The notes beneath the pieces are model-generated. The model did no database searches. It saw nothing but the letters and a program-made list of their open reading frames with translations, and was not told where the DNA came from. Position numbers and translations under genes: made by a program. 60,916 nucleotides of DNA, taken from positions 1-60,916 of the forward strand of contig JAURNL010000074.1 of NCBI GenBank assembly GCA_030830205.1, written 5' to 3'. Numbering within the stretch: position 1 is the first letter of the stretch; each line of letters begins with the position of its first letter. Below, one piece after another: positions 1 to 60,916 of the stretch. The DNA is from Crocinitomicaceae bacterium (GTDB taxonomy: Bacteria > Bacteroidota > Bacteroidia > Flavobacteriales_D > Crocinitomicaceae).

Positions 1-12
1 AAAAAACGGAAT

Positions 13-648
13 ATGATAGAGCAATTCAGCCTCGAAGAACTTAAAAACAAATTCAACTCCAACAAAAACTTCAAGTTAGGCACTTATTTAGTGGCTGGCA
101 TCATTGGTGTAGTCGTTCTTTATTTCTCATACCGCCAATTTATTTGGGGACCAGCAAACGAAAAATCCAACGATGGTTGGTGGGTTGCCCTCAATTATGT
201 TGCTAAAGACTCAACAGATCAGGCCATTCGCGTGTTAGAGCCATTTGTAAAGAATAACGATGGAAAAACCGGAGGAGAAATTGGCCAATATTTGTTAGGT
301 AGACAATATATGGAGAAAGGTAAATTTTCAGCAGCCATTGAGATGTTTAAAGACGTTGACCTAAATGACACCTATCTTGCAACCATGAGTATAGGCTTAC
401 AAGGAGACTGTTACAGTCAAATGAAAAAATACAATGACGCTCTCGGTATGTATACACAAGCTGCCGAGCGTGAAGACAACGATTTTACAACACCAATGTA
501 CCTTTTTAAAGCAGGTCTTGTTTGTGAAATGAAACTCAACAAGAAAGCTGACGCAGCTGCTCACTTTCAACGTATTAAGGACGATTATCCGAACTACGCA
601 AGTACCAAAACAATTGATCGCTACATCGCTCGATGCGCGACTAAATAA
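13..648 (+). CDS. Membrane-anchored tetratricopeptide-repeat protein
   Basis: A 211-residue protein with one hydrophobic segment at about residues 23-41, preceded by a short charged N-terminus. The rest should lie outside the cytoplasm, as in YfgM-like proteins. Residues about 60-205 look like helical TPR hairpins (AIRVLEPFV, AIEMFKDVDL, ALGMYTQAAE, AAAHFQRIKDDYPNYAST), so the likely role is protein-protein contact in the envelope. It lies 8 bases upstream of ribH and probably shares its mRNA. The start is the first ATG after the window edge, so the upstream control region is not visible. The domain reading is fairly firm. The partner is unknown, and a YfgM-like chaperone role is only an inference. 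Confidence 0.85.
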   Translation: MIEQFSLEELKNKFNSNKNFKLGTYLVAGIIGVVVLYFSYRQFIWGPANEKSNDGWWVALNYVAKDSTDQAIRVLEPFVKNNDGKTGGEIGQYLLGRQYMEKGKFSAAIEMFKDVDLNDTYLATMSIGLQGDCYSQMKKYNDALGMYTQAAEREDNDFTTPMYLFKAGLVCEMKLNKKADAAAHFQRIKDDYPNYASTKTIDRYIARCATK

Positions 649-656
649 TTCATCTT

Positions 657-1142
657 ATGGCTACAGCAGGCAAAAACCTCTCTGCCTTTGATCCAGCAAC
701 TTTGAGTAACTGTGCCGATTTCCGAATCGGCATTGTTGTTTCTGCTTGGAACGGGCATATTACAAACCGCCTATTGGAGGGCGCAACAACTGTACTTGAT
801 GCTATTGGTCACAAACCTGAACTTCGAACTATTATTAAAGTTCCTGGTGCATTTGAACTCCCACTTGGTGCTCAAAAATTGTGTCAAAAAAACGAAATTG
901 ATGGTGTCTTAGCAATTGGCGTTGTGATTCAAGGTGAAACACGACATTTTGACTTTGTTTGTAACGGTACGACACAAGGATTAATGGATGTGATGCTCAA
1001 ATTCGATAAACCAATTGGTTTTTGTTTACTCACAGATAATACCGAACAACAATCGCTAGATCGAGCTGGTGGCAAACACGGCAACAAAGGTACTGAGGCT
1101 ATGGTTGCCGTATTACAAATGCTTCAACATTCATTATCATGA
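657..1142 (+). CDS. ribH: 6,7-dimethyl-8-ribityllumazine synthase
   Basis: Catalyses the penultimate step of riboflavin synthesis, joining 5-amino-6-ribitylaminouracil with 3,4-dihydroxy-2-butanone 4-phosphate in the cytoplasm. The 161-residue length is normal. Family motifs are present in order: SAWNGHITNRLLEGA (29-43), GAFELPLGAQKL (64-75), IGVVIQGETRHFDFV (87-101) with the probable catalytic histidine H97, and RAGGKHGNKGTEA (136-148). It lies between the TPR protein and glmM. Its last four bases overlap the glmM start (ATGA), which implies translational coupling. No FMN riboswitch is visible ahead of it, and no other rib gene is nearby. Confidence 0.96.
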   Translation: MATAGKNLSAFDPATLSNCADFRIGIVVSAWNGHITNRLLEGATTVLDAIGHKPELRTIIKVPGAFELPLGAQKLCQKNEIDGVLAIGVVIQGETRHFDFVCNGTTQGLMDVMLKFDKPIGFCLLTDNTEQQSLDRAGGKHGNKGTEAMVAVLQMLQHSLS

Positions 1143-2524
1143 CGCTAATCAAATCAATTTCAGGAATACGTGGAACTATTGGAGGAAAAGTGAACCAAGG
1201 CCTTACGCCTATTGATGCTGTAAAATTTGCAGCTGCGTATGGAACATGGCTACAACTGCAATATCCTGGTCAACGCCTTAAAGTAGTGATTGGTCGTGAT
1301 GCACGTATTTCAGGACCAATGATTGCAAGCTTGGTGCAGCAAACACTCGTGGGCTTGGGTATTGATATTATTGACCTAGGCTTATCAACTACTCCGACAG
1401 TCGAGGTAGCCGTTCCTATGGAAGGTGCTCATGGAGGAATTATATTAACAGCAAGCCATAATCCAAAACAATGGAACGCTCTTAAATTACTTAATGCAAA
1501 AGGAGAATTTATTTCGGGATCAGAGGGCGAGGCTCTTCTTCAAATCGCTACCAACGAGTCGTTTTCTTTTGCTTCTGTGGATGACCTAGGAAAGATCTCA
1601 TTCAACGACACCTATTTAGAGAAGCATATCCAAGCTATTCTTGATTTGCCATTGGTTGATCAAAGGGCTATTGCTGCTGCAAACTTTAAAATTGTTGTAG
1701 ACGCTGTTAATTCTACTGGCGGCACATTTGTTCCGGCATTATTACGTGCACTGGGTGTAAATCAAATTGAAGAATTGTATTGCGAACCAACCGGCCACTT
1801 CCCTCATAACCCAGAGCCTTTACCAGAACACCTAACTGAACTTTCAGCTCGGGTAAAAGATGTAAAAGCCGACCTAGGTATTACCGTAGACCCAGATGTT
1901 GATCGCTTGGCCTTGGTCTGTGAAGATGGTAGTATGTTTGGGGAAGAATATACTTTAGTAGCAGTTGCCGATTATGTACTTACACACACACCTGGGCCGA
2001 CCGTCTCCAACCTCTCCTCTACTCGAGCATTACGTGATATCACTGAAGCACGTCAATTAAATTACGCAGCGGCAGCTGTAGGTGAAGTTAATGTGGTGGT
2101 AAAGATGAAAGAAATTGGCGCAGTCATTGGAGGTGAAGGTAATGGTGGAATAATCTACCCTGAACTACATTATGGTCGTGATTCATTAGTAGGAATCGCC
2201 TTATTTCTAAGTCATTTGGCGCACCAAAAATGCACGCTTACTGAGTTGCGCGCAAGTTATCCCAATTACGTGATTTCCAAAAATAAAATTGACCTCGATC
2301 CACAAACGGATGTAGATCAAATCTTACAACAAATGGCTCAATTATACAATGCATATGAGGTTGATACGACCGATGGTGTAAAAATATACATCGATAAAGA
2401 ATGGGTACATTTAAGAAAAAGTAATACTGAGCCTATTATCCGTATTTACGCAGAATCAAAAGATGAAAAGGCTGCAAATGATTTGGCATCCCAGATCATG
2501 AATCAAATCCGAAACCTACAATAG
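1139..2524 (+). CDS. glmM: Phosphoglucosamine mutase (phosphohexomutase family)
   Basis: An alpha-D-phosphohexomutase of 461 residues. It most likely interconverts glucosamine 6- and 1-phosphate for UDP-GlcNAc and peptidoglycan synthesis. Visible hallmarks are the phosphoserine loop TASHNP (104-109, S106), the metal loop DPDVDR (251-256), the sugar-binding loop GEGNGG (332-337) and the C-terminal phosphate-binding loop RKSNTEP (426-432). The start overlaps the ribH stop by four bases. A phosphomannomutase or phosphoglucomutase activity cannot be excluded by motif, because this branch of Bacteroidota enzymes is usually annotated either way. The family is certain and the substrate less so. Confidence 0.88.
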   Translation: MTLIKSISGIRGTIGGKVNQGLTPIDAVKFAAAYGTWLQLQYPGQRLKVVIGRDARISGPMIASLVQQTLVGLGIDIIDLGLSTTPTVEVAVPMEGAHGGIILTASHNPKQWNALKLLNAKGEFISGSEGEALLQIATNESFSFASVDDLGKISFNDTYLEKHIQAILDLPLVDQRAIAAANFKIVVDAVNSTGGTFVPALLRALGVNQIEELYCEPTGHFPHNPEPLPEHLTELSARVKDVKADLGITVDPDVDRLALVCEDGSMFGEEYTLVAVADYVLTHTPGPTVSNLSSTRALRDITEARQLNYAAAAVGEVNVVVKMKEIGAVIGGEGNGGIIYPELHYGRDSLVGIALFLSHLAHQKCTLTELRASYPNYVISKNKIDLDPQTDVDQILQQMAQLYNAYEVDTTDGVKIYIDKEWVHLRKSNTEPIIRIYAESKDEKAANDLASQIMNQIRNLQ

Positions 2525-2550
2525 AGAGGTTTAAATCTTGTTTGATTTGA

Positions 2551-3276
2551 TTAGTGTATTCTTTTGAAATGATCGTATTTATCTTTAATAAATAATATCA
2601 GTTCCATTTCGGATGCTGTTTTGATGAATTGTTCATCAATATTAAGGAAGGTTATGAACGCATCAAAATCCGCATCACTGAGTTCAATGATGTCAAAAGC
2701 AACATAAAGCCGAAGTAGCTCTTGTACAATGCGGCGCTGATCGTCTTTATATTCTTGCTCTGCAATCCACCGCTTGTTTTGTTCTTTTTTAGAAAAGGCC
2801 TGATAGAGAAATGTTATTGGGCTTTGCAACGCACTTACTCCGGTAACCGTTCTGGTTTCTCGTAGCGCTAAATTTTCTCTTTCCTCCTTGATTTGCTCTA
2901 AGGTTTTGAGCGGACGCACTATGACCTCCGGAACTTCTTGAGGTAATCGCTCAATATATGCCAAAACTTTTGATTGACAGTTGTCGTCTGGCTTCACAAC
3001 AAATTGATAGACCGGATACCCTTTAGTTGAGAGTGCAATGAGATCGCCCGTATTTGCATACACTGAAAAATGACCGTTAGGTTGTCCAAAGACGCCTCTG
3101 CCCGTTGTTTTATTCACGACCATCAGATTGTAAAAGTTTTGCAATCTCATGGTATCCAATATTTTTCCACTGACTAAAACTTGCTCGCATTGTGCCGCAG
3201 CCCTTTGGTTCAAAAAGAGAAAAATAACAGCTATTGCTATAAATTTAGAGTGTTTCAAAGTACCAAGTAAAATCAA
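2551..3276 (-). CDS. Secreted protein with carboxypeptidase-regulatory-like domain
   Basis: A 241-residue protein with a hydrophobic signal sequence at about residues 10-29 ending in AAAQ, so it should be exported. Residues about 33-100 (VSGKILDT, then NGHFSVYANTGDLIALSTKGY) match the beta-sandwich CarboxypepD_reg-like module common in Bacteroidota envelope proteins. The C-terminal half is charged and probably helical, with no motif I recognise. Its ATG lies inside the M50 protease gene (32-base overlap), which suggests translational coupling and a shared function. It could be an envelope partner or substrate of that protease. The domain call is moderate and the function is unknown. Confidence 0.7.
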   Translation of the reverse strand: MILLGTLKHSKFIAIAVIFLFLNQRAAAQCEQVLVSGKILDTMRLQNFYNLMVVNKTTGRGVFGQPNGHFSVYANTGDLIALSTKGYPVYQFVVKPDDNCQSKVLAYIERLPQEVPEVIVRPLKTLEQIKEERENLALRETRTVTGVSALQSPITFLYQAFSKKEQNKRWIAEQEYKDDQRRIVQELLRLYVAFDIIELSDADFDAFITFLNIDEQFIKTASEMELILFIKDKYDHFKRIH

Positions 3277-4198
3277 AAAATGGTCCTATCAATAAAAAGA
3301 CGGGTAAAAGCACCATAAGTAACCAACTTACCACTAATACTACCTTAAAGATGCTTCCCGCATCTCGGGTAGTGGGTACTGACAAGGCGGCATTGACATG
3401 GCTGGCAATAAGCTCTTGAGCAGCTTCACCATGAATCGATTCGAGTTGTTTTAACTTGGGATTATGTGCTAAAATGATCTGTTTAAGTTCATGATAGGCT
3501 TGATCCGATAGATCTTCGTAGTTGAGTTCATACGGCACACCTTGAATATCTAATTCTTGCCGCAAATGATAGTTTCGCTGAAAGCTTCTTACTTTAAATG
3601 ACATCAAAAATCCAAAGACCACAAGTACCCAACTTTCAATCAGGTATCCGACTGTAATCATTAGCAGCGAAGATAAAAGCGCAAAAACCAGTAAAAAGAG
3701 GTCCCTTTTTTTCCGAACAAATAATTTAAATAATTGGCCTCCATCTAGCGGATCGATGGGTAACAGGTTGATTACGTTGAGAAATAAAAAAAGAAAACTA
3801 AATTCAAGTAGCCAGTTTTGCTGGTAGTGATGGGCTAAAATGAGCACAACAATACCAAAAATAACTCCTGGAAAAGGACCAGCTGCAATTACTAAAAAAC
3901 TCTCTTTCTGTGAATAATGCTTTTTACTACCTTGGACAAAGGCGCCCATTAAAGGGATAAACAACATTCGTAAGTCTTCGTATTTAAAATATTTCATGAG
4001 CAGGAAGTGCCCCATTTCATGTAAAAAAAGTACGACTACCAAATAGAAAATAAAATCAAGTTCGTCAGAAAAAATAAAAAGAAAACTCAGGGCAAAAACC
4101 AAAACTGAAAAGAGAGTCAGCACCCAGTTGCTTTGAACCTTTACCTTTTCTAAGGTGGGTTTAGGACTATACCATTCAGAAGGATTTTTATTTTCCAT
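3245..4198 (-). CDS. Site-2-type membrane metalloprotease, M50 family
   Basis: A 317-residue polytopic protein with the zinc-protease motif HEMGH at 60-64 inside a membrane segment, and the second M50 motif LLPIDPLDGGQLF (145-157) supplying the third ligand, D152. Hydrophobic stretches are near 25-45, 47-70, 101-123, 128-150, 165-190 and 285-310. A soluble stretch at about 195-280 separates the core from the last helix. Family members cleave substrates within the membrane and often release transcription factors. Here the gene sits 3 bases after ffh, and an ECF sigma gene lies upstream of ffh. No anti-sigma factor is seen, so a role in sigma release is only speculation. The catalytic residues look complete. 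Confidence 0.88.
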   Translation of the reverse strand: MENKNPSEWYSPKPTLEKVKVQSNWVLTLFSVLVFALSFLFIFSDELDFIFYLVVVLFLHEMGHFLLMKYFKYEDLRMLFIPLMGAFVQGSKKHYSQKESFLVIAAGPFPGVIFGIVVLILAHHYQQNWLLEFSFLFLFLNVINLLPIDPLDGGQLFKLFVRKKRDLFLLVFALLSSLLMITVGYLIESWVLVVFGFLMSFKVRSFQRNYHLRQELDIQGVPYELNYEDLSDQAYHELKQIILAHNPKLKQLESIHGEAAQELIASHVNAALSVPTTRDAGSIFKVVLVVSWLLMVLLPVFLLIGPFFDFTWYFETL

Positions 4199-4201
4199 GT
4201 T

Positions 4202-5548
4202 TTACATTCCTGGCATACCACCCATGCCCTTGAGTTTACTCATCATTCCCATCATGTTGCGCGGATTACTCATGAGCTTCATCATTTTGCGCATGTCTTC
4301 AAATTGTTTGAGCAGCTTGTTTATTTCTTGAATATTTGTTCCACTCCCTTTTGCAATTCTATTTTTTCGCGAAGGATTGAGTAAGCCAGGATTTGCTCTC
4401 TCTTTTGGTGTCATGGATAAAATAATAGCCTCAATACCTTTAAATGCATCATCTGGGATATCGACGTCCTTCATAGCTTTTCCCATTCCTGGAATCATGC
4501 CCATAAGATCCTTCACATTTCCCATTTTTTTGATTTGCTGAAGCTGCGCTAAAAAATCATTGAGATCAAATTGATCCTTCATGATTTTCTTCTGCAAACG
4601 CCGCGCTTCTTCCTCGTTAAATTGTTCTTGGGCTCGTTCTACCAAGGAAACAACATCCCCCATTCCCAAGATGCGATCTGCCATTCTTTTTGGGTAGAAG
4701 ATGTCGAGGGCATCCATTTTTTCTCCTGTACCTACAAATTTGATTGGTTTATTAACAACCGCTTTGATAGATAAGGCAGCACCACCACGCGTATCACCAT
4801 CTAGTTTAGTAAGTACAACCCCGTCGAAATTGATCTTCTCATTAAATGCTTTTGCCGTATTGACAGCATCTTGCCCCGTCATAGAATCAACGACAAACAG
4901 CGTTTCAGATGGTTGCAAGGCTTGTTTGAGCCCAGCAATTTCATCCATCATTTGGGTATCAACTGCCAAACGTCCGGCAGTATCGACCAAAACAACATTA
5001 AAGCCATTGCTTTTGGCGTGCGTAATGGCTGCTTGGGCAATTGAAATTGGATTCTTTTCTTCTTTGTTAGAAAAAACTTCTATGGAAAGTTGCTCTCCGA
5101 GAACATGTAGTTGATCAATAGCAGCTGGACGATAAACGTCACAGGCTACAAGTAATACTTTTTTACCTTTTTTATTTTGTAGATAGGAACCAAGTTTTCC
5201 TGTAAAAGTTGTTTTACCAGATCCCTGCAAACCTGACATGAGGATTACGGCAGGAGCTCCTTTTAAATTAATGTCAACTTCATTACCCCCCATGAGCTCT
5301 ATGAGTTCCTCATGACATATTTTGATCATGAGTTGCCCCGGAGAAACACTATTGAGAACATCTCTACCTAGTGCCTTTTCTTTGACGGTGTTGGTAAACT
5401 GCTTTGCTGTATTGAAACTGACATCTGCATCCAACAAAGCGCGACGCACTTCTTTTAGCGTTTCAGCAACATTAATTTCGGTAATTTGGCCTTGCCCTTT
5501 CAGGACTTTAAAGGCTCTTTCAAACTTATCGGTTAGATTCTCAAACAT
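4202..5548 (-). CDS. ffh: Signal recognition particle protein Ffh
   Basis: The GTPase subunit of the signal recognition particle. It binds 4.5S RNA and emerging signal sequences and delivers ribosomes to FtsY at the membrane. At 448 residues it has the normal length. The N domain is about 1-95. The G domain carries GLQGSGKT (106-113), DTAGR (189-193) and TKLDGD (247-252). The methionine-rich M domain (about 320-448) contains the SGTNIQEINKLLKQF signature and a GMGGMPGM tail. A TATCTTTG promoter box lies 17 bases ahead of the ATG. The M50 protease gene follows after 3 bases, so the genes are probably co-transcribed. Confidence 0.97.
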   Translation of the reverse strand: MFENLTDKFERAFKVLKGQGQITEINVAETLKEVRRALLDADVSFNTAKQFTNTVKEKALGRDVLNSVSPGQLMIKICHEELIELMGGNEVDINLKGAPAVILMSGLQGSGKTTFTGKLGSYLQNKKGKKVLLVACDVYRPAAIDQLHVLGEQLSIEVFSNKEEKNPISIAQAAITHAKSNGFNVVLVDTAGRLAVDTQMMDEIAGLKQALQPSETLFVVDSMTGQDAVNTAKAFNEKINFDGVVLTKLDGDTRGGAALSIKAVVNKPIKFVGTGEKMDALDIFYPKRMADRILGMGDVVSLVERAQEQFNEEEARRLQKKIMKDQFDLNDFLAQLQQIKKMGNVKDLMGMIPGMGKAMKDVDIPDDAFKGIEAIILSMTPKERANPGLLNPSRKNRIAKGSGTNIQEINKLLKQFEDMRKMMKLMSNPRNMMGMMSKLKGMGGMPGM

Positions 5549-5565
5549 AATTCAAACGTGTACCA

Positions 5566-5573
5566 CAAAGATA
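5566..5573 (-). promoter_or_regulatory. Probable -7 box of the ffh promoter
   Basis: On the minus strand this reads TATCTTTG, an exact match to the Bacteroidota -7 element TAnnTTTG. It stands 17 bases before the ffh ATG. No TTG is found at the right distance for a -33 element. It lies between the end of the sigma-factor gene and ffh, so ffh would have a transcript independent of the sigma gene. Confidence 0.5.
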
Positions 5574-5593
5574 CACAGCATATTTGAATTGGG

Positions 5594-6193
5594 CTAAGAA
5601 AGCTCCATACTAAGCGCATGTTCATCGATCATTTTTCTCAAATTTAACAATGCGTAGCGCATTCTACCAAGCGCGGTATTTATACTCACGCCTTCTGACT
5701 CAGAAATTTCTTTAAATGAACGCTCTTCAAATAAACGCATATAGATAATTTCACGTTGAGTATCGGGTAAATGTGCCATTAACACATGCAATTGATCGGC
5801 AATTTCTTCAGCAGCTGTTCGCTGCACATAATTAAGATCTTCGCTTGCAATGCGATGAAAAATATTGTAATCTTCCGACCAAGAATGCCTTTCAGAAATC
5901 ATTCGATGCTTAGTAACCTTTCTAAAGTGATCAATCACCAGATTATGAGCAATACGTAAAACCCAGGGTAAAAACTTCCCCTCCTCTTGGTATGCTCCTA
6001 ACTTAAGCTTTTGAATTACTTTGACAAATGTCTCTTGAAAAAGATCATTGCTTAACTCTGTATCCTTTAACTTGTTGTAAATAAACTTAAAGATAGCCTC
6101 TTGATGGCGCTGCAGCAAAATGCCAAAGGCATCTTCATTGCCGGCGACATATTTAGAAATGAGCTGGGAATCGCTTTGCTGAGATAAGATCAT
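5594..6193 (-). CDS. RNA polymerase sigma factor, ECF (sigma-70) family
   Basis: A 199-residue two-domain sigma factor. Region 2 covers about 22-95 (DLFQETFVKVIQKLK and FLPWVLRIAHNLVIDHFRK, which read and melt the -10 region). Region 4 covers about 130-185 (LPDTQREIIYMRLFEERSFKEISE followed by the helix-turn-helix INTALGRMRYALLNLRK). This is the Bacteroidota type that resembles SigW/RpoE. No anti-sigma factor gene is adjacent, which is unusual for a stress-type ECF factor and suggests either a housekeeping regulator or a partner located elsewhere. The gene is followed by ffh on the same strand after 45 bases that contain a separate promoter box. The target regulon cannot be read from the sequence. 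Confidence 0.92.
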   Translation of the reverse strand: MILSQQSDSQLISKYVAGNEDAFGILLQRHQEAIFKFIYNKLKDTELSNDLFQETFVKVIQKLKLGAYQEEGKFLPWVLRIAHNLVIDHFRKVTKHRMISERHSWSEDYNIFHRIASEDLNYVQRTAAEEIADQLHVLMAHLPDTQREIIYMRLFEERSFKEISESEGVSINTALGRMRYALLNLRKMIDEHALSMELS

Positions 6194-6327
6194 ATTATAC
6201 GCTTTTGTGCTGAAATGATTTTCTGCGGTTAAAGGTAAATTTGATCTATAGGCGATTTTTAAAGATTAGTTCAGCGAATATAGAGATTATTTGTTTTAAA
6301 TAAAAAATTATAGAAAAAAAGATTGCT

Positions 6328-6335
6328 TAATTTTG
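6328..6335 (+). promoter_or_regulatory. Probable -7 box for the aminotransferase gene
   Basis: Reads TAATTTTG, an exact TAnnTTTG match, 18 bases before the ATG at 6354. The box overlaps a TTG codon at 6333 that would otherwise extend the frame by 7 codons. Transcription would begin after that codon, so the ATG is the real start. No well-spaced TTG is seen for a -33 element. Confidence 0.55.
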
Positions 6336-6353
6336 AACCTTAAATTCAAACAA

Positions 6354-7556
6354 ATGCCTTCATTAGCTTCCAAAGCCGTTCAAATGCCCGCATCTCCAAT
6401 TCGAAAATTGGTTCCCTATGCGGAAGCCGCTAAAAAAGCGGGTAAAACAGTTTATCACTTAAACATTGGTCAACCCGATATCGAAACACCGGCAGCCGCA
6501 TTAGAAGCAATACACCAACTCGATCATAAAGTACTGGAGTACAGTCACTCTGCCGGATTTGAATCTTATCGTCAAAAATTAGCACGCAGTTATCAAAACC
6601 AAGGCATTCCGGTCTTAACAGAAGATATTTTAATTACAACTGGTGGGTCAGAAGCACTCATTTTTGGTTTGATGACTGCTTGTAATCCAGGTGATGAAGT
6701 AATTATCCCCGAACCATTTTATGCCAATTACAATGGTTTTGCGGTAATGGCTGGCCTCCATGTTGTACCAGTTACTGCACACATAGAAGATGGTTTTGCA
6801 CTTCCTCCAATTGCCCAAATTGAAGTAAAAATTACGCCTAAAACCAAAGCGATAATTATTTGTAATCCTGGCAATCCAACGGGTTATTTATACACACAAC
6901 AAGAACTAGAGCAACTCCAACTCATTGTTCAAAAACACGATCTATTTTTGTTTGCTGACGAAGTATACCGTGAGTTTTGTTACGACGGAGCTAAGCCATT
7001 TTCTACCATGAATTTGTCGGGAATTGAACAAAATGTAGTCATGATTGATTCTGTTTCCAAACGATATTCTATGTGCGGTGCACGAATTGGCGCATTGATC
7101 TCAAAAAATAAAGAATTCATGGCTGCGGCCCTTAAATTCGGACAAGCACGCTTGTCTCCTCCAACAGTAGATCAAATAGCCGCTGAGGCTGCCCTCGATA
7201 CACCCCAAAATTATTTTGATGAGGTTGTAGCAGAATATGTGGCACGTCGCAATATTATGGTCGATGGACTCAACAGTATTCCTGGTGTATTTTGTCCAAA
7301 ACCAAGTGGCGCATTTTATTGTGTTGCAAAATTCCCCGTCCAAAACGCTGAGCACTTCTGTCAATGGTTACTAGAAGAATTCTCTTACGAAGGACAAACC
7401 GTAATGATGGCACCTGCAAATGGCTTCTATGCTTCACCTGATGCAGGAATGCAAGAAGCGCGTATTGCTTATGTACTCGATCAAGCACACCTGAGGTCAG
7501 CAGTAGAATGCTTGAGAGTCGCTTTAGAGCAGTATCCAGGGAAGACCAATAGCTAG
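6354..7556 (+). CDS. Pyridoxal-phosphate aminotransferase, class I/II
   Basis: A 400-residue fold-type I aminotransferase of the aspartate-aminotransferase-like group, which moves amino groups between amino acids and 2-oxo acids. It shows the AspAT-style N-terminus (LNIGQPDIETP, 36-46), the NPGNPTG loop (171-177), D202 and Y205 that contact the cofactor ring, and the Schiff-base lysine K236 in DSVSKRYSMCGARIG. The ATG at 6354 is chosen over an in-frame TTG at 6333 because that TTG lies in the promoter box. The gene has its own promoter and is followed by ispH after 39 bases. Substrate specificity cannot be told from motifs. Confidence 0.92.
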   Translation: MPSLASKAVQMPASPIRKLVPYAEAAKKAGKTVYHLNIGQPDIETPAAALEAIHQLDHKVLEYSHSAGFESYRQKLARSYQNQGIPVLTEDILITTGGSEALIFGLMTACNPGDEVIIPEPFYANYNGFAVMAGLHVVPVTAHIEDGFALPPIAQIEVKITPKTKAIIICNPGNPTGYLYTQQELEQLQLIVQKHDLFLFADEVYREFCYDGAKPFSTMNLSGIEQNVVMIDSVSKRYSMCGARIGALISKNKEFMAAALKFGQARLSPPTVDQIAAEAALDTPQNYFDEVVAEYVARRNIMVDGLNSIPGVFCPKPSGAFYCVAKFPVQNAEHFCQWLLEEFSYEGQTVMMAPANGFYASPDAGMQEARIAYVLDQAHLRSAVECLRVALEQYPGKTNS

Positions 7557-7595
7557 ATAAACGAACCAAAGGCTGTACTAAAGTGTTAATATCCT

Positions 7596-8813
7596 ATGAA
7601 ACAATTTGAAGTCCCCGCGTTTTATCGTTCGCCTTTATTAAGTCAAATTAAAGCCCAACGCAAGCTAGCTGACCCGCGAAAAAAGGACTTTAGCCCCAGT
7701 AAATTACAGGTAGGTAAATTCACTTTTATCATTGCCCGACATTTTGGATTCTGCTATGGCGTTGAAAATGCCATAGAACGTAGCTACAAAGCACTACAAG
7801 AAAACCCCGGCAAACGCATTTTCTTACTTAGCCAAATGATCCATAATCCTGCTGTCAACGAAGACCTTATCAATAATGGTATCAAATTCTTGCAAGATAC
7901 AAATGGCAATCAACTGATACCTTTCACGGAACTCCGCCCCGATGACATCATTTTAATACCGGCATTTGGAACTACTATTGCAATTGAACAAAAATTAACT
8001 CAACTTGGGTTAGATATTCAAAAATACAACACGACTTGTCCATTTGTAGAGAAGGTTTGGAATCGCTCTGAAAAATTAGGCGAAACTCAACACACCATAA
8101 TTATCCATGGTAAGCATGATCATGAAGAAACGAGAGCTACGTTTTCTCATGCTGTATTAAACGGCCCCGCACTCATTGTTAAAGATATGTCGGAAGCTCG
8201 GTACTTAGGTGAATACATCCTAGGACACCGAACAGCCGCAGAATTAAAATCATTTTTTTCTGGAAAAATAAGTGAAGGCTTCGAACCCGAACAACATTTA
8301 ACCAAAATTGGCGTGGTCAACCAAACAACCATGTTAGCCTCTGAAACGCAAGCCATTACGGATTACCTAAGAAGCTGCTTTATAGAGTTACACGGACAAG
8401 AAAATATCAAAATGCACATGGCTGACACGCGTGACACCCTTTGTTATGCAACAAATGACAACCAATCAGCTACATTGGGTTTACTGCAAGAAGAAGCCGA
8501 TTTTGCGGTTGTTGTAGGTGGATACAATAGTTCAAACACAAGTCATCTGGTAGAATTACTTGAGCAAAAATTTCCAACCTACTATATTAAAGATGCCTCT
8601 GAAATCGATCAAAATAGCCTTCGTCATTTTGATTTTCACCATAAGGAAATGAAACATACTGAACAGTTTGTTCCGCATAAAGAACAAATTCAAGTTGTGC
8701 TGACCTCTGGAGCCTCTTGCCCAGATAGTATTCTAGAACAAGTGATGATGAAAATACTTGGCTCTAATTATACGCAAATAGAATTAGAAAATTTACTTTC
8801 CAAACTAACTTAA
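7596..8813 (+). CDS. ispH: 4-hydroxy-3-methylbut-2-enyl diphosphate reductase, long form
   Basis: The last enzyme of the methylerythritol phosphate route. It is an iron-sulfur enzyme that reduces HMBPP to IPP and DMAPP. At 405 residues it is the long form also seen in cyanobacteria and plants, against about 315 in E. coli. The three cluster cysteines are in GFCYGV (C53), TTCPFV (C148) and DTLCYAT (C283). H83 (MIHNP), H176 and E178 (HDHEETRAT) match the substrate and proton-relay residues. The extra length comes from about 40 N-terminal residues plus an insertion near 205-235. Together with pduO, 3 bases downstream, it probably forms an operon. Confidence 0.95.
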   Translation: MKQFEVPAFYRSPLLSQIKAQRKLADPRKKDFSPSKLQVGKFTFIIARHFGFCYGVENAIERSYKALQENPGKRIFLLSQMIHNPAVNEDLINNGIKFLQDTNGNQLIPFTELRPDDIILIPAFGTTIAIEQKLTQLGLDIQKYNTTCPFVEKVWNRSEKLGETQHTIIIHGKHDHEETRATFSHAVLNGPALIVKDMSEARYLGEYILGHRTAAELKSFFSGKISEGFEPEQHLTKIGVVNQTTMLASETQAITDYLRSCFIELHGQENIKMHMADTRDTLCYATNDNQSATLGLLQEEADFAVVVGGYNSSNTSHLVELLEQKFPTYYIKDASEIDQNSLRHFDFHHKEMKHTEQFVPHKEQIQVVLTSGASCPDSILEQVMMKILGSNYTQIELENLLSKLT

Positions 8814-8816
8814 TCC

Positions 8817-9365
8817 ATGAAAATTTACACTAAAAAAGGAGATCAAGGTAGTACGGGTCTTATTGGCGGAACACGTGTATCCAAAGGCGATGTCCGTATT
8901 GAAGCATACGGCACTATAGATGAGCTTAATTCTTACATTGGACTGATCAGCACGCTAGACATTAATCAACTCTATGTAGGGCAATTACAAGAGATACAAG
9001 ACCGACTTTTTACCATAGGCTCTCATCTGGCTGCTGACCCGGAAAAATCAAAAATGCAGTTGCCTGATCTTTTGGAAAGCGATGTGGAAAAATTAGAACA
9101 CTGGATGGATATCATGGACGATGCCCTACCTGCTCTTACTGCCTTCATTTTACCCGGAGGACATCCAAACAGCGCACATGCGCATGTAGCACGCTGTATA
9201 TGTCGCAGAGCAGAGCGCCTGGTCGTAACTCTAGATGAGCTTGAAGGCGTGGAATCTTTAGTCCTCTCCTACCTTAACAGGCTGAGCGATTACCTTTTTG
9301 TACTCTCCAGAAAAATTGCTCTTGACAAGGGTGTTAAAGAACATACTTGGACTCCACGAAATTAA
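8817..9365 (+). CDS. Cob(I)yrinic acid a,c-diamide adenosyltransferase, PduO type
   Basis: An ATP:corrinoid adenosyltransferase that makes the adenosyl form of vitamin B12. The 182-residue length is typical. The N-terminal ATP-binding loop YTKKGDQGSTGL (4-15), the stretch EAYGTIDELNSYIG (29-42), the basic helix ARCICRRAER (125-134) and the late SDYLFVLSRKIA helix are all family hallmarks. It begins 3 bases after ispH and is probably co-transcribed with it. No corrinoid synthesis genes lie in the window, so it may serve a salvaged cofactor. Confidence 0.93.
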   Translation: MKIYTKKGDQGSTGLIGGTRVSKGDVRIEAYGTIDELNSYIGLISTLDINQLYVGQLQEIQDRLFTIGSHLAADPEKSKMQLPDLLESDVEKLEHWMDIMDDALPALTAFILPGGHPNSAHAHVARCICRRAERLVVTLDELEGVESLVLSYLNRLSDYLFVLSRKIALDKGVKEHTWTPRN

Positions 9366-9392
9366 TTTTTTAGGAGTTTTTGGTTTAGGCAC

Positions 9393-9422
9393 TTGGAATT
9401 TTGGAAATAAAAATTACTTTTG
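9393..9422 (+). promoter_or_regulatory. Bacteroidota-type promoter for the DUF2795 gene
   Basis: TTG at 9393-9395, a 19-base spacer, then TACTTTTG at 9415-9422. This fits the consensus TTG and TAnnTTTG at normal spacing. The start codon follows 28 bases later, giving a leader of about 24 bases. Confidence 0.65.
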
Positions 9423-9450
9423 CCAAAAATTAAACCTAAATATTTGACTC

Positions 9451-9672
9451 ATGTACTGGACACTGGAACTTGCCTCCTACCTTGAAGACGCACCGTGGCC
9501 TGCCACCAAAGAAGAACTCATCGATTTTGCTATCCGAACTGGAGCGCCGCTAGAGGTTGTTGAAAACTTACAAGACCTGGAAGACGAAGGCGATATGTAC
9601 GAGAGCATCGAAGAAATTTGGCCCGATTATCCCTCCCGAGAAGATTTTCTCTTCAATGAAGATGAATACTAA
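9451..9672 (+). CDS. Small acidic DUF2795 protein
   Basis: A 73-residue strongly acidic protein that matches the DUF2795 family as I know it from Bacteroidota (MYWTLELASYLEDAPWPATKEELIDFAIRTGAP is split here by residues 1-17 and 18-33). The first half resembles a small helical fold. The C-terminal half holds a run of Asp and Glu and ends DFLFNEDEY. It is a one-gene unit with a well-formed promoter in front and a strong terminator right behind, so it is probably expressed on its own and well. No biochemical function is established to my knowledge. Confidence 0.85.
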   Translation: MYWTLELASYLEDAPWPATKEELIDFAIRTGAPLEVVENLQDLEDEGDMYESIEEIWPDYPSREDFLFNEDEY

Positions 9673-9677
9673 AACCA

Positions 9678-9704
9678 AATCCTGTTTCGGCAGGATTTTT
9701 TTTT
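9678..9704 (+). terminator. Rho-independent terminator after the DUF2795 gene
   Basis: A 7-base-pair stem AATCCTG/CAGGATT with a 6-base loop TTTCGG, followed by a run of T up to 9704. The T-run touches the stop codon of the convergent T9SS gene, so the intergenic space is fully used. Confidence 0.85.
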
Positions 9705-12486
9705 ACCTTATTAAATGTACGAAGCCTAAGATGATTTGAGGTTCTTCTTTTGACTTTTCTTGAAAAGAAACCACATAATTATAGGTACCATCAGGGCAAT
9801 GCGTTCCATCAGACATCGCGCCATCCCAAAAAGCATTTGGATCTTGACTTGAAAATATTTCTTCACCCCATCTATTGAAGATGGTAAACGAATAGTTCAA
9901 TGGTATAAAACCTGTAGTGAATACGGGATAAAAAGCATTATTGAATTCTTGTCCATCTGGTGTGAACGCATTTGGAATATATACGGCAATATTGTTCATC
10001 ACAGAAGCCGTTAACGTCAGAGAGTCTACACATCCAATATCTGTACTAGAAATCAATGTTATCATATAAGTTCCTTCTTCAAAAGGCAACTGAAATGGAA
10101 ATGAGCTTGCATTTGAAGCAAAGGTAGTTCCATTCATATTCCAGGTGTGTTGTAGATTTCCTGGTGTAACATTATATATCAAAATAGTTGGATCATCAAT
10201 TTCTACTTGATCTGGATTGATATAAAAATTAGGGACCGGAATAGGATCTATCTGTACAGTAGCTACTACAGGTATACTTTGACAACCGTTTTGATCAACA
10301 CCAACAACTGAATAGGAACTCGTCAATGATGGACAAACCGTCAAAGATCCATCCTGATTTTGAGACTCACTCCAGAAATAATTGAACGCTCCGCTAGGAA
10401 TAATCTGAACACATGTACTTGCACATACAAAGGTATCTGCTACTGTCACTACAGGAATTGGAAAAACAGTCAAATCCAATACCACCATAGAATCACAACC
10501 ATTTTGGTTATTGAGGTGCACTTCGTATTGACCAGACTGATTGAGGGATAAACCATTAAATGACAAAATAGAATCCGAACAAATAGTTGCTGAAACATAT
10601 GATGTATCAGCCTCCATCAACACCGTTAGAAAGACCAGTGAATCACAGCCATTTTGATTACTAAGTGTACTCAAGTAGTTTCCAGCAGAAGAAATGATTT
10701 GGCCATCAAATGAATAAGTAGAACCAATACAAAGACTTAATGTTTGAAAGCTTGTATCAGCTGGTAAAATGCTTATCTCTATGCTATCTTGTGCTGTACA
10801 ACCTTCCATATTTGTAACCTCAAGTTGATACCATCCAGGATTTTGAGTATGAAAGGATATATTTGTCAATGAATTTGACCAAGTATAACTTGTAAAGCCT
10901 AATGGTGCCTGAATGAAACTTGAATCACCAAAACAATGTGCTAGATTAGGGCCCAAGTCCACACTTATTGGAATGATTCCTACCACTATTGAATCTCTAG
11001 CAAAATTACAACCACTTGGCACATCAAGCCAGTAAGTACCAGGTGTAGAAATTGTTATGGTCGGTGTTGTAGCTCCCGTACTCCATAAATAACTGCTGTA
11101 AGTAGAATCCGGAGCCAATTCAAGCAGTGTTCCATCACAAATGAGCGTATCTGGACCAAGATTAGGCGGAGAACCTGGACTTGGCACCTGATAATTATAT
11201 ACCAAAATTCCACTAGCCCCAGCTTGGGCTCCAAAATTAGAACCCGCACAAGCCGGACCAGTATGCAATACAGTTCCTGGCAAACCTCCACTTAAGGCAG
11301 GCACCACATTTGTGGGCGTTACTGCTTGTTGAAAAACAACGGCACCTCCGCCCCCACCTCCACCGGGGCCATGGCAAGCGGATGCCCAAAGCGTGCTAAA
11401 GATATTTCCACCATTGCCACCACTGACGTCGACATTGATCGTCGAATTGATATTTTGGGATAATAAATAAATACAGCCTCCTGCTCCACCGCCTCCTGCT
11501 CCTTCTGAATTGGTGTTTCCAATCACGTCTATTCCACTCGCATTGATCTGTTGATTATTACCTATAATGGTAGGGGTAACAATAAAAACAATACCTCCTC
11601 CATTAGATCCAGCTGTTGCATTCAGACCGTTGTCCTTGTAGCCTCCGCCTCCACCTCCACCTAAATAGGCACGAAATGTACTGTAACTTGGAGCGTAAGC
11701 ACCCATACCAAAAGCAGTATTTGCCGGACACGATCCTGAAAATTGATTTCCTCCGCGTCCGCCTATACCTCCATTTGCACCTCCACCAGCACCCGGATTC
11801 CCGGTATTAGATCCACCACCACCATTGGCAAGTGGTGCTCTGTTACCGTCCAAATTTGGGGGTGCAATTGCAATTCCCTCTCCTTTTTTTCCAGAACTAA
11901 GCCCAGGGCTAGCATAATTTGGATCATTACACGCAAAAAAGCCACTTGTGAAGCCTCCACCCAAAAATCCCTGACCGCTAACGTCTATATTACTATTAAA
12001 TGTTAAGCTAGATGTAGCTTCAATGGCCACCACTCCACCAGTTGTACCATTCCAAGGACTAGCAGAAACGGTTCCGATAATAGTTGCTTGATTGTAAACT
12101 GGAACTCGAATCAATTGAATTTTTCCGGGAATTGAAAAAGGCTTGCACAATGTGTTAGCGAAAGTAATCACGTTGGCATTGATACTTGCGATGTTTGTAA
12201 ACTCAAAGTTTCCTGCAGAACCTAAATTCAAGATTTGACCAAAACTTGCGGTATTTGTCTGATTAATAGTGGCTCCTTTCATTTGAATCAACAAAACGCG
12301 ATCACCAGATGCAAAACCTGCAGCACTCGTGACAGTAACACTATTTGGAGTGATATTGGTAACTGCTGTATAAATATTCACCACCCCACTAATAGACTGA
12401 GCGTTTAATGCTACTTGAATCATGCAGCAGAATATAAAAATACCTGTACGCATTACTAAAAAACGACTTTTAGGAGACATGAGCAT
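9703..12486 (-). CDS. T9SS-exported glycine-rich repeat protein with type B sorting domain
   Basis: A 927-residue secreted protein. A signal peptide ends near LNAQ (27-30), and translation could start at M1, M3 or M12. Residues about 31-145 form a beta-rich N-terminal module (DRVLLIQMKGATI). Residues about 146-435 are extremely glycine-rich, with several G6-G8 runs and scattered cysteines. From 440 come Ig/PKD-like modules (LGPDTLICDGTLLELAP, YLWSTGATTPTI), including two tandem 50-residue copies at 577-676. The last about 92 residues (YIPNAFTPDGQEFNN, IFNRWGEEIF, PDGTYNYVV) are the type B C-terminal sorting domain (TIGR04131-like). It is likely a surface-bound or released adhesin. It neighbours a second such gene. 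Confidence 0.9.
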   Translation of the reverse strand: MLMSPKSRFLVMRTGIFIFCCMIQVALNAQSISGVVNIYTAVTNITPNSVTVTSAAGFASGDRVLLIQMKGATINQTNTASFGQILNLGSAGNFEFTNIASINANVITFANTLCKPFSIPGKIQLIRVPVYNQATIIGTVSASPWNGTTGGVVAIEATSSLTFNSNIDVSGQGFLGGGFTSGFFACNDPNYASPGLSSGKKGEGIAIAPPNLDGNRAPLANGGGGSNTGNPGAGGGANGGIGGRGGNQFSGSCPANTAFGMGAYAPSYSTFRAYLGGGGGGGYKDNGLNATAGSNGGGIVFIVTPTIIGNNQQINASGIDVIGNTNSEGAGGGGAGGCIYLLSQNINSTINVDVSGGNGGNIFSTLWASACHGPGGGGGGGAVVFQQAVTPTNVVPALSGGLPGTVLHTGPACAGSNFGAQAGASGILVYNYQVPSPGSPPNLGPDTLICDGTLLELAPDSTYSSYLWSTGATTPTITISTPGTYWLDVPSGCNFARDSIVVGIIPISVDLGPNLAHCFGDSSFIQAPLGFTSYTWSNSLTNISFHTQNPGWYQLEVTNMEGCTAQDSIEISILPADTSFQTLSLCIGSTYSFDGQIISSAGNYLSTLSNQNGCDSLVFLTVLMEADTSYVSATICSDSILSFNGLSLNQSGQYEVHLNNQNGCDSMVVLDLTVFPIPVVTVADTFVCASTCVQIIPSGAFNYFWSESQNQDGSLTVCPSLTSSYSVVGVDQNGCQSIPVVATVQIDPIPVPNFYINPDQVEIDDPTILIYNVTPGNLQHTWNMNGTTFASNASSFPFQLPFEEGTYMITLISSTDIGCVDSLTLTASVMNNIAVYIPNAFTPDGQEFNNAFYPVFTTGFIPLNYSFTIFNRWGEEIFSSQDPNAFWDGAMSDGTHCPDGTYNYVVSFQEKSKEEPQIILGFVHLIR
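10459..10608 (-). repeat. Copy 2 of an intragenic 50-residue repeat
   Basis: Codes residues 627-676 of the glycine-rich T9SS protein (ADTSYV, FNGLSLNQSGQYEVHL, NNQNGCDSMVVLDLTV). It aligns to the preceding copy without gaps at a 150-base period. The same module also occurs in the neighbouring T9SS protein. Confidence 0.8.
10609..10758 (-). repeat. Copy 1 of an intragenic 50-residue repeat
   Basis: Codes residues 577-626 (ADTSFQ, FDGQIISSAGNYLSTL, SNQNGCDSLVFL). The conserved core is Cys, then F-N/D-G, S/A-G-x-Y, and N-x-x-GCDS-x-V. It is directly adjacent to copy 2. Confidence 0.8.
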
Positions 12487-12510
12487 AATGATGAATATTT
12501 ATTCTGTTTC

Positions 12511-12518
12511 CAAATTTA
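12511..12518 (-). promoter_or_regulatory. Possible -7 box for the glycine-rich T9SS gene
   Basis: Minus strand reads TAAATTTG, an exact TAnnTTTG match, 24 bases before the first ATG at 12486. No TTG is found at proper -33 spacing. It lies in the 68-base gap between the two T9SS genes and would allow separate transcription of the downstream one. Confidence 0.4.
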
Positions 12519-12554
12519 ATATCAATTGAAAAATTGGTTCGTTTAACTTAGTAA

Positions 12555-15329
12555 TTATCGAAGCAGTAAAACATGACCTGTTACCGTGAGTATCTCATCG
12601 CTACTAAGCGTTTTAAATGCTATATGGTAGGTATAGGTCCCGTTAGGAGCATTGTATACATCAATATTACCGTCCCAGCCTTTTTGAGAATCATAAGTTT
12701 CAAAAACAGCTTCGCCCCATCTATTGAAGATAGTCATGTGGAAATTTTGCGGATCGAAACCGGAGGTAAATATTGGAGTAAAAACGTTGTTAAGCTGATC
12801 TCCATCTGGAGTAAATGTATTTGGAACATAGTAAATAATTCCTCCTTTTATTTGTATTTGGATTGAGGATTCATCTATACAACCCTCCGCACTTTCTACG
12901 GTTAAAGTAACAGTATAATTCTGATCTTCTACAAACGGATAGGTATAGTCAAATTCATTTTCAGAAGATACCAATGTACTCCCATCTCCAAAATCCCAGA
13001 TACTTGATGCCGCATTTTGCGCATTAGATGAAAAATAAACCGTAGGGTTGTCACTTGTAAGGATCATAGGATTGGCTACAAAATCAGCACTTGGTTGAGG
13101 ATATACTGTAACTGTAGTTTGGGCCGTGTCTATGCAATTGTATTGATTTGCTCCCAAAACGATATAAGTTGTTGTCGCTAATGGACTTACGATATTGAAA
13201 TCACCAATCAACTGTGGGTCATCCCAACTGTAATTTAGCGCACCACTCACCGTCAGTGCAGCAGAAAAACCTGGGCAGATCCCTTGATTTTCAGTTATTT
13301 GTAGTTGCGGGACAGGATGAACTGTAATAGCTATAAAAGTGCTATCTTGACAACCCTCTACTGAGGTGCCTACAACTTGATAATTACCCGATATTGGCTG
13401 AAGTAGTGTTTGAGATGCATTCCCATTGGTAATCGCCATCGGACCACTCCAAGTTAGCGTCCCTGCGCCGGTTGCATTAAGTTGAAGTGTGTCGTAGGCA
13501 CAAAGAATTGTTTGATTGGCAACAAGTGTCATAATGGGCAACGGTGCTACTGTAACATTGACTGTTTGTGCATAAGTGCAAAGAAGAGTATCAACAGCTG
13601 TAACTGTATAGTTTATATCTTGTTGGGGACTAATACTTAAAGTTGGACTAACAACTTCTATGGTACTGTTTTGTGGCAACCATATAAAACTTAAGTTCGT
13701 GAAATTACTTTGAGGAACAAGATTTGCTTGGCCACCAAAACATATCAAAGTATCACTAATGCTGAAAATAGGATCTTGCGAAATACTTATCTGTATGGAC
13801 GTAATAGAATCACAACCACTCGTGGTAAGTGATGAATCAATGTAAATACCACTTTGTGAATAGCTTTGCCCGTTATAGTTATATGGTCCACCATCACAAA
13901 TTGTATCGACAATTTGAGTAAGGTAACTAGGCAAAACTGTAAGCTCAACTTGATCCGTTTGAGCACATGGATTCAGGCTAGAAGTATCTGTAACCGTTAG
14001 TGTGTAATTCTCAATGAGTGGCATTCCTGTATTTACATTCAAAAGAGCTATGGTAGGATTTGCAATATTATTAGCACTTAATCCGGTAGCTGGTGACCAA
14101 TTGTAAGTTAGCCCAGGGGTGGCAGGCATTCCAAGTTGAGCGGTTTCACCAGAACAGATGGTAAGATCAATACCCGCATTGGCAGCAGGTGAATTACCAA
14201 CTGTTAGATTTAGGGTAACGATGGAATCACAGCCAGCAATGGAACTAAGTGTATCTTGATATGTCCCTGACTGAGTTAGGATTTGTCCATTAAATGAATA
14301 TTGCCCCGCACAAGTAGATTCTGTACTCGAAAGATTATAAGATGGCTCAATAGTTACGACAATTTGATCCGTTGTTGGACATAAACCTGGAGCAGTAGAC
14401 AAGGAGGTTGTTACTGTATAAGTTTGAGTGATAGGTGCACCTGTGGTATTGGTTATGTTAACAGTGGGATTTGCCACAGTAGTTGACGACAAGCCAGTGG
14501 GTGGCGACCATGAATAAATATGATTTGGATTCGCTACTGCGCCTATGCTCACAGGTGTATTTGAACATGTGGTTACATCAATACCAGCGTTAGACTGGGC
14601 CTGGTTTGTATAAATGATGACGTTTCGAATAGAATGCTGATCTGTGGCGCCTCCTGTGCTTGCCGTAAAGCCCATGTAACCTGTAAATCCTATAGGAAAA
14701 TTAGCAGTAAGGTATTGTATATTATTGATAAACAGAGTAATTACACCATTATCATAAGTAATTTTGGCAGCTTGATATTGATTGCTTCTGACAAAATTTA
14801 AATTTCCTGTAGTATTTTCTAATTTCACGATTCCGGCTGCACATTCGTTATATCCTATACCGCTGTAAATTTGTAATTCTGGATTTGGCCCTCCACAATT
14901 ATTCCAGGTATCTAGAACCACTTTTAATCCTTGTGCAGTACCAGGGATTCCTACCCCTCCTCCGGCTACAAAGCCAGTTGGAGGGACATTTAAAAAACAA
15001 AATGCAAGACCATCTGCCGCACTTCCACCCCAAATACGGTACTCAAATTCTACAGTCCATTGCTGACAAACATTTAAGTTAATTGGTGTGTTGTAGAAGA
15101 TACCACCGGATTGATTGTTAAAAGCATTGGTTAAGATGAGTTCATTTAAGAAATTATCAACGTCACCAGGAGTGTCTCCTATGGTTGCATTTCCATTGGT
15201 ACTCCAGCCTGTGGTAATCATATTTGGCGACCCTGTTAGCTGACCAAATACGTATGTTTGAGCCTTTATCTCGTTCATAATGACGGAAAAAGCGATAAAA
15301 AGCAGACAATACAATAATCTCATTGACAT
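12555..15329 (-). CDS. T9SS-exported L-type lectin protein with type B sorting domain
   Basis: A 924-residue secreted protein with a signal peptide ending near IKAQ (21-24). Residues about 25-240 form an L-type (legume-like) lectin domain (WTVEFEYRIWGGSAADGLAF, LKVVLDTWNN, ITLFINN), predicted to bind glycans. Two tandem copies of a 137-residue unit follow (from residue 247), then Ig-like modules and a PKD domain (IWDFGDGSTLVSS). The last about 92 residues (YVPNTFTPDGDQLNN, IFNRWGEAVF, APNGTYTYHI) are the type B sorting domain. It is a paralogue of the neighbouring gene in its C-terminal half but has a different N-terminal head. It is likely a surface glycan-binding adhesin. Confidence 0.9.
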   Translation of the reverse strand: MSMRLLYCLLFIAFSVIMNEIKAQTYVFGQLTGSPNMITTGWSTNGNATIGDTPGDVDNFLNELILTNAFNNQSGGIFYNTPINLNVCQQWTVEFEYRIWGGSAADGLAFCFLNVPPTGFVAGGGVGIPGTAQGLKVVLDTWNNCGGPNPELQIYSGIGYNECAAGIVKLENTTGNLNFVRSNQYQAAKITYDNGVITLFINNIQYLTANFPIGFTGYMGFTASTGGATDQHSIRNVIIYTNQAQSNAGIDVTTCSNTPVSIGAVANPNHIYSWSPPTGLSSTTVANPTVNITNTTGAPITQTYTVTTSLSTAPGLCPTTDQIVVTIEPSYNLSSTESTCAGQYSFNGQILTQSGTYQDTLSSIAGCDSIVTLNLTVGNSPAANAGIDLTICSGETAQLGMPATPGLTYNWSPATGLSANNIANPTIALLNVNTGMPLIENYTLTVTDTSSLNPCAQTDQVELTVLPSYLTQIVDTICDGGPYNYNGQSYSQSGIYIDSSLTTSGCDSITSIQISISQDPIFSISDTLICFGGQANLVPQSNFTNLSFIWLPQNSTIEVVSPTLSISPQQDINYTVTAVDTLLCTYAQTVNVTVAPLPIMTLVANQTILCAYDTLQLNATGAGTLTWSGPMAITNGNASQTLLQPISGNYQVVGTSVEGCQDSTFIAITVHPVPQLQITENQGICPGFSAALTVSGALNYSWDDPQLIGDFNIVSPLATTTYIVLGANQYNCIDTAQTTVTVYPQPSADFVANPMILTSDNPTVYFSSNAQNAASSIWDFGDGSTLVSSENEFDYTYPFVEDQNYTVTLTVESAEGCIDESSIQIQIKGGIIYYVPNTFTPDGDQLNNVFTPIFTSGFDPQNFHMTIFNRWGEAVFETYDSQKGWDGNIDVYNAPNGTYTYHIAFKTLSSDEILTVTGHVLLLR
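13770..14180 (-). repeat. Copy 2 of a 137-residue intragenic repeat
   Basis: Begins at residue 384 (NAGIDLTICSGET) and holds YNWSPATGLS, ANPTIALLN, TDQVEL and the GCDSI element. It lines up with copy 1 at a period of 411 bases. The end is approximate. Confidence 0.75.
14181..14591 (-). repeat. Copy 1 of a 137-residue intragenic repeat
   Basis: Begins at residue 247 (NAGIDVTTCSNTP) and holds YSWSPPTGLS, ANPTVNITN, TDQIVVT, FNGQILTQSGTYQ and GCDSIVTLNLTV. The last 45 residues match the 50-residue module in the adjacent T9SS gene. Confidence 0.75.
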
Positions 15330-15343
15330 AGAAACGTTATAAA

Positions 15344-15351
15344 CAAAGATA
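15344..15351 (-). promoter_or_regulatory. Probable -7 box for the lectin T9SS gene
   Basis: Minus strand reads TATCTTTG, exact TAnnTTTG, 14 bases before the ATG at 15329. No good -33 TTG is found at the expected distance. It shares the 99-base divergent gap with the zwf promoter. Confidence 0.5.
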
Positions 15352-15375
15352 GGTTGCTAAATTTAATTATTTTAA

Positions 15376-15406
15376 TTGCTTTTTATTAAAGCTTAGTGTA
15401 AATTTG
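15376..15406 (+). promoter_or_regulatory. Promoter of the zwf-pgl-edd operon
   Basis: TTG at 15376-15378, a 20-base spacer, then TAAATTTG at 15399-15406. This fits the Bacteroidota consensus. The zwf ATG follows 22 bases later. Confidence 0.65.
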
Positions 15407-15428
15407 ACACATACTAAACTGATCAGGC

Positions 15429-16916
15429 ATGAAAGCCCAAACAAAACACAACTCACACCAAGAACGTTTCCAACCATTCAATATTGTTGTATTTGGTGGA
15501 GACGGCGATCTTTCCATTCGCAAAATTCTACCAGCAATATTTCATCGCGATTTAGATGGCCAGCTCAATATTCCTTATAACGTAATAGCCATTACACGAA
15601 AAAATCCCGACATCAAAGCATTTCACGAACGTCTAATCCCATTTTTAGAAGTGAGTGACCACCACAAATATAATCGTGAAGAAATCGAGAAGTTTTTACA
15701 GAAATTAGTCATCATTAAGGCTGAAGACCCTAACCCGGAGGCTTATGGCGAATTAAAGAATTTTTTAGAGCAATTTCCCGATAGACAAAATATCTACTAT
15801 TACTCAACCCCTTCTTCAGCTTTTGGTCCGATCACACAAACATTGAAGGCATGTGGTTTAGTCAACCAAAACAGTAAAGTAGTTCTTGAAAAACCACTTG
15901 GTCATTCTTTGGCTTCATCCGATGCTATCAATTCAGAGATTACACTGGCATTTGAAGAGCACCAAATCTACCGTATTGACCATTATTTGGGCAAGGAAAC
16001 GGTACAAAACCTGATGGTACTACGGTTTGCCAATAACCTTTTTGAACGCGCATGGAATGCTGAAAATATTGAAAGTGTACAAATTACAGTTGCAGAAAGT
16101 TTAGGCGTTGAAAAAAGAGCATCCTACTACGACCAATCTGGCGCACTACTCGACATGGTTCAAAATCACCTATTGCAGCTACTTTGCTTAGTTGCGATGG
16201 AACCACCTGTAGCGCTTGAAGCAGATGAAGTACGCAATGAAAAGCTCAAAGTTCTCAAGGCATTAAGACCGCTCAACAAAAAAACTATTGAAAGAGATAC
16301 GGTTAAAGGTCAATATACCCGAGGCATATCAAACGGTGTACAAGTCAATAGTTATTTGGAGGATATAGAAAAGTACGAATCAAAAACAGAGACGTTCGTA
16401 GCGATCAAGACTTACGTTGACAACTGGCGTTGGAAAGGAGTTCCTTTTATGTTGCGTACAGGTAAACGCATGATCAAACGATACTCGGAAATAGTGATTA
16501 ACTTCAGAGAAGTAAAACACAACATATTTCCTTCTAAAGAGAAACTCAACAATAACAAATTAATCATCCGCTTACAACCAGAGGAGCGTATTGAACTCAT
16601 ACAAATGACTAAAATACCTGGCCCGGGTGGATATCGCTACAAGCCAATTGCCCTCAAATTAGATTATACAGATTCTTTTAAAGAAAGATTTCCAGAAGCA
16701 TATGAACGACTCATAGTTGATGTCATTCGAGGTAATCAAACTTTATTCATGCGACAAGATGAATTGCAAGCCGCTTGGACTTGGATTGAATCTGTTACAA
16801 GCAGTTGGAAGAGTGCAAATATGCCAAATGTACTTTACAAAGCTGGTACATGGGGCCCCGGAGACGATATTTTAACGGATGACGAATCATGGATCACCAA
16901 AACTTGGAGAGAATGA
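15429..16916 (+). CDS. zwf: Glucose-6-phosphate 1-dehydrogenase
   Basis: Oxidises glucose 6-phosphate to 6-phosphogluconolactone with reduction of NAD(P)+, the entry to the oxidative pentose phosphate and Entner-Doudoroff routes. The 495-residue length is typical. The nucleotide loop is FGGDGDLS (22-29, where GASGDL is usual), followed by EKPLG (154-158) and the active-site signature RIDHYLGKE (182-190) with its catalytic histidine. It is the first gene of a three-gene operon with a clear promoter. The last four bases overlap the pgl start (ATGA). The following gene edd indicates that the flux goes to the Entner-Doudoroff route. Confidence 0.97.
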   Translation: MKAQTKHNSHQERFQPFNIVVFGGDGDLSIRKILPAIFHRDLDGQLNIPYNVIAITRKNPDIKAFHERLIPFLEVSDHHKYNREEIEKFLQKLVIIKAEDPNPEAYGELKNFLEQFPDRQNIYYYSTPSSAFGPITQTLKACGLVNQNSKVVLEKPLGHSLASSDAINSEITLAFEEHQIYRIDHYLGKETVQNLMVLRFANNLFERAWNAENIESVQITVAESLGVEKRASYYDQSGALLDMVQNHLLQLLCLVAMEPPVALEADEVRNEKLKVLKALRPLNKKTIERDTVKGQYTRGISNGVQVNSYLEDIEKYESKTETFVAIKTYVDNWRWKGVPFMLRTGKRMIKRYSEIVINFREVKHNIFPSKEKLNNNKLIIRLQPEERIELIQMTKIPGPGGYRYKPIALKLDYTDSFKERFPEAYERLIVDVIRGNQTLFMRQDELQAAWTWIESVTSSWKSANMPNVLYKAGTWGPGDDILTDDESWITKTWRE

Positions 16917-17578
16917 TTTCATTTGATTCAAAATCAGCTTTAGAACACGCCTTAGCTAAGGCAATCTCAGATGCTTTAATGTCAAGTATACAAAGTAAAG
17001 GAGAAGCTACGCTTTTGCTTTCAGGAGGATCAACTCCAAGCGGCGTTTATGCGCTATTATCACAAACAGAAATTCCTTGGAAACAGATCAAGGTTGGGCT
17101 TGTAGACGAACGATTTGTGGGGCCAAATAGTCCTTATTCAAATTACAAATTAATCGGCGAAACATTACTTCAAAATAAAGCCAAAGACGCTACATTAGTA
17201 CCAATGGTACTCAACGAACTTGATTACGAGCAAAATCTCCAAAAAGTTGAAGAAACATACCGTATTTTTACGGATACGGATGTCTGTTTACTTGGTATGG
17301 GACCTGATGGGCACACCGCATCTTTATTTCCAAATGACACCGCTTCTGATCAAGCTAACTCAGAAAAAATTAACTTACTCTCTAATACCAATGCTCCTGC
17401 TACCCCTCAAAAGCGTATCACTTGTAACGGACCACTTTTGCGCCGTAGCAAGCATTTGTTTTTGATGATAACAGGAGACCAGAAAAAGGAAATCTTTGAA
17501 AAAAGCGATGAACTACTACTCCCCATTGCCGCATTTAAAAAATCGCTAACTGAGACATTCTATACCAACGCATCATGA
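16913..17578 (+). CDS. pgl: 6-phosphogluconolactonase
   Basis: Hydrolyses 6-phosphogluconolactone to 6-phosphogluconate. It belongs to the DevB/SOL type of the glucosamine-6-phosphate isomerase fold. From the ATG at 16913 it has 221 residues with LLLSGGSTPSG (phosphate loop), VGLVDERFV and GMGPDGHTASLFP (substrate and catalytic region). An in-frame ATG at 16889 would add 8 residues lying wholly inside zwf. I prefer 16913 because it forms the ATGA overlap with the zwf stop, as at the pgl-edd junction. It is translationally coupled to both neighbours. Confidence 0.93.
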   Translation: MISFDSKSALEHALAKAISDALMSSIQSKGEATLLLSGGSTPSGVYALLSQTEIPWKQIKVGLVDERFVGPNSPYSNYKLIGETLLQNKAKDATLVPMVLNELDYEQNLQKVEETYRIFTDTDVCLLGMGPDGHTASLFPNDTASDQANSEKINLLSNTNAPATPQKRITCNGPLLRRSKHLFLMITGDQKKEIFEKSDELLLPIAAFKKSLTETFYTNAS

Positions 17579-19374
17579 TACATCCAACAATAGCCAGTAT
17601 TACAGATCGAATTGTGCAACGCAGTCTTGCAACAAGAAAAGCATATCTTTCACAAATCGAAGAGGCCTATCTTGATGGAGTACACAGAAGCACCCTTCAA
17701 TGTGGTAATTTGGCACATGGTTTTGCCGCATGTAATCAGCACGATAAAACTGCCTTAGCTGCAGACATCGTTCCAAATCTGGGTATAATCACAGCATATA
17801 ACGATATGTTGTCGGCTCATCAAGTATATGAAGATTATCCAAAGGCAATCAAACAATATGCCAATGAATTTGGTGCAGTAGCTCAAGTTGCAGGAGGCGT
17901 TCCAGCCATGTGCGATGGCGTCACCCAAGGACAACCAGGTATGGAACTTTCTTTGTATAGTCGAGATGTAATTGCCCTGTCCTCTGCAATTGGACTTTCA
18001 CACAACATGTTTGATGCCGCACTTTACCTCGGCATCTGTGATAAAATCGTACCGGGTTTGCTGATGAGCGCGCTACGTTTTGGGCATTTACCAGCCGTCT
18101 TCATGCCTGGCGGACCTATGCCTAGCGGCATAAGCAATGAAGAAAAATCCGCTATTCGCCAAGCATATGCCGAAGGTAAAATTGGTCGTGAAGAATTGCT
18201 TAAGGGAGAATCTGACTCTTATCATTCACCAGGAACCTGTACATTTTACGGTACGGCCAATAGCAATCAAATGTTAATGGAAATCATGGGGCTTCACCTA
18301 CCTGGTTCCAGTTTTGTTAATCCCAATACACCCCTACGTGACCTACTCAATAAGGAGGCCGTACGCGTGGCTATCGAAAATGTAAAAATTGGAAAAAGTA
18401 GAAGCTTAGGTCAACTTTTCAATGAAAAAACAGTAGTGAACGGTATTATTGGACTCCTTGCTACTGGTGGTTCAACAAATCACACCATTCACTTAATTGC
18501 TATTGCCAGAGCAGCAGGTATAATCATTAATTGGGACGACATGTCTGATCTTTCAGCAATTATTCCTTTGATTACCAGGATGTATCCAAATGGTGCAGCA
18601 GATGTGAATCATTTTCATGCAGCAGGTGGAATGAGTTTTGTCATTAGAACACTGCTTGATCAAAATTTGTTACACGAAGATGTTCAAACCATTATTGGAA
18701 AAGGCTTAAGTGCATATACCCAAGAACCAAAAATAAAAAATGGAGCTCTGATATGGGAAGAAGGTGCCAAGGAGTCTTTGAACCTTCAGATCATACGTCC
18801 AGCAGCCAAGCCATTTACAACAGATGGCGGCATAAAGCTTCTTACAGGAAATCTGGGTAGAGCAGTCATCAAAACGGCAGCAGTAGCGCCTGAACACAGA
18901 ATTGTAGAAGCGCCTGCTATTGTTTTTTACGAACAAAAAGATTTAATTACAGCTTTCAAACGCGGCGAGCTCAATAAAGATTTCATTGCAGTAGTACCTT
19001 TTCAGGGACCTAAATTCAATGGTATGCCGGAATTACATAGCCTTACACCTACGCTCACTATTTTACAAAAGAAAGGCTTTAAAGTAGGTCTTGTAACAGA
19101 CGGACGCATGTCAGGAGCTTCTGGAAAAGTTCCTGCAGCCATTCACCTCACACCTGAGGCTTTCGATGGTGGCTTAATTAGTAAGATACAGACTGGCGAT
19201 TTATTGCGTTTAGATAGTGAAAATGGAATAATTGAGGTAATCAATGAAGCTAGTGTAAGGTCTCGCTCTGCAGTTCAACGAGATCATACCCAATTCAAAT
19301 TTGGACGTGAATTATTTTCAAAATTAAGAGATGGCGTTAGTATGAGCGAAGAAGGAGCTTCCTTTATCGTCTAA
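17575..19374 (+). CDS. edd: Phosphogluconate dehydratase
   Basis: Converts 6-phosphogluconate to 2-keto-3-deoxy-6-phosphogluconate, the key step of the Entner-Doudoroff route. It is an iron-sulfur enzyme of the IlvD/Edd family. The 599-residue length is normal for Edd. The stretches [30 protein letters not shown] and [16 protein letters not shown] supply the probable cluster cysteines C113, C155 and C222. [20 protein letters not shown] favours Edd over dihydroxy-acid dehydratase, and [19 protein letters not shown] is also typical. The partner aldolase gene eda is not adjacent. The stop interlocks with that of terC through the four bases CTAA. Confidence 0.95.
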
Positions 19375-20378
19375 GTTTTATCTCTGCTCAGTAAAGAAGC
19401 AAAAATAGACAAAGAGAGCGCGCCAATTACAATAGCGAGAGATACGCTTGCTGATACGTGATAGAATGGTGCTATGAGCATTTTCAAACCTATAAAACTC
19501 AGTACAAAAGCTAATCCATACTTGAGTTTATCGAATAAATGGATGGAATTAGCTAGCAGGAAATACATAGATCTAAGACCAAGAACAGCAAAGATATTAG
19601 AGGTATAAAGGATCATAGGGTCATCTGGAGCAATGGCAAAAATTGCAGGGATGGAATCGATGGCAAAAATTAAATCGGTTGTTTCAATAACTATGAGTAC
19701 CAAGAATAACTGAGTAGCAAAACGCTTGTTCCCTTTTCTAATAAAAAATTGATCGTTGTAATAATCATTTGTTACAGGAAATATTTTTCTGAGCATACGT
19801 GCCCCCATGCTTTTATTGAAGTCTTTTTGCTCTTCATTAGCTGAGCTTGACAAGGACTTCAAACCGGCATAAACTAAAAATGCACCAAATAAAGTCAGAA
19901 TCACATTAGGTCGGTAGAACTGACCAGCAACGCTATGCATCTCTTGGTCAAGATTGAATTGGTAGCCAAATATTTCAAAGGGTGGCAAATAAGTTAACTT
20001 GATCAGTCCAATACCGGAGAAAATGAAAATACCTCGAAAAATTAATGCACCAATTATACCGAAGAAAAGTACGCGATGTTGTAGTTTTCCTTCTAATTTA
20101 AAAAACTTAAAGACCAATATAAAGACAAACATGTTGTCTATAGAGAGGGCCTCCTCTATCCAGTAAGCAGATTGATATTCAGCAAATTTGCCAAAGCCCA
20201 TTTGCAACCAAATGAGCGCACTAAAACCCATTGACAAACCCACCCAAATAAGTGTCCAACGCAAGGCTTCTTTATTCGTAATTTGATGTGCCTTTTTGTT
20301 AACCAAACCTAAATCAATGAGTAACATCGAGATGATGACGACTATAAATATGGTGAGTAACCAGGGATTCAATGACAT
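19371..20378 (-). CDS. TerC/Alx family integral membrane protein
   Basis: A 335-residue polytopic protein of the TerC family, linked in other bacteria to manganese export and tellurite tolerance. Hydrophobic helices carry the family acidic residues: LLIDLGLVNKKAHQIT near the start, YWIEEALSIDNMFVFILVF in the middle, and ETTDLIFAIDSIPAIFAI later. The ATG at 20378 is chosen. An upstream ATG at 20426 lies inside the terminator hairpin of the preceding protease gene, and a -7 box at 20395-20402 lies between the two. Its stop interlocks with edd. Manganese handling is an inference from the family. Confidence 0.9.
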   Translation of the reverse strand: MSLNPWLLTIFIVVIISMLLIDLGLVNKKAHQITNKEALRWTLIWVGLSMGFSALIWLQMGFGKFAEYQSAYWIEEALSIDNMFVFILVFKFFKLEGKLQHRVLFFGIIGALIFRGIFIFSGIGLIKLTYLPPFEIFGYQFNLDQEMHSVAGQFYRPNVILTLFGAFLVYAGLKSLSSSANEEQKDFNKSMGARMLRKIFPVTNDYYNDQFFIRKGNKRFATQLFLVLIVIETTDLIFAIDSIPAIFAIAPDDPMILYTSNIFAVLGLRSMYFLLANSIHLFDKLKYGLAFVLSFIGLKMLIAPFYHVSASVSLAIVIGALSLSIFASLLSRDKT

Positions 20379-20394
20379 ATTTGGTTTGTTTTTG

Positions 20395-20402
20395 CAAAAA
20401 TA
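20395..20402 (-). promoter_or_regulatory. Probable -7 box for terC inside a terminator tail
   Basis: Minus strand reads TATTTTTG, exact TAnnTTTG, 16 bases before the ATG at 20378. The same bases are the second T-run of the terminator belonging to the upstream protease gene. No TTG is visible at -33. Confidence 0.5.
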
Positions 20403-20434
20403 AAAAGAAAGCCACATGAAATTCATGTGGCTTT
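20395..20434 (-). terminator. Rho-independent terminator of the S8 protease gene
   Basis: A 12-base-pair perfect stem AAAGCCACATGA/TCATGTGGCTTT (20408-20434, loop of 3). On the minus strand it is followed by CTTTTTATTTTTG. It begins 22 bases after the protease stop codon. Confidence 0.88.
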
Positions 20435-20456
20435 AAATGTAGTATAACCGAATGGT

Positions 20457-22040
20457 TTATTTTTGGCCCAGCAAATATGCAACTGCATTGGCAGCGTTAA
20501 CGAATCCACCCGTAATGCAGATGTCTTTCATTTTAACTTTTTGCCCATTTGGAGCAATCACAGTCTTTTTATAATTTGCTGTAGTAGCCATTAATACTTC
20601 GCGTACTTCCGAAGCGCTTAATTCAGGAAAATAACTTCTGATAAGCGCAGCTACTCCGGCTGTAGCAGGACAAGCCATAGAGGTGCCACTTGCATTGCCA
20701 TAATTGTAGTCAGGGATAGTAGAATAAATATCAACGCCTGGTGCAAAGAAATCTACAGTAGTTGAACCGAAATTTGAAAATTCTGCAATGATTGATTTAC
20801 CACTTTTTGAGCTACTACTTGCTCCTACTTCAATCCAATTAGGTGCAACCGTTTTATTGTTCAGCTTACGTGTAGGATAGGAATCTTCTACATCTTTGTT
20901 TTTGGCGTCATTCCCTGCTGCATGTACCAATAAGACATCTTTACTTCGGGCATATTCAATTGCAGCATCGACGTAATCTTTATTTGGTGTCCAGTATTTT
21001 CCAAAAGACATATTGATGACCTTTGCTCCATTGTCAACTGCATAAATAATGGCATTTGCAACATCTTTGTCACGCTCATCTCCATCGGGAACTGCACGCA
21101 ATACCATGATGCGTACATCATCTGCAACTCCGTCTATCCCTAGACCATTATTGCGACTTGCAGCAATAATACCTGAAACGTGCGTACCATGGAAGGCATC
21201 AGGACCCTCATAACGGTTACATCCGTAGATCTTATTAGATAAATCCGTTGGATCATCTCCTACAATGCTTTTACGGATAGAATCTGCATCTAATTTAGAG
21301 GCATCAATAGCACCTTGGATAGATTTGAGCGCTCCTTCAATTTCAGTGGTAAGTTGTGCCGCAGGAATCATTTCAAGGATTGACTTCATGCGATTTTGAA
21401 TACGCTTATCTATTTCTGTTTCAGGTGTAAATGCTTCATTTGTTTCTTTTGAAAAAGCAATTCCAGCTTGTTTTTCAACGCGCTGCATGTAATCAGAAAG
21501 CATTCGGATATTGAGAACAGAACTTTCTTTTTCAGCCATTTCTTTTTCAAAAGCAATTTTGATTTTCTCATAAGTTGCATATCTGGCAAGCTCTGCACTT
21601 GGGATGTCTTCTACTTTCTTTCCTTTAAAATAGGCAGATTCTGTTCTATACATTCTTGCAAGCTCCAAGGCTTCTTGATTGATATCTTCAGTTGGACCAC
21701 CTAAAAAAGACCAGCCATTCACATCGTCAATATAACCATTGTTGTCGTCATCAATACCATTGTTAGGTATTTCATCCTCATTGATCCAAATGACATCCTT
21801 GAGATCTGGATGATCTGTTTCAACGCCTGAATCAATTACTGCTACAATAACGGTAGTTGATTTTTTACCAGCTGCAGTTAACATTTCATAGGCTTTGGTT
21901 GCACCTGTACCATAAACACCGTTAGCCTTAGGATCCTTGAGATACCAGTTGAGGTTTTCTGGGCCCTCAGCCTCACTTTTCTGTGCAAAAGACACCAAAG
22001 TAAGACCAATAAAGGCGCCTAAAATAAAGTTTTTTGTCAT
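20457..22040 (-). CDS. Subtilisin-like serine protease, S8 family
   Basis: A 527-residue exported protease with signal peptide MTKNFILGAFIGLTLVSFAQ. The catalytic triad is D70 (AVIDSGVETDHP), H284 (FHGTHVSG) and S454 (SGTSMACPATAGVAALI), and N377 is the oxyanion residue. Between Asp and His lies an insertion of roughly 150 mostly helical, charged residues (about 120-270), far longer than in subtilisin. Just after the Asp, a DDDNNGYIDD calcium-like loop appears. It has no propeptide of the I9 type and no T9SS sorting domain, so it is probably periplasmic. The ATG at 22040 is chosen because upstream in-frame codons run into the trxB region and lack a signal peptide. Confidence 0.92.
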   Translation of the reverse strand: MTKNFILGAFIGLTLVSFAQKSEAEGPENLNWYLKDPKANGVYGTGATKAYEMLTAAGKKSTTVIVAVIDSGVETDHPDLKDVIWINEDEIPNNGIDDDNNGYIDDVNGWSFLGGPTEDINQEALELARMYRTESAYFKGKKVEDIPSAELARYATYEKIKIAFEKEMAEKESSVLNIRMLSDYMQRVEKQAGIAFSKETNEAFTPETEIDKRIQNRMKSILEMIPAAQLTTEIEGALKSIQGAIDASKLDADSIRKSIVGDDPTDLSNKIYGCNRYEGPDAFHGTHVSGIIAASRNNGLGIDGVADDVRIMVLRAVPDGDERDKDVANAIIYAVDNGAKVINMSFGKYWTPNKDYVDAAIEYARSKDVLLVHAAGNDAKNKDVEDSYPTRKLNNKTVAPNWIEVGASSSSKSGKSIIAEFSNFGSTTVDFFAPGVDIYSTIPDYNYGNASGTSMACPATAGVAALIRSYFPELSASEVREVLMATTANYKKTVIAPNGQKVKMKDICITGGFVNAANAVAYLLGQK

Positions 22041-22175
22041 GAGTTTAAATTTGTTTATTTGAACGAAAATACGGCTTATTTTCTGCAGACGAAAATCTTG
22101 TTGAAAAGTTACTGTTGTGGAGAAAAGGTTCAAAAGATTGTCGCATAGATTACAGTTCGCAACCAAACAAAATAC

Positions 22176-22183
22176 TAATTTTG
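22176..22183 (+). promoter_or_regulatory. Probable -7 box for trxB
   Basis: Reads TAATTTTG, an exact TAnnTTTG match, 9 bases before the ATG at 22193 and 15 before the next ATG at 22199. A weak TTC at 22156-22158 sits at 17-base spacing. The expected mRNA leader is only a few bases. Confidence 0.5.
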
Positions 22184-22192
22184 CCCAAAACA

Positions 22193-23149
22193 ATGACTAT
22201 GACTCAAATCGAACATATCCCTTGCTTAATTATTGGTTCTGGACCTGCTGGTTATACTGCAGCAATTTATGCGGCCAGAGCAGATATGAAACCTGTTATG
22301 TACCAAGGAATGCAACCTGGAGGGCAATTAACAACAACAAATGAAGTTGAAAATTTCCCTGGCTACCCTGATGGTGTTACAGGACCCGAAATGATGATGC
22401 AACTTGAAGCACAAGCCAAAAGATTTGAAACAGATATCCGAAGTGGCTTTATAACAAAAGTAGACTTTTCGGAGGGTGTACATAAATGTTGGACAGAAGA
22501 TGGTCATGAAATCCATGCCGATACGGTCATCATATCAACTGGTGCTTCGGCTAAATATTTAGGTCTTGAGAGCGAGCAACACTACCTTAAATTGGGTGGC
22601 GGTGTATCAGCTTGTGCAGTTTGTGATGGCTTCTTTTATCGCAACCAAGAAGTGGTCATTGTTGGTGCAGGAGACTCTGCATGCGAGGAAGCGCATTACC
22701 TATCTAAACTTTGCACCAAAGTGACAATGCTCGTTAGAAGAGATGAATTCCGCGCATCAAAAATCATGGCTGAACGAGTGAAAAACACCGCAAACATCGA
22801 TATTCACTTTAATACTGAAACACTCGAAGTATTAGGTGACGGGCAATTAGTCACTGGTGTGCGTGTAATCAATCGTTCTACCAATGAAGAATCAGAAATT
22901 CCTTGCACAGGATTTTTTGTTGCCATTGGGCATCAACCAAATACAGCTGTTTTCAAAGATTTTATTGAACTTGATGAAACAGGTTACATCAAGTATGCTC
23001 AACCAGGTACGAGTAAAACAAATGTAGCGGGTGTGTTTGTTGCAGGTGATGCCGCAGACAAAACATATCGACAAGCTATTACTGCAGCAGGAACAGGTTG
23101 CATGGCAGCCTTAGATGCTGAACGATACCTAGCAGCAAAAGGTCATTAA
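22193..23149 (+). CDS. trxB: Thioredoxin reductase (NADPH)
   Basis: An FAD-dependent enzyme that reduces thioredoxin with NADPH in the cytoplasm. From the ATG at 22193 it has 318 residues. It has the FAD-binding GSGPAGYTAA (15-24), the redox pair CAVC (141-144), the NADPH-binding GAGDSACEEA and the second FAD motif GVFVAGDAAD near the C-terminus. The start may be M1 or M3, because two ATG codons lie 6 bases apart. An upstream in-frame ATG at 22115 is rejected, because it precedes the promoter box. The gene is divergent from the S8 protease and ends before a strong two-way terminator. Confidence 0.95.
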   Translation: MTMTQIEHIPCLIIGSGPAGYTAAIYAARADMKPVMYQGMQPGGQLTTTNEVENFPGYPDGVTGPEMMMQLEAQAKRFETDIRSGFITKVDFSEGVHKCWTEDGHEIHADTVIISTGASAKYLGLESEQHYLKLGGGVSACAVCDGFFYRNQEVVIVGAGDSACEEAHYLSKLCTKVTMLVRRDEFRASKIMAERVKNTANIDIHFNTETLEVLGDGQLVTGVRVINRSTNEESEIPCTGFFVAIGHQPNTAVFKDFIELDETGYIKYAQPGTSKTNVAGVFVAGDAADKTYRQAITAAGTGCMAALDAERYLAAKGH

Positions 23150-23210
23150 GGAGCTTCATACACCAATGCTTCATTGAGGCAACACGGAATTATAATGCAG
23201 TTCATTACCA

Positions 23211-23242
23211 AAAAAAAAGCAGTGCTCATCGCACTGCTTTTT
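23211..23242. terminator. Bidirectional terminator between trxB and the GNAT gene
   Basis: Stem AAAAGCAGTGC/GCACTGCTTTT with the 5-base loop TCATC, an A-run on one side and a T-run on the other, so it can serve both strands. The TGA stop codon of the minus-strand GNAT gene (23226-23228) lies in the loop. Confidence 0.85.
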
Positions 23243-23669
23243 CATTGATTAATTTAATGAAGTGAAACCCTTTGGGACTATATCCTTGATTATAAAAGAA
23301 TTTGTGTGCTTTGAAATTGCTAGTGTAAGAATCTAATGAAAGCATATTACAGTTTTCCTCATTTGCCTTTTGTGAAAGGGTATTAAAGATCAATTCACCT
23401 ATACCTCGACTTCTATATTCCGCACTGACAACAATATTATCTAGTTCCAAATATTTACCAATCCAAAGCTTGTTACCTATCCAAACACCACAAAGTGCAA
23501 TGCATTTTTGATCATCGTATACCGCAAGCTGACTGTAATTATGAGGCAACATGAGATCAAGCTCCTGATCATACTGCTCTATTGTCAGACTTGGATATAA
23601 TTCTTGGAGCACGTCAAGATGAGCTAATATTTGTTGTTTATCAGTGAGGAAACGGGTGCTTAGCTTCAT
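23226..23669 (-). CDS. GNAT family N-acetyltransferase
   Basis: A 147-residue acyl-CoA-dependent acetyltransferase. The acetyl-CoA loop is RSRGIGELIF (about 87-96), preceded by the strand LDNIVVSAEY. The C-terminal NFKAHKFFYNQGYSPKGFHF is the usual motif B. The substrate cannot be told. It begins 4 bases after the stop of the S9 peptidase gene, so the two are probably co-transcribed. Its stop codon sits in the loop of the terminator. Confidence 0.88.
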   Translation of the reverse strand: MKLSTRFLTDKQQILAHLDVLQELYPSLTIEQYDQELDLMLPHNYSQLAVYDDQKCIALCGVWIGNKLWIGKYLELDNIVVSAEYRSRGIGELIFNTLSQKANEENCNMLSLDSYTSNFKAHKFFYNQGYSPKGFHFIKLINEKAVR

Positions 23670-23673
23670 TCTA

Positions 23674-25923
23674 TTATTTTAAATAAGTGTCGAAAAGTTC
23701 AAGGATTCTACGGTATTCGTCGGTCCATGAAGTGGCATATTTAAAACCATGCCTTTCCACAGGATACAACGCCATCCACCAATCTTTTTTTCCAAGTTCA
23801 ATTAATCTCTGATTCAGACGTACCACATCTTGAAACTGCACGTTATCATCGATCATACCATGTAAAATGAGTAGCGGATCTTTCAAGCCCTCTGCAAAAA
23901 AAATAGGGGAACTCCTTTGATATGCTTCCGGATCTTCTTTTGGTGTATTAAGGATATTTGTAGTGTACTCGTGATTGTAATGAGCCCAATCTGTTACTGA
24001 CCTCAACGCGGCGCCACATGCAAAAGTTCCGGGCTGTGTGAAAAGCCCCATTAAGGTTAGAAATCCGCCGTAAGAGCCGCCATAAATACCTACTCTATTT
24101 GAATCAATGGCATAATTGGACACTAAAAAATGTTTAGCATCTACATAGTCTTGTAGATCCCTCCCGCCCATATGTCTGTAAATCGCCGTTCGACAATCTC
24201 TACCATAGCCTTCACTTGCTCGATAATCTACATCCAAAACAGTATATCCCTGTTCAATTAATAACTGATGGAACATAAATTCTCTGTAATAATGGCTCCA
24301 ATAGTGATGTGCATTTTGAAGATAACCAGCACCATGAACAAACAAAACTGCAGCACCATTTTTATCCTCCTGTTTTGGAGTGTACAAACGGGCATACACT
24401 GACTGTCCATCAGAGGCCGAAAAACTCAAAATCTCAGGTTGCTGCCAAGAATAGGAACGATAAACGTCAGTTCTAGACTCGGTAATCTGGATTGCATTAC
24501 TTGTTTTTTTGAGTGGACAAGTATAAATTTCCCATGGTCGTATACTGGTGCTGAACCTGTAGGCTAATTGCTTTTCATCAGCTGACAATTCAACCTCGTA
24601 TGCACCAAGCCCAGCAAGAACCGAATTAATTTGCTTTGTTGAAATATCCAGTACATGAAAACTTCGTGTTCCTGGATGAATCATATTTGTTGTTAGATAA
24701 AAAGTGGTGCTATCTTTGGAAAGACGCGCATCATATACTTCAAAGTTACCCGAAGTAAGTGCCACTTTTGACTTAGTGGATACATCGAGTAAATATAAAT
24801 GAGAAAATCCGCTCTCTTCAGATTGAAAATAAATGACTTGGGCATCCTTAAGCCAACCGAGTGTCCCCTTTTCAAAATTCCAAGAAGAAATACCAGGCCC
24901 TCCAATCCAAGCGCTGTCTATTTGGTGTTCCAATTCTTCTATTTTCATGGTAAGCAAATCAATACAGACGATCCAACGATCTTTATTATCTGCACTTCGA
25001 ATATCTACTAGTGCGAGCGCTTGTGTAGAGGCAAAAATCACAGGATGAAATATCAACTCACGGTCGGTTTTTTTCAAATTTGACAATATTGAAAAATCAA
25101 GTTTAACCAGTGAATCCGCAGCCAAATCGTGTACAAATAATTCCTCAGATGGCTCTGTATCCTGAACCTTGGAACGAGATTTTTCATTGAAGACGTGTCC
25201 ATCTGCAGCAATGTAGTGTGGCACCTCGGTTGGTTTCAGTGGTTGTGCTTGCTGTTTTTTTAATATCACATAACGAGCACTCGGGTCAATTTGCAGTGCT
25301 CCATCTGGTTCAAAAGGCAAATTAAAAACTGATTTCTTGTTTGTTTTTGAGACTTGTAATTGTTTGATTCGCACGCTTTCAAATAACATGCTTTCTGCAG
25401 AACCTAGCTCTCCTTTTTGAATTTGCCCATCAGGCTTTTTACGATAACTAATCAGTTGCTGAGCCTTCCCTGAATTAAAGTCAAAGAGAAATAAACTCAG
25501 TCCTTGTTGAAAAGCTACACTGGAAATGCTAGACTGGATCTGTAAATTCCAAATATCATTAGCAAATAATGCATAAGATTGAATCAGCTTGTTTGGATCT
25601 TGAAGATATTGCAGTTCATTTTGATGGAAACGAAACTGATTCAAACGCCCCAACTCTGGATGATAAACCCAACGTTGCTCCCAATCGTCAGGCTGAAGCA
25701 ACTGTGTTTGTCCATTTTGCAATTGGTAACTATAATAAGTAGGAACCAAAGAATCGGTATGCTTTTTGTAATAGTATATATGCCTACCATCAATACTCCA
25801 CTCCGGAGACTCTGGCCAAACCCCTACAAAGCCATTTCCCTTCATAATTTCATTTAGTTGGAGCTGTGCTTTCACATTTGTGTTTAGAACACATAGAATA
25901 GAGAGGGTCAAGATAAATTTCAT
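23674..25923 (-). CDS. S9 family serine peptidase (dipeptidyl-peptidase IV-like)
   Basis: A 749-residue exported peptidase with signal peptide MKFILTLSILCVLNTNVKAQ. The N-terminal two thirds look like the DPP IV-type beta-propeller (repeated strand motifs such as PEWSIDGRHIYY and DARLSKDSTTFYL). The C-terminal alpha/beta-hydrolase domain holds S617 (GIYGGSYGGFLTL), Asp 692-693 (HGMIDDNV) and H725 (ERHGFKY). Family members remove dipeptides after proline or alanine in the periplasm. An ATG 12 codons upstream is rejected, because the signal peptide begins at the chosen one. It is co-directional with the GNAT gene and divergent from the FkbM gene. Confidence 0.92.
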   Translation of the reverse strand: MKFILTLSILCVLNTNVKAQLQLNEIMKGNGFVGVWPESPEWSIDGRHIYYYKKHTDSLVPTYYSYQLQNGQTQLLQPDDWEQRWVYHPELGRLNQFRFHQNELQYLQDPNKLIQSYALFANDIWNLQIQSSISSVAFQQGLSLFLFDFNSGKAQQLISYRKKPDGQIQKGELGSAESMLFESVRIKQLQVSKTNKKSVFNLPFEPDGALQIDPSARYVILKKQQAQPLKPTEVPHYIAADGHVFNEKSRSKVQDTEPSEELFVHDLAADSLVKLDFSILSNLKKTDRELIFHPVIFASTQALALVDIRSADNKDRWIVCIDLLTMKIEELEHQIDSAWIGGPGISSWNFEKGTLGWLKDAQVIYFQSEESGFSHLYLLDVSTKSKVALTSGNFEVYDARLSKDSTTFYLTTNMIHPGTRSFHVLDISTKQINSVLAGLGAYEVELSADEKQLAYRFSTSIRPWEIYTCPLKKTSNAIQITESRTDVYRSYSWQQPEILSFSASDGQSVYARLYTPKQEDKNGAAVLFVHGAGYLQNAHHYWSHYYREFMFHQLLIEQGYTVLDVDYRASEGYGRDCRTAIYRHMGGRDLQDYVDAKHFLVSNYAIDSNRVGIYGGSYGGFLTLMGLFTQPGTFACGAALRSVTDWAHYNHEYTTNILNTPKEDPEAYQRSSPIFFAEGLKDPLLILHGMIDDNVQFQDVVRLNQRLIELGKKDWWMALYPVERHGFKYATSWTDEYRRILELFDTYLK

Positions 25924-25945
25924 TCGATAAAAATAGAAATAATTG

Positions 25946-25953
25946 TACTTTTG
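25946..25953 (+). promoter_or_regulatory. Probable -7 box for the FkbM methyltransferase gene
   Basis: Reads TACTTTTG, exact TAnnTTTG, 15 bases before the ATG at 25969. An in-frame ATG at 25951 lies inside this box and is therefore rejected as a start. No TTG at -33 distance. Confidence 0.5.
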
Positions 25954-25968
25954 AATCAAAGAACCTCT

Positions 25969-26718
25969 ATGAAGAAATTGCTTTACAAAATTTTGCCCGA
26001 AAAGTACTACCTGCTTACCTTACATCGGTTCTTTTATTTGCTCTATGATTTGGGCTTACTTCGCAACAAAGAAGTATTCAAATTTCATTATTTTATCAAG
26101 CGCATCATTCAACCCGAATTTGTTGTCATAGACATAGGAGCAAACTTGGGCTACTTTGCCAAAAATTTCAGCCGCTTAGCTCATAAAGGTAAGGTTATTG
26201 CAATTGAACCACTACCTCAGTTCCATGCCGTTTTAAACCATTTCATAGGACATAAAGAAAATGTTGAACTGCACAATGTAGCACTCGGCAAAGAGGCAGG
26301 AAGTATTACTATGGTTCTTCCTCAAACCAACGGTATGCTACGTACTGGCCTACCTCACGTGATGCGTCCCGACGAAATGAGTACAACAGAACGAACTCAA
26401 ATAGTTCAAATGGTTAACACCGCTGATTTTTTCCATACTTTCGATCGTATCGATTACATCAAATGTGATATCGAAGGGCATGAATGGGAAGTTTTTCAAC
26501 TCCTTGAAAGTATGCTAGTCCAAAAGAGACCTATAGTGCAACTTGAAATTGACCCTAAAAACGAAAAATTGCTCCTTGATTTTTTTCAATCAATGCAATA
26601 CACGCGCTGTGGAATTGAGCAAAAAACATGTAGAATTGAAAATGACTCACACGCAGGAGGAGATTATCTTTTTATACCCAATGAAAAAATAGAATTAATC
26701 CATCAATGGAACGCCTGA
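25969..26718 (+). CDS. FkbM family S-adenosylmethionine methyltransferase
   Basis: A 249-residue methyltransferase. The SAM-binding motif is VVIDIGANLGYFAKNF (52-67), followed by the acidic strand end VIAIEPLPQ. DYIKCDIEGHEWEVFQ is the post-motif typical of FkbM proteins. The first 45 residues are basic and aromatic and may touch membrane or glycan. Many relatives O-methylate sugars or lipids, but the substrate here is unknown. The end overlaps the start of a lipoprotein gene by 13 bases, so the two form a coupled pair. Other glycan genes lie far away at 55-59 kb. Confidence 0.9.
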   Translation: MKKLLYKILPEKYYLLTLHRFFYLLYDLGLLRNKEVFKFHYFIKRIIQPEFVVIDIGANLGYFAKNFSRLAHKGKVIAIEPLPQFHAVLNHFIGHKENVELHNVALGKEAGSITMVLPQTNGMLRTGLPHVMRPDEMSTTERTQIVQMVNTADFFHTFDRIDYIKCDIEGHEWEVFQLLESMLVQKRPIVQLEIDPKNEKLLLDFFQSMQYTRCGIEQKTCRIENDSHAGGDYLFIPNEKIELIHQWNA

Positions 26719-27332
26719 CCTCAACCCTACTTTGCCTCATCTTAGCGCTTCTTTCATGCGAAAAAGGAACCGGCTTTTTTGTGATAAAAGGCACCATTAC
26801 AGATCAGACATTTAGTAAAGGACACGAAGGCGCCAGCATTCAACTTTATAAAGTTCCAATTGGAACAGCCGATGAAATTTTTGTAGAAAGCTTCATTTTA
26901 CCCACAGACGGTAAGTTTGAATTTAAAGTACCTAGAGAACGAATGGAGCGTTATATCTTGCGCATTGAGAAAGCGCTGTACTTTCCAATCGAAAAGGAAA
27001 TTTATTACTCTGAATTAAGTATTGAAAATGATAATATTATTGATTTGAGTACCTCTGCCCAGGCATGGGCTAAGATTCATTTCAAGAATTTAAACCCCGC
27101 ACCAACTGATCATTTTAGGTATATCAAACAAGAAGGCTTAGCAGCATGTGAAAGTTGTTGCCCGATAACTACTCAAGACTTTTTTGGAGCATTAGATACA
27201 ACTTTTTATTGTATTAATAATGGTAATAGCACCTATTCCATTCTTTACTGGGTAATGAACACGCCCAATAATGGACTTAAAAGTGTAAATACCAGTGCTT
27301 TTGACACAACTCTCATAGAGGTATTGTACTAA
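26706..27332 (+). CDS. Putative lipoprotein of unknown function
   Basis: A 208-residue protein whose N-terminus is a lipoprotein signal: MERLTSTLLCLILALLSC with the lipobox LLSC (C18), followed by E, so it should be lipid-anchored in the envelope. Residues about 25-120 alternate like a beta-sandwich (VIKGTITDQ, ASIQLYKVPIG, GKFEFKVP), similar to carboxypeptidase-regulatory or transthyretin-like folds. The C-terminal part holds a cysteine cluster, CESCC, near 149-153 and further aromatic-rich strands. I do not recognise the family. It overlaps the FkbM gene by 13 bases, and its stop interlocks with that of the LolA-like gene through CTAA. Confidence 0.75.
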   Translation: MERLTSTLLCLILALLSCEKGTGFFVIKGTITDQTFSKGHEGASIQLYKVPIGTADEIFVESFILPTDGKFEFKVPRERMERYILRIEKALYFPIEKEIYYSELSIENDNIIDLSTSAQAWAKIHFKNLNPAPTDHFRYIKQEGLAACESCCPITTQDFFGALDTTFYCINNGNSTYSILYWVMNTPNNGLKSVNTSAFDTTLIEVLY

Positions 27333-28015
27333 TTGGATTTGAAAACAGCATCCGATATTCCCTGATTGACCTTATAATTTGTAAATTGTAGTATGATGGT
27401 TCCGGTTTGTGAACCTTCGTTTGTCTTGGGTTTTTTCTTGTGTTGGTGTAAATCTGCAGCTACACTTTTAGGTAATTTAAATTTCTTCACATCAATTGTA
27501 AAAACCATTTTGTAGGGCAAGCCATATTTTGCCTGACTTCCATAGTAGTAGTTAACGTCTAGCGTTCCGTTGGTTTTACTCGTAATTTGAGATTTCAAAA
27601 TCAAGTCCTTTACAGGATCAATCCAAAGTTTGACCAAGATTACATCCGAATTTTCTGTGAGGGGTAAAACCGAAACAACAGCCGTTTTGACATCACCAAT
27701 CATTTTTGAACCGTTAAGTGCACATGTGTAGGCCTTTTCATTGCTTAAAAACTGATTAAGCTCGCCCAGACCTTGTTTGGGTAGAATCGCAATACCCTTT
27801 GATTCAACCTTCATTTGATTGGGTTGTTTGTATAGCACCTTTGCATCCACTTCATCAATTTTAATCATCGGAACTAGTGCCTTGATATGCACGTCCGAAG
27901 TGTAGTCTTTCACTTTTTCAAGTTTGAGTCGAACAGATTGAACTAGTTCATTTGGATCTTGTGCATAATTGAGCCAAGCCGAAAATAGGACAGTAAATAA
28001 AAAGAAAAACTTCAT
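27329..28015 (-). CDS. LolA-like periplasmic lipoprotein-sorting protein
   Basis: A 228-residue exported protein with signal peptide MKFFFLFTVLFSAWLNYAQ. The pattern VQSVRLKLEKVKDYTSDVHIKA, then VLYKQPNQMKVESKGIAILP, and later KLWIDPVKDLILKSQI and YGLPYKMVFTIDVKKF matches the LolA/LolB-like half-barrel (COG2834-type). Such proteins carry lipid-bearing molecules across the periplasm. It is the third gene of an operon with an ABC permease and ATPase. Its ATG overlaps the permease stop (ATGA). That context suggests it receives the exported molecule. It is a paralogue rather than the housekeeping LolA, which usually sits elsewhere. Confidence 0.75.
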   Translation of the reverse strand: MKFFFLFTVLFSAWLNYAQDPNELVQSVRLKLEKVKDYTSDVHIKALVPMIKIDEVDAKVLYKQPNQMKVESKGIAILPKQGLGELNQFLSNEKAYTCALNGSKMIGDVKTAVVSVLPLTENSDVILVKLWIDPVKDLILKSQITSKTNGTLDVNYYYGSQAKYGLPYKMVFTIDVKKFKLPKSVAADLHQHKKKPKTNEGSQTGTIILQFTNYKVNQGISDAVFKSN

Positions 28016-28854
28016 GAGGTAATATCTTTACGTTTAAATTGGAAAATAGCCAATGACACAAACACCACATTGTGGGCAAGTAATATCCAAACAGACTCCC
28101 AAATTGCTTTCCATGGAACAGGATCGTTAAAAAAGGAACGCCACGAAGCCATGTGTGTGGTAAAAAGCCAAGGTTTGATATAATCAAAGACACTCACATC
28201 TAATGAACCGATAATTGTAAATAGTATAATGACGGCCATGGTAGAAACGATGGGGCCAATCGAGTTATCTGCAAAGGCTGAGAAAGCGATTGATAAAGTT
28301 GCTATGGTCATTAAGGCTAAGTAGGCCACCAAAAATGCTAATCCATAGCGCCAGAGGATATCTGCATAGTTTAAAATTACTAATCCATCCGAATTTAACA
28401 CAATCAAATCACCTGTTCCAAAAACCCAACGCCCAACAATAAGCGCTAAAAACCCCATCCATACAACAAGAATTAATGTATAAACAGCCGCGGCAATTAA
28501 TTTGGAGTATACGACTTGACTTCGGCTAATTGGCTTGGTTAGCAACATGCGCAAAGTACCCATTGCTGCTTCACCCGATAGTAAATCTCCGGTAACTAAA
28601 GCCACGAGTAATGGAATATGCACAATGAGCATCTGTAAAACAATAAATGCAATGAGGTTTCCATTCAAGATATTTCCATTGAATGAGAGCGTTTGCTCAA
28701 AAGAGGCCGTAACAAATGATATGTACATTCGGCCATCTGCTTTCATCGCAAATAAAATAATGAGTATGAGCAGGGTGAGAGCGGCAAGACCAATATAGCT
28801 TCTCGGTTTAGCTAATATTTTAACAAATTCGTTGTAAGTGTTTTTCCAGAGCAT
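28012..28854 (-). CDS. ABC-2 type transporter permease
   Basis: A 280-residue membrane protein with about six hydrophobic segments (near 18-36, 68-92, 115-140, 168-195, 200-222 and 250-272) and the ABC-2 feature LLSGEAAMGTLRMLLTKPISRSQVVYSKL after the second. That stretch is the NosY-like coupling region. It starts as TAATG with the ATPase gene and ends as ATGA with the LolA-like gene, so the three are tightly coupled. It probably exports a lipid, lipopeptide or other hydrophobic substrate. The substrate is unknown. Confidence 0.9.
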   Translation of the reverse strand: MLWKNTYNEFVKILAKPRSYIGLAALTLLILIILFAMKADGRMYISFVTASFEQTLSFNGNILNGNLIAFIVLQMLIVHIPLLVALVTGDLLSGEAAMGTLRMLLTKPISRSQVVYSKLIAAAVYTLILVVWMGFLALIVGRWVFGTGDLIVLNSDGLVILNYADILWRYGLAFLVAYLALMTIATLSIAFSAFADNSIGPIVSTMAVIILFTIIGSLDVSVFDYIKPWLFTTHMASWRSFFNDPVPWKAIWESVWILLAHNVVFVSLAIFQFKRKDITS

Positions 28855-29771
28855 TAGGATTGGGTCATTTGGATGAAAAAATCTTCTAGAGTCCGCTTGG
28901 GTTCTAAAGCAACTACTGCGAATCCTGCATTAACCAAAGCTGCATTTACAGCAGGTATCATGTTCCTTTCTACATTCATTTCAAGGGTTTTGGGCGAGAT
29001 AACTTCTACTTTTAACGCTGAAAATTGTTTTTGCAAAAACTCAAATGCATCCTGGCTTCTTTCCTGAAGTTCAATAGATAGTAATGTCTCTTGTGCGTTC
29101 ATCAGTTCTGAAACAGAACCTTCAATAATGGTCTTTCCCTTGTTAATGATGACCATCCGATTGGCGACATGTTCAATTTCAGCTAATTGATGAGAGGATA
29201 AAATCACTGTTTTATTTTGCTCATTTTTAAGGCGCAAAATAAGGTCTCGGACTTCAATAATTCCCTGTGGGTCTAGGCCTGTAGTAGGTTCATCTAGGAT
29301 AATGAGCTCTGGTTGATGCAATAAAGTTTGAGCAATACCAAGGCGCTGGCGCATTCCATGAGAAAAACCACCTACCTTATCCCTATCGCGACCACTTAAC
29401 CCAACAAAATCCAATGTTTCATTGATCGTCTTTGTAGAAACAGCTGTCCCAGATATACGCGCGAAAATTTCTAAATTTTTACGCGCTGAAAGGTATTTGT
29501 AGAAATCAGGCTTTTCGACAATACTACCTACCTGAGTTAAGATTTCATTTCTAAATTCAAATAGATTTTTTCCAAAAATATGAATTTGACCCGCATTGGG
29601 CTTTATCAATGACAGCATGCAACGCATCGTCGTACTTTTCCCTGCTCCATTGGGACCAAGGAAACCAAAAACATCTCCTTTTCGGACAGTAAAACTGACA
29701 TCTTTGACAGCAGTAAAAGAGCCAAATTGTTTTTGCAATCCTTTGATTTCAATTATGGGTTCTTGATTCAT
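28854..29771 (-). CDS. ABC transporter ATP-binding protein
   Basis: A 305-residue ATPase. Walker A is GPNGAGKST (39-47), the signature is FSHGMRQRLGIAQ, Walker B is LIILDEPTTGLDP, and the switch histidine is in LSSHQLAE. The domain after about 220 (QERSQDAFEFLQKQF to the end, EDFFIQMTQ) is the C-terminal extension common in ABC-2 exporters of the CcmA/NatA type. It is the first gene of an operon with permease and LolA-like protein. A TAACTTTG box lies 38 bases upstream. Confidence 0.93.
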   Translation of the reverse strand: MNQEPIIEIKGLQKQFGSFTAVKDVSFTVRKGDVFGFLGPNGAGKSTTMRCMLSLIKPNAGQIHIFGKNLFEFRNEILTQVGSIVEKPDFYKYLSARKNLEIFARISGTAVSTKTINETLDFVGLSGRDRDKVGGFSHGMRQRLGIAQTLLHQPELIILDEPTTGLDPQGIIEVRDLILRLKNEQNKTVILSSHQLAEIEHVANRMVIINKGKTIIEGSVSELMNAQETLLSIELQERSQDAFEFLQKQFSALKVEVISPKTLEMNVERNMIPAVNAALVNAGFAVVALEPKRTLEDFFIQMTQS

Positions 29772-29809
29772 TTATACAAGGTACATTAAAAACGCTAATT
29801 ATATGAAAG

Positions 29810-29817
29810 CAAAGTTA
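29810..29817 (-). promoter_or_regulatory. Possible -7 box for the ABC exporter operon
   Basis: Minus strand reads TAACTTTG, exact TAnnTTTG, 38 bases before the ATPase ATG. It overlaps the stop codon of the SRPBCC gene upstream. No TTG at -33 spacing. Confidence 0.4.
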
Positions 29818-30264
29818 ACTAAAGAGCTCATCCACTTTTTGAAAGCGGTAATTGAATATTTGTTCGAGCTTAGGTTTTACAAGCCACGGGTGAACCAGTT
29901 TACCTAAAATACCAAACGGCAAGACATAAGTGACAATGTCCGTCATTTCAACTCCACCATCAACTTGCTTAAAATGATGCTCATGGTGCCATATTTTGTA
30001 TGGACCAACACGTTGCTCATCGATAAAAAACGAAAGTTCCTTAACTGTCTTGATCTCTGTAACCCATCCCAAAGGAATGCCAGCAAGAGGTTTTACAGTG
30101 TAAGCAATCATGAGTCCTTCATACATCTTTGATGGTACATCTGACTTGACGACAAAGCCCATGGAAGGAGGCGTAATTTCCTTTAAATTGTGAGGAGATG
30201 AAAAAAAGTCCCAGCAGGTTTGCAGGTCTGTTTTGATAAATTGGGTGCGTTTGAGTTGATACAT
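29815..30264 (-). CDS. SRPBCC (START-like) family protein
   Basis: A 149-residue protein with the pattern of a Bet v1/START-like ligand-binding cup. It opens with MYQLKRTQFIKTDLQTCWDFFSSPHNLKEITPPSMGF, typical of SRPBCC proteins that some databases call cell-division-inhibitor-like. The middle has WVTEIKTVKELSFFIDEQRVGPYKIWHHEHHF, and the C-terminus is a long helix. It should bind a hydrophobic ligand in the cytoplasm. An ATG 5 codons upstream is rejected, because the family N-terminus begins at the chosen one. It lies between GH92 and the ABC operon, all on the minus strand. Confidence 0.85.
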   Translation of the reverse strand: MYQLKRTQFIKTDLQTCWDFFSSPHNLKEITPPSMGFVVKSDVPSKMYEGLMIAYTVKPLAGIPLGWVTEIKTVKELSFFIDEQRVGPYKIWHHEHHFKQVDGGVEMTDIVTYVLPFGILGKLVHPWLVKPKLEQIFNYRFQKVDELFS

Positions 30265-30300
30265 AATTGAACAACACAAAAAAAGGTTTTTTGTTTGGGT

Positions 30301-32592
30301 TTATTTAAATGCTTTTGGCGCAGGATTTGGACCAAGCACAAAGCGCAACTCCCCTCCTTTCATGAGGTCTAAATGCGAAATAGAAGGACTTAAAAGGCGC
30401 TTCCCTTGCCAATATACCGCTTGAATATACATGTTGCCTTCTGAATTATTTTCTGTTGTAATGTGTAGTATTTGGGATGAATCGAGTTGAATTTTTGCCT
30501 CTTTGATCAATGGAGTTGTAAGGGAGTAGTCGGTTGATCCTGGTGCAAATGGATAAAAACCTAGGGCCGAAAAAATATACCAAGCACTCATCTGCCCACA
30601 ATCGTCATTACCACCCATTCCCTCTGAATTCAAGTTATATTGATTACGAAGAATGAGACGAGTTGTTCGTTGGGTTTTCCAGGGTTGAGAAGTAAAGTTA
30701 TAGAAATAAGGAATGTGATGTGAAGGTTCATTACCATGGACATAATTCCCGATGATACCCGCCCGCATTATGTCCTCGGTATTTTCGAAATATCGATCGG
30801 GAAGCTCCATTGTAAACAAGGAATCTAGATGCCTAATAAAGCGCTTTTCTGACCCCATCATCTGAATCAAAGCTTTCGGGTCATGGGGAACATAAAAACT
30901 ATAATTCCATGCATTTCCTTCGATAAACCCTTGGCCGTGAGTATCTAGTGGGTCAAAAGGAGATTTAAATTTTCCGTCGTCCAGTCTTGGACGCATAAAT
31001 CCTGTCTGCAAATCAAATACATTCTTGAAATGTTGAGCGCGTCTGTTGTAAATTTGAAGTAGGCTATCCTGATTGAAAACACCTGCCATTTGGGCTATAC
31101 ACCAATCGTCATAGGCATACTCAAGCGTCTTAGAAACAGAACTCCCACTTTTGTTTTCGGGTACATAGCCTAAATCAATATAAGCGCCCAGCCCTTCGTA
31201 AAAACGCTGATTTGATGTTTGCACTGCAGACCAAAGGTAGCGCGATGGGTCCTTTACGTAAGGATTTTGTTTGACTATAGCGTCCGCTTGTACTGAAACG
31301 GCATGATACCCGATCATACACCAATTTTCATTGGCATAGTGAGACCACACCGGCAACATATGATGTACACTTTGCTCATAATGTTGCTGCATCGATTCCA
31401 ACATATCAGCATTCACTTTAGGATAAAACAAATTTAAAAAAGGGTGTTCAGCTCGGTAAGTATCCCATAATGAAAACGTCGAGTAATTGGTGTATCCATC
31501 TGCTTTGTGGATACGCTGGTCAAGACCTCTATAGCTTGAATCTACATCCATAAACACACTTGAACCAATAAGACAATGATACCATGAAGTATAAAAGGTT
31601 ACCGCGTCTTTAGGATCCAAAAAAGATACTTCCTTAAGCATAGAAAAAGCTTTATCCCATTCTTGTTGTGCTTTTTGCGCATACTTATCAAAACCTGAGG
31701 TAGGAGCCTCCACAGCAAGATTCGCTAATGCACCATCTATTGATACTCCAGACAAGGCCACCCTAAACTCAACTTCTTTTGCATCACCAAAGAAAAGTGC
31801 TGCTTTTAAACCCTGCCCTGCCCCTTCCGCAAAATCTTTTTCAGTCTCAAAATTGCGCCAAAACCCTCGATACATACTCGGCTTGAGATCTTTAATTTGA
31901 TAACTACTCAATGGAACGGAAAGTGCAATTGCAAAATATACCGAACGGGTTCGTCCCCAACCATTCGTTTGCTTGTAGCCAGTGAGAAGGGTGTCATTTT
32001 CTACACGTAAAAAACACCACACATTCTTACCCTCATAGTTGTAGATTCCATGTGTTAGGTCAAGGATAAAATGAGTGGGGTCTCCATCCTGAAGGCGATA
32101 CCTATGTACCCCTACGCGCTTTGTTGTGGTCAGTTCGACATCGATATTTACTTCATCCAAATGAACGCTGTAGAAACCCGGTTTCGCTATTTGATCATGG
32201 CCATATGTAGATCTGTACCCTTTTTGCGGTTGCGCTGCTGTTCCTGGATTCCACTGGACTACCCCTCTATTTGGCATCAATAAAACATCCCCAAGATCAG
32301 AATGACCAGTACCACTAAAATGAGTATGAGAAAAACCGACAATCGTGCTATCTGCAAATTGATAACCTGCACAATACCTGTAAACTTCTGGCTGGTACTT
32401 CCCATCAATGGCATATGGAATGGTATCTGTATCAGGGCTCAATTGAACTGCTCCAAATGGAAGGGTTGCTCCGGGAAAAGTATGACCGGCCTCGCCTGTC
32501 CCAATCAAAGGGTTCACATGTTGTAAAGGGGTTAATTGTGCTTCTAAATAAAAGCACATGAATAGGAAAATACTTAAAAAGAAATTACGCAT
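30301..32592 (-). CDS. Glycoside hydrolase family 92 (alpha-mannosidase-like)
   Basis: A 763-residue exported enzyme with signal peptide MRNFFLSIFLFMCFYLEAQ. GH92 signatures are plain: VNPLIGTGEAGHTFPGATLPFGAVQLSPDT, YSTFSLWDTYRAEHPFL, GNEPSHHIPYFYNF and the acid-rich EGMGGNDDCGQMSAWYIFSALGFYP. The family are calcium-dependent exo-alpha-mannosidases that act on N-glycans or mannans. No SusC/SusD pair or other glycan-use gene is near, so it is not part of a classic polysaccharide locus. The start lies only 7 bases after the U-tract of the upstream thiolase terminator, which leaves no room for a normal promoter in between. Confidence 0.93.
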   Translation of the reverse strand: MRNFFLSIFLFMCFYLEAQLTPLQHVNPLIGTGEAGHTFPGATLPFGAVQLSPDTDTIPYAIDGKYQPEVYRYCAGYQFADSTIVGFSHTHFSGTGHSDLGDVLLMPNRGVVQWNPGTAAQPQKGYRSTYGHDQIAKPGFYSVHLDEVNIDVELTTTKRVGVHRYRLQDGDPTHFILDLTHGIYNYEGKNVWCFLRVENDTLLTGYKQTNGWGRTRSVYFAIALSVPLSSYQIKDLKPSMYRGFWRNFETEKDFAEGAGQGLKAALFFGDAKEVEFRVALSGVSIDGALANLAVEAPTSGFDKYAQKAQQEWDKAFSMLKEVSFLDPKDAVTFYTSWYHCLIGSSVFMDVDSSYRGLDQRIHKADGYTNYSTFSLWDTYRAEHPFLNLFYPKVNADMLESMQQHYEQSVHHMLPVWSHYANENWCMIGYHAVSVQADAIVKQNPYVKDPSRYLWSAVQTSNQRFYEGLGAYIDLGYVPENKSGSSVSKTLEYAYDDWCIAQMAGVFNQDSLLQIYNRRAQHFKNVFDLQTGFMRPRLDDGKFKSPFDPLDTHGQGFIEGNAWNYSFYVPHDPKALIQMMGSEKRFIRHLDSLFTMELPDRYFENTEDIMRAGIIGNYVHGNEPSHHIPYFYNFTSQPWKTQRTTRLILRNQYNLNSEGMGGNDDCGQMSAWYIFSALGFYPFAPGSTDYSLTTPLIKEAKIQLDSSQILHITTENNSEGNMYIQAVYWQGKRLLSPSISHLDLMKGGELRFVLGPNPAPKAFK

Positions 32593-32599
32593 CTCTAAA

Positions 32600-32632
32600 A
32601 ATAAAAAAAGCACGGCTACATTAACCGTGCTT
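32600..32632 (-). terminator. Rho-independent terminator of the thiolase gene
   Basis: Stem AAGCACGG/CCGTGCTT (32608-32632) with a 9-base loop, followed on the minus strand by TTTTTTAT. It stands 21 bases after the thiolase stop and directly ahead of the GH92 ATG at 32592. Confidence 0.8.
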
Positions 32633-32653
32633 AAAATTAAAAAAAGGCTTGAA

Positions 32654-33832
32654 TTAAATAAGCTCTACTACCATAGCAGAAGCTCCACCCCCACCATTGC
32701 AAATACCTGCTGCACCGCGTTTTCCACCGTTTTGTTTCAAAACATTTAACAAGGTTACAATGATTCGAGAACCCGAATTTCCGAGAGGATGGCCTAGGGC
32801 AACAGCACCACCATTAACATCCACTTTTGTGGGATCTAAACCAAGGATTTTCATATTGGCAAGACCAACCACAGCAAAAGCTTGGTTGAGTTCCCAATAA
32901 TCGATATCAGCAATGGTAAGTTCAGCTTTGGCCAATGCTTTAGGGATAGCTAGAGAAGGAGCTGTCGTAAACCATTCTGGCTCTTGTGCGGCGTCAGCAT
33001 ATGAAATAATTTTTGCCAACGGTTTGAGGTTGTATTTTTCAACTGCTTCCTCTGAGACGAGAATAAGTGCAGAAGCACCGTCATTAAGTGTAGAGGCATT
33101 AGCAGCTGTGATCGTACCATCCTTTTCGAAAGCGGGTCTAAGCGAAGGTATTTTATCTAAAAAAACATTTTTAAATTCCTGATCTTCACTCACCATAATT
33201 GGGTCTCCCTTGCGCTGTGGAACAGCAACAGCAACTACCTCTTCTGAGAAACGTCCTTCTTGCCATGCTGCGGCTGCGCGTTGATAAGATTGAATGGCAA
33301 AGTCATCTTGGTCTTGTCTGGAAATTTCGTATTTGGTTGCGCACAACTCAGCGCAATTTCCCATTGGCACTTTATTATAAACATCCAATAATCCATCTTT
33401 GGTGATGCCATCAAGCATAGCGATATTTCCGAATTTTACTCCGTTTCGACCATCCATATAATGTGGTGTCTGGGACATATTTTCCATCCCTCCCACAACA
33501 ACTATATGGTTATCACCTGCAAGAATGCTTTGAGCTCCTAACATGATTGATTTCATTCCAGAAGCACAAACTTTATTGACCGTTGTACAGGGTACATTTT
33601 TTCCCAAACCTGCTCCTATGGCTGCTTGGCGAGCTGGAGCCTGACCTACTCCGGCTTGCAGCACATTTCCCATAAAAACTTCGTCAATTAACGATGGATC
33701 TATTTGCGCTTTTTCGAGCGCACCTTTAATTGCGGTAGCTCCTAATTGTGTGGCAGATACACCTGAAAATGCACCCATAAATGAGCCCATTGGCGTACGC
33801 ACTGCGGATAAAATGTAAACGGTTTTTGACAT
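32654..33832 (-). CDS. Acetyl-CoA C-acetyltransferase (thiolase)
   Basis: A 392-residue thiolase that condenses or cleaves acyl-CoA thioesters. The nucleophile is C89 in NKVCASGMKSIMLGAQ, the catalytic histidine is H348 in GGAVALGHPLGNSG, and the second cysteine is C378 in GICNGGGGASAM. The length and the sequence around C89 fit the biosynthetic acetoacetyl-CoA thiolase type (AtoB/PhaA). No other beta-oxidation or ketone-body gene is adjacent, so the direction used by the cell is unclear. It ends at a clear terminator, and the next gene upstream is divergent. Confidence 0.94.
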   Translation of the reverse strand: MSKTVYILSAVRTPMGSFMGAFSGVSATQLGATAIKGALEKAQIDPSLIDEVFMGNVLQAGVGQAPARQAAIGAGLGKNVPCTTVNKVCASGMKSIMLGAQSILAGDNHIVVVGGMENMSQTPHYMDGRNGVKFGNIAMLDGITKDGLLDVYNKVPMGNCAELCATKYEISRQDQDDFAIQSYQRAAAAWQEGRFSEEVVAVAVPQRKGDPIMVSEDQEFKNVFLDKIPSLRPAFEKDGTITAANASTLNDGASALILVSEEAVEKYNLKPLAKIISYADAAQEPEWFTTAPSLAIPKALAKAELTIADIDYWELNQAFAVVGLANMKILGLDPTKVDVNGGAVALGHPLGNSGSRIIVTLLNVLKQNGGKRGAAGICNGGGGASAMVVELI

Positions 33833-33873
33833 GTTGATTGTTTTTGAGCCACGAATTTAAGTAAAAATGTATG

Positions 33874-33881
33874 TATTTTTG
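33874..33881 (+). promoter_or_regulatory. Probable -7 box for the VWA gene, leaderless spacing
   Basis: Reads TATTTTTG, exact TAnnTTTG. It ends 4 bases before the ATG at 33886, so transcription would begin at or next to the start codon. An in-frame ATG at 33871 precedes the box and is rejected. Confidence 0.45.
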
Positions 33882-33885
33882 GCTT

Positions 33886-35967
33886 ATGCATTTGCTATCT
33901 TCTTATTCTTTGTGGTGGATTGTACCTATCCTGTTGATTTCTACCTTACTAAGCCTGCTATTTTATCGCAATGAAAACTGGCTAACAAAAAAATCTAAAT
34001 ATCTCAAATACAAATTATTAACCCTAAGAGCATTAAGCTTTAGTTTAATTGGTGTCCTCCTATTGGGGCTTTTATTTGAACAGACAAAATTCGAAACCGA
34101 AAAACCAATTATTCTCACACTCGTTGATCGGTCGTCTTCGATGAATAACTACAGTAAAAGCACCTTACTTAAAAAACAAATTTCTGCCTATCAAAAATCC
34201 TTGGAAAATAAGTTAGATAGTAGATTTGAATTAGAGACTTGGAACTTTGGTAAAGACTTAACCGCATCCTCGAAAGATTTCACCTCCGAACAAACCAACA
34301 TGGAGCTACCTTTTGAAAAAGCAGCAAATCAATATATCAATAGAAATCTTGGTGCTATTGTCCTTATCTCGGATGGAAACTACAATACAGGAGAACATCC
34401 AATGTATCATGCAGAAAGCCTACCGCTCACTGCAGTTTACAGCCTAGCCGTAGGTGATACAGCGCTTAAAAAAGATTTAATTATAAGCCATGTTGCCTAT
34501 AACGACATTGCCTTTTTGAACAATAACTTTCGTTTTGAGGTTGATGTAGAGGCCAATAGATTTCCTGGCAAGAGGACAAGAGTTGATCTTTATGAAGATG
34601 GTAAAAAGATCGCTTCTCAAGCCATTCAACTAAGTGTAGAACGCAACTCCATTACAACAATCAATTTTGAAGTAAAAGCAGGTCGACCAGGCATACACGA
34701 GTATAAATTGTATATACCAAAGGCCGAAGGAGAATTTTCAATCCAAAACAACTACAAAACTATTTACATCGAGGTTTTAGACAGCAGAAATAAAATTTTA
34801 TTGTTTAGCCAGGCTCCACACCCAGACCTTTCTGCCATCCAACAAGCGCTCTCAGGAAATGAAAACTACGAAATTATTGTAGCTAATCCCGATCAAGTTA
34901 AAACGATCAAGTTAAAAGAAATTGACCTTGTCATTTGGCACGATCCTGGAAAAATCCTCAACAAACAACTATTCGAAAATATTCAAGAGTTGAAAATTCC
35001 GGTTTGGTATATTTTAGGAACTCAGACCGATCAGCAAATAGCCAATAGGCTTCAAATTGGACTTCAAATAGAATTACGTCAACAACTTGAAGAAGTGCAG
35101 ACCTATCACAATACTGGATTTGCGCTATATGCTCCAAATGAAACCTGGTTGAGTTTAAGCCCTTTTCTACCTCCTCTTACCAAGCGTTTTGGAGAGGCTA
35201 AAACGAAAGCAGGAACCCAAGTACTGTTTAAACAACGCATCGGCAACCTTCAGAAAGATAGTCCCATGCTTTGTTTTCATGAAAAAAACAACCATCGACA
35301 TGCGACCTTACTAGGCGAAGGTATTTGGCGTTGGCGCATGGTTAATTACATGAAGAAACAAAACCACCAAGCCTTCGATGCATTTATTGGCGAAATTTGC
35401 GCCTACCTCATGGTTAAAAAAGAAGGAAGCGGCTTAAGAATTCAAGCTCCTAAAAAGCTCAGCTCTTCAACAAACTGCACGTTCAACGCTAGCTTTTACA
35501 ATGAAGCTATGCAAGCCATTACAAGTCCTGAAATTTTATGGGAACTAGATTATGAACACCAAAAAACAAGAAAAGGGAATTTTTCTACAAAAGGTGATTT
35601 TTACCAACAACAACTTGGAAGACTTAAACCAGGACGTTATTATTGGAAAGCCACGACTGTGCACAATCAAAAAAAATACCTCAAAACTGGCGCCTTTATT
35701 GTTGAAGATATTGACCTAGAACAAATAGAGTCATCTGCGAGACACAACACTCTATACCAGCTAGCTACACAAACCGAGGCTAAGGTTTTTAATGTGAAAG
35801 ATTACCAACAACTCATTAAAGAACTTCAAAAAAGCGACGATCTTGTAGCACAACGCATCGAAACTCATCATTTCAATCCTTTACTAGATTATCTTTTACT
35901 CTTTCTATTGTTACTTACAACACTCTTTGGGGAATGGTTCTTGAGAAGATATCATGGTACTTATTAA
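33886..35967 (+). CDS. Membrane protein with von Willebrand factor A-like domain
   Basis: A 693-residue protein. Two hydrophobic segments lie at the N-terminus (about 8-27 and 48-66) and one at the extreme C-terminus (LLDYLLLFLLLLTTLFGEWF). Between them a VWA domain starts with the metal-site motif DRSSS (D81, S83, S85) and continues to AIVLISDGNYNTGEHP. Ig-like stretches follow (FEVDVEANRFPGKRTRVDLY). The layout resembles Bat-type membrane VWA proteins of Bacteroidota, but no BatA/BatD genes are near. It overlaps the next gene by 14 bases, so it leads an operon with a YiiX-like hydrolase. The partners are unknown. Confidence 0.82.
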   Translation: MHLLSSYSLWWIVPILLISTLLSLLFYRNENWLTKKSKYLKYKLLTLRALSFSLIGVLLLGLLFEQTKFETEKPIILTLVDRSSSMNNYSKSTLLKKQISAYQKSLENKLDSRFELETWNFGKDLTASSKDFTSEQTNMELPFEKAANQYINRNLGAIVLISDGNYNTGEHPMYHAESLPLTAVYSLAVGDTALKKDLIISHVAYNDIAFLNNNFRFEVDVEANRFPGKRTRVDLYEDGKKIASQAIQLSVERNSITTINFEVKAGRPGIHEYKLYIPKAEGEFSIQNNYKTIYIEVLDSRNKILLFSQAPHPDLSAIQQALSGNENYEIIVANPDQVKTIKLKEIDLVIWHDPGKILNKQLFENIQELKIPVWYILGTQTDQQIANRLQIGLQIELRQQLEEVQTYHNTGFALYAPNETWLSLSPFLPPLTKRFGEAKTKAGTQVLFKQRIGNLQKDSPMLCFHEKNNHRHATLLGEGIWRWRMVNYMKKQNHQAFDAFIGEICAYLMVKKEGSGLRIQAPKKLSSSTNCTFNASFYNEAMQAITSPEILWELDYEHQKTRKGNFSTKGDFYQQQLGRLKPGRYYWKATTVHNQKKYLKTGAFIVEDIDLEQIESSARHNTLYQLATQTEAKVFNVKDYQQLIKELQKSDDLVAQRIETHHFNPLLDYLLLFLLLLTTLFGEWFLRRYHGTY

Positions 35968-36562
35968 TTCATTGCTCATGCGCATCATTCAGACTTTTAT
36001 TTTTCTTTGCACTCAATTGCTCATATCAGCTCAAACATTCCAAGATGGCGACCTGATTTTTCAGCACAGCTCTTCCACCCAAAGTACAGCAGTACAGTTA
36101 GCCACCAATTCCTACTATTCGCATTGTGGCATTATTTTTTACCGCAATGGGCAAGCCTATGTTTTTGAAGCAATAGAACCTGTTGGTATTCGAACTTTGG
36201 AAGATTGGATCGCCAGCGGAGAAAAGCAACATTATGCGGTCTATCGTCTGAAGGAAAAAACACTAACTGCAGCCGAATTGCAACAAATGAACACCTATTT
36301 GAAAGCGCAACTTGACAAGCACTACGATATTGGATTCAATTGGTCCGATAAAGAAATGTATTGTTCAGAATTGGTATACAAAACTTATCAAAATATTGGC
36401 ATAACGCTTTGCCCCACACAAGTACTCGGCACTTTTCGACTAGACCACCCTAAGGTTAAGCATATTTTAACCCAACGCTATGGCAACAACATTCCCTACG
36501 ACGAACCGATGGTGTCACCGGGTCAGTTGACGGAATCCTTCTTATTGTACAAAGTTCACTAA
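35954..36562 (+). CDS. YiiX-like permuted papain-fold (NlpC/P60-related) hydrolase
   Basis: A 202-residue exported protein with a hydrophobic signal ending near LLISAQ (22-27). Motifs are those of the YiiX/YebB permuted NlpC/P60 group: DGDLIFQ (31-37), the histidine in YYSHCGIIFY (H57) and the catalytic cysteine in EMYCSELVYKTY (C137), in that order. Relatives act on peptide, amide or lipid ester bonds. The start may be the ATG at 35954 or that at 35978, and both keep the signal. It overlaps the VWA gene by 14 bases and precedes a GNAT gene by 6. Confidence 0.85.
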   Translation: MVLINSLLMRIIQTFIFLCTQLLISAQTFQDGDLIFQHSSSTQSTAVQLATNSYYSHCGIIFYRNGQAYVFEAIEPVGIRTLEDWIASGEKQHYAVYRLKEKTLTAAELQQMNTYLKAQLDKHYDIGFNWSDKEMYCSELVYKTYQNIGITLCPTQVLGTFRLDHPKVKHILTQRYGNNIPYDEPMVSPGQLTESFLLYKVH

Positions 36563-36568
36563 GCCTTT

Positions 36569-37015
36569 ATGGAATTACAATTTTCGATCAAAAATTTCAA
36601 CGAACTATCTGTATATGAACTTTATAGATATTTACAGTTGCGCAGTGAAGTTTTTGTAGTGGAACAAAACTGTGTCTACCAGGATCTCGACAATAAAGAT
36701 CAATTGGCGCAGCATGTGCTCATCCACAAGCAGCAGCAACTCATCGCTTGTGCGCGCATTTTACCTCCCCAAACAGCATACGAACAAATCTCTATTGGTA
36801 GGGTCATTATTGCGGCAAGCGCTCGCAAAACAGGACTGGGTCATGCATTAATGGAATACTGTTTGGCGCAAATTCTGCAACAATTCGGAGAACAAGAAAT
36901 TGTACTTTCTGCGCAAGCACACTTGCAAAATTTTTATAAAAAACACAACTTTGCACCACAAGGGGAAATCTATCTTGAAGATGGTATTCCTCATATTCAA
37001 ATGATCAGAAAATAA
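36569..37015 (+). CDS. ElaA-like GNAT N-acetyltransferase
   Basis: A 148-residue GNAT protein that matches ElaA: LSVYELYRYLQLRSEVFVVEQNCVYQDLDNKDQ at the N-terminus, then the acetyl-CoA loop ISIGRVIIAASARKTGLGHALM, and the C-terminal AQAHLQNFYKKHNFAPQGE with LEDGIPHIQM. The function of ElaA is not firmly established. It is the third gene of a four-gene row running from the VWA protein to the M13 peptidase, 6 bases after the hydrolase and 24 before the peptidase. Confidence 0.92.
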   Translation: MELQFSIKNFNELSVYELYRYLQLRSEVFVVEQNCVYQDLDNKDQLAQHVLIHKQQQLIACARILPPQTAYEQISIGRVIIAASARKTGLGHALMEYCLAQILQQFGEQEIVLSAQAHLQNFYKKHNFAPQGEIYLEDGIPHIQMIRK

Positions 37016-37039
37016 ATAAGAACACTAGTTTAGCTTAAT

Positions 37040-39073
37040 ATGAAAAACAACATACTATTCATCTTGATTTCAGGCAGCATCTTGGTCGCTTGCTCTACAT
37101 CTCACCTAGATAAAACAACCACACCTCTTCAAAGTATAGATACACAGGCTTTGGACACAACAATCAGCCCAGCTGATGATTTCTTCCTGTTCGCTAACGG
37201 TACTTGGATTGCCAACACTGTCATTCCTTCAAGTGAGTCTCGTTGGGGAAGCTTTAATGAATTAGAGCAGGCCAATAATGAAAAGTTAATTTCGCTCTTA
37301 CAAAATGTGGTAGCCAATCCGGGAGAAATCGGATCTCAAAATCAATTGTTAGGCGCCTACTTTTCTTCGTTTGTCGACATGAAACGTAGAAATGAACTGG
37401 GAATCAGTCCTTTATCTTCAGATTTACAAAAAATATCAGCTTTAACAGATTTACAAGGTCTGCAAACCATCGTATCGAGTCTGCACAAAGATGGTGTTGG
37501 TGCTTTTTTTGGTTTTGGCGTTGGACAAGACCTTAAAAATGTCAAAACGAATGTCGCCTACCTTGGACAAGGCGGTATTGGCTTGCCAAACAGAGACTAT
37601 TATTTCGATGAGAAATATGAGTCTATTAGAAGCGCATACGTGAGTCATATTTCAAAATCTTTTGAGCTTGCGCTCTTACCAAATGCCATAAAAGCCGCTC
37701 AAGACGTATTTGAATTTGAGCTCGAACTTGCACGAGCCATGCTCAGACCAGCTGAAATGCGCGAACCTGAAAAAACTTACAATAAAAAAGCAATCAGTGA
37801 AGTATCGCAAAGCTTTGGAGCAAATTTCAATTTTCAAAATTATTTAACAGCACTTGGTTGCCAGTTACCTGATACAATTATTGTAAGTAATCCAAGCTTC
37901 AATCCCAACCTTTCTCGACTTTGGGCCGAAACACCACTAGATGTGATAAAAAATTATTTAAATTGGTGTGTAATCAACCATTATGCTGGGCACCTTAACG
38001 AAGACTTCGTTCAACTCAACTTTGATTTTTACGAGGGTGTTTTATCTGGCAAAAAAGAAGCGCAACCCATTGATGAGCAAGCAATTGAAGAAATGACCAA
38101 TTTAGACGTTGGTGAACTATTGGGAAAGGCGTTTGTCGATCAACATTTTTCAAAAGCAGCTCAAGACAGGGTCAATGAAATGGTAGATAACCTCCTGTAT
38201 GTCTATAAGGAGCGGATTGAGCAACTAGACTGGATGTCTGACGCTACTAAAAAAGAAGCAATTGTTAAGCTTAATGCAATTGGTCGTAAACTCGGCTTTC
38301 CAAGTAAATGGGAGGATTACAGTAACTTGCGCTTTAATGCAGATAGCTACATGCACAACTATAGAGAAATGTTGCGTTACAGCGTCAATAAGAATATTGC
38401 AGAATTGGGCAAACCTGTAGATCAAGAAAAATGGGGTATGCCTGCTCATATGGTTAATGCTTATTATCACCCGTTACTCAATGAAATAGCCTTCCCTGCC
38501 GGTATCATGCAAGCTCCTTTCTTCGATGAAAATTTTGAAGACGCTGTCAATTACGGCCGCATTGGCATGGTTATTGGCCACGAATTCACACATGGTTTTG
38601 ACGACATGGGGAGTAAATTTGCTGCCGACGGATCTTTTACCAATTGGTGGACCGAAGAGGACCGCTTGCTCTTTGAAGAAAAAACAAAACTGTTGGGAGC
38701 AACATTTTCTGGGTTTTGTCCAATGGAAAATCATTGTGTAAATCCGGATCTTACTATGGGTGAAAATATTGCCGATCTTGGGGGACTTACGATGGCCTAT
38801 TATGCCTACCAAAGAACTCCAGAATTCAAAGCAAATGAAATGGTTTCAGGTTTCAGCCCGGCCCAACGCTTTTTTATCGCCTACGCTCAACTTTGGAAAA
38901 TCAAATATACTGATGCTGAAATGAAAAAGCGCTTAGCCACAGACCCTCATTCTCCGGGTATGTACCGCGTCAACGGACCTTTGAAAAACTGCCCTGAATT
39001 TTTTGAGGCTTTTCAAGTGCCAGAAGGTAGAGAAATGCGCAATGATCTTAAAAAAGTTGCCCGCATCTGGTAA
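37040..39073 (+). CDS. M13 family zinc endopeptidase (PepO/neprilysin-like), lipoprotein
   Basis: A 677-residue metallopeptidase anchored by a lipoprotein signal (MKNNILFILISGSILVAC, C18 in LVAC). The zinc motif is HEFTH (514-518), with E575 in ENIADLGG (575-582) as the third ligand. NAYYHP (473-478) is the substrate-binding NAYY-type loop. The C-terminus ends in VARIW, as M13 members do with a late W. It probably degrades peptides in the periplasm. It ends by overlapping the convergent hisS gene by 26 bases. Confidence 0.95.
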   Translation: MKNNILFILISGSILVACSTSHLDKTTTPLQSIDTQALDTTISPADDFFLFANGTWIANTVIPSSESRWGSFNELEQANNEKLISLLQNVVANPGEIGSQNQLLGAYFSSFVDMKRRNELGISPLSSDLQKISALTDLQGLQTIVSSLHKDGVGAFFGFGVGQDLKNVKTNVAYLGQGGIGLPNRDYYFDEKYESIRSAYVSHISKSFELALLPNAIKAAQDVFEFELELARAMLRPAEMREPEKTYNKKAISEVSQSFGANFNFQNYLTALGCQLPDTIIVSNPSFNPNLSRLWAETPLDVIKNYLNWCVINHYAGHLNEDFVQLNFDFYEGVLSGKKEAQPIDEQAIEEMTNLDVGELLGKAFVDQHFSKAAQDRVNEMVDNLLYVYKERIEQLDWMSDATKKEAIVKLNAIGRKLGFPSKWEDYSNLRFNADSYMHNYREMLRYSVNKNIAELGKPVDQEKWGMPAHMVNAYYHPLLNEIAFPAGIMQAPFFDENFEDAVNYGRIGMVIGHEFTHGFDDMGSKFAADGSFTNWWTEEDRLLFEEKTKLLGATFSGFCPMENHCVNPDLTMGENIADLGGLTMAYYAYQRTPEFKANEMVSGFSPAQRFFIAYAQLWKIKYTDAEMKKRLATDPHSPGMYRVNGPLKNCPEFFEAFQVPEGREMRNDLKKVARIW

Positions 39074-40424
39074 GGAGTTCAGCGCTCGAAATTTCTTCTT
39101 GGGTCCCAGTTTCCATATTCTTCAAACTTAGCATACCTTTGGCCGCTTCTGCTTCACCAATCATCACAACATAAGCTACTTTACGGTCATTCGCATACTT
39201 AAGTTGTTTTTGAAGTTTAACTGCACTTGGATAAAGCTCTGCAGCTACACCTAATTTACGTACCTGCTGTAAAAGATGTAAAACGTGTTTTGCTTCTTTG
39301 TCTCCAAAATTCACGAAGAGCAAATCGAGCGTGCGGTCAAGTTCTTTTGGGAATAGTTGCAACTCCGTCATTACATCATATATCCGATCAGCTCCAAATG
39401 AAACACCAACTCCAGACAAACCTTTTAGGCCGAATAGAGCAGTGAGGTCATCATAACGCCCACCTCCGCAAATACTTCCCATTTTCACGTCTTTGGCTTT
39501 TACTTCAAAAATTGCACCTGTGTAGTAATTGAGTCCTCGGGCAAGGGTTAAATCAAATATCAACTCACCTTTGAGCAATCCTAAATCTCCAATGTGATTA
39601 AAAACTTCCTGCAGCTCATCCAATCCTTTTAGTCCAATTTCACTAGCAGAAAGGTAATTTCTCATGAGTGTCATTTTCTCTAAGTTACTTCCCTCGAAAC
39701 CAAATAAAGGCTTGATTTTTTCTATTACTGAAGGCGAAAAACCTTTATTCAAAAGCTCTTCTTCAACTCCAGCCTCTCCTATCTTATCAAGCTTATCCAA
39801 TGCAACAGTAAGTTCTACAATTCGTTCAGCAACCCCACAAACCTCTGCAATACCACTTAAGACTTTTCGGTTATTGATTTGAATATAAAATCCTGGCAAG
39901 CCCAAATTACTCAGAACTTCGTCAAAAATCTGAATGAGTTCTACTTCATAGAGCAAGGAGTCAGAACCTACCACATCAACATCACATTGGGTGAACTCTT
40001 GGTATCGGCCATGTTGCGGTCGGTCTGCACGCCATACTGGTTGGATTTGATATCGTTTGAATGGAAAAGTTAAGTCATTTTGATGCTGTACAACAAATCG
40101 CGCAAATGGAACAGTAAGGTCGTACCGCAAAGCTTTCTCTGCAAGTGAATTGGCAAATCGAGGCAAATTATCTTGTGCCAAAGCTTCTAGATCAGCTTTT
40201 TTCATTTTTTCACCGGAATTTAATATCCTGAAAATAAGGCGATCGCCCTCATCTCCATATTTCCCAAGAAGGGTACTGGATAATTCAAAACTTGGTGTTT
40301 CTATTGGCGCATAACCAAACCGTCTGAACACTTCTTTTATCGTGTCAAACATGTAATTGCGCTTAGCGACTTCTGTAGGTAGAAAATCACGTGTGCCTTT
40401 AGGAATTGTAGGTTTCTGAGCCAT
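39048..40424 (-). CDS. hisS: Histidine-tRNA ligase
   Basis: Charges tRNA-His with histidine. From the ATG at 40424 it is 458 residues. Class II signatures are present: PKGTRDFLP at the N-terminus, RADRPQHGRYQEFTQCDVDVVG (motif 2) and the histidine-specific LARGLNYYTGAIFE and GGGRYDDL. The anticodon-binding domain is at the C-terminus. An in-frame ATG 19 codons upstream lies within the ppx gene and is rejected. The chosen start follows the ppx stop by one base. Its 3' end overlaps the M13 peptidase gene by 26 bases on the opposite strand. Confidence 0.96.
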   Translation of the reverse strand: MAQKPTIPKGTRDFLPTEVAKRNYMFDTIKEVFRRFGYAPIETPSFELSSTLLGKYGDEGDRLIFRILNSGEKMKKADLEALAQDNLPRFANSLAEKALRYDLTVPFARFVVQHQNDLTFPFKRYQIQPVWRADRPQHGRYQEFTQCDVDVVGSDSLLYEVELIQIFDEVLSNLGLPGFYIQINNRKVLSGIAEVCGVAERIVELTVALDKLDKIGEAGVEEELLNKGFSPSVIEKIKPLFGFEGSNLEKMTLMRNYLSASEIGLKGLDELQEVFNHIGDLGLLKGELIFDLTLARGLNYYTGAIFEVKAKDVKMGSICGGGRYDDLTALFGLKGLSGVGVSFGADRIYDVMTELQLFPKELDRTLDLLFVNFGDKEAKHVLHLLQQVRKLGVAAELYPSAVKLQKQLKYANDRKVAYVVMIGEAEAAKGMLSLKNMETGTQEEISSAELLTRCGQLF

Positions 40425-40425
40425 A

Positions 40426-41307
40426 TTATAAGTTGGTGTGTTCAAGAAATAATTGATAAATAACACCATCAGCAAGTCCAATTTTTGGTACCACCAATGA
40501 TTCTTGCCCTAGTGCGTTTAGGGCAGCCATGTAGATTTGAAGTGCTGGAACTATGACGTCGGCACGATCAGGCTTGAGCTGAAACTGCAAACAACGCTCT
40601 TCAAATGACAAAGCCATTAATTCTTCATGCAAATTCTTAAGTGATCCTAAGCTTAAAGTTGCTTTTGTGTTTGGAGCAATTGTTTTGAGCGCTTGATTGA
40701 TATTCCCACCTGTTCCAAACACCGTGAAAATTTGATTTTGAGGTTTGTTTTGCTCAATCCAAGTAGAAAAATCCAACCATGTTTGCGGAGCAGTTTTTCC
40801 TTTTAAAATACGAATTGTCCCCAATTCGAATGAGCGTGAAGCAAGCTTCTGACCATTTTCAAAAATGCTTATTTCCGTACTTCCTCCACCTACATCTACA
40901 ACAACAAATTGTTCTTGCTTTTGAAAATTAAAGCGAACAAAGGATTGAAGTATCAGACGCGCTTCTTCTTCACCTGAAATAACCTCTATTTGAATATCGG
41001 TTTGCTCAAAAATTTGATTGACAATTTTTTTGCGATTGGAGGCTTCGCGCATGGCAGATGTGGCTACTGCACGGAGTTTATCAACTTCATTTGCTTCAGC
41101 TAAAAACTTGAATGCATGCATCGTTTGCTGAAATTTCAATGCTTTTTTAGCAAGGATCTTGCCCTTTTCAAAGACTTCCTCGCCAAGTCTGAGCGGAACA
41201 CGGTAGTAGGCCAACTTACGAAATTGCATGTGTCCTCCTAGTTGCTGAACTTCGGCAATTAAAAGCCGAGCAGCATTCGTTCCGATATCAATAGCAGCAA
41301 ACTTCAC
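40426..41307 (-). CDS. Ppx/GppA family phosphatase
   Basis: A 293-residue actin-fold (ASKHA) protein with the phosphate loops AAIDIGTNAARLLIAEV (4-20) and VVVDVGGGSTEISIF, plus FGTGGNINQAL. It is the short form of exopolyphosphatase or guanosine pentaphosphatase, without the C-terminal HD domain of E. coli Ppx. It acts on polyphosphate or pppGpp. A (p)ppGpp synthetase lies at 47.6 kb. The start codon is GTG at 41305-41307 on the minus strand, 4 bases after a TAATTTTG box, so the mRNA may be leaderless. It is co-transcribed with hisS. Confidence 0.9.
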   Translation of the reverse strand: MKFAAIDIGTNAARLLIAEVQQLGGHMQFRKLAYYRVPLRLGEEVFEKGKILAKKALKFQQTMHAFKFLAEANEVDKLRAVATSAMREASNRKKIVNQIFEQTDIQIEVISGEEEARLILQSFVRFNFQKQEQFVVVDVGGGSTEISIFENGQKLASRSFELGTIRILKGKTAPQTWLDFSTWIEQNKPQNQIFTVFGTGGNINQALKTIAPNTKATLSLGSLKNLHEELMALSFEERCLQFQLKPDRADVIVPALQIYMAALNALGQESLVVPKIGLADGVIYQLFLEHTNL

Positions 41308-41311
41308 CTCA

Positions 41312-41319
41312 CAAAATTA
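41312..41319 (-). promoter_or_regulatory. Probable -7 box for ppx-hisS, leaderless spacing
   Basis: Minus strand reads TAATTTTG, exact TAnnTTTG. It ends 4 bases before the GTG start at 41307. A TTG lies at 41334-41336 on the same strand, with a 14-base spacer that is shorter than usual. Confidence 0.45.
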
Positions 41320-41372
41320 AACAATGCCTTTGGCAAACCATAAAATATTTTGTTTATTTGTTGAGTATCGCA

Positions 41373-41954
41373 ATGAAGATAAACGAACACATCCTTTTCA
41401 AATCTAAAATAGCGCCTCAAAAAGGTTCTTTATTACTTGCCGACCCTCATCTAACGGAAGATTTCTTTCAGAGAGCAACAATTCTACTCATTGCCCACGA
41501 CCAAACAGAGAGCTTTGGCCTCGTGCTCAACCACCCTTCCGAACTTGTATTGAGTGATTTATTTGAGCACATTGATCTTGACCTACCCATTTTCACTGGC
41601 GGCCCAGTAGCACCAGAACAACTGTTTTTCTTACATCGCTTTTCCAATATAGAAGGTGCAACACGTATAAGTGATGACTTATTTTTTGGAGGGGATTGGA
41701 AAGAAGTACTCATCAATGCCATTGTACTCAAAAATCCTGCAACTCACCTCCGTCTTTTCGCTGGCTATGCCGGTTGGGGAGCAGGACAGCTGGAACATGA
41801 ACTTGCGGACCACGCATGGGTATGCACTCTAGATTTCCATGTTCAAAACATTTTCAAGGAAGATCCTTCTCGCTTATGGAAGAAATGTATGCTCGAACAA
41901 GGACCTGAGTTGGCTCAATTCGCCCATTTCCCAATCAACGCTTCTGACAATTAA
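41373..41954 (+). CDS. YqgE/AlgH family protein
   Basis: A 193-residue member of the UPF0301/AlgH family. It shows GSLLLADPHLTEDFFQRATILLIAHD near the N-terminus, FGLVLNHPSE, FTGGPVAPEQLFFLHR and LFAGYAGWGAGQLEHELADHAW, all strongly conserved in the family. Its biochemical function is not settled. An ATG 5 codons upstream is possible, but the family N-terminus fits the one chosen. It lies between ppx (divergent) and rpsA, which has its own promoter just beyond the stop. Confidence 0.93.
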   Translation: MKINEHILFKSKIAPQKGSLLLADPHLTEDFFQRATILLIAHDQTESFGLVLNHPSELVLSDLFEHIDLDLPIFTGGPVAPEQLFFLHRFSNIEGATRISDDLFFGGDWKEVLINAIVLKNPATHLRLFAGYAGWGAGQLEHELADHAWVCTLDFHVQNIFKEDPSRLWKKCMLEQGPELAQFAHFPINASDN

Positions 41955-41967
41955 AACGAGTAGCCAC

Positions 41968-41997
41968 TTGTTTTTCAGGTAATTATTAGTACCTTTG
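41968..41997 (+). promoter_or_regulatory. Promoter of rpsA
   Basis: TTG at 41968-41970, a 19-base spacer and TACCTTTG at 41990-41997. It is a complete match to the Bacteroidota promoter consensus. Transcription should start near 42002, giving a leader of about 91 bases. Confidence 0.75.
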
Positions 41998-42001
41998 CAC
42001 C

Positions 42002-42092
42002 TCATTTTGAAGTGCGCTCCCTGAAAGCGCCATTTATTTTGTTTAACAACTTTCTGATATTCAGGGTATTAGAAATACAAATTTTTCGCCTC
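42002..42092 (+). promoter_or_regulatory. Structured 5' leader of rpsA with a possible pseudoknot
   Basis: The untranslated region between promoter and ATG. A hairpin GCGCT/AGCGC (42014-42018 and 42026-42030) presents the 7-base loop CCCTGAA (42019-42025). A perfect complement, TTCAGGG, lies at 42060-42066. Pairing the loop with that site would form an H-type pseudoknot, or an alternative helix, ending 26 bases ahead of the start codon. An in-frame GTG at 42012 would make this region coding, but the resulting extension has no S1 family character. Autogenous control by S1 is known in other bacteria. Here it is an inference. Confidence 0.55.
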
Positions 42093-43880
42093 ATGGCCAA
42101 ACACATTGAACCGCAGGGATCTGCAGATTTTGATTGGGAAGCACTCCAATTGGATGGCTACAATCAAGTAGAACGCTCCGAACTAGGAGATCGCTACGAA
42201 AAAACCTTGACTTCCATCATGGAAAAAGAAGTTATTCAAGGTACCGTTGTAATGATCAACAAAAAAGAAGTAATCATCAATATTGGTTACAAATCTGAAG
42301 GTGTTGTTGCTGCTAACGAATTCCGCTATAATCCAGACCTCAAAGCTGGTGATGTAGTAGACGTATACGTAGACTGCCTTGAAGACAAAACAGGTCAATT
42401 AATCGTTTCTCACCGTACGGCACGCATGCACAGTGCTTGGATTCGAGTAAACGACGTATTGCGCACAGGTGAAATCATCACAGGTTTTGTAAAATGCAGA
42501 ACCAAAGGTGGTTTAATCGTTGACGTATTCGGAATCGAAGCGTTCCTTCCAGGTTCACAAATTGACGTGAAACCAATCCGTGACTATGATATCTATGTTG
42601 GTAAAAACATGGAATTTAAAGTAGTTAAAATTAATGAAGAATTCCGCAACGTAGTTGTTTCTCACAAAGCACTTATCGAAGCAGAACTCGAAGAACAAAA
42701 GAAACAAATCATCTCTGGCCTTGAAAAAGGACAAGTACTTGAGGGTGTTGTTAAAAATATCACCTCATACGGTGTCTTCATCGACCTTGGTGGTGTTGAC
42801 GGGCTTATCCACATCACAGACCTCTCTTGGGGACGAGTTACTCACCCAGAAGAAATGCTCGAGTTAGATCAAAAAATCAATGTGGTTATCCTCGACTTCG
42901 ATGATGACAAAAAACGCATTGCTCTTGGCTTGAAACAATTGCAACCACATCCATGGGATTCTCTTGACACTAACCTAAGTGTTGGTGACAAGGTAACTGG
43001 AAAAGTAGTTGTTATGGCAGATTACGGCGCATTTATTGAAATCGCCGCAGGTGTTGAAGGTTTGATTCACGTATCTGAAATGAGCTGGTCACAGCATCTT
43101 CGTTCAGCTCAAGATTTCTTAAAGATTGGTGATAGCGTTGAAGCTGTTGTCTTGACTTTAGATCGTGAAGAACGCAAAATGTCTTTGGGCATCAAACAAC
43201 TCATGCCAGATCCATGGAATGATATCGAAATCAAATATGCAGTTGGCACACGCCATAGCGCTAAAGTTCGCAACTTCACTAATTTCGGTGTATTTGTAGA
43301 ACTCGAAGAAGGTGTCGATGGTCTTATCCACATTTCAGATCTTTCATGGCAGAAAAAAATCAAGCATCCATCTGAATTCTGCAAAGTTGGTGACGCAATG
43401 GAAGTACTCGTACTAGAAATTGATCGTGACAACCGCCGCATTTCTTTGGGCCACAAACAACTCGAAGAAAATCCTTGGGATGTATTTGAAAACACATTCT
43501 CAGAAGGAAGTATTCACAGCGGGACAATCATCGATATGAAAGACAAGTCTGGTATCGTTGCATTGCCATACGGTGTAGAGGGTATTTGCCCATCAAAGCA
43601 CCTTCGCAAAGAGGATGGCTCAAACGCTAAACTTGAAGAAACACTTGACTTTAAAGTGATTGAATTCAACAAGGACGCGAAGAAAATTGTATTATCTCAC
43701 ACCAGACTTTTCGAAGAAGGTGAAGACAAACCAACTACTCCAAGTAAAGGAGGTAAAAAAGCTGGGGGCAATTCCACTGACCAAGCAGTTAAAGCGATCA
43801 ACCAAAGTGCAGAAAAATCTACACTTGGTGACCTCGATGCACTTGCAGGTTTAAAAGAAAAAATGGAACGAGGCGAATAA
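42093..43880 (+). CDS. rpsA: 30S ribosomal protein S1
   Basis: Binds mRNA on the 30S subunit. A 595-residue protein with six S1 repeats, beginning near residues 46, 126, 215, 300, 387 and 474 (VIQGTVVMINKKEVIINIG, VLEGVVKNITSYGVFIDLG, KVTGKVVVMADYGAFIEI, and so on). Repeats 3-5 carry the classic GLIHI/VS-LSW ending. Repeat 1 and repeat 6 (ALPYGVEGICPSKHL) are divergent. A short lysine- and glycine-rich tail follows. The ATG at 42093 is chosen because the promoter and a structured leader lie upstream. Since Bacteroidota genes mostly lack Shine-Dalgarno sites, S1 is expected to matter for initiation. It is followed by a strong terminator. Confidence 0.96.
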   Translation: MAKHIEPQGSADFDWEALQLDGYNQVERSELGDRYEKTLTSIMEKEVIQGTVVMINKKEVIINIGYKSEGVVAANEFRYNPDLKAGDVVDVYVDCLEDKTGQLIVSHRTARMHSAWIRVNDVLRTGEIITGFVKCRTKGGLIVDVFGIEAFLPGSQIDVKPIRDYDIYVGKNMEFKVVKINEEFRNVVVSHKALIEAELEEQKKQIISGLEKGQVLEGVVKNITSYGVFIDLGGVDGLIHITDLSWGRVTHPEEMLELDQKINVVILDFDDDKKRIALGLKQLQPHPWDSLDTNLSVGDKVTGKVVVMADYGAFIEIAAGVEGLIHVSEMSWSQHLRSAQDFLKIGDSVEAVVLTLDREERKMSLGIKQLMPDPWNDIEIKYAVGTRHSAKVRNFTNFGVFVELEEGVDGLIHISDLSWQKKIKHPSEFCKVGDAMEVLVLEIDRDNRRISLGHKQLEENPWDVFENTFSEGSIHSGTIIDMKDKSGIVALPYGVEGICPSKHLRKEDGSNAKLEETLDFKVIEFNKDAKKIVLSHTRLFEEGEDKPTTPSKGGKKAGGNSTDQAVKAINQSAEKSTLGDLDALAGLKEKMERGE

Positions 43881-43900
43881 GCCAATCCATTTGTAAAATA

Positions 43901-43924
43901 AAGGGGGCTTTGGCCCCCTTTTTT
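43901..43924 (+). terminator. Rho-independent terminator of rpsA
   Basis: An 8-base-pair, nearly all G-C stem AAGGGGGC/GCCCCCTT (43901-43908 and 43913-43920) with the tetraloop TTTG, followed by a T-run to 43924. Confidence 0.92.
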
Positions 43925-43969
43925 ATTGCCTAGCATCTCAAATTTATACTTAACTTTAGACCCTGAAAG

Positions 43970-44416
43970 ATGGGAACTAATCAAATTTCAACAACCGTAA
44001 AAGATATTTTTGCTGCGTATCTTGAGCAAAATGGCCACCGCAAGACACCGGAGCGCTTTGCCATACTCGCAGAAATCTACGCATACGAGGGCCACTTTGA
44101 TGTCGAGTCGCTGTACATCAAAATGAAAAACCACAATTACCGTGTTTCAAGAGCCACCCTATACAATACAATAGAGTTACTCTTAGCATGTAATCTCGTA
44201 CGCAAACATCAGTTTGGTAAAAACTTGGCGCAATTTGAGAAATCACATGCATCAAAACAACACGACCATCTCATTATCACTGATACTGGAGAGGTAATCG
44301 AATTTTGCGATCCAAGAATACAGCAAATTAAAGCAACCATCGAAGAATTATTCGGAGTCGCTGTCCAACATCACTCCCTCTATTTTTACGGTGTTAAAAA
44401 AACCACTACAGACTAA
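43970..44416 (+). CDS. Fur family transcriptional regulator
   Basis: A 148-residue Fur-type repressor. The winged helix lies at about 10-90 ([27 protein letters not shown], then [20 protein letters not shown]). The metal-sensing dimer domain has [14 protein letters not shown]. The structural zinc cysteines are missing: the usual CxxC after HDHLI is replaced by ITDT, and no second CxxC is present near the end. The metal sensed (iron, zinc or manganese) cannot be told. A weak -10-like TAACTTTA (43951-43958) lies 11 bases upstream. The stop overlaps the start of the STAS gene by one base (TAATG). Operon: Fur-STAS-purA-ostA. Confidence 0.92.
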
Positions 44417-44754
44417 TGGAAGTACAGGTATTACCAAATGGCCCCTTGAGTATTATCAAACTCCAAGGACGCTTTTTCACTGAAAGTGACAGAGAAAATG
44501 CAATTGAGATTCTTGACCAAATCAGCAACTGGAATTTAGTCATTGACCTGAGCGAACTTGAATACATCAATTCAACTGGTATTGCATTCTTAGTCAAAAC
44601 CCTGACGCGCTCCCGACTCAACCTCGGCGACACCGTCCTCTATCAACCGAATACACAACTCAGTAAAATATTTGAATTAACGCGAATGGAACACATATTT
44701 GCGATTTTTCAAGATTTCGAACAAATTAAAAAGTTTTTTGAACAAACATCATGA
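44416..44754 (+). CDS. STAS domain protein (anti-sigma factor antagonist-like)
   Basis: A 112-residue single STAS domain. The fold pattern LSIIKLQGRFFTESDRENAIEILDQ, then LVIDLSELEYINSTGIAFLVKTL, fits the SpoIIAA/RsbV group. In those proteins a serine in a DSSG-type loop is phosphorylated, and here NSTG has the serine at the same place. Such proteins normally work with a serine-kinase anti-sigma factor, and none is in the window. It is coupled to Fur (TAATG) and to purA (ATGA), an unexpected place for a partner-switch component. Confidence 0.85.
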   Translation: MEVQVLPNGPLSIIKLQGRFFTESDRENAIEILDQISNWNLVIDLSELEYINSTGIAFLVKTLTRSRLNLGDTVLYQPNTQLSKIFELTRMEHIFAIFQDFEQIKKFFEQTS

Positions 44755-46019
44755 AGGTAGACGTACTATTAGGCTTACAATGGGGAGATGAAGGCAAAGG
44801 AAAAATTGTCGATGTACTCACACCTTCCTACGACATTATTGCTAGATTTCAAGGTGGCCCTAACGCCGGACACACCCTAGAATTTGAAGGAATTAAACAC
44901 GTATTACATACTATTCCATCAGGTATTTTCCATCCAACAGTGATTAATTTAGTGGGTAACGGGGTTGTCATTGATCCTGTTGTATTCAGTGCTGAACTTG
45001 ATAAATTAAAGCCTTTTGGGATTGATTTTTCAGCTCGACTGTTGCTTTCAAAAAAAGCACACTTAATTTTACCTACACATAAATTAATAGACGCGGCCTC
45101 CGAGCAAGCAAAGGGTAAAAATAAAATTGGATCCACACTCAAAGGTATTGGTCCAACTTACATGGACAAAACAGGACGCAATGGCTTGCGTGTAGGCGAT
45201 ATATTCTCTCCAAACTTCATGGAGAAATACAAAGCATTGGTCGAAAAGCACGAAGGCATTTTAATGCACCACACCGATTTCACTTATGACTTGGCTTCAC
45301 TTGAGCAACCATGGTTTGAAGCAATTGAAGTTTTAAAAACACTGAAAGCGGTTGATTCGGAGCACTATCTGAATCAAGCCCTATTAGAAGGTAAAAAAGT
45401 ATTAGCTGAAGGTGCTCAAGGTACCATGCTAGATATTGATTTTGGAACCTACCCGTTTGTAACCTCTTCGAATACCGTTACCGCAGGAACATGCACTGGC
45501 TTAGGCATTGCGCCGACAAAAATCGGTTCAGTTATTGGTATTTTCAAGGCCTATTGCACTAGAGTGGGTAGTGGCCCCTTCCCTACTGAACTCCACGACG
45601 AGACCGGTGAACTCATACGTAAAGAAGGTAACGAATTTGGAGCTACTACAGGCAGACCTCGTCGTTGCGGATGGCTAGACCTCGTTCAATTACGATATGC
45701 CATCATGGTCAACGGAGTCACTGAATTAGCTATGATGAAGAGCGATGTTCTTGGCGTGTTCGAACACATCAATGTATGTACCCATTATCTGATTAATGGT
45801 GAAAAAGTCATGGATTTTCCGTACGATGTGATTGACCTTGAAATTGAACCAGTTTACGAAAAATTAGAAGGTTGGAATTGTGATTTAACTGAATTAGAAG
45901 ATTTTACAGCAGCGCCAACTGCACTTCAAAATTACGTCACCTATTTGCAAACACAATTAAATGTGCCAATTCGCGTTATATCTGTAGGTCCAGACCGTAA
46001 ACAGACGCTCCAAAACTAA
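44751..46019 (+). CDS. purA: Adenylosuccinate synthase
   Basis: First committed step of AMP synthesis from IMP. It uses GTP and aspartate. The 422-residue length is normal. The P-loop-like GLQWGDEGKGKIVD (8-21), GGPNAGHT near 35, GSTLKGIGPTYMDKTGRNGLRVGD, GAQGTMLDIDFGTYPFVTSSN and the C-terminal RVISVGPDRKQTL are all family motifs. Its ATG overlaps the STAS gene by four bases, and ostA begins one base after its stop. purA thus sits in the middle of a regulator-plus-envelope operon. Confidence 0.97.
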   Translation: MKVDVLLGLQWGDEGKGKIVDVLTPSYDIIARFQGGPNAGHTLEFEGIKHVLHTIPSGIFHPTVINLVGNGVVIDPVVFSAELDKLKPFGIDFSARLLLSKKAHLILPTHKLIDAASEQAKGKNKIGSTLKGIGPTYMDKTGRNGLRVGDIFSPNFMEKYKALVEKHEGILMHHTDFTYDLASLEQPWFEAIEVLKTLKAVDSEHYLNQALLEGKKVLAEGAQGTMLDIDFGTYPFVTSSNTVTAGTCTGLGIAPTKIGSVIGIFKAYCTRVGSGPFPTELHDETGELIRKEGNEFGATTGRPRRCGWLDLVQLRYAIMVNGVTELAMMKSDVLGVFEHINVCTHYLINGEKVMDFPYDVIDLEIEPVYEKLEGWNCDLTELEDFTAAPTALQNYVTYLQTQLNVPIRVISVGPDRKQTLQN

Positions 46020-46020
46020 A

Positions 46021-47562
46021 ATGAAAAAACAGATCAGTAGGACAATTGCATTCATCTGTAGTGTGCTACTGTCATGGTTTCATTTAAGTGGTCAAGGACA
46101 ACTTCAACTCCTACCCGGAACAGAAAAAATATATGCCGTTCAAAATGGTATCCATCGATTAGTTGGTACTGTTAGCTTCGTATACCAAGGCAATACAATG
46201 TATTGTGATTCTGCTCATTACAATGAAAAGGCAAAGCAGGTATATGCCTATGGCAACGTACATATTCAAAAAAACGGCATCAATCTATACGCAGATTCAG
46301 TTTTTTATGCTGAAAAACAAAAATATGCCAAACTTTGGGGGCATGTAAAAGCAAGGGACGCTGCCTATAAAATGTCTGCGGACTCCATGGATTACGACGC
46401 TAAAAAAGGGCGAGCCATTTTCAAAAGTTCAGGAAAAATTGAATCGACTATTTCAGATGAACGCATTACCTGTGAGCGTGGCTATTTTTACCCTTCAAAT
46501 GGATCCTTCTTTTTTAGCGGCACAGTACATTATAGCAAGGCAGACCTCGATGTCAAGACCGATACGCTACAATTTGCTTACGAGCAGCAAAAACTATACT
46601 TTTTGGGTCAAACCCAAATGCGCAATGACAGTTCACAAATCTATTGTCAAAAAGGTTGGTATGATGTTCTAAATGAGAACGGTGCACTTTACAACCATGC
46701 CGAAATCTATCAAAAGAACCAAATCATTAAAGGAGATACCCTAATGATCAATACCAAACTCAATGATTATGAAGGGCGAGGTTCGGTCTATTTCAAAGAC
46801 ATTGATCAGCAATTGGCACTCCTTGGTCAAGAAGCTGTTTTTAGTGATACAAAACACCTCGCATATGTTACTGGACATAGCCTAGGTTTTTTAAAATATA
46901 AAGACGACACCTTGTATGTACATGCTGATACTTTGTTTTTAGAACGCGACACATTAAATAAGTCCAAGCACCTCAGAGCTGATCGCAATTTTCGTTTTTT
47001 ACATCCTGATTTACAAGGTATCGGCGACAGCACGCTGTATTCTTTTGATCAACAAATCCTTAAAATCGGACAAAGCCCTATTTTATGGTCTCAAAATGGT
47101 GAACTAAAAAGCGAAGAAGCCTCCGTTTTTTTTAAAGATTCTACCATAGACCACATCGAATTAAATCGAAAAGCAAATGTGATTTTTACACTTCCTACGG
47201 ATAGCTTATTCAATCAAATGTCGGCAACCACGATTTTGGCTCTTTTTGACTCGAGCGGAACGCTTAGTCAGGTAGAAGCTACTGGTCAAGCATGGACCAT
47301 ATTCTATCCTACCAATGAAAAAAAATTAAACGATACTGTAGTTCAATTTCAACGGGAAGGACTCAATCGCTTGTTTGCAGAAAAACTCCTCGTTGACTTG
47401 AAATCAGGAGAGGTTGTTCAGATTACTTATTTTGATCAGCCAGACGGCATTTTCTTTCCCATGAATAAGATTGACGCTAAAGAGAAATATATCAAAGGTT
47501 TCAAAAGGAATCCTGGTCTAAGACCTAAAAGTGCTCAAGAAATGAGGAAGGATATCAATTAA
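46021..47562 (+). CDS. OstA/LptA-like envelope protein
   Basis: A 513-residue exported protein with signal peptide MKKQISRTIAFICSVLLSWFHLSG. From about residue 40 it shows the repeated beta-jellyroll pattern of the OstA/LptA N-terminal domain (VSFVYQGNTMYCDSAHYNEKAKQVYAYGNVHIQKN, DSVFYAEKQKYAKLWGHVKARD). The repeats continue to the end, so it is much longer than E. coli LptA. Bacteroidota OstA-like proteins are thought to take part in lipopolysaccharide transport. It is the last gene of the Fur-STAS-purA-ostA operon and overlaps the convergent relA/spoT gene by 8 bases. Confidence 0.88.
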   Translation: MKKQISRTIAFICSVLLSWFHLSGQGQLQLLPGTEKIYAVQNGIHRLVGTVSFVYQGNTMYCDSAHYNEKAKQVYAYGNVHIQKNGINLYADSVFYAEKQKYAKLWGHVKARDAAYKMSADSMDYDAKKGRAIFKSSGKIESTISDERITCERGYFYPSNGSFFFSGTVHYSKADLDVKTDTLQFAYEQQKLYFLGQTQMRNDSSQIYCQKGWYDVLNENGALYNHAEIYQKNQIIKGDTLMINTKLNDYEGRGSVYFKDIDQQLALLGQEAVFSDTKHLAYVTGHSLGFLKYKDDTLYVHADTLFLERDTLNKSKHLRADRNFRFLHPDLQGIGDSTLYSFDQQILKIGQSPILWSQNGELKSEEASVFFKDSTIDHIELNRKANVIFTLPTDSLFNQMSATTILALFDSSGTLSQVEATGQAWTIFYPTNEKKLNDTVVQFQREGLNRLFAEKLLVDLKSGEVVQITYFDQPDGIFFPMNKIDAKEKYIKGFKRNPGLRPKSAQEMRKDIN

Positions 47563-49798
47563 GCTCAGCTGAATCAACAGTGGTATCCCATCTAGTTACA
47601 CTCTTCACTCCTTCTACTTGCTCAAACTTTCGCGTTAATTGTTCTAACTGAGCAGTATCATAAACCAACACCAATATTTTACCTTCAAAAACTCCATCAT
47701 TGGTCTCGAAGCTAATACTTTTCATATTGATGTTATTCTGCTTGGAAATGATCTCAGTTAATTTGTTAACTAGACCCATCTGATCTATTCCAATGATGCG
47801 GATCGCTGCTACACGTTCAACGAGCGCACTACTCTGCCAACGGGCTTTAAGACAACGATAGGCAAGTTTGGAAAGTAAATGAGTTGCGTTAGGACAATTG
47901 AAGCGGTGTATTTTAATACCTGAAGAAATGGTAATAAATCCAAAAATAGAATCGCCAGGTATTGGGCTGCAGCATTTTGCCAACGTGTACTCAAAGCCCT
48001 TGAAATCCTCACCTATAACAACCGTATCTGTATCTGTGTTGATTCCTTCATTGACGAGATCTTGATCAGAGCCCTTTATTTTTTTCGATCTGATTTTGCG
48101 TTCAACTTGAATATTACCTCCAACTACATTCAATTCACGCAATTGACTAAGGTCAATTTTACCTTTGGCAATTTTGTAATAAAGATTTGTTGTAGTATCA
48201 ATTTGAAAATGCTTTTCAAGGGCGCGAATATTCTCTGCGCTGAAATGAATGTTGTATTGTTTTAATTTGCGGTCAAGAATTTCCTTGCCATCTGCCGCAA
48301 CTGCTTTGTGTGCTTCATTGAGCGCTTGTTTTATCCTTTGTTTGGCTTTTGCGGATACAACAAAGCGGAGCCATTCATCATTTGGCTTCTGTTTGCTTGA
48401 AGTCAAGATTTCAAGTTGATCACCATTTTGAAGCTGATAGCTTAAGGGGACTAACCTATTATTCACTTTTGCCCCGATACATCTATTACCAATATGTGTA
48501 TGAATATCGTATGCAAAATCTAAGATCGTGGAACCCGTTGGCAATACCCTCAATTCTCCCTTAGGTGTGAACACATAAATTTCATCATTAAATAAATTGA
48601 GCTTGAAATCATTGACAAAATCAAGTGCACTTGTATCAGGGTTATCTAACAATTCTCTGATCTCGGCGATCCACCGATCAAACTTGTTGATATCAGAATT
48701 CGATTCTTTGTATTTGTAGTGAGCCGCCAAACCATGTTCGGAAATATCATCCATTCGTTTACTTCTAATTTGAACTTCTACCCAACGACCCTGTGGAGAC
48801 ATCACCGTTGTATGTAGTGATTCATAGCCATTTGCACGGGGTGTTGATACCCAATCACGCAATCGTTCAGGGCTAGGCTGATAAAAATCAGTTACTAGAG
48901 AATATACTCGCCAACAATCAGATTTCTCTCGATTAAGCGGAGTATCCAAAATGATTCGCAGCGCAAAAACATCAAATACTTCCTCAAAAGGAACATCCTT
49001 TGTTTGCATTTTGCGCCAAATAGAAGAGATTGATTTGGTACGCGCTTTAATTTCAAAACGATATCCTTGATCTAGTAATTCAGTACGAATTGGTGCTACA
49101 AAACGACGAATGAAACGATTTCGGACGTCTTGTGTGGACTTTAATTTTCCCGATATGAGCTGATATGTTTCAGGCTCACAATACTTCATGGAGAGGTCTT
49201 CTAACTCAGACTTGATTGGATATAAACCCAAACGGTGAGCAAGGGGAGCATATAGAAATTTTGTTTCAGAAGCGATTTTGAGTTGCTTTTCAGGCTTCAT
49301 ACTTGAGAGCGTTCTCATGTTGTGTAAGCGATCAGCTAACTTGATAAGCACCACCCTGAAATCATCGGAAATGGTGAGAATCATTTTGCGGAAATTCTCA
49401 GCTTGAATAGAGGTATTTTCATCAAAAACCTCGGGGATTTTGGTCAGACCGTCAATAATTTTACGAACCGTTACACCAAATAAATCTTCAATATCCTGAA
49501 GCGTAATATGCGTATCCTCTACCGTATCATGAAGCAATGCACAAACAATAGCAGTAGGCTCTAAACCCATTTCCTCGGCACAAATGCGAGCAACTGAAAT
49601 TGGGTGGTAAATATAAGGTTCTCCAGACTTCCTGCGCATGTCTTTGTGCGCATCAAGTGCAATATCAAAGGCTTTGCGAATAAGTTTGGTTTCTTCGCGA
49701 CTACGGTCTTTGGTCGCACGCAGTAGTCCTTTGAAAGCATTGAGGATTTCAATGCGCTCTTGTTCTAAATCGATTGGAGTATGACCGTCGTAATACAT
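47555..49798 (-). CDS. Bifunctional (p)ppGpp synthetase/hydrolase, RelA/SpoT family
   Basis: A 747-residue stringent-response enzyme. The HD hydrolase domain (about 40-195) keeps its metal residues: H51, H65, H90-D91, E94-D95 and the later LADRLHNMRTL. The synthetase domain (about 235-350) has RTKSISSIWRKM, FALRI and RANGYESLHT with EVQIRSKRMDDISEHGLAAH. A TGS domain (about 395-460) and a C-terminal ACT domain (about 670-740) follow. Both activities should be intact, as in bifunctional Rel. The start forms TAATG with the fumarylacetoacetase stop. Confidence 0.95.
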   Translation of the reverse strand: MYYDGHTPIDLEQERIEILNAFKGLLRATKDRSREETKLIRKAFDIALDAHKDMRRKSGEPYIYHPISVARICAEEMGLEPTAIVCALLHDTVEDTHITLQDIEDLFGVTVRKIIDGLTKIPEVFDENTSIQAENFRKMILTISDDFRVVLIKLADRLHNMRTLSSMKPEKQLKIASETKFLYAPLAHRLGLYPIKSELEDLSMKYCEPETYQLISGKLKSTQDVRNRFIRRFVAPIRTELLDQGYRFEIKARTKSISSIWRKMQTKDVPFEEVFDVFALRIILDTPLNREKSDCWRVYSLVTDFYQPSPERLRDWVSTPRANGYESLHTTVMSPQGRWVEVQIRSKRMDDISEHGLAAHYKYKESNSDINKFDRWIAEIRELLDNPDTSALDFVNDFKLNLFNDEIYVFTPKGELRVLPTGSTILDFAYDIHTHIGNRCIGAKVNNRLVPLSYQLQNGDQLEILTSSKQKPNDEWLRFVVSAKAKQRIKQALNEAHKAVAADGKEILDRKLKQYNIHFSAENIRALEKHFQIDTTTNLYYKIAKGKIDLSQLRELNVVGGNIQVERKIRSKKIKGSDQDLVNEGINTDTDTVVIGEDFKGFEYTLAKCCSPIPGDSIFGFITISSGIKIHRFNCPNATHLLSKLAYRCLKARWQSSALVERVAAIRIIGIDQMGLVNKLTEIISKQNNINMKSISFETNDGVFEGKILVLVYDTAQLEQLTRKFEQVEGVKSVTRWDTTVDSAELN

Positions 49799-51069
49799 TA
49801 ATTCGCAGGTAATAACTGACTTTTAACTTCACCAAAGCCGATTTTAATACCATTATTTTCACAATGTCCACGCATAATTACGGTATCGTAATCCTGTATG
49901 AATCGACGCTCTGAACCATCTGGCATTTGAATTGGTTTGGTACCTTTCCATGCAAGCTCCAACATAGAGCCATAAGAATCTGGTGTTGGGCCAGAAATAG
50001 TTCCAGAACCCATGAGATCACCACAACGAACATTGCATCCATTGACGGTGTGATGGGCGAGCTGTTGGGACATATTCCAATACATGTATTTGAAATTTGA
50101 CCGACTAACGACTTGCTCTTTGCAAGCAGGTGCTTCAATAGCCACCTCCAATTGAATGTCATATGATTTATTGCCTTCAAATTTCAGATATGACAAAACC
50201 TCAGGATCTTGTGTAGGCGTAGCGCAAGCAAAAGGTTGTAACGCATCTAAGGTAACTATCCAGCACGACATAGAAGAAGCAAAGTTTTTAGCCAAAAATG
50301 GACCGAGTGGCACATATTCCCATTTTTGGATATCTCGTGCCGACCAATCATTGAATAAGCATAAACCAAAGATAAACTCTTCTGCTTCCGATGTTGAAAT
50401 TGATTCACCTAGGGCTTTTCCATCAAAAGTTACGAATCCCATTTCAAGCTCAAAATCAACTTGTCTAGACGGAGCAAAAATAGGGGCTGCATTATCGTCA
50501 GGTTTTATTTGACCTTTTGGTCGTACAACTGGATGTTCAGATGCTATTACAGAGGAGGCACGCCCATGATATCCAACAGGAATCCAAAGCCAATTTGGCA
50601 AAAGAGCATTGGCAGGATCTCTAAACATAACACCGACATTTGTTGCATGCTCTTTTGATGAGTAAAAATCAGTGTAGTCACCAATTTGAACAGGCAAAGA
50701 CATCTGAATTTCAGTTATGGGAATCAGTGCTTGATGCTCATTTTTACGGATTTGGAAGGAGTTATTATCTTTTGAAAGTAATGCTGATATGCGGTTACGT
50801 AATTCACGAATGGCTAATTTGCCATGACGCATCATTGGATTGAGGAAAGGCTGTTCAAAATCTTGAGTTGAAAAACATAGGTCCGAAAAATAACCAAAAT
50901 TAGAAATCTGAAATAAATCAAGGACAAAATCACCAATGCGAACCCCAACTCTTTTGGAGGAAGTTTGCGTCTCAAAAATACCAAAAGGAAGGTTTTGAAT
51001 AGGGAATTCTGTATCAGTTGCATATGGTACCCATGATTGTAATGCAGGATTGTTAGCAGGGATTTGCAT
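49798..51069 (-). CDS. fahA: Fumarylacetoacetase
   Basis: The last enzyme of tyrosine breakdown. It cuts fumarylacetoacetate to fumarate and acetoacetate. From the ATG at 51069 it is 423 residues, normal for the family. The active-site histidine is in DYTDFYSSKEHATNVG, followed by LPNWLWIPVGYHGRASSVI. VDFELEMGFV and FNDWSARDIQKWEYVPLGPFLAKNF carry metal and catalytic residues. It lies 10 bases after ychF and overlaps the relA/spoT start. No other tyrosine-degradation gene is in the window, so it is detached from its pathway neighbours. Confidence 0.95.
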   Translation of the reverse strand: MQIPANNPALQSWVPYATDTEFPIQNLPFGIFETQTSSKRVGVRIGDFVLDLFQISNFGYFSDLCFSTQDFEQPFLNPMMRHGKLAIRELRNRISALLSKDNNSFQIRKNEHQALIPITEIQMSLPVQIGDYTDFYSSKEHATNVGVMFRDPANALLPNWLWIPVGYHGRASSVIASEHPVVRPKGQIKPDDNAAPIFAPSRQVDFELEMGFVTFDGKALGESISTSEAEEFIFGLCLFNDWSARDIQKWEYVPLGPFLAKNFASSMSCWIVTLDALQPFACATPTQDPEVLSYLKFEGNKSYDIQLEVAIEAPACKEQVVSRSNFKYMYWNMSQQLAHHTVNGCNVRCGDLMGSGTISGPTPDSYGSMLELAWKGTKPIQMPDGSERRFIQDYDTVIMRGHCENNGIKIGFGEVKSQLLPAN

Positions 51070-51079
51070 AGAGAATAAA

Positions 51080-52177
51080 TTAAACGTTAAAACGAAAATG
51101 CATAATATCGCCATCTTCGACGATATATTCTTTGCCTTCTACTTTGAATTTTCCAGCGTCTTTGACAGCACTTTCGGAACCAAATTGGATATAGTCGTTG
51201 TATTTCATTACCTCCGCACGAATAAAACCTTTTTCAAAGTCAGAATGTATGACACCAGCGGCTTGTGGTGCGGTCATTCCTTTTCGAATAGTCCATGCGC
51301 GAACTTCCTTTACCCCAGCAGTAAAATAAGTTTGTAAATTGAGTAAGTGATAAGCTTGGCGAATGAGTCTATTAACACCAGGCTCTTCAAGACCAAGTTC
51401 CTCGAGGAACATTTGACGCTCCTCGTATGTATCTAGTTCAGTGATATCAGCTTCGATTTTTGCACCAATGACCAATACCTCGGCATTTTCAGAGGCAACA
51501 GCCTCCTTTACGCGTTCTACATAAATATTTCCATTCTTTACCGATGCTTCATCAACATTGCACACATACATTACAGGTTTAGCAGTAATCAAATTGAAGC
51601 TCTTAATAACATCTAATTCTTCTGATGTAAACCCAAGCCCCCGTACTGATTTACCTTGTTCTAATCCTGTTTTGATTCGTAGTGCTAGCTCATTTTCTTT
51701 GAGCGCTTCTTTATCTCCAGATTTAATTACGCGGGCTAAGCTTTGTATTTTTTTTTCAATTGTCTCGTAGTCTTTCAACTGGAGTTCGATATCGATGATT
51801 TCTTTATCACGAATAGGATCAACACTCCCATCAACATGCACAATGTTTCCATCATCAAAGCAGCGTAAAACATGTAAAATAGCATCTGTTTCTCTAATAT
51901 TGGCTAGGAATTGATTACCCAAGCCCTCTCCTTTCGAGGCTCCTTTTACCAAACCAGCAATATCGACAATTTCCATGGTTGTCGGGACAACACGCTCAGG
52001 ATTCACTAACTCTTCTAGTTTTTCTAAACGAGGGTCCGGAACCGATGTAGTCCCCAGATTGGGTTCTATTGTACAAAAAGGAAAGTTTGCAGACTGAGCC
52101 TTAGCATTTGATAAACAGTTAAATAAAGTTGATTTTCCGACATTGGGCAAGCCAACGATTCCGCATTTTAAAGCCAT
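51080..52177 (-). CDS. ychF: Ribosome-binding ATPase YchF (Obg-like)
   Basis: A 365-residue P-loop ATPase of the Obg/OLA1 group that binds ribosomes. P-loop [12 protein letters not shown] (9-20), switch [12 protein letters not shown], and CNVDEA in place of NKxD, which explains the preference for ATP. A helical coiled-coil insertion lies in the middle, and a C-terminal TGS domain ends in [10 protein letters not shown]. The family length is exactly normal. It is the first gene of an operon with fahA and relA/spoT. A TATCTTTG box lies 25 bases upstream. Confidence 0.97.
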
Positions 52178-52202
52178 TTTCTATGTTTGTTAGATCAAGT
52201 AG

Positions 52203-52210
52203 CAAAGATA
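52203..52210 (-). promoter_or_regulatory. Possible -7 box for the ychF-fahA-relA/spoT operon
   Basis: Minus strand reads TATCTTTG, exact TAnnTTTG, 25 bases before the ychF ATG. No TTG at -33 spacing. Confidence 0.45.
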
Positions 52211-52264
52211 GCCAAAAGCAGCGTGCTTCTGATGTTTTTTGGTATTTTTACGCAAATTCCACCT

Positions 52265-53632
52265 ATGAAATACACACTTTTTGTTTTTCTTATTTATTGC
52301 TTTTTCGTACAAGTCAATGCTCAAGACAGTACACTCATCAGACGCATTTATGATGAAGCCTTACTTCGAGGACACGCATACGAAAACCTTAGACAACTGT
52401 GTAAGGATATCGGGCCTCGGCTTTCTGGCTCTTCTCAGGCTCAAATGGCTGTAGATTGGAGCTATGAAAAAATGCAATCGTATGCCTTCGATGTTGTTCA
52501 AAAACAAGCCATTAAAGTACCTCATTGGGAACGCGGCACAACAGAAAGTGCTTGGTTTAAAGAAAGTACAAACAATGCTAAGCTTCAAAAACTCCAACTT
52601 TTAGCTCTTGGAGGCTCCATTGGCACCAATGGCTTACTTGAGGCCGAAGTTATTGAATTCAAGTCATTGAGCGATTTGCAAAATGCCAAACGGCAAAGTG
52701 TCGAGGGTAAAATTGTTTTCTTAAACAAACCTATGGACGCCGCTCAAATTCAAACTTTTAAAGCCTATGGTGCTTGTTATGCAATTCGCGGTAATGGAGC
52801 AGTTGAAGCCAGTAAATTAGGTGCAAAAGCGGTGGTCATCCGATCTCTGGGCTTGCCAATTGATAAACATCCACATACGGGTTCCATGCATTATCAAAAT
52901 GATGTCCCCAAAATACCCGCCGCTGCAATTTCTACACAGGATGCCGATGCGCTATCAAAAGCTCTAAGTAGCGGCAAGGTTCGTTTATTCCTAGAGTTGG
53001 ACTGCAGAGATTTTACTGATGTCGACTCTTATAACGTTATGGCTGAGCTCAAAGGAAGCATTTATCCCGAACAAATCATAACTATTGGCGGTCATCTTGA
53101 TTCATGGGATACAGGTGAAGGTGCACATGATGACGGAGCCGGTGTCATTCACTGTTTAGAAGCACTTCGTATTTTGAAAGAACTAGGATTGAAACCTACG
53201 CATACCATACGTGTTGTATTTTTCATGAATGAAGAAAACGGCAATCAAGGCGGAAAACAATATGCAGAGTGGTGTTTAGCAAATGGAGAACAACAAATTG
53301 CTGCTCTCGAAAGCGATAGAGGTGGCTTTGCTCCTAGAGGCTTTGGCTTGGACGGTCCAGATCAATTCCTTGATCTTATCCAGCGCTTTGAACCCACCCT
53401 AAGACCCTACGACCTTCATATTTTCGAAAAAGGGTATGGCGGTGTTGATATCGGTCCACTCAAAGAAAAGTATCCGGGTATCCCCCTCTTTGGTTTCATT
53501 CCTGATTCCCAACGCTATTTTGATTTCCATCATGCTCCTTCCGACGTATTTGAAGCTGTTAATAAAAGAGAACTTGAACTTGGAGCAGCTGCCATTGCAA
53601 GCTTTGTCTATTTACTCGACCTCAAACTGTAA
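52265..53632 (+). CDS. M28 family zinc peptidase (carboxypeptidase Q-like)
   Basis: A 455-residue exported peptidase with signal peptide MKYTLFVFLIYCFFVQVNAQ. The two-zinc ligands are visible in order: GGHLDSWDTGEGAHDDGAG (His, then the bridging Asp), FFMNEENGNQGG (catalytic Glu pair), ALESDRGGF (Asp) and FDFHHAPSDVF (His). A protease-associated-like insertion lies at about 110-230. It resembles carboxypeptidase Q/PGCP. The ATG at 52265 is chosen, because upstream in-frame codons would place the signal peptide internally. A TATTTTTA box (52243-52250) lies 14 bases upstream. asnB begins 8 bases after the stop. Confidence 0.93.
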   Translation: MKYTLFVFLIYCFFVQVNAQDSTLIRRIYDEALLRGHAYENLRQLCKDIGPRLSGSSQAQMAVDWSYEKMQSYAFDVVQKQAIKVPHWERGTTESAWFKESTNNAKLQKLQLLALGGSIGTNGLLEAEVIEFKSLSDLQNAKRQSVEGKIVFLNKPMDAAQIQTFKAYGACYAIRGNGAVEASKLGAKAVVIRSLGLPIDKHPHTGSMHYQNDVPKIPAAAISTQDADALSKALSSGKVRLFLELDCRDFTDVDSYNVMAELKGSIYPEQIITIGGHLDSWDTGEGAHDDGAGVIHCLEALRILKELGLKPTHTIRVVFFMNEENGNQGGKQYAEWCLANGEQQIAALESDRGGFAPRGFGLDGPDQFLDLIQRFEPTLRPYDLHIFEKGYGGVDIGPLKEKYPGIPLFGFIPDSQRYFDFHHAPSDVFEAVNKRELELGAAAIASFVYLLDLKL

Positions 53633-53640
53633 GCTCAAAT

Positions 53641-55509
53641 ATGTGTGGTATTGCAGGACTTCACGATAAAAAGCCGAAGAGCTCAAACTCTGGTCAAGAG
53701 ATTCTTGAGCAAATGAATCTAAAATTAGCGCACAGAGGGCCTGACGGGTCAGGTCTTGAATGGATGACTGATGCAAACTTTGGATTAGCTCATCGGAGAT
53801 TAGCCATCATTGACTTAACTGTTGCAGGTGCACAACCTATGTCTGTTGATGGACGCTATTGGCTAAGTTTCAATGGAGAAATATACAATTATCTTGAGCT
53901 CCGCAAAGAATTAGAAATCTTGGGGGTTGGCTTTAAGAGTAGTAGCGATGCCGAAGTTTTACTACAAGCTTATATTCATTGGGGAGAGGAATGCTTAGGT
54001 TTATTCAACGGCATGTGGTCTTTTGTAATTTTTGATAGCCTAGAAAAAACATTATTCTGTGCCAGAGACCCATATGGAGTGAAGCCTTTTTACTATTTGA
54101 ATAATCCAGAACACTTTGGCTTCGCTTCTGAAATCAAAGCGTTACTCTGCATCCCAAGCTATGAAGTTATTGCCAACAATCAAGCAATTATTGACTTCTT
54201 TGCGCATCAGAAAATTGAACGTAATGAAGAAGGGTTTTTTAAGAATATCAAAGAACTGCTTCCTGGCCACAAATTACATTACAAACTTAGAACACAACAA
54301 CTTCACATCAGTCGTTACTATAATGCGAATATCGGATTAAAAAATAGTACACTTAATGAAGTCAAAAGATCATTGAAAAATGCAGTAACGCTTCGATTAC
54401 GCGCAGACGTCCCTTTGGGCTTTTGCCTTTCAGGCGGCCTCGACTCTAGCACGCTTCTTCATCTTGCTTATCAAATTCAAAAAGAAGCGGATGTAGCCTC
54501 GCTACCCACAGGGCTACATGCCTTCACTGCAGTTCATGATTCACCACTAGATGAACGCGCTTGGGCCGAAAAAATGGTCAACCATACGGGGTCCAATTGG
54601 CACCAAACGCATCTAGATAGTACCAAACTCTTATCTGCTTTACCTGAGCTCATTTATCACCAGGACATTCCATTGTTAAGCACTAGTACTTTTGCTCAAA
54701 GTAGTGTCATGAAAAAAGCAAAGGCAAAAGGAATAAAAATCCTAATTGATGGACAGGGTGGCGATGAGCTTTTTGCAGGCTACCAAGTATTTTACCCAAC
54801 ATTTTTCAAAGAATTATTTTGGAAAGGGCACTGGATAAAAATGATTAGAGAGCTTAAACACCTTCAAAACTCACCAAGTTCAATAAAATATATTTTCAAG
54901 GAATGGGCTAAAGATGTAATTAGCCTGCTCCCCCCTATTTTTCAGCAAAAAATTTCAGCATTACAACATCCCCAACAAAAATATTTAACACGCGTATCCC
55001 TTGACAAACGCAGACGCTTCTCCAAAGTACAAGATCATCTTGCTTATTATTGTCAGGAACATGAACTCAAAAGTTTATTGAGATGGGAAGATCGCTGCTC
55101 TATGCAATTTAGCATCGAGTCTAGAACCCCATTTTCCGACGACCTCCACTTAATCCAACAGGCAAGATCATTGAAAACAGAAGATCTTATTCAAGACGGT
55201 TGGTCAAAATATACCTTAAGAAAGGTACTGGAAGGAGAAATACCAAAGCAAATCACTTGGCGACGCGACAAAAAAGGTTTTTCAGTACCAGAGACCAAAT
55301 GGTTGATGGAAACTTCAGCGTTTTGGACAGACTTTATTGAAGAAAAGTCAGTTTTAGATAAAAGCGGTGTTGTAGACATTGGTCAACTTCGCACTGATTT
55401 ACCACGTATATTTTCGAGCTCAGTTTTTGCTCGAGAACAAAATTTTGTCTTCAGGTATGTATGTTATTTAATTTGGATTGAACAATTTAAGATCGAGCAT
55501 TTTGCCTAG
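53641..55509 (+). CDS. asnB: Glutamine-hydrolysing asparagine synthase
   Basis: A 622-residue enzyme with an N-terminal glutaminase domain (nucleophile C2 in MCGIAGLHD; RGPDGSG, FNGEIYNYLELR) and a C-terminal ATP-pyrophosphatase domain with CLSGGLDSSTLL near 262-273 and IDGQGGDELFAGY. Members of this long type often lie in polysaccharide clusters and may amidate sugars or peptides rather than make free asparagine. The genes for glycosyltransferase, flippase and methyltransferase are convergent and adjacent. Its TAG stop and the methyltransferase stop share the four bases CTAG. Confidence 0.92.
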   Translation: MCGIAGLHDKKPKSSNSGQEILEQMNLKLAHRGPDGSGLEWMTDANFGLAHRRLAIIDLTVAGAQPMSVDGRYWLSFNGEIYNYLELRKELEILGVGFKSSSDAEVLLQAYIHWGEECLGLFNGMWSFVIFDSLEKTLFCARDPYGVKPFYYLNNPEHFGFASEIKALLCIPSYEVIANNQAIIDFFAHQKIERNEEGFFKNIKELLPGHKLHYKLRTQQLHISRYYNANIGLKNSTLNEVKRSLKNAVTLRLRADVPLGFCLSGGLDSSTLLHLAYQIQKEADVASLPTGLHAFTAVHDSPLDERAWAEKMVNHTGSNWHQTHLDSTKLLSALPELIYHQDIPLLSTSTFAQSSVMKKAKAKGIKILIDGQGGDELFAGYQVFYPTFFKELFWKGHWIKMIRELKHLQNSPSSIKYIFKEWAKDVISLLPPIFQQKISALQHPQQKYLTRVSLDKRRRFSKVQDHLAYYCQEHELKSLLRWEDRCSMQFSIESRTPFSDDLHLIQQARSLKTEDLIQDGWSKYTLRKVLEGEIPKQITWRRDKKGFSVPETKWLMETSAFWTDFIEEKSVLDKSGVVDIGQLRTDLPRIFSSSVFAREQNFVFRYVCYLIWIEQFKIEHFA

Positions 55510-56309
55510 AGCGCTTTGCTCGTCACTGCAATTTCAAATAAGCGGTTGGGTAAGGCATTCATTTGAATTGTACTTGATGGCGCTCCCTGAGGTAAATAAA
55601 CCGCACACAAAGAATGCTTGACTAAATATACGTTTTTGTGAAGTTCTTCAGGTAGTGCTCGGTAAATCCCCAGTAGGACTTCATATCTTGGATATTCCGC
55701 ATCTGACTTTGCATCGTGCCAAACCAGAATAGACTGCTCAGACTTACGCAGGAGCAGTGCTGTTCGCGTATCTCTTTCTACAGCCGCCGTGGAGTGGTCT
55801 CCATCAATAAAAATGAGATCACATTTTTGATGATATGGAGAAAAATCAAAAGAAGCTGAATCCCCAAATAAATGACTCACATTATTCAATTTTTGAGAGA
55901 AAAAACGATGTGACGCTATGTAGTCTTGATTCATCCCCATTTGCTGCAATACTACATCTGGTAAATTAAGCGTGAAAACTTGTTGAACGTATGGAGCTAC
56001 ATTGGCTGCACTTTCCCCTCTCCAAGTTCCAATTTCAAAATAGGATTCTACGCTGTTTTGAAGACAAAGGATTTGCAATAAAGCAAAATCTGTAACCATA
56101 GATGAGCCTGACAAAAAAGCATAGGGAGTGATCTTAAGGGGCGAGGCCTCTAAAGAAGCAAAAACATCAATTTGTCGTAATTGTTGCTGCCCAAATTCTT
56201 TAATAAATGAACGCTTCAATACATCTTCATCTTTTAAAATCAAATTTAATAGTGAGGGCTGCTTTATAATTAGCCTGAAAGCTTTGAAAAATTTACTGAC
56301 TTTATTCAT
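55506..56309 (-). CDS. Class I SAM-dependent methyltransferase
   Basis: A 267-residue protein of the Methyltransf_24/TylF-like type. The SAM motif is YFEIGTWRGESAANVAPYV (90-108) and the acidic post-motif is DLIFIDGDHSTAAVERD (164-180), probably metal-binding. It is the last of a four-gene minus-strand operon: cysteine desulfurase, glycosyltransferase, flippase, this. The first ATG overlaps the flippase end by 8 bases. The substrate is likely a glycan or a lipid-linked intermediate, by context only. Confidence 0.85.
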   Translation of the reverse strand: MNKVSKFFKAFRLIIKQPSLLNLILKDEDVLKRSFIKEFGQQQLRQIDVFASLEASPLKITPYAFLSGSSMVTDFALLQILCLQNSVESYFEIGTWRGESAANVAPYVQQVFTLNLPDVVLQQMGMNQDYIASHRFFSQKLNNVSHLFGDSASFDFSPYHQKCDLIFIDGDHSTAAVERDTRTALLLRKSEQSILVWHDAKSDAEYPRYEVLLGIYRALPEELHKNVYLVKHSLCAVYLPQGAPSSTIQMNALPNRLFEIAVTSKAL

Positions 56310-57570
56310 AATGCGTTTTGCGCCACATTGTGCGCATTTGAGTAATTAATTGAAACAATTCCACTTTGCTCGGAAAAAGAGAGAAGCTGGCTCCATCTTT
56401 TAAGAAATAGTATAAAACAACGAGACTCGTTGCTATATAAGAAATGCTTGCTGCAATAGCTGCACCAACCGCACCATAATTCGGAATAAGCCACAAGGAC
56501 ATGGTTAAACTTAAAATGAGCCCAACTCCAGATGCCCAGGCATTGACAATATAGCGGCCGTGCCCAGAAAAGTAATGACCGACAACTAATGCATAAGTAA
56601 ATATCCAAACACCAGGCGCAAGTGACCACATTAAGGTTTGCAAACCTCCAAAATCTGCACCAAAGACCATTTGATAAAAAGTGGAAGGAAGAAATAAAAA
56701 GAAGAGCACCCCTAAAAAAGCCGCCAACATACCAAATCGCGTCAATTTTTCTGTTAATTGAATGGTATAATTTTGATCCTTGGCATTAGAAATGACAGCA
56801 TATTGCCAAAGAGATATACTTGTTGCAATAAGCCAAATAGACTCAGTAATTGAGCTTGCATTGGAAAATACGCCAACGGCAGCCTCTCCTTTGTACTGCT
56901 CCAAAATGTAATAACTTGCTCTGAAGCTCAGCAATTGCAATACATGAGCTAACTGATTATAAAATCCGAGTGCAAACATTTGCTTCCAAATTGCAGACCA
57001 AGGACTTACTGTCTTGTGCTCCGATGGCAAATGACGAAAGACCCCGATTATACTCAAAATAAGCGCACTAGTAAAAGCGATATAAAGAGCTGTCTCGTAA
57101 CTCAATTGATGATAAAAATACCATTGTCCAAGACATGAAGCAAAAGTAAGCAAAGGAATAGACAAGGTAATCAGATTGTAAATTAGAAGTCTTTGCTGGC
57201 CCAATAACAAAGAGGCATGCACAGAACAAGTTGCATTTAGTGCACTCAAAATGACTACATGAATCAAATACTCGAAAGAAAAAACATCGAGCATAAAAAG
57301 CGTAATAAACGCCAAAGAACTAATTGAAATAATCCAGATATAGGAAGCCCCAAGTAGGCCAAGCCAAGAAAAACGAGACGATAAATAAACCAATGCGGCC
57401 CCTCCTACCAAAGAATCAAATATGGTTAATATAGCTATAGAAGTAAGCAAAAGGCTTTGTTCTCCTTTTCCAATAGCACCTGTCAGTTGTGAAAAAAGAA
57501 TAACCAAGCCCAGATTAAGCAGTGCTGATAGCACCCGAACGCCAAAGTTTCCAAAAATACTACGCCACAT
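56302..57570 (-). CDS. Polysaccharide flippase (Wzx/MATE-like)
   Basis: A 422-residue membrane protein with about 12 hydrophobic helices and the sparse charged loops of the MOP exporter superfamily. Near the N-terminus are FGNFGVRVLSALLNLGLVILFSQ and GKGEQSLLLTSIAILTIFDSLVGGAALVYLSSRFS. The late segments LIPNYGAVGAAIAASISYIATSLVVLYYFLKD are the typical C-terminal half. It should flip lipid-linked oligosaccharides across the inner membrane. It overlaps the glycosyltransferase by 11 bases and the methyltransferase by 8. Confidence 0.88.
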   Translation of the reverse strand: MWRSIFGNFGVRVLSALLNLGLVILFSQLTGAIGKGEQSLLLTSIAILTIFDSLVGGAALVYLSSRFSWLGLLGASYIWIISISSLAFITLFMLDVFSFEYLIHVVILSALNATCSVHASLLLGQQRLLIYNLITLSIPLLTFASCLGQWYFYHQLSYETALYIAFTSALILSIIGVFRHLPSEHKTVSPWSAIWKQMFALGFYNQLAHVLQLLSFRASYYILEQYKGEAAVGVFSNASSITESIWLIATSISLWQYAVISNAKDQNYTIQLTEKLTRFGMLAAFLGVLFFLFLPSTFYQMVFGADFGGLQTLMWSLAPGVWIFTYALVVGHYFSGHGRYIVNAWASGVGLILSLTMSLWLIPNYGAVGAAIAASISYIATSLVVLYYFLKDGASFSLFPSKVELFQLITQMRTMWRKTHYE

Positions 57571-58711
57571 CTTTGTTGAGTACCAATTGGTAGGCCTCTA
57601 AAAACAACGCTCCAATCGCAGAAGGGCTATATTTTTGAAGCGCCACCAGATGAAGTTCCTGAACATTAAATTGGCGTTGCTGTATGTTTATCATTGCAGC
57701 TAAAAGTCCATCTTCGTCCTCAGATTCTATCAAGATTCCATTGCTCTCATTTACGACCTCAGCCACACCTCCAACATTTGTAGCAATCATTGGCGTACCT
57801 GTGCAAAGTGCCTCTATCAAAACACAAGGTAAATTTTCAAATCGACTACTGAGTACTAATACATCAGCAAACTGCAGCATTGCAGCCACCCCAGCACTAT
57901 TCTGACGCCCGTGAAAATGTATAGAATTTGCAAAGTCAAAACCATTCAACAATTGTCCATAGGCATTGAAATCACCGTCAGAAATGACATGTAATTCGAC
58001 ATTGGCTTGTTGTTTTTTAAGCTTGTAAAACGCTCTCAATAATAAATGAAAGTTTTTCTGTAAAGGGTCCAGGGAAGAAATATGGACAAAGCGAAAAACG
58101 CGATGTGGACGTTTAGCGACAGGAACAAAAATACCAGGATCGACAACATTTGGCACAACCTTCATCATTGAATTGATCCCAAAACGCTGCATGGCAGCTG
58201 CTAAATCTACTGAAACCGGCATAACGAGATTTGCTCGTTTACCGATCCACCGCATAGCATATTGCTGGAGACGTGTTGGCTGGGGCTGAGCCTCCTCGTG
58301 ATAGCAGGTCCAGTGTTCAGTAAATACCAATGGGATGCTCCATCTGCGCTTCAATAGCAGTCCCACAAAGCCTATTGGAAATAAAACGTTAGCATGAATA
58401 AGATCAGGCTTTCCCAATTGTGTTTGAGCTGAATAACGCCAATAGGCTGCAAAAATTCTAAAGTAATTTACCAAGCGCCCAATGATAAAAATTTCGTTTT
58501 TTGGCACATATATCACATGTGACTCAAAAGGAGCTGATGATACAACATGAGTAAGTTGCTGATGACTGGTGCTCAAGGAGATATGTACAATAGCGACGTC
58601 TGCAACTCTTTGAGCAGCGAGCATATGTTGTTGTACAAAGTTGCCCTCTGTAGGTTTCAATTCAGTTGGGTACCAACTTGAAATAAATAATACTTTGGGC
58701 CTTAGTTCCAT
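57560..58711 (-). CDS. Glycosyltransferase, family 4 (GT-B fold)
   Basis: A 383-residue GT-B enzyme that transfers sugar from a nucleotide donor and retains the anomeric configuration. The N-terminus has VLFISSWYPTELKPTEGNFVQQH. The donor-binding EX7E motif is at E292-E300 (RFENLPCVLIEALCTGTPMIATNVGG). Second-domain start FRFVHISSLDPLQKNFHLLLRAF is typical. The acceptor is unknown. It is 9 bases after the cysteine desulfurase gene and overlaps the flippase gene. Confidence 0.92.
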   Translation of the reverse strand: MELRPKVLFISSWYPTELKPTEGNFVQQHMLAAQRVADVAIVHISLSTSHQQLTHVVSSAPFESHVIYVPKNEIFIIGRLVNYFRIFAAYWRYSAQTQLGKPDLIHANVLFPIGFVGLLLKRRWSIPLVFTEHWTCYHEEAQPQPTRLQQYAMRWIGKRANLVMPVSVDLAAAMQRFGINSMMKVVPNVVDPGIFVPVAKRPHRVFRFVHISSLDPLQKNFHLLLRAFYKLKKQQANVELHVISDGDFNAYGQLLNGFDFANSIHFHGRQNSAGVAAMLQFADVLVLSSRFENLPCVLIEALCTGTPMIATNVGGVAEVVNESNGILIESEDEDGLLAAMINIQQRQFNVQELHLVALQKYSPSAIGALFLEAYQLVLNKDVA

Positions 58712-58720
58712 AAGATGAAT

Positions 58721-59857
58721 TTACAAATTCTTTTGATAGACTTCTTGAAGTTGTTTTAACGCATAATCAATTTCATCTCTTGTTGTAAAACGAGAAAAAG
58801 AGAATCTAGCATTTGGTCTTGTCATATCTGCACCTATACCCTCCAGTACATGTGAACCTTTTGTAGCACCTGAGGTACAGGCAGATCCACCGCTTACTGC
58901 AACACCTTTCAGATCGAGTGTAAACAACAATAAGCCAGCCTTTGAAGTAGCAGGCAAACAGACATTGAGCACAGTATAAAGCGCTTTTTCATAGCTTGTT
59001 TCACCGTGGAATTGAACATCCTCAAATATAGCTTGCAAGCGACTCATCATATAACTTTTTAGGCCCCACACATGAGTTTGATGCGCTTCCAAATCTGTGT
59101 AGGCAAGCTCAATGGCTTTAGCTAATCCGACAACTCCGGCGATATTTTCGGTACCACCACGAAGACCACGCTCTTGAGATCCACCATGAATAAGCGGATT
59201 TACTCTCGTTTTTTTATTCACATATAAAAAACCAATGCCTTTAGGACCATGGAATTTATGGGCTGCACATGTGATAAAATCAATGTCAATGACGGAAAGA
59301 TCAAAGCTGTAGTGCCCCATTGTTTGAACAGTATCAGAATGAAAAATCACACCATATTGACGGCATAATTGAGCTACGGCTTCAAGAGGAAGCAATGTAG
59401 CTATTTCGTTATTCGCATGCATTAGAGAAACCAAAGTCTTGGTAGGCTCCTTCAATAATGATTCGAGTTCATTTAAATCAATATTGCCTTTCTGATCAAG
59501 TGAAAGGTAACATACTTCAATCCCGTTGGTAACTTTTAGTGCTTCTGCCGTATGCCCTACTGCATGGTGTTCAATTCTTGTGGTGATAATCCTTTGGACA
59601 CCAAGCTGAGTTACTGCAGCATGAAGTGCCATATTATCCGCTTCTGTCCCACCAGAAGTAAAAATAATTTCTGAAGGGGAACATCGTAAAGTTTGGGCTA
59701 TTGATCGTCTAGAATTTTCTAGAAGAGCTTTGGCCTGACGACCAAATGCGTGTGTAGATGAAGGATTTCCGAAGGTATTGAACAATACTGGAGTCATGGC
59801 TTCCACAACCTCGGGTGCAACAGGAGTAGTTGCGGCGTTGTCAAGATAGACGTTCAT
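58721..59857 (-). CDS. Cysteine desulfurase (NifS/IscS type)
   Basis: A PLP enzyme that takes sulfur from cysteine for iron-sulfur clusters or tRNA thiolation. 378 residues. YLDNAATTPVAPEV (4-17), SGGTEADNMAL (68-78), IEHHAV (95-100), HSDTVQ, the Schiff-base lysine K201 in CAAHKFHGPKG, and the catalytic cysteine C327 in SGGSACTSGA. The short active-site loop is the IscS-group type. Its minus-strand start lies 52 bases from the divergent rarA gene. The glycan genes follow after only 9 bases, so they may share its mRNA. Confidence 0.95.
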   Translation of the reverse strand: MNVYLDNAATTPVAPEVVEAMTPVLFNTFGNPSSTHAFGRQAKALLENSRRSIAQTLRCSPSEIIFTSGGTEADNMALHAAVTQLGVQRIITTRIEHHAVGHTAEALKVTNGIEVCYLSLDQKGNIDLNELESLLKEPTKTLVSLMHANNEIATLLPLEAVAQLCRQYGVIFHSDTVQTMGHYSFDLSVIDIDFITCAAHKFHGPKGIGFLYVNKKTRVNPLIHGGSQERGLRGGTENIAGVVGLAKAIELAYTDLEAHQTHVWGLKSYMMSRLQAIFEDVQFHGETSYEKALYTVLNVCLPATSKAGLLLFTLDLKGVAVSGGSACTSGATKGSHVLEGIGADMTRPNARFSFSRFTTRDEIDYALKQLQEVYQKNL

Positions 59858-59897
59858 GCAATCTGTTTTGCCACGAAGATACTAAAATTAGTTTGCT

Positions 59898-59905
59898 TAT
59901 CTTTG
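59898..59905 (+). promoter_or_regulatory. Probable -7 box for rarA, leaderless spacing
   Basis: Reads TATCTTTG, exact TAnnTTTG. It ends 4 bases before the ATG at 59910, so the transcript may begin at the start codon. No well-spaced TTG. Confidence 0.45.
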
Positions 59906-59909
59906 GGTA

Positions 59910-60916
59910 ATGAATGCTCCGCTCGCAGAACGCATGCGTCCCAAGACACTTGATCAATACATTGGTCAGCAGCATTTATTGGCGCCAAATGCCTCTTTAC
60001 GCAGAGCACTAGACGCTGGCGTCATTCCCTCCATGATATTTTGGGGACCTCCTGGCGTAGGCAAAACTACACTTGCTCAACTCATTGCTCATCACCTCAA
60101 TCGACCCATACATACCCTATCTGCCATTTCTAGCGGCGTCAAGGATGTGCGGGAGGTCATTGCTAAAGTTCAAGGTGGCGGCATGTTTAGCCCTCAAGGC
60201 AGCATCCTTTTTATCGATGAAATACATCGCTTTTCCAAGGCACAGCAAGATTCTTTATTGGGGGCGGTAGAAAAAGGCATTATTACCCTTATCGGTGCAA
60301 CCACCGAAAATCCTTCGTTTGAAGTCATTTCGGCTTTGTTGTCACGCTGTCAGGTATACACCCTTGAGCAACATACGAAAAATGATCTCATCACACTACT
60401 TGAAAGGGCCATCAAGGAAGACCATCATCTTCAACAAAAGAAGATTTCCTTACTTGAAACCAATGCCCTGCTGCGCATTTCGGGCGGAGATGCCCGCAAA
60501 TTGCTCAATGTTTTTGAGATCATCATTGGTACATTTCAGAGCCAAACCGAAATTGATATCACCGATGAAGTCGTTTTGGCCAATGCTCAGCAAAGCCTTG
60601 CTAGCTACGACAAAGATGGCGAACAACATTATGACATTATCTCTGCTTTCATTAAGTCTGTAAGAGGTTCGGACCCCAATGCAGCGGTTTATTGGCTCGC
60701 CCGAATGGTAGAAGGCGGCGAAGACCCCAAATTCATAGCGCGGCGTTTGGTCATATTAGCTGCTGAAGACATCGGTTTGGCCAACCCCAATGCCTTGTTA
60801 CTTGCCAATGCGTGTTTTCAGGCCGTCGAAAACGTTGGCTGGCCAGAATCCAGGATCATCTTGAGCGAGTGCACTTTATATTTAGCGAGTTCACCCAAAG
60901 GAAACGCAGCCTACTT
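59910..60916 (+). CDS. rarA: Replication-associated recombination protein A (partial)
   Basis: The first 335 codons of an AAA+ ATPase of the RarA/MgsA/WRNIP1 family, which acts at stalled replication forks. The gene continues past the window edge. It starts MNAPLAERMRPKTLDQYIGQQHLL, then Walker A GPPGVGKTTLA (47-57), Walker B ILFIDEIHRF, sensor 1 LIGATTENPSFEV and the arginine finger in LLSRCQVY. The helical C-terminal part AFIKSVRGSDPNAAVYWLARMVEGGEDPKFIARR is typical of the family. No stop is reached in the window. Confidence 0.95.
   Translation, partial: MNAPLAERMRPKTLDQYIGQQHLLAPNASLRRALDAGVIPSMIFWGPPGVGKTTLAQLIAHHLNRPIHTLSAISSGVKDVREVIAKVQGGGMFSPQGSILFIDEIHRFSKAQQDSLLGAVEKGIITLIGATTENPSFEVISALLSRCQVYTLEQHTKNDLITLLERAIKEDHHLQQKKISLLETNALLRISGGDARKLLNVFEIIIGTFQSQTEIDITDEVVLANAQQSLASYDKDGEQHYDIISAFIKSVRGSDPNAAVYWLARMVEGGEDPKFIARRLVILAAEDIGLANPNALLLANACFQAVENVGWPESRIILSECTLYLASSPKGNAAY

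Follow-up and report, generated by a model that had tools for sequence, protein, structure and literature searches.

How is the supply of ribosomal protein S1 controlled in bacteria that mostly start translation without Shine-Dalgarno (SD) pairing, and does the leader of rpsA take part? S1 is the ribosome's main mRNA-binding protein. Bacteroidia ribosomes generally fail to recognise SD sequences, as passages of PMC9976891 state, so that control of S1 supply becomes a basic question, and a leader that is conserved and has unambiguous rules of pairing would make such control testable. A preliminary description of the DNA studied here (the window, meaning the whole stretch of 60,916 nucleotides) had pointed to a hairpin upstream of rpsA whose loop is complementary to a downstream site, and had proposed an S1 control element, a proposal that we find plausible.

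The start codon and the promoter-like sequence lie where they had been placed, and the downstream gene codes for S1 according to Pfam (S1, E 7.8e-79, five stretches). Its neighbours are an AlgH-like gene on the upstream side and a Fur-family gene on the downstream side, with the following layout:

41968..41997, + strand: predicted promoter, from sequence (TTG at 41968-41970, 19 nt, TACCTTTG at 41990-41997)
42093..43880, + strand: rpsA, ribosomal protein S1 (595 aa), ATG at 42093, Pfam S1 match
43900..43921, + strand: probable intrinsic terminator after rpsA, a 9-pair stem with 6 G-C pairs and a T-rich tail, from a consensus scan

The promoter-like sequence follows the consensus TTG-N19-TAnnTTTG. 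TT(T/C)G(C/T), picked by script, is found at about the matching distance in all 83 leaders of the window's family (Crocinitomicaceae-like), a count in which the script chose a motif inside the leader in at least two cases (L066 and L080). The terminator scan returned three such sites between 41900 and 44000, where 1.8 were expected. With promoter-like and terminator-like sequences flanking rpsA only, the gene seems to be transcribed alone. Its leader of about 90 nt is long for the group, since 5' leaders there have a mean of 65 nt and a median of 24 nt (PMC9723704, consulted in part).

Within this leader we distinguish the following parts:

42009..42080, + strand: match of covariance model R1 (E 4.5e-9), to whose seed the window sequence belongs
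42014..42030, + strand: hairpin P1, 5-bp stem GCGCT (42014-42018)/AGCGC (42026-42030), loop CCCTGAA (42019-42025)
42019..42025, + strand: 5' strand of kissing helix K, CCCTGAA, from loop-swap tests and pair counts
42031..42050, + strand: AU-rich linker between P1 and P2, single-stranded, ending in C before TTTC
42051..42075, + strand: hairpin P2, stem TTTCTGATA/TATTAGAAA (42051-42059/42067-42075), 9 bp including one G-U, loop TTCAGGG
42060..42066, + strand: 3' strand of kissing helix K, TTCAGGG, from loop-swap tests and pair counts
42076..42080, + strand: UACAA directly 3' of P2 (AUACAA including A75), invariant in the family
42088..42097, + strand: start-codon hairpin P3, GCC (42088-42090)/GGC (42095-42097), with a loop UCAU that holds the A and U of AUG

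The letters first reported for the stem, loop and complement (GCGCT, CCCTGAA, AGCGC, TTCAGGG) are exact. The H-type pseudoknot or alternative helix suggested for them is not borne out: TTCAGGG does not lie in a single strand, being enclosed as the loop of a second hairpin, P2 (94.1% of P2 cells are paired in the relatives' alignment), which makes the interaction a kissing of two loops. As both 7-nt loops are complementary end to end, P1, K and P2, of 5, 7 and 9 bp, can coexist, and comparison makes P1-K-P2 a well-supported intramolecular kissing complex of two 7-nt loops. When 42031-42092 was shuffled 20,000 times with its dinucleotides preserved, the complementary 7-mer appeared in 146 of the shuffles (0.7%); by itself this is suggestive, and it is the comparison with relatives that decides. 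Among the 154 hairpins with a 5-bp stem and a 7-nt loop on both strands of the window, P1 is the only one whose loop is matched by an exact complement no more than 62 nt away. The folding energy of the leader is ordinary (z -0.91, 35 of 200 shuffles folding equally well or better). P3 is present in the centroid fold, with 3 bp only, and R1 has its sole window match at E<=10 at 42009-42080. A stretch overlapping the promoter spacer, TTCAGGTAATTATTAG (41974-41989), resembles TTCAGGGTATTAG at P2 (42060-42071), perhaps by chance.

To follow the pairing in relatives, 111 loci of the family were reduced to 84 distinct rpsA leaders, and to 83 once L074, whose leader is cut by a contig end, was dropped. 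When P1 and P2 were chosen ignoring K, 82 leaders could be parsed, L095 being the exception. A separate parse of the family gave nothing for L087 and L088, which another had covered, and its results for L091 and L093 are probably wrong. Loop-loop pairing over 5 bp or more with a score of 11 was found in 90% of the 82 leaders, against 13.9% of 4,700 chimeras obtained by swapping between leaders less than 70% alike. For 25 representatives less than 80% alike, the summed loop score stood at z=10.7 relative to random re-pairing and was reached in 0 of 100,000 trials. K occurs in 51 different sequences (for instance CCCTGAA/TTCAGGG, CTCTATT/GATAGAG, GTTCGG/CCGAAC and GTTTCG/CGAAAC), and the compensatory change that the preliminary description had called for between 42019-42025 and 42060-42066 is seen in relatives, both strands varying together.

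A model alignment for which P1 and P2 were fitted and K was not agrees with these counts. It comprises 80 sequences, 78 of them distinct; 79.7% of its cells pair, compared with 64.7% after shuffling, and its covariation score is 0.494, compared with 0.233 shuffled and 0.07-0.22 slid. Changes on both sides are present at five of five K pairs, five of five P1 pairs and six of eight P2 pairs, with 68.9% of P1 and 94.1% of P2 cells paired. MAFFT aligned P1 poorly, so that fixed K columns fit only some rows of this alignment (67.2% of K cells paired); covariation of K was judged by loop swaps, with swaps between families in place of a tree-aware test. Parsed with K in the score, 76 of 81 leaders have a kissing helix that begins no more than 2 nt from the 5' edge of loop 1, and in 78 of 81 its far end is no more than 2 nt from the 3' edge of loop 2. 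The linker between the hairpins measures 10-21 nt in these 81 leaders, is T/A-rich and carries C at -1 in every one of them; by our reckoning, about 10 nt is the shortest linker able to span three stacked helices. From these data the folded element is almost certainly real, and the rpsA mRNA very probably begins with a cis-acting structured leader of ~90 nt. One family leader (L080) comes from CP034120.1, a complete genome titled Glaciecola amylolytica, a gammaproteobacterial name; its rpsA is 85% identical to that of the window and has a kissing leader, and the record is probably mislabelled.

The plan reaches beyond the family. In leaders from other families the sequences differ and the P1-K-P2 plan is unchanged, which we assessed by an architecture test: an anchor-free P1-K-P2 search from promoter to start codon compared with 100 dinucleotide shuffles, a pass being at most 1 in 100. 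For the rest of the order, 25 of 49 other-family genomes were sampled, giving 24 leaders (G223 has no full rpsA); for the rest of the class, 99 genomes gave 87 leaders after removal of four lacking a match (G000, G022, G207 and G372), one with a split gene (G355) and seven already in the phylum sample. Passes numbered 19 of 24 in the order, with all 12 sampled families represented, and 29 of 87 in the class, from 19 of 49 families; 22 and 59 leaders respectively were scorable. By chance about 0.4 and 1.2 passes are expected at the nominal rate; random segments, of which 10 of 300 pass (above the nominal 2%), would predict about 0.7 and 2. Among 12 further class leaders from the phylum sample, two pass (L147 and L148) and two come near (L143 at 4/100 shuffles, L145 at 3/100). 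The Flavobacterium-like L144 and L146 fail (13/100 and 14/100), and an anchored parse finds a loop match of 7-8 bp in each. With P2 anchored on TACAA and K ignored, 49 of 58 leaders were parsed, and re-pairing of their loops gave z=15.6 (0 of 100,000).

A few class passes are probably false, such as that of L250 from an AT-rich genome of 0.5 Mb (G327), whose 13-bp kissing match in the free search is a probable composition artefact. Outside the class (L154-L168), 14 of 15 loci had no such promoter in range and one gave no parse. The architecture test was failed by 5 of 24 order leaders, by 58 of the 87 class leaders and by 10 of the 12 from the phylum sample, some of them too short or promoterless in range, so rpsA can manage without a detectable element. 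At E<=0.01, model R1 recovers every one of 80 family loci and none of 20 from other families, and in order genomes it matches 9 of 60, all from the window's family; it therefore fails as a wide detector, and the wider range rests on the direct leader tests.

The element is tied to a single gene. With stricter filters, R1 detected it 82 times, in 81 of 120 family genomes, and at least 79 of these 82 matches have their end no further than 48 nt from an rpsA match of the same contig and strand, among the matches listed. Those in G063, G137 and G147 have no adjoining rpsA among the matches listed; in G063 the rpsA match on the list starts at contig base 32. Two R1 matches occur in a single genome, G045, which has two equal-score rpsA copies facing each other (C1:32403-34190, + strand, and C1:35377-37164, - strand), each with a leader; the pair is perhaps an inverted assembly duplicate. 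After automatic extraction, 77 of 106 rpsA leaders (many of them related) passed the architecture test as against 0 of 51 non-rpsA leaders, a control from which nine leaders of region loci were left out; at a looser threshold of 5/100, three of the 51 pass. What is found has the make-up of a ribosomal protein leader, covarying, structured, placed 5' of a ribosomal protein gene and confined to rpsA.

Two further parts accompany the kissing body. ATACAA follows P2 in all 83 distinct family leaders, TACAA lying 11-18 nt before ATG, and TACAA adjoins P2 in all 19 order leaders that reach significance and in 20 of 30 in the class tally, one copy included. GCC upstream together with ATGGC is likewise found in 83 of 83 family leaders. 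Elsewhere the arms around the start codon differ, being TCAGA/TCTGA, TTCAGA/TCTGAA and TCAGC/GCTGA in one family (f17), TGTCA/TGACA in L134 and CTCAG/CTGAG in L209. When upstream ends were re-paired with coding starts, in a set where some start codons are uncertain, 66 TACAA leaders outside the family gave z=4.2 (2 of 100,000), 46 leaders without TACAA gave z=2.7 (543/100,000), and 38 window ORFs used as a control gave z=-0.3. The start-codon hairpin is therefore probably genuine, with moderate support, and not universal.

By reading, the window leader contains no AGGAG between 42031 and 42092. Of 57 rpsA leaders without the element, 9 have an SD-like motif; of 48 that possess the element just one does, and there the motif falls in a P2 arm (Fisher p=0.02, with no correction for relatedness). 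In some class families an SD-like AAGGAG or AAAGGA and a short rpsA leader replace the kissing element; the SD-like leaders are L142, L152, L153, L227, L240, L243, L244, L245, L248, L249 and L258. Such starts are odd in a phylum said to avoid SD pairing.

Most likely, the leader is a cis-acting element that controls the translation of rpsA. Our preferred reading is autogenous feedback by S1, to which we give a probability of about 0.58; the part of S1 in it is suggested by the gene specificity, by the AU-rich nature of the linker and by published work on pseudoknots, many of which bind S1 tightly (PMC7708055, consulted in part). E. coli S1 is a repressor of its own mRNA, acting through a start region that lacks an SD sequence and has a specific fold and AU-rich strands; these strands are thought to let S1 recognise that mRNA (sections of PMC10931766). 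Once made, the rpsA mRNA would fold into P1-K-P2, a compact body spanned by an AU-rich single strand and followed by UACAA and the weak start-codon hairpin. Ribosome-free S1 would bind the kissing body and the strand formed by linker and UACAA, the stretch 42031-42050 being the putative S1-binding site, and would keep the 30S subunit off a start codon already held in a small hairpin; when S1 is scarce or carried by 30S, the leader would open and be translated. Feedback of this kind would suit bacteria mostly devoid of SD pairing. Gene specificity would argue for S1 as the ligand only via the logic of ribosomal protein leaders, and a structure required for translation without feedback would yield identical covariation.

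The main rival to S1 feedback, which we regard as distinctly less likely, is a constitutive standby or docking site, where the kissing body and single strands would recruit S1-bearing 30S and raise rpsA translation without feedback. It can draw on the 5' pseudoknot of tisB mRNA, needed for binding of 30S and S1 (PMC7708055, in the part seen), and on the rpsO pseudoknot, melted on the 30S by E. coli S1 (PMC3858243, likewise in part), as well as on the SD-like motif being commoner in rpsA leaders that lack the element (9/57 vs 1/48, relatedness ignored); the SD-like starts of these genes fit either S1 feedback or a standby site. However, the element occurs at one gene only, though a general enhancer might be reused, and self-regulation is common among ribosomal protein genes. 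Another ligand, be it a different ribosomal protein, an assembling 30S particle or some other RNA-binding protein, could explain why the invariant UACAA looks like a motif read by a protein or ribosome, yet rpsA is apparently transcribed alone with a terminator-like site behind it, and we hold this to be improbable. The predicted promoter would put the element at the extreme 5' end of the mRNA, which would also suit a fold shielding that mRNA from 5'-end-dependent decay; a simple hairpin would be enough for that, leaving the kissing pair, UACAA and the start-codon hairpin unexplained, and such a role seems more improbable still.

That P1 and the T-rich linker act as a weak terminator is very improbable. 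The terminator scan does list P1 in the window, and a T run follows P1 in 38 of 81 parsed family leaders, 27 of which also have at least three G-C pairs in P1; but 54 of the 81 miss the terminator rule at P1, a T run follows P2 in just one, and K takes the loop of P1 and not its stem, which offers no obvious antiterminator. On these counts a P1 attenuator is not conserved. Chance pairing or a coding constraint, with no conserved RNA at all, we consider next to negligible: the 0.7% chance for a single sequence, the ordinary folding energy and a GTG-started frame (42012-43880) that is fused to rpsA and crosses the window leader would allow it, whereas the loop-loop covariation and the variation of leader lengths by single bases speak against it, and within the reach of comparison it is refuted. 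A coding extension through the leader was itself rejected, as the reading frame of rpsA is interrupted by stops between promoter and ATG in 75 of the 83 family leaders.

Several known systems resemble the element in part. The gammaproteobacterial rpsA start region, as presented in sections of PMC10931766, likewise combines rpsA with an SD-less start, a folded leader and AU-rich single strands; it belongs to another phylum, the word 'kissing' occurs nowhere in the main text of that review, and autogenous control is shown for E. coli rpsA whereas we only deduce it for the kissing leader. Ribosomal protein leaders with a kissing-loop pseudoknot are described for S15 (rpsO) in Actinomycetales (PMC4137082, in part), and a kissing form has been proposed for M. 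tuberculosis rpsO (PMC8470358, in part), with gene, ligand and phylum all different from those of the rpsA element. The tisB standby site has a similar layout, a 5' pseudoknot and a single strand binding S1 and 30S (PMC7708055, in the same part), in a toxin mRNA and far upstream of the start, not at a ribosomal protein gene. From the same phylum, leader candidates for S4, L13, S15 and S16 were found by covariation in Bacteroidia/Flavobacteria (PMC7247131, in part). The rpsA element would add a second RNA solution for rpsA control besides the gammaproteobacterial one. To our knowledge, a kissing-loop architecture is uncommon among ribosomal protein leaders. The kissing complex of RNA I and RNA II that controls ColE1 plasmid replication has 7-nt loops, two of them able to pair in full as in the window, but on two separate RNAs instead of one mRNA.

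Tentatively, and with some doubt, one may go further and picture a widespread and old kissing-loop switch that senses S1, free S1 being read by a leader that exposes or hides the start-codon hairpin in mostly SD-less bacteria. In lineages with an SD-like rpsA start, control of S1 supply may then have shifted away from sensing S1 and towards a mechanism like the bS21 feedback that is known for rpsU.

Concerning earlier notice of the element, no candidate for S1 stands in Table 1 of a 2020 set of 20 ribosomal protein leader candidates (PMC7247131), in whose main text 'rpsA', 'kissing' and 'pseudoknot' each occur 0 times, and the word rpsA is absent from the main text of a 2010 account of 104 motifs (PMC2864571). 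In the literature searched, which lay mostly outside subscription papers and supplements, we found no description of a kissing element of rpsA. For Flavobacterium psychrophilum, 64 structured leaders are listed in a supplement to PMC9723704, of which we consulted other parts, so that an earlier notice is possible. A ribosomal protein leader with a kissing-loop fold thus appears real, widespread and, as far as this literature goes, undescribed. The window has no Rfam match at gathering, its two matches at E<=10 being far below the gathering scores. In 20 relatives Rfam gave Flavo-1 (RF01705) alone, outside the element; it matches at 1170-1255 in L144 and 1180-1255 in L146, upstream of an rpsA promoter near 1340, and has no match in the window. 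These two loci, with Flavo-1 just before the rpsA promoter, are from genomes of other families, probably Flavobacterium-like.
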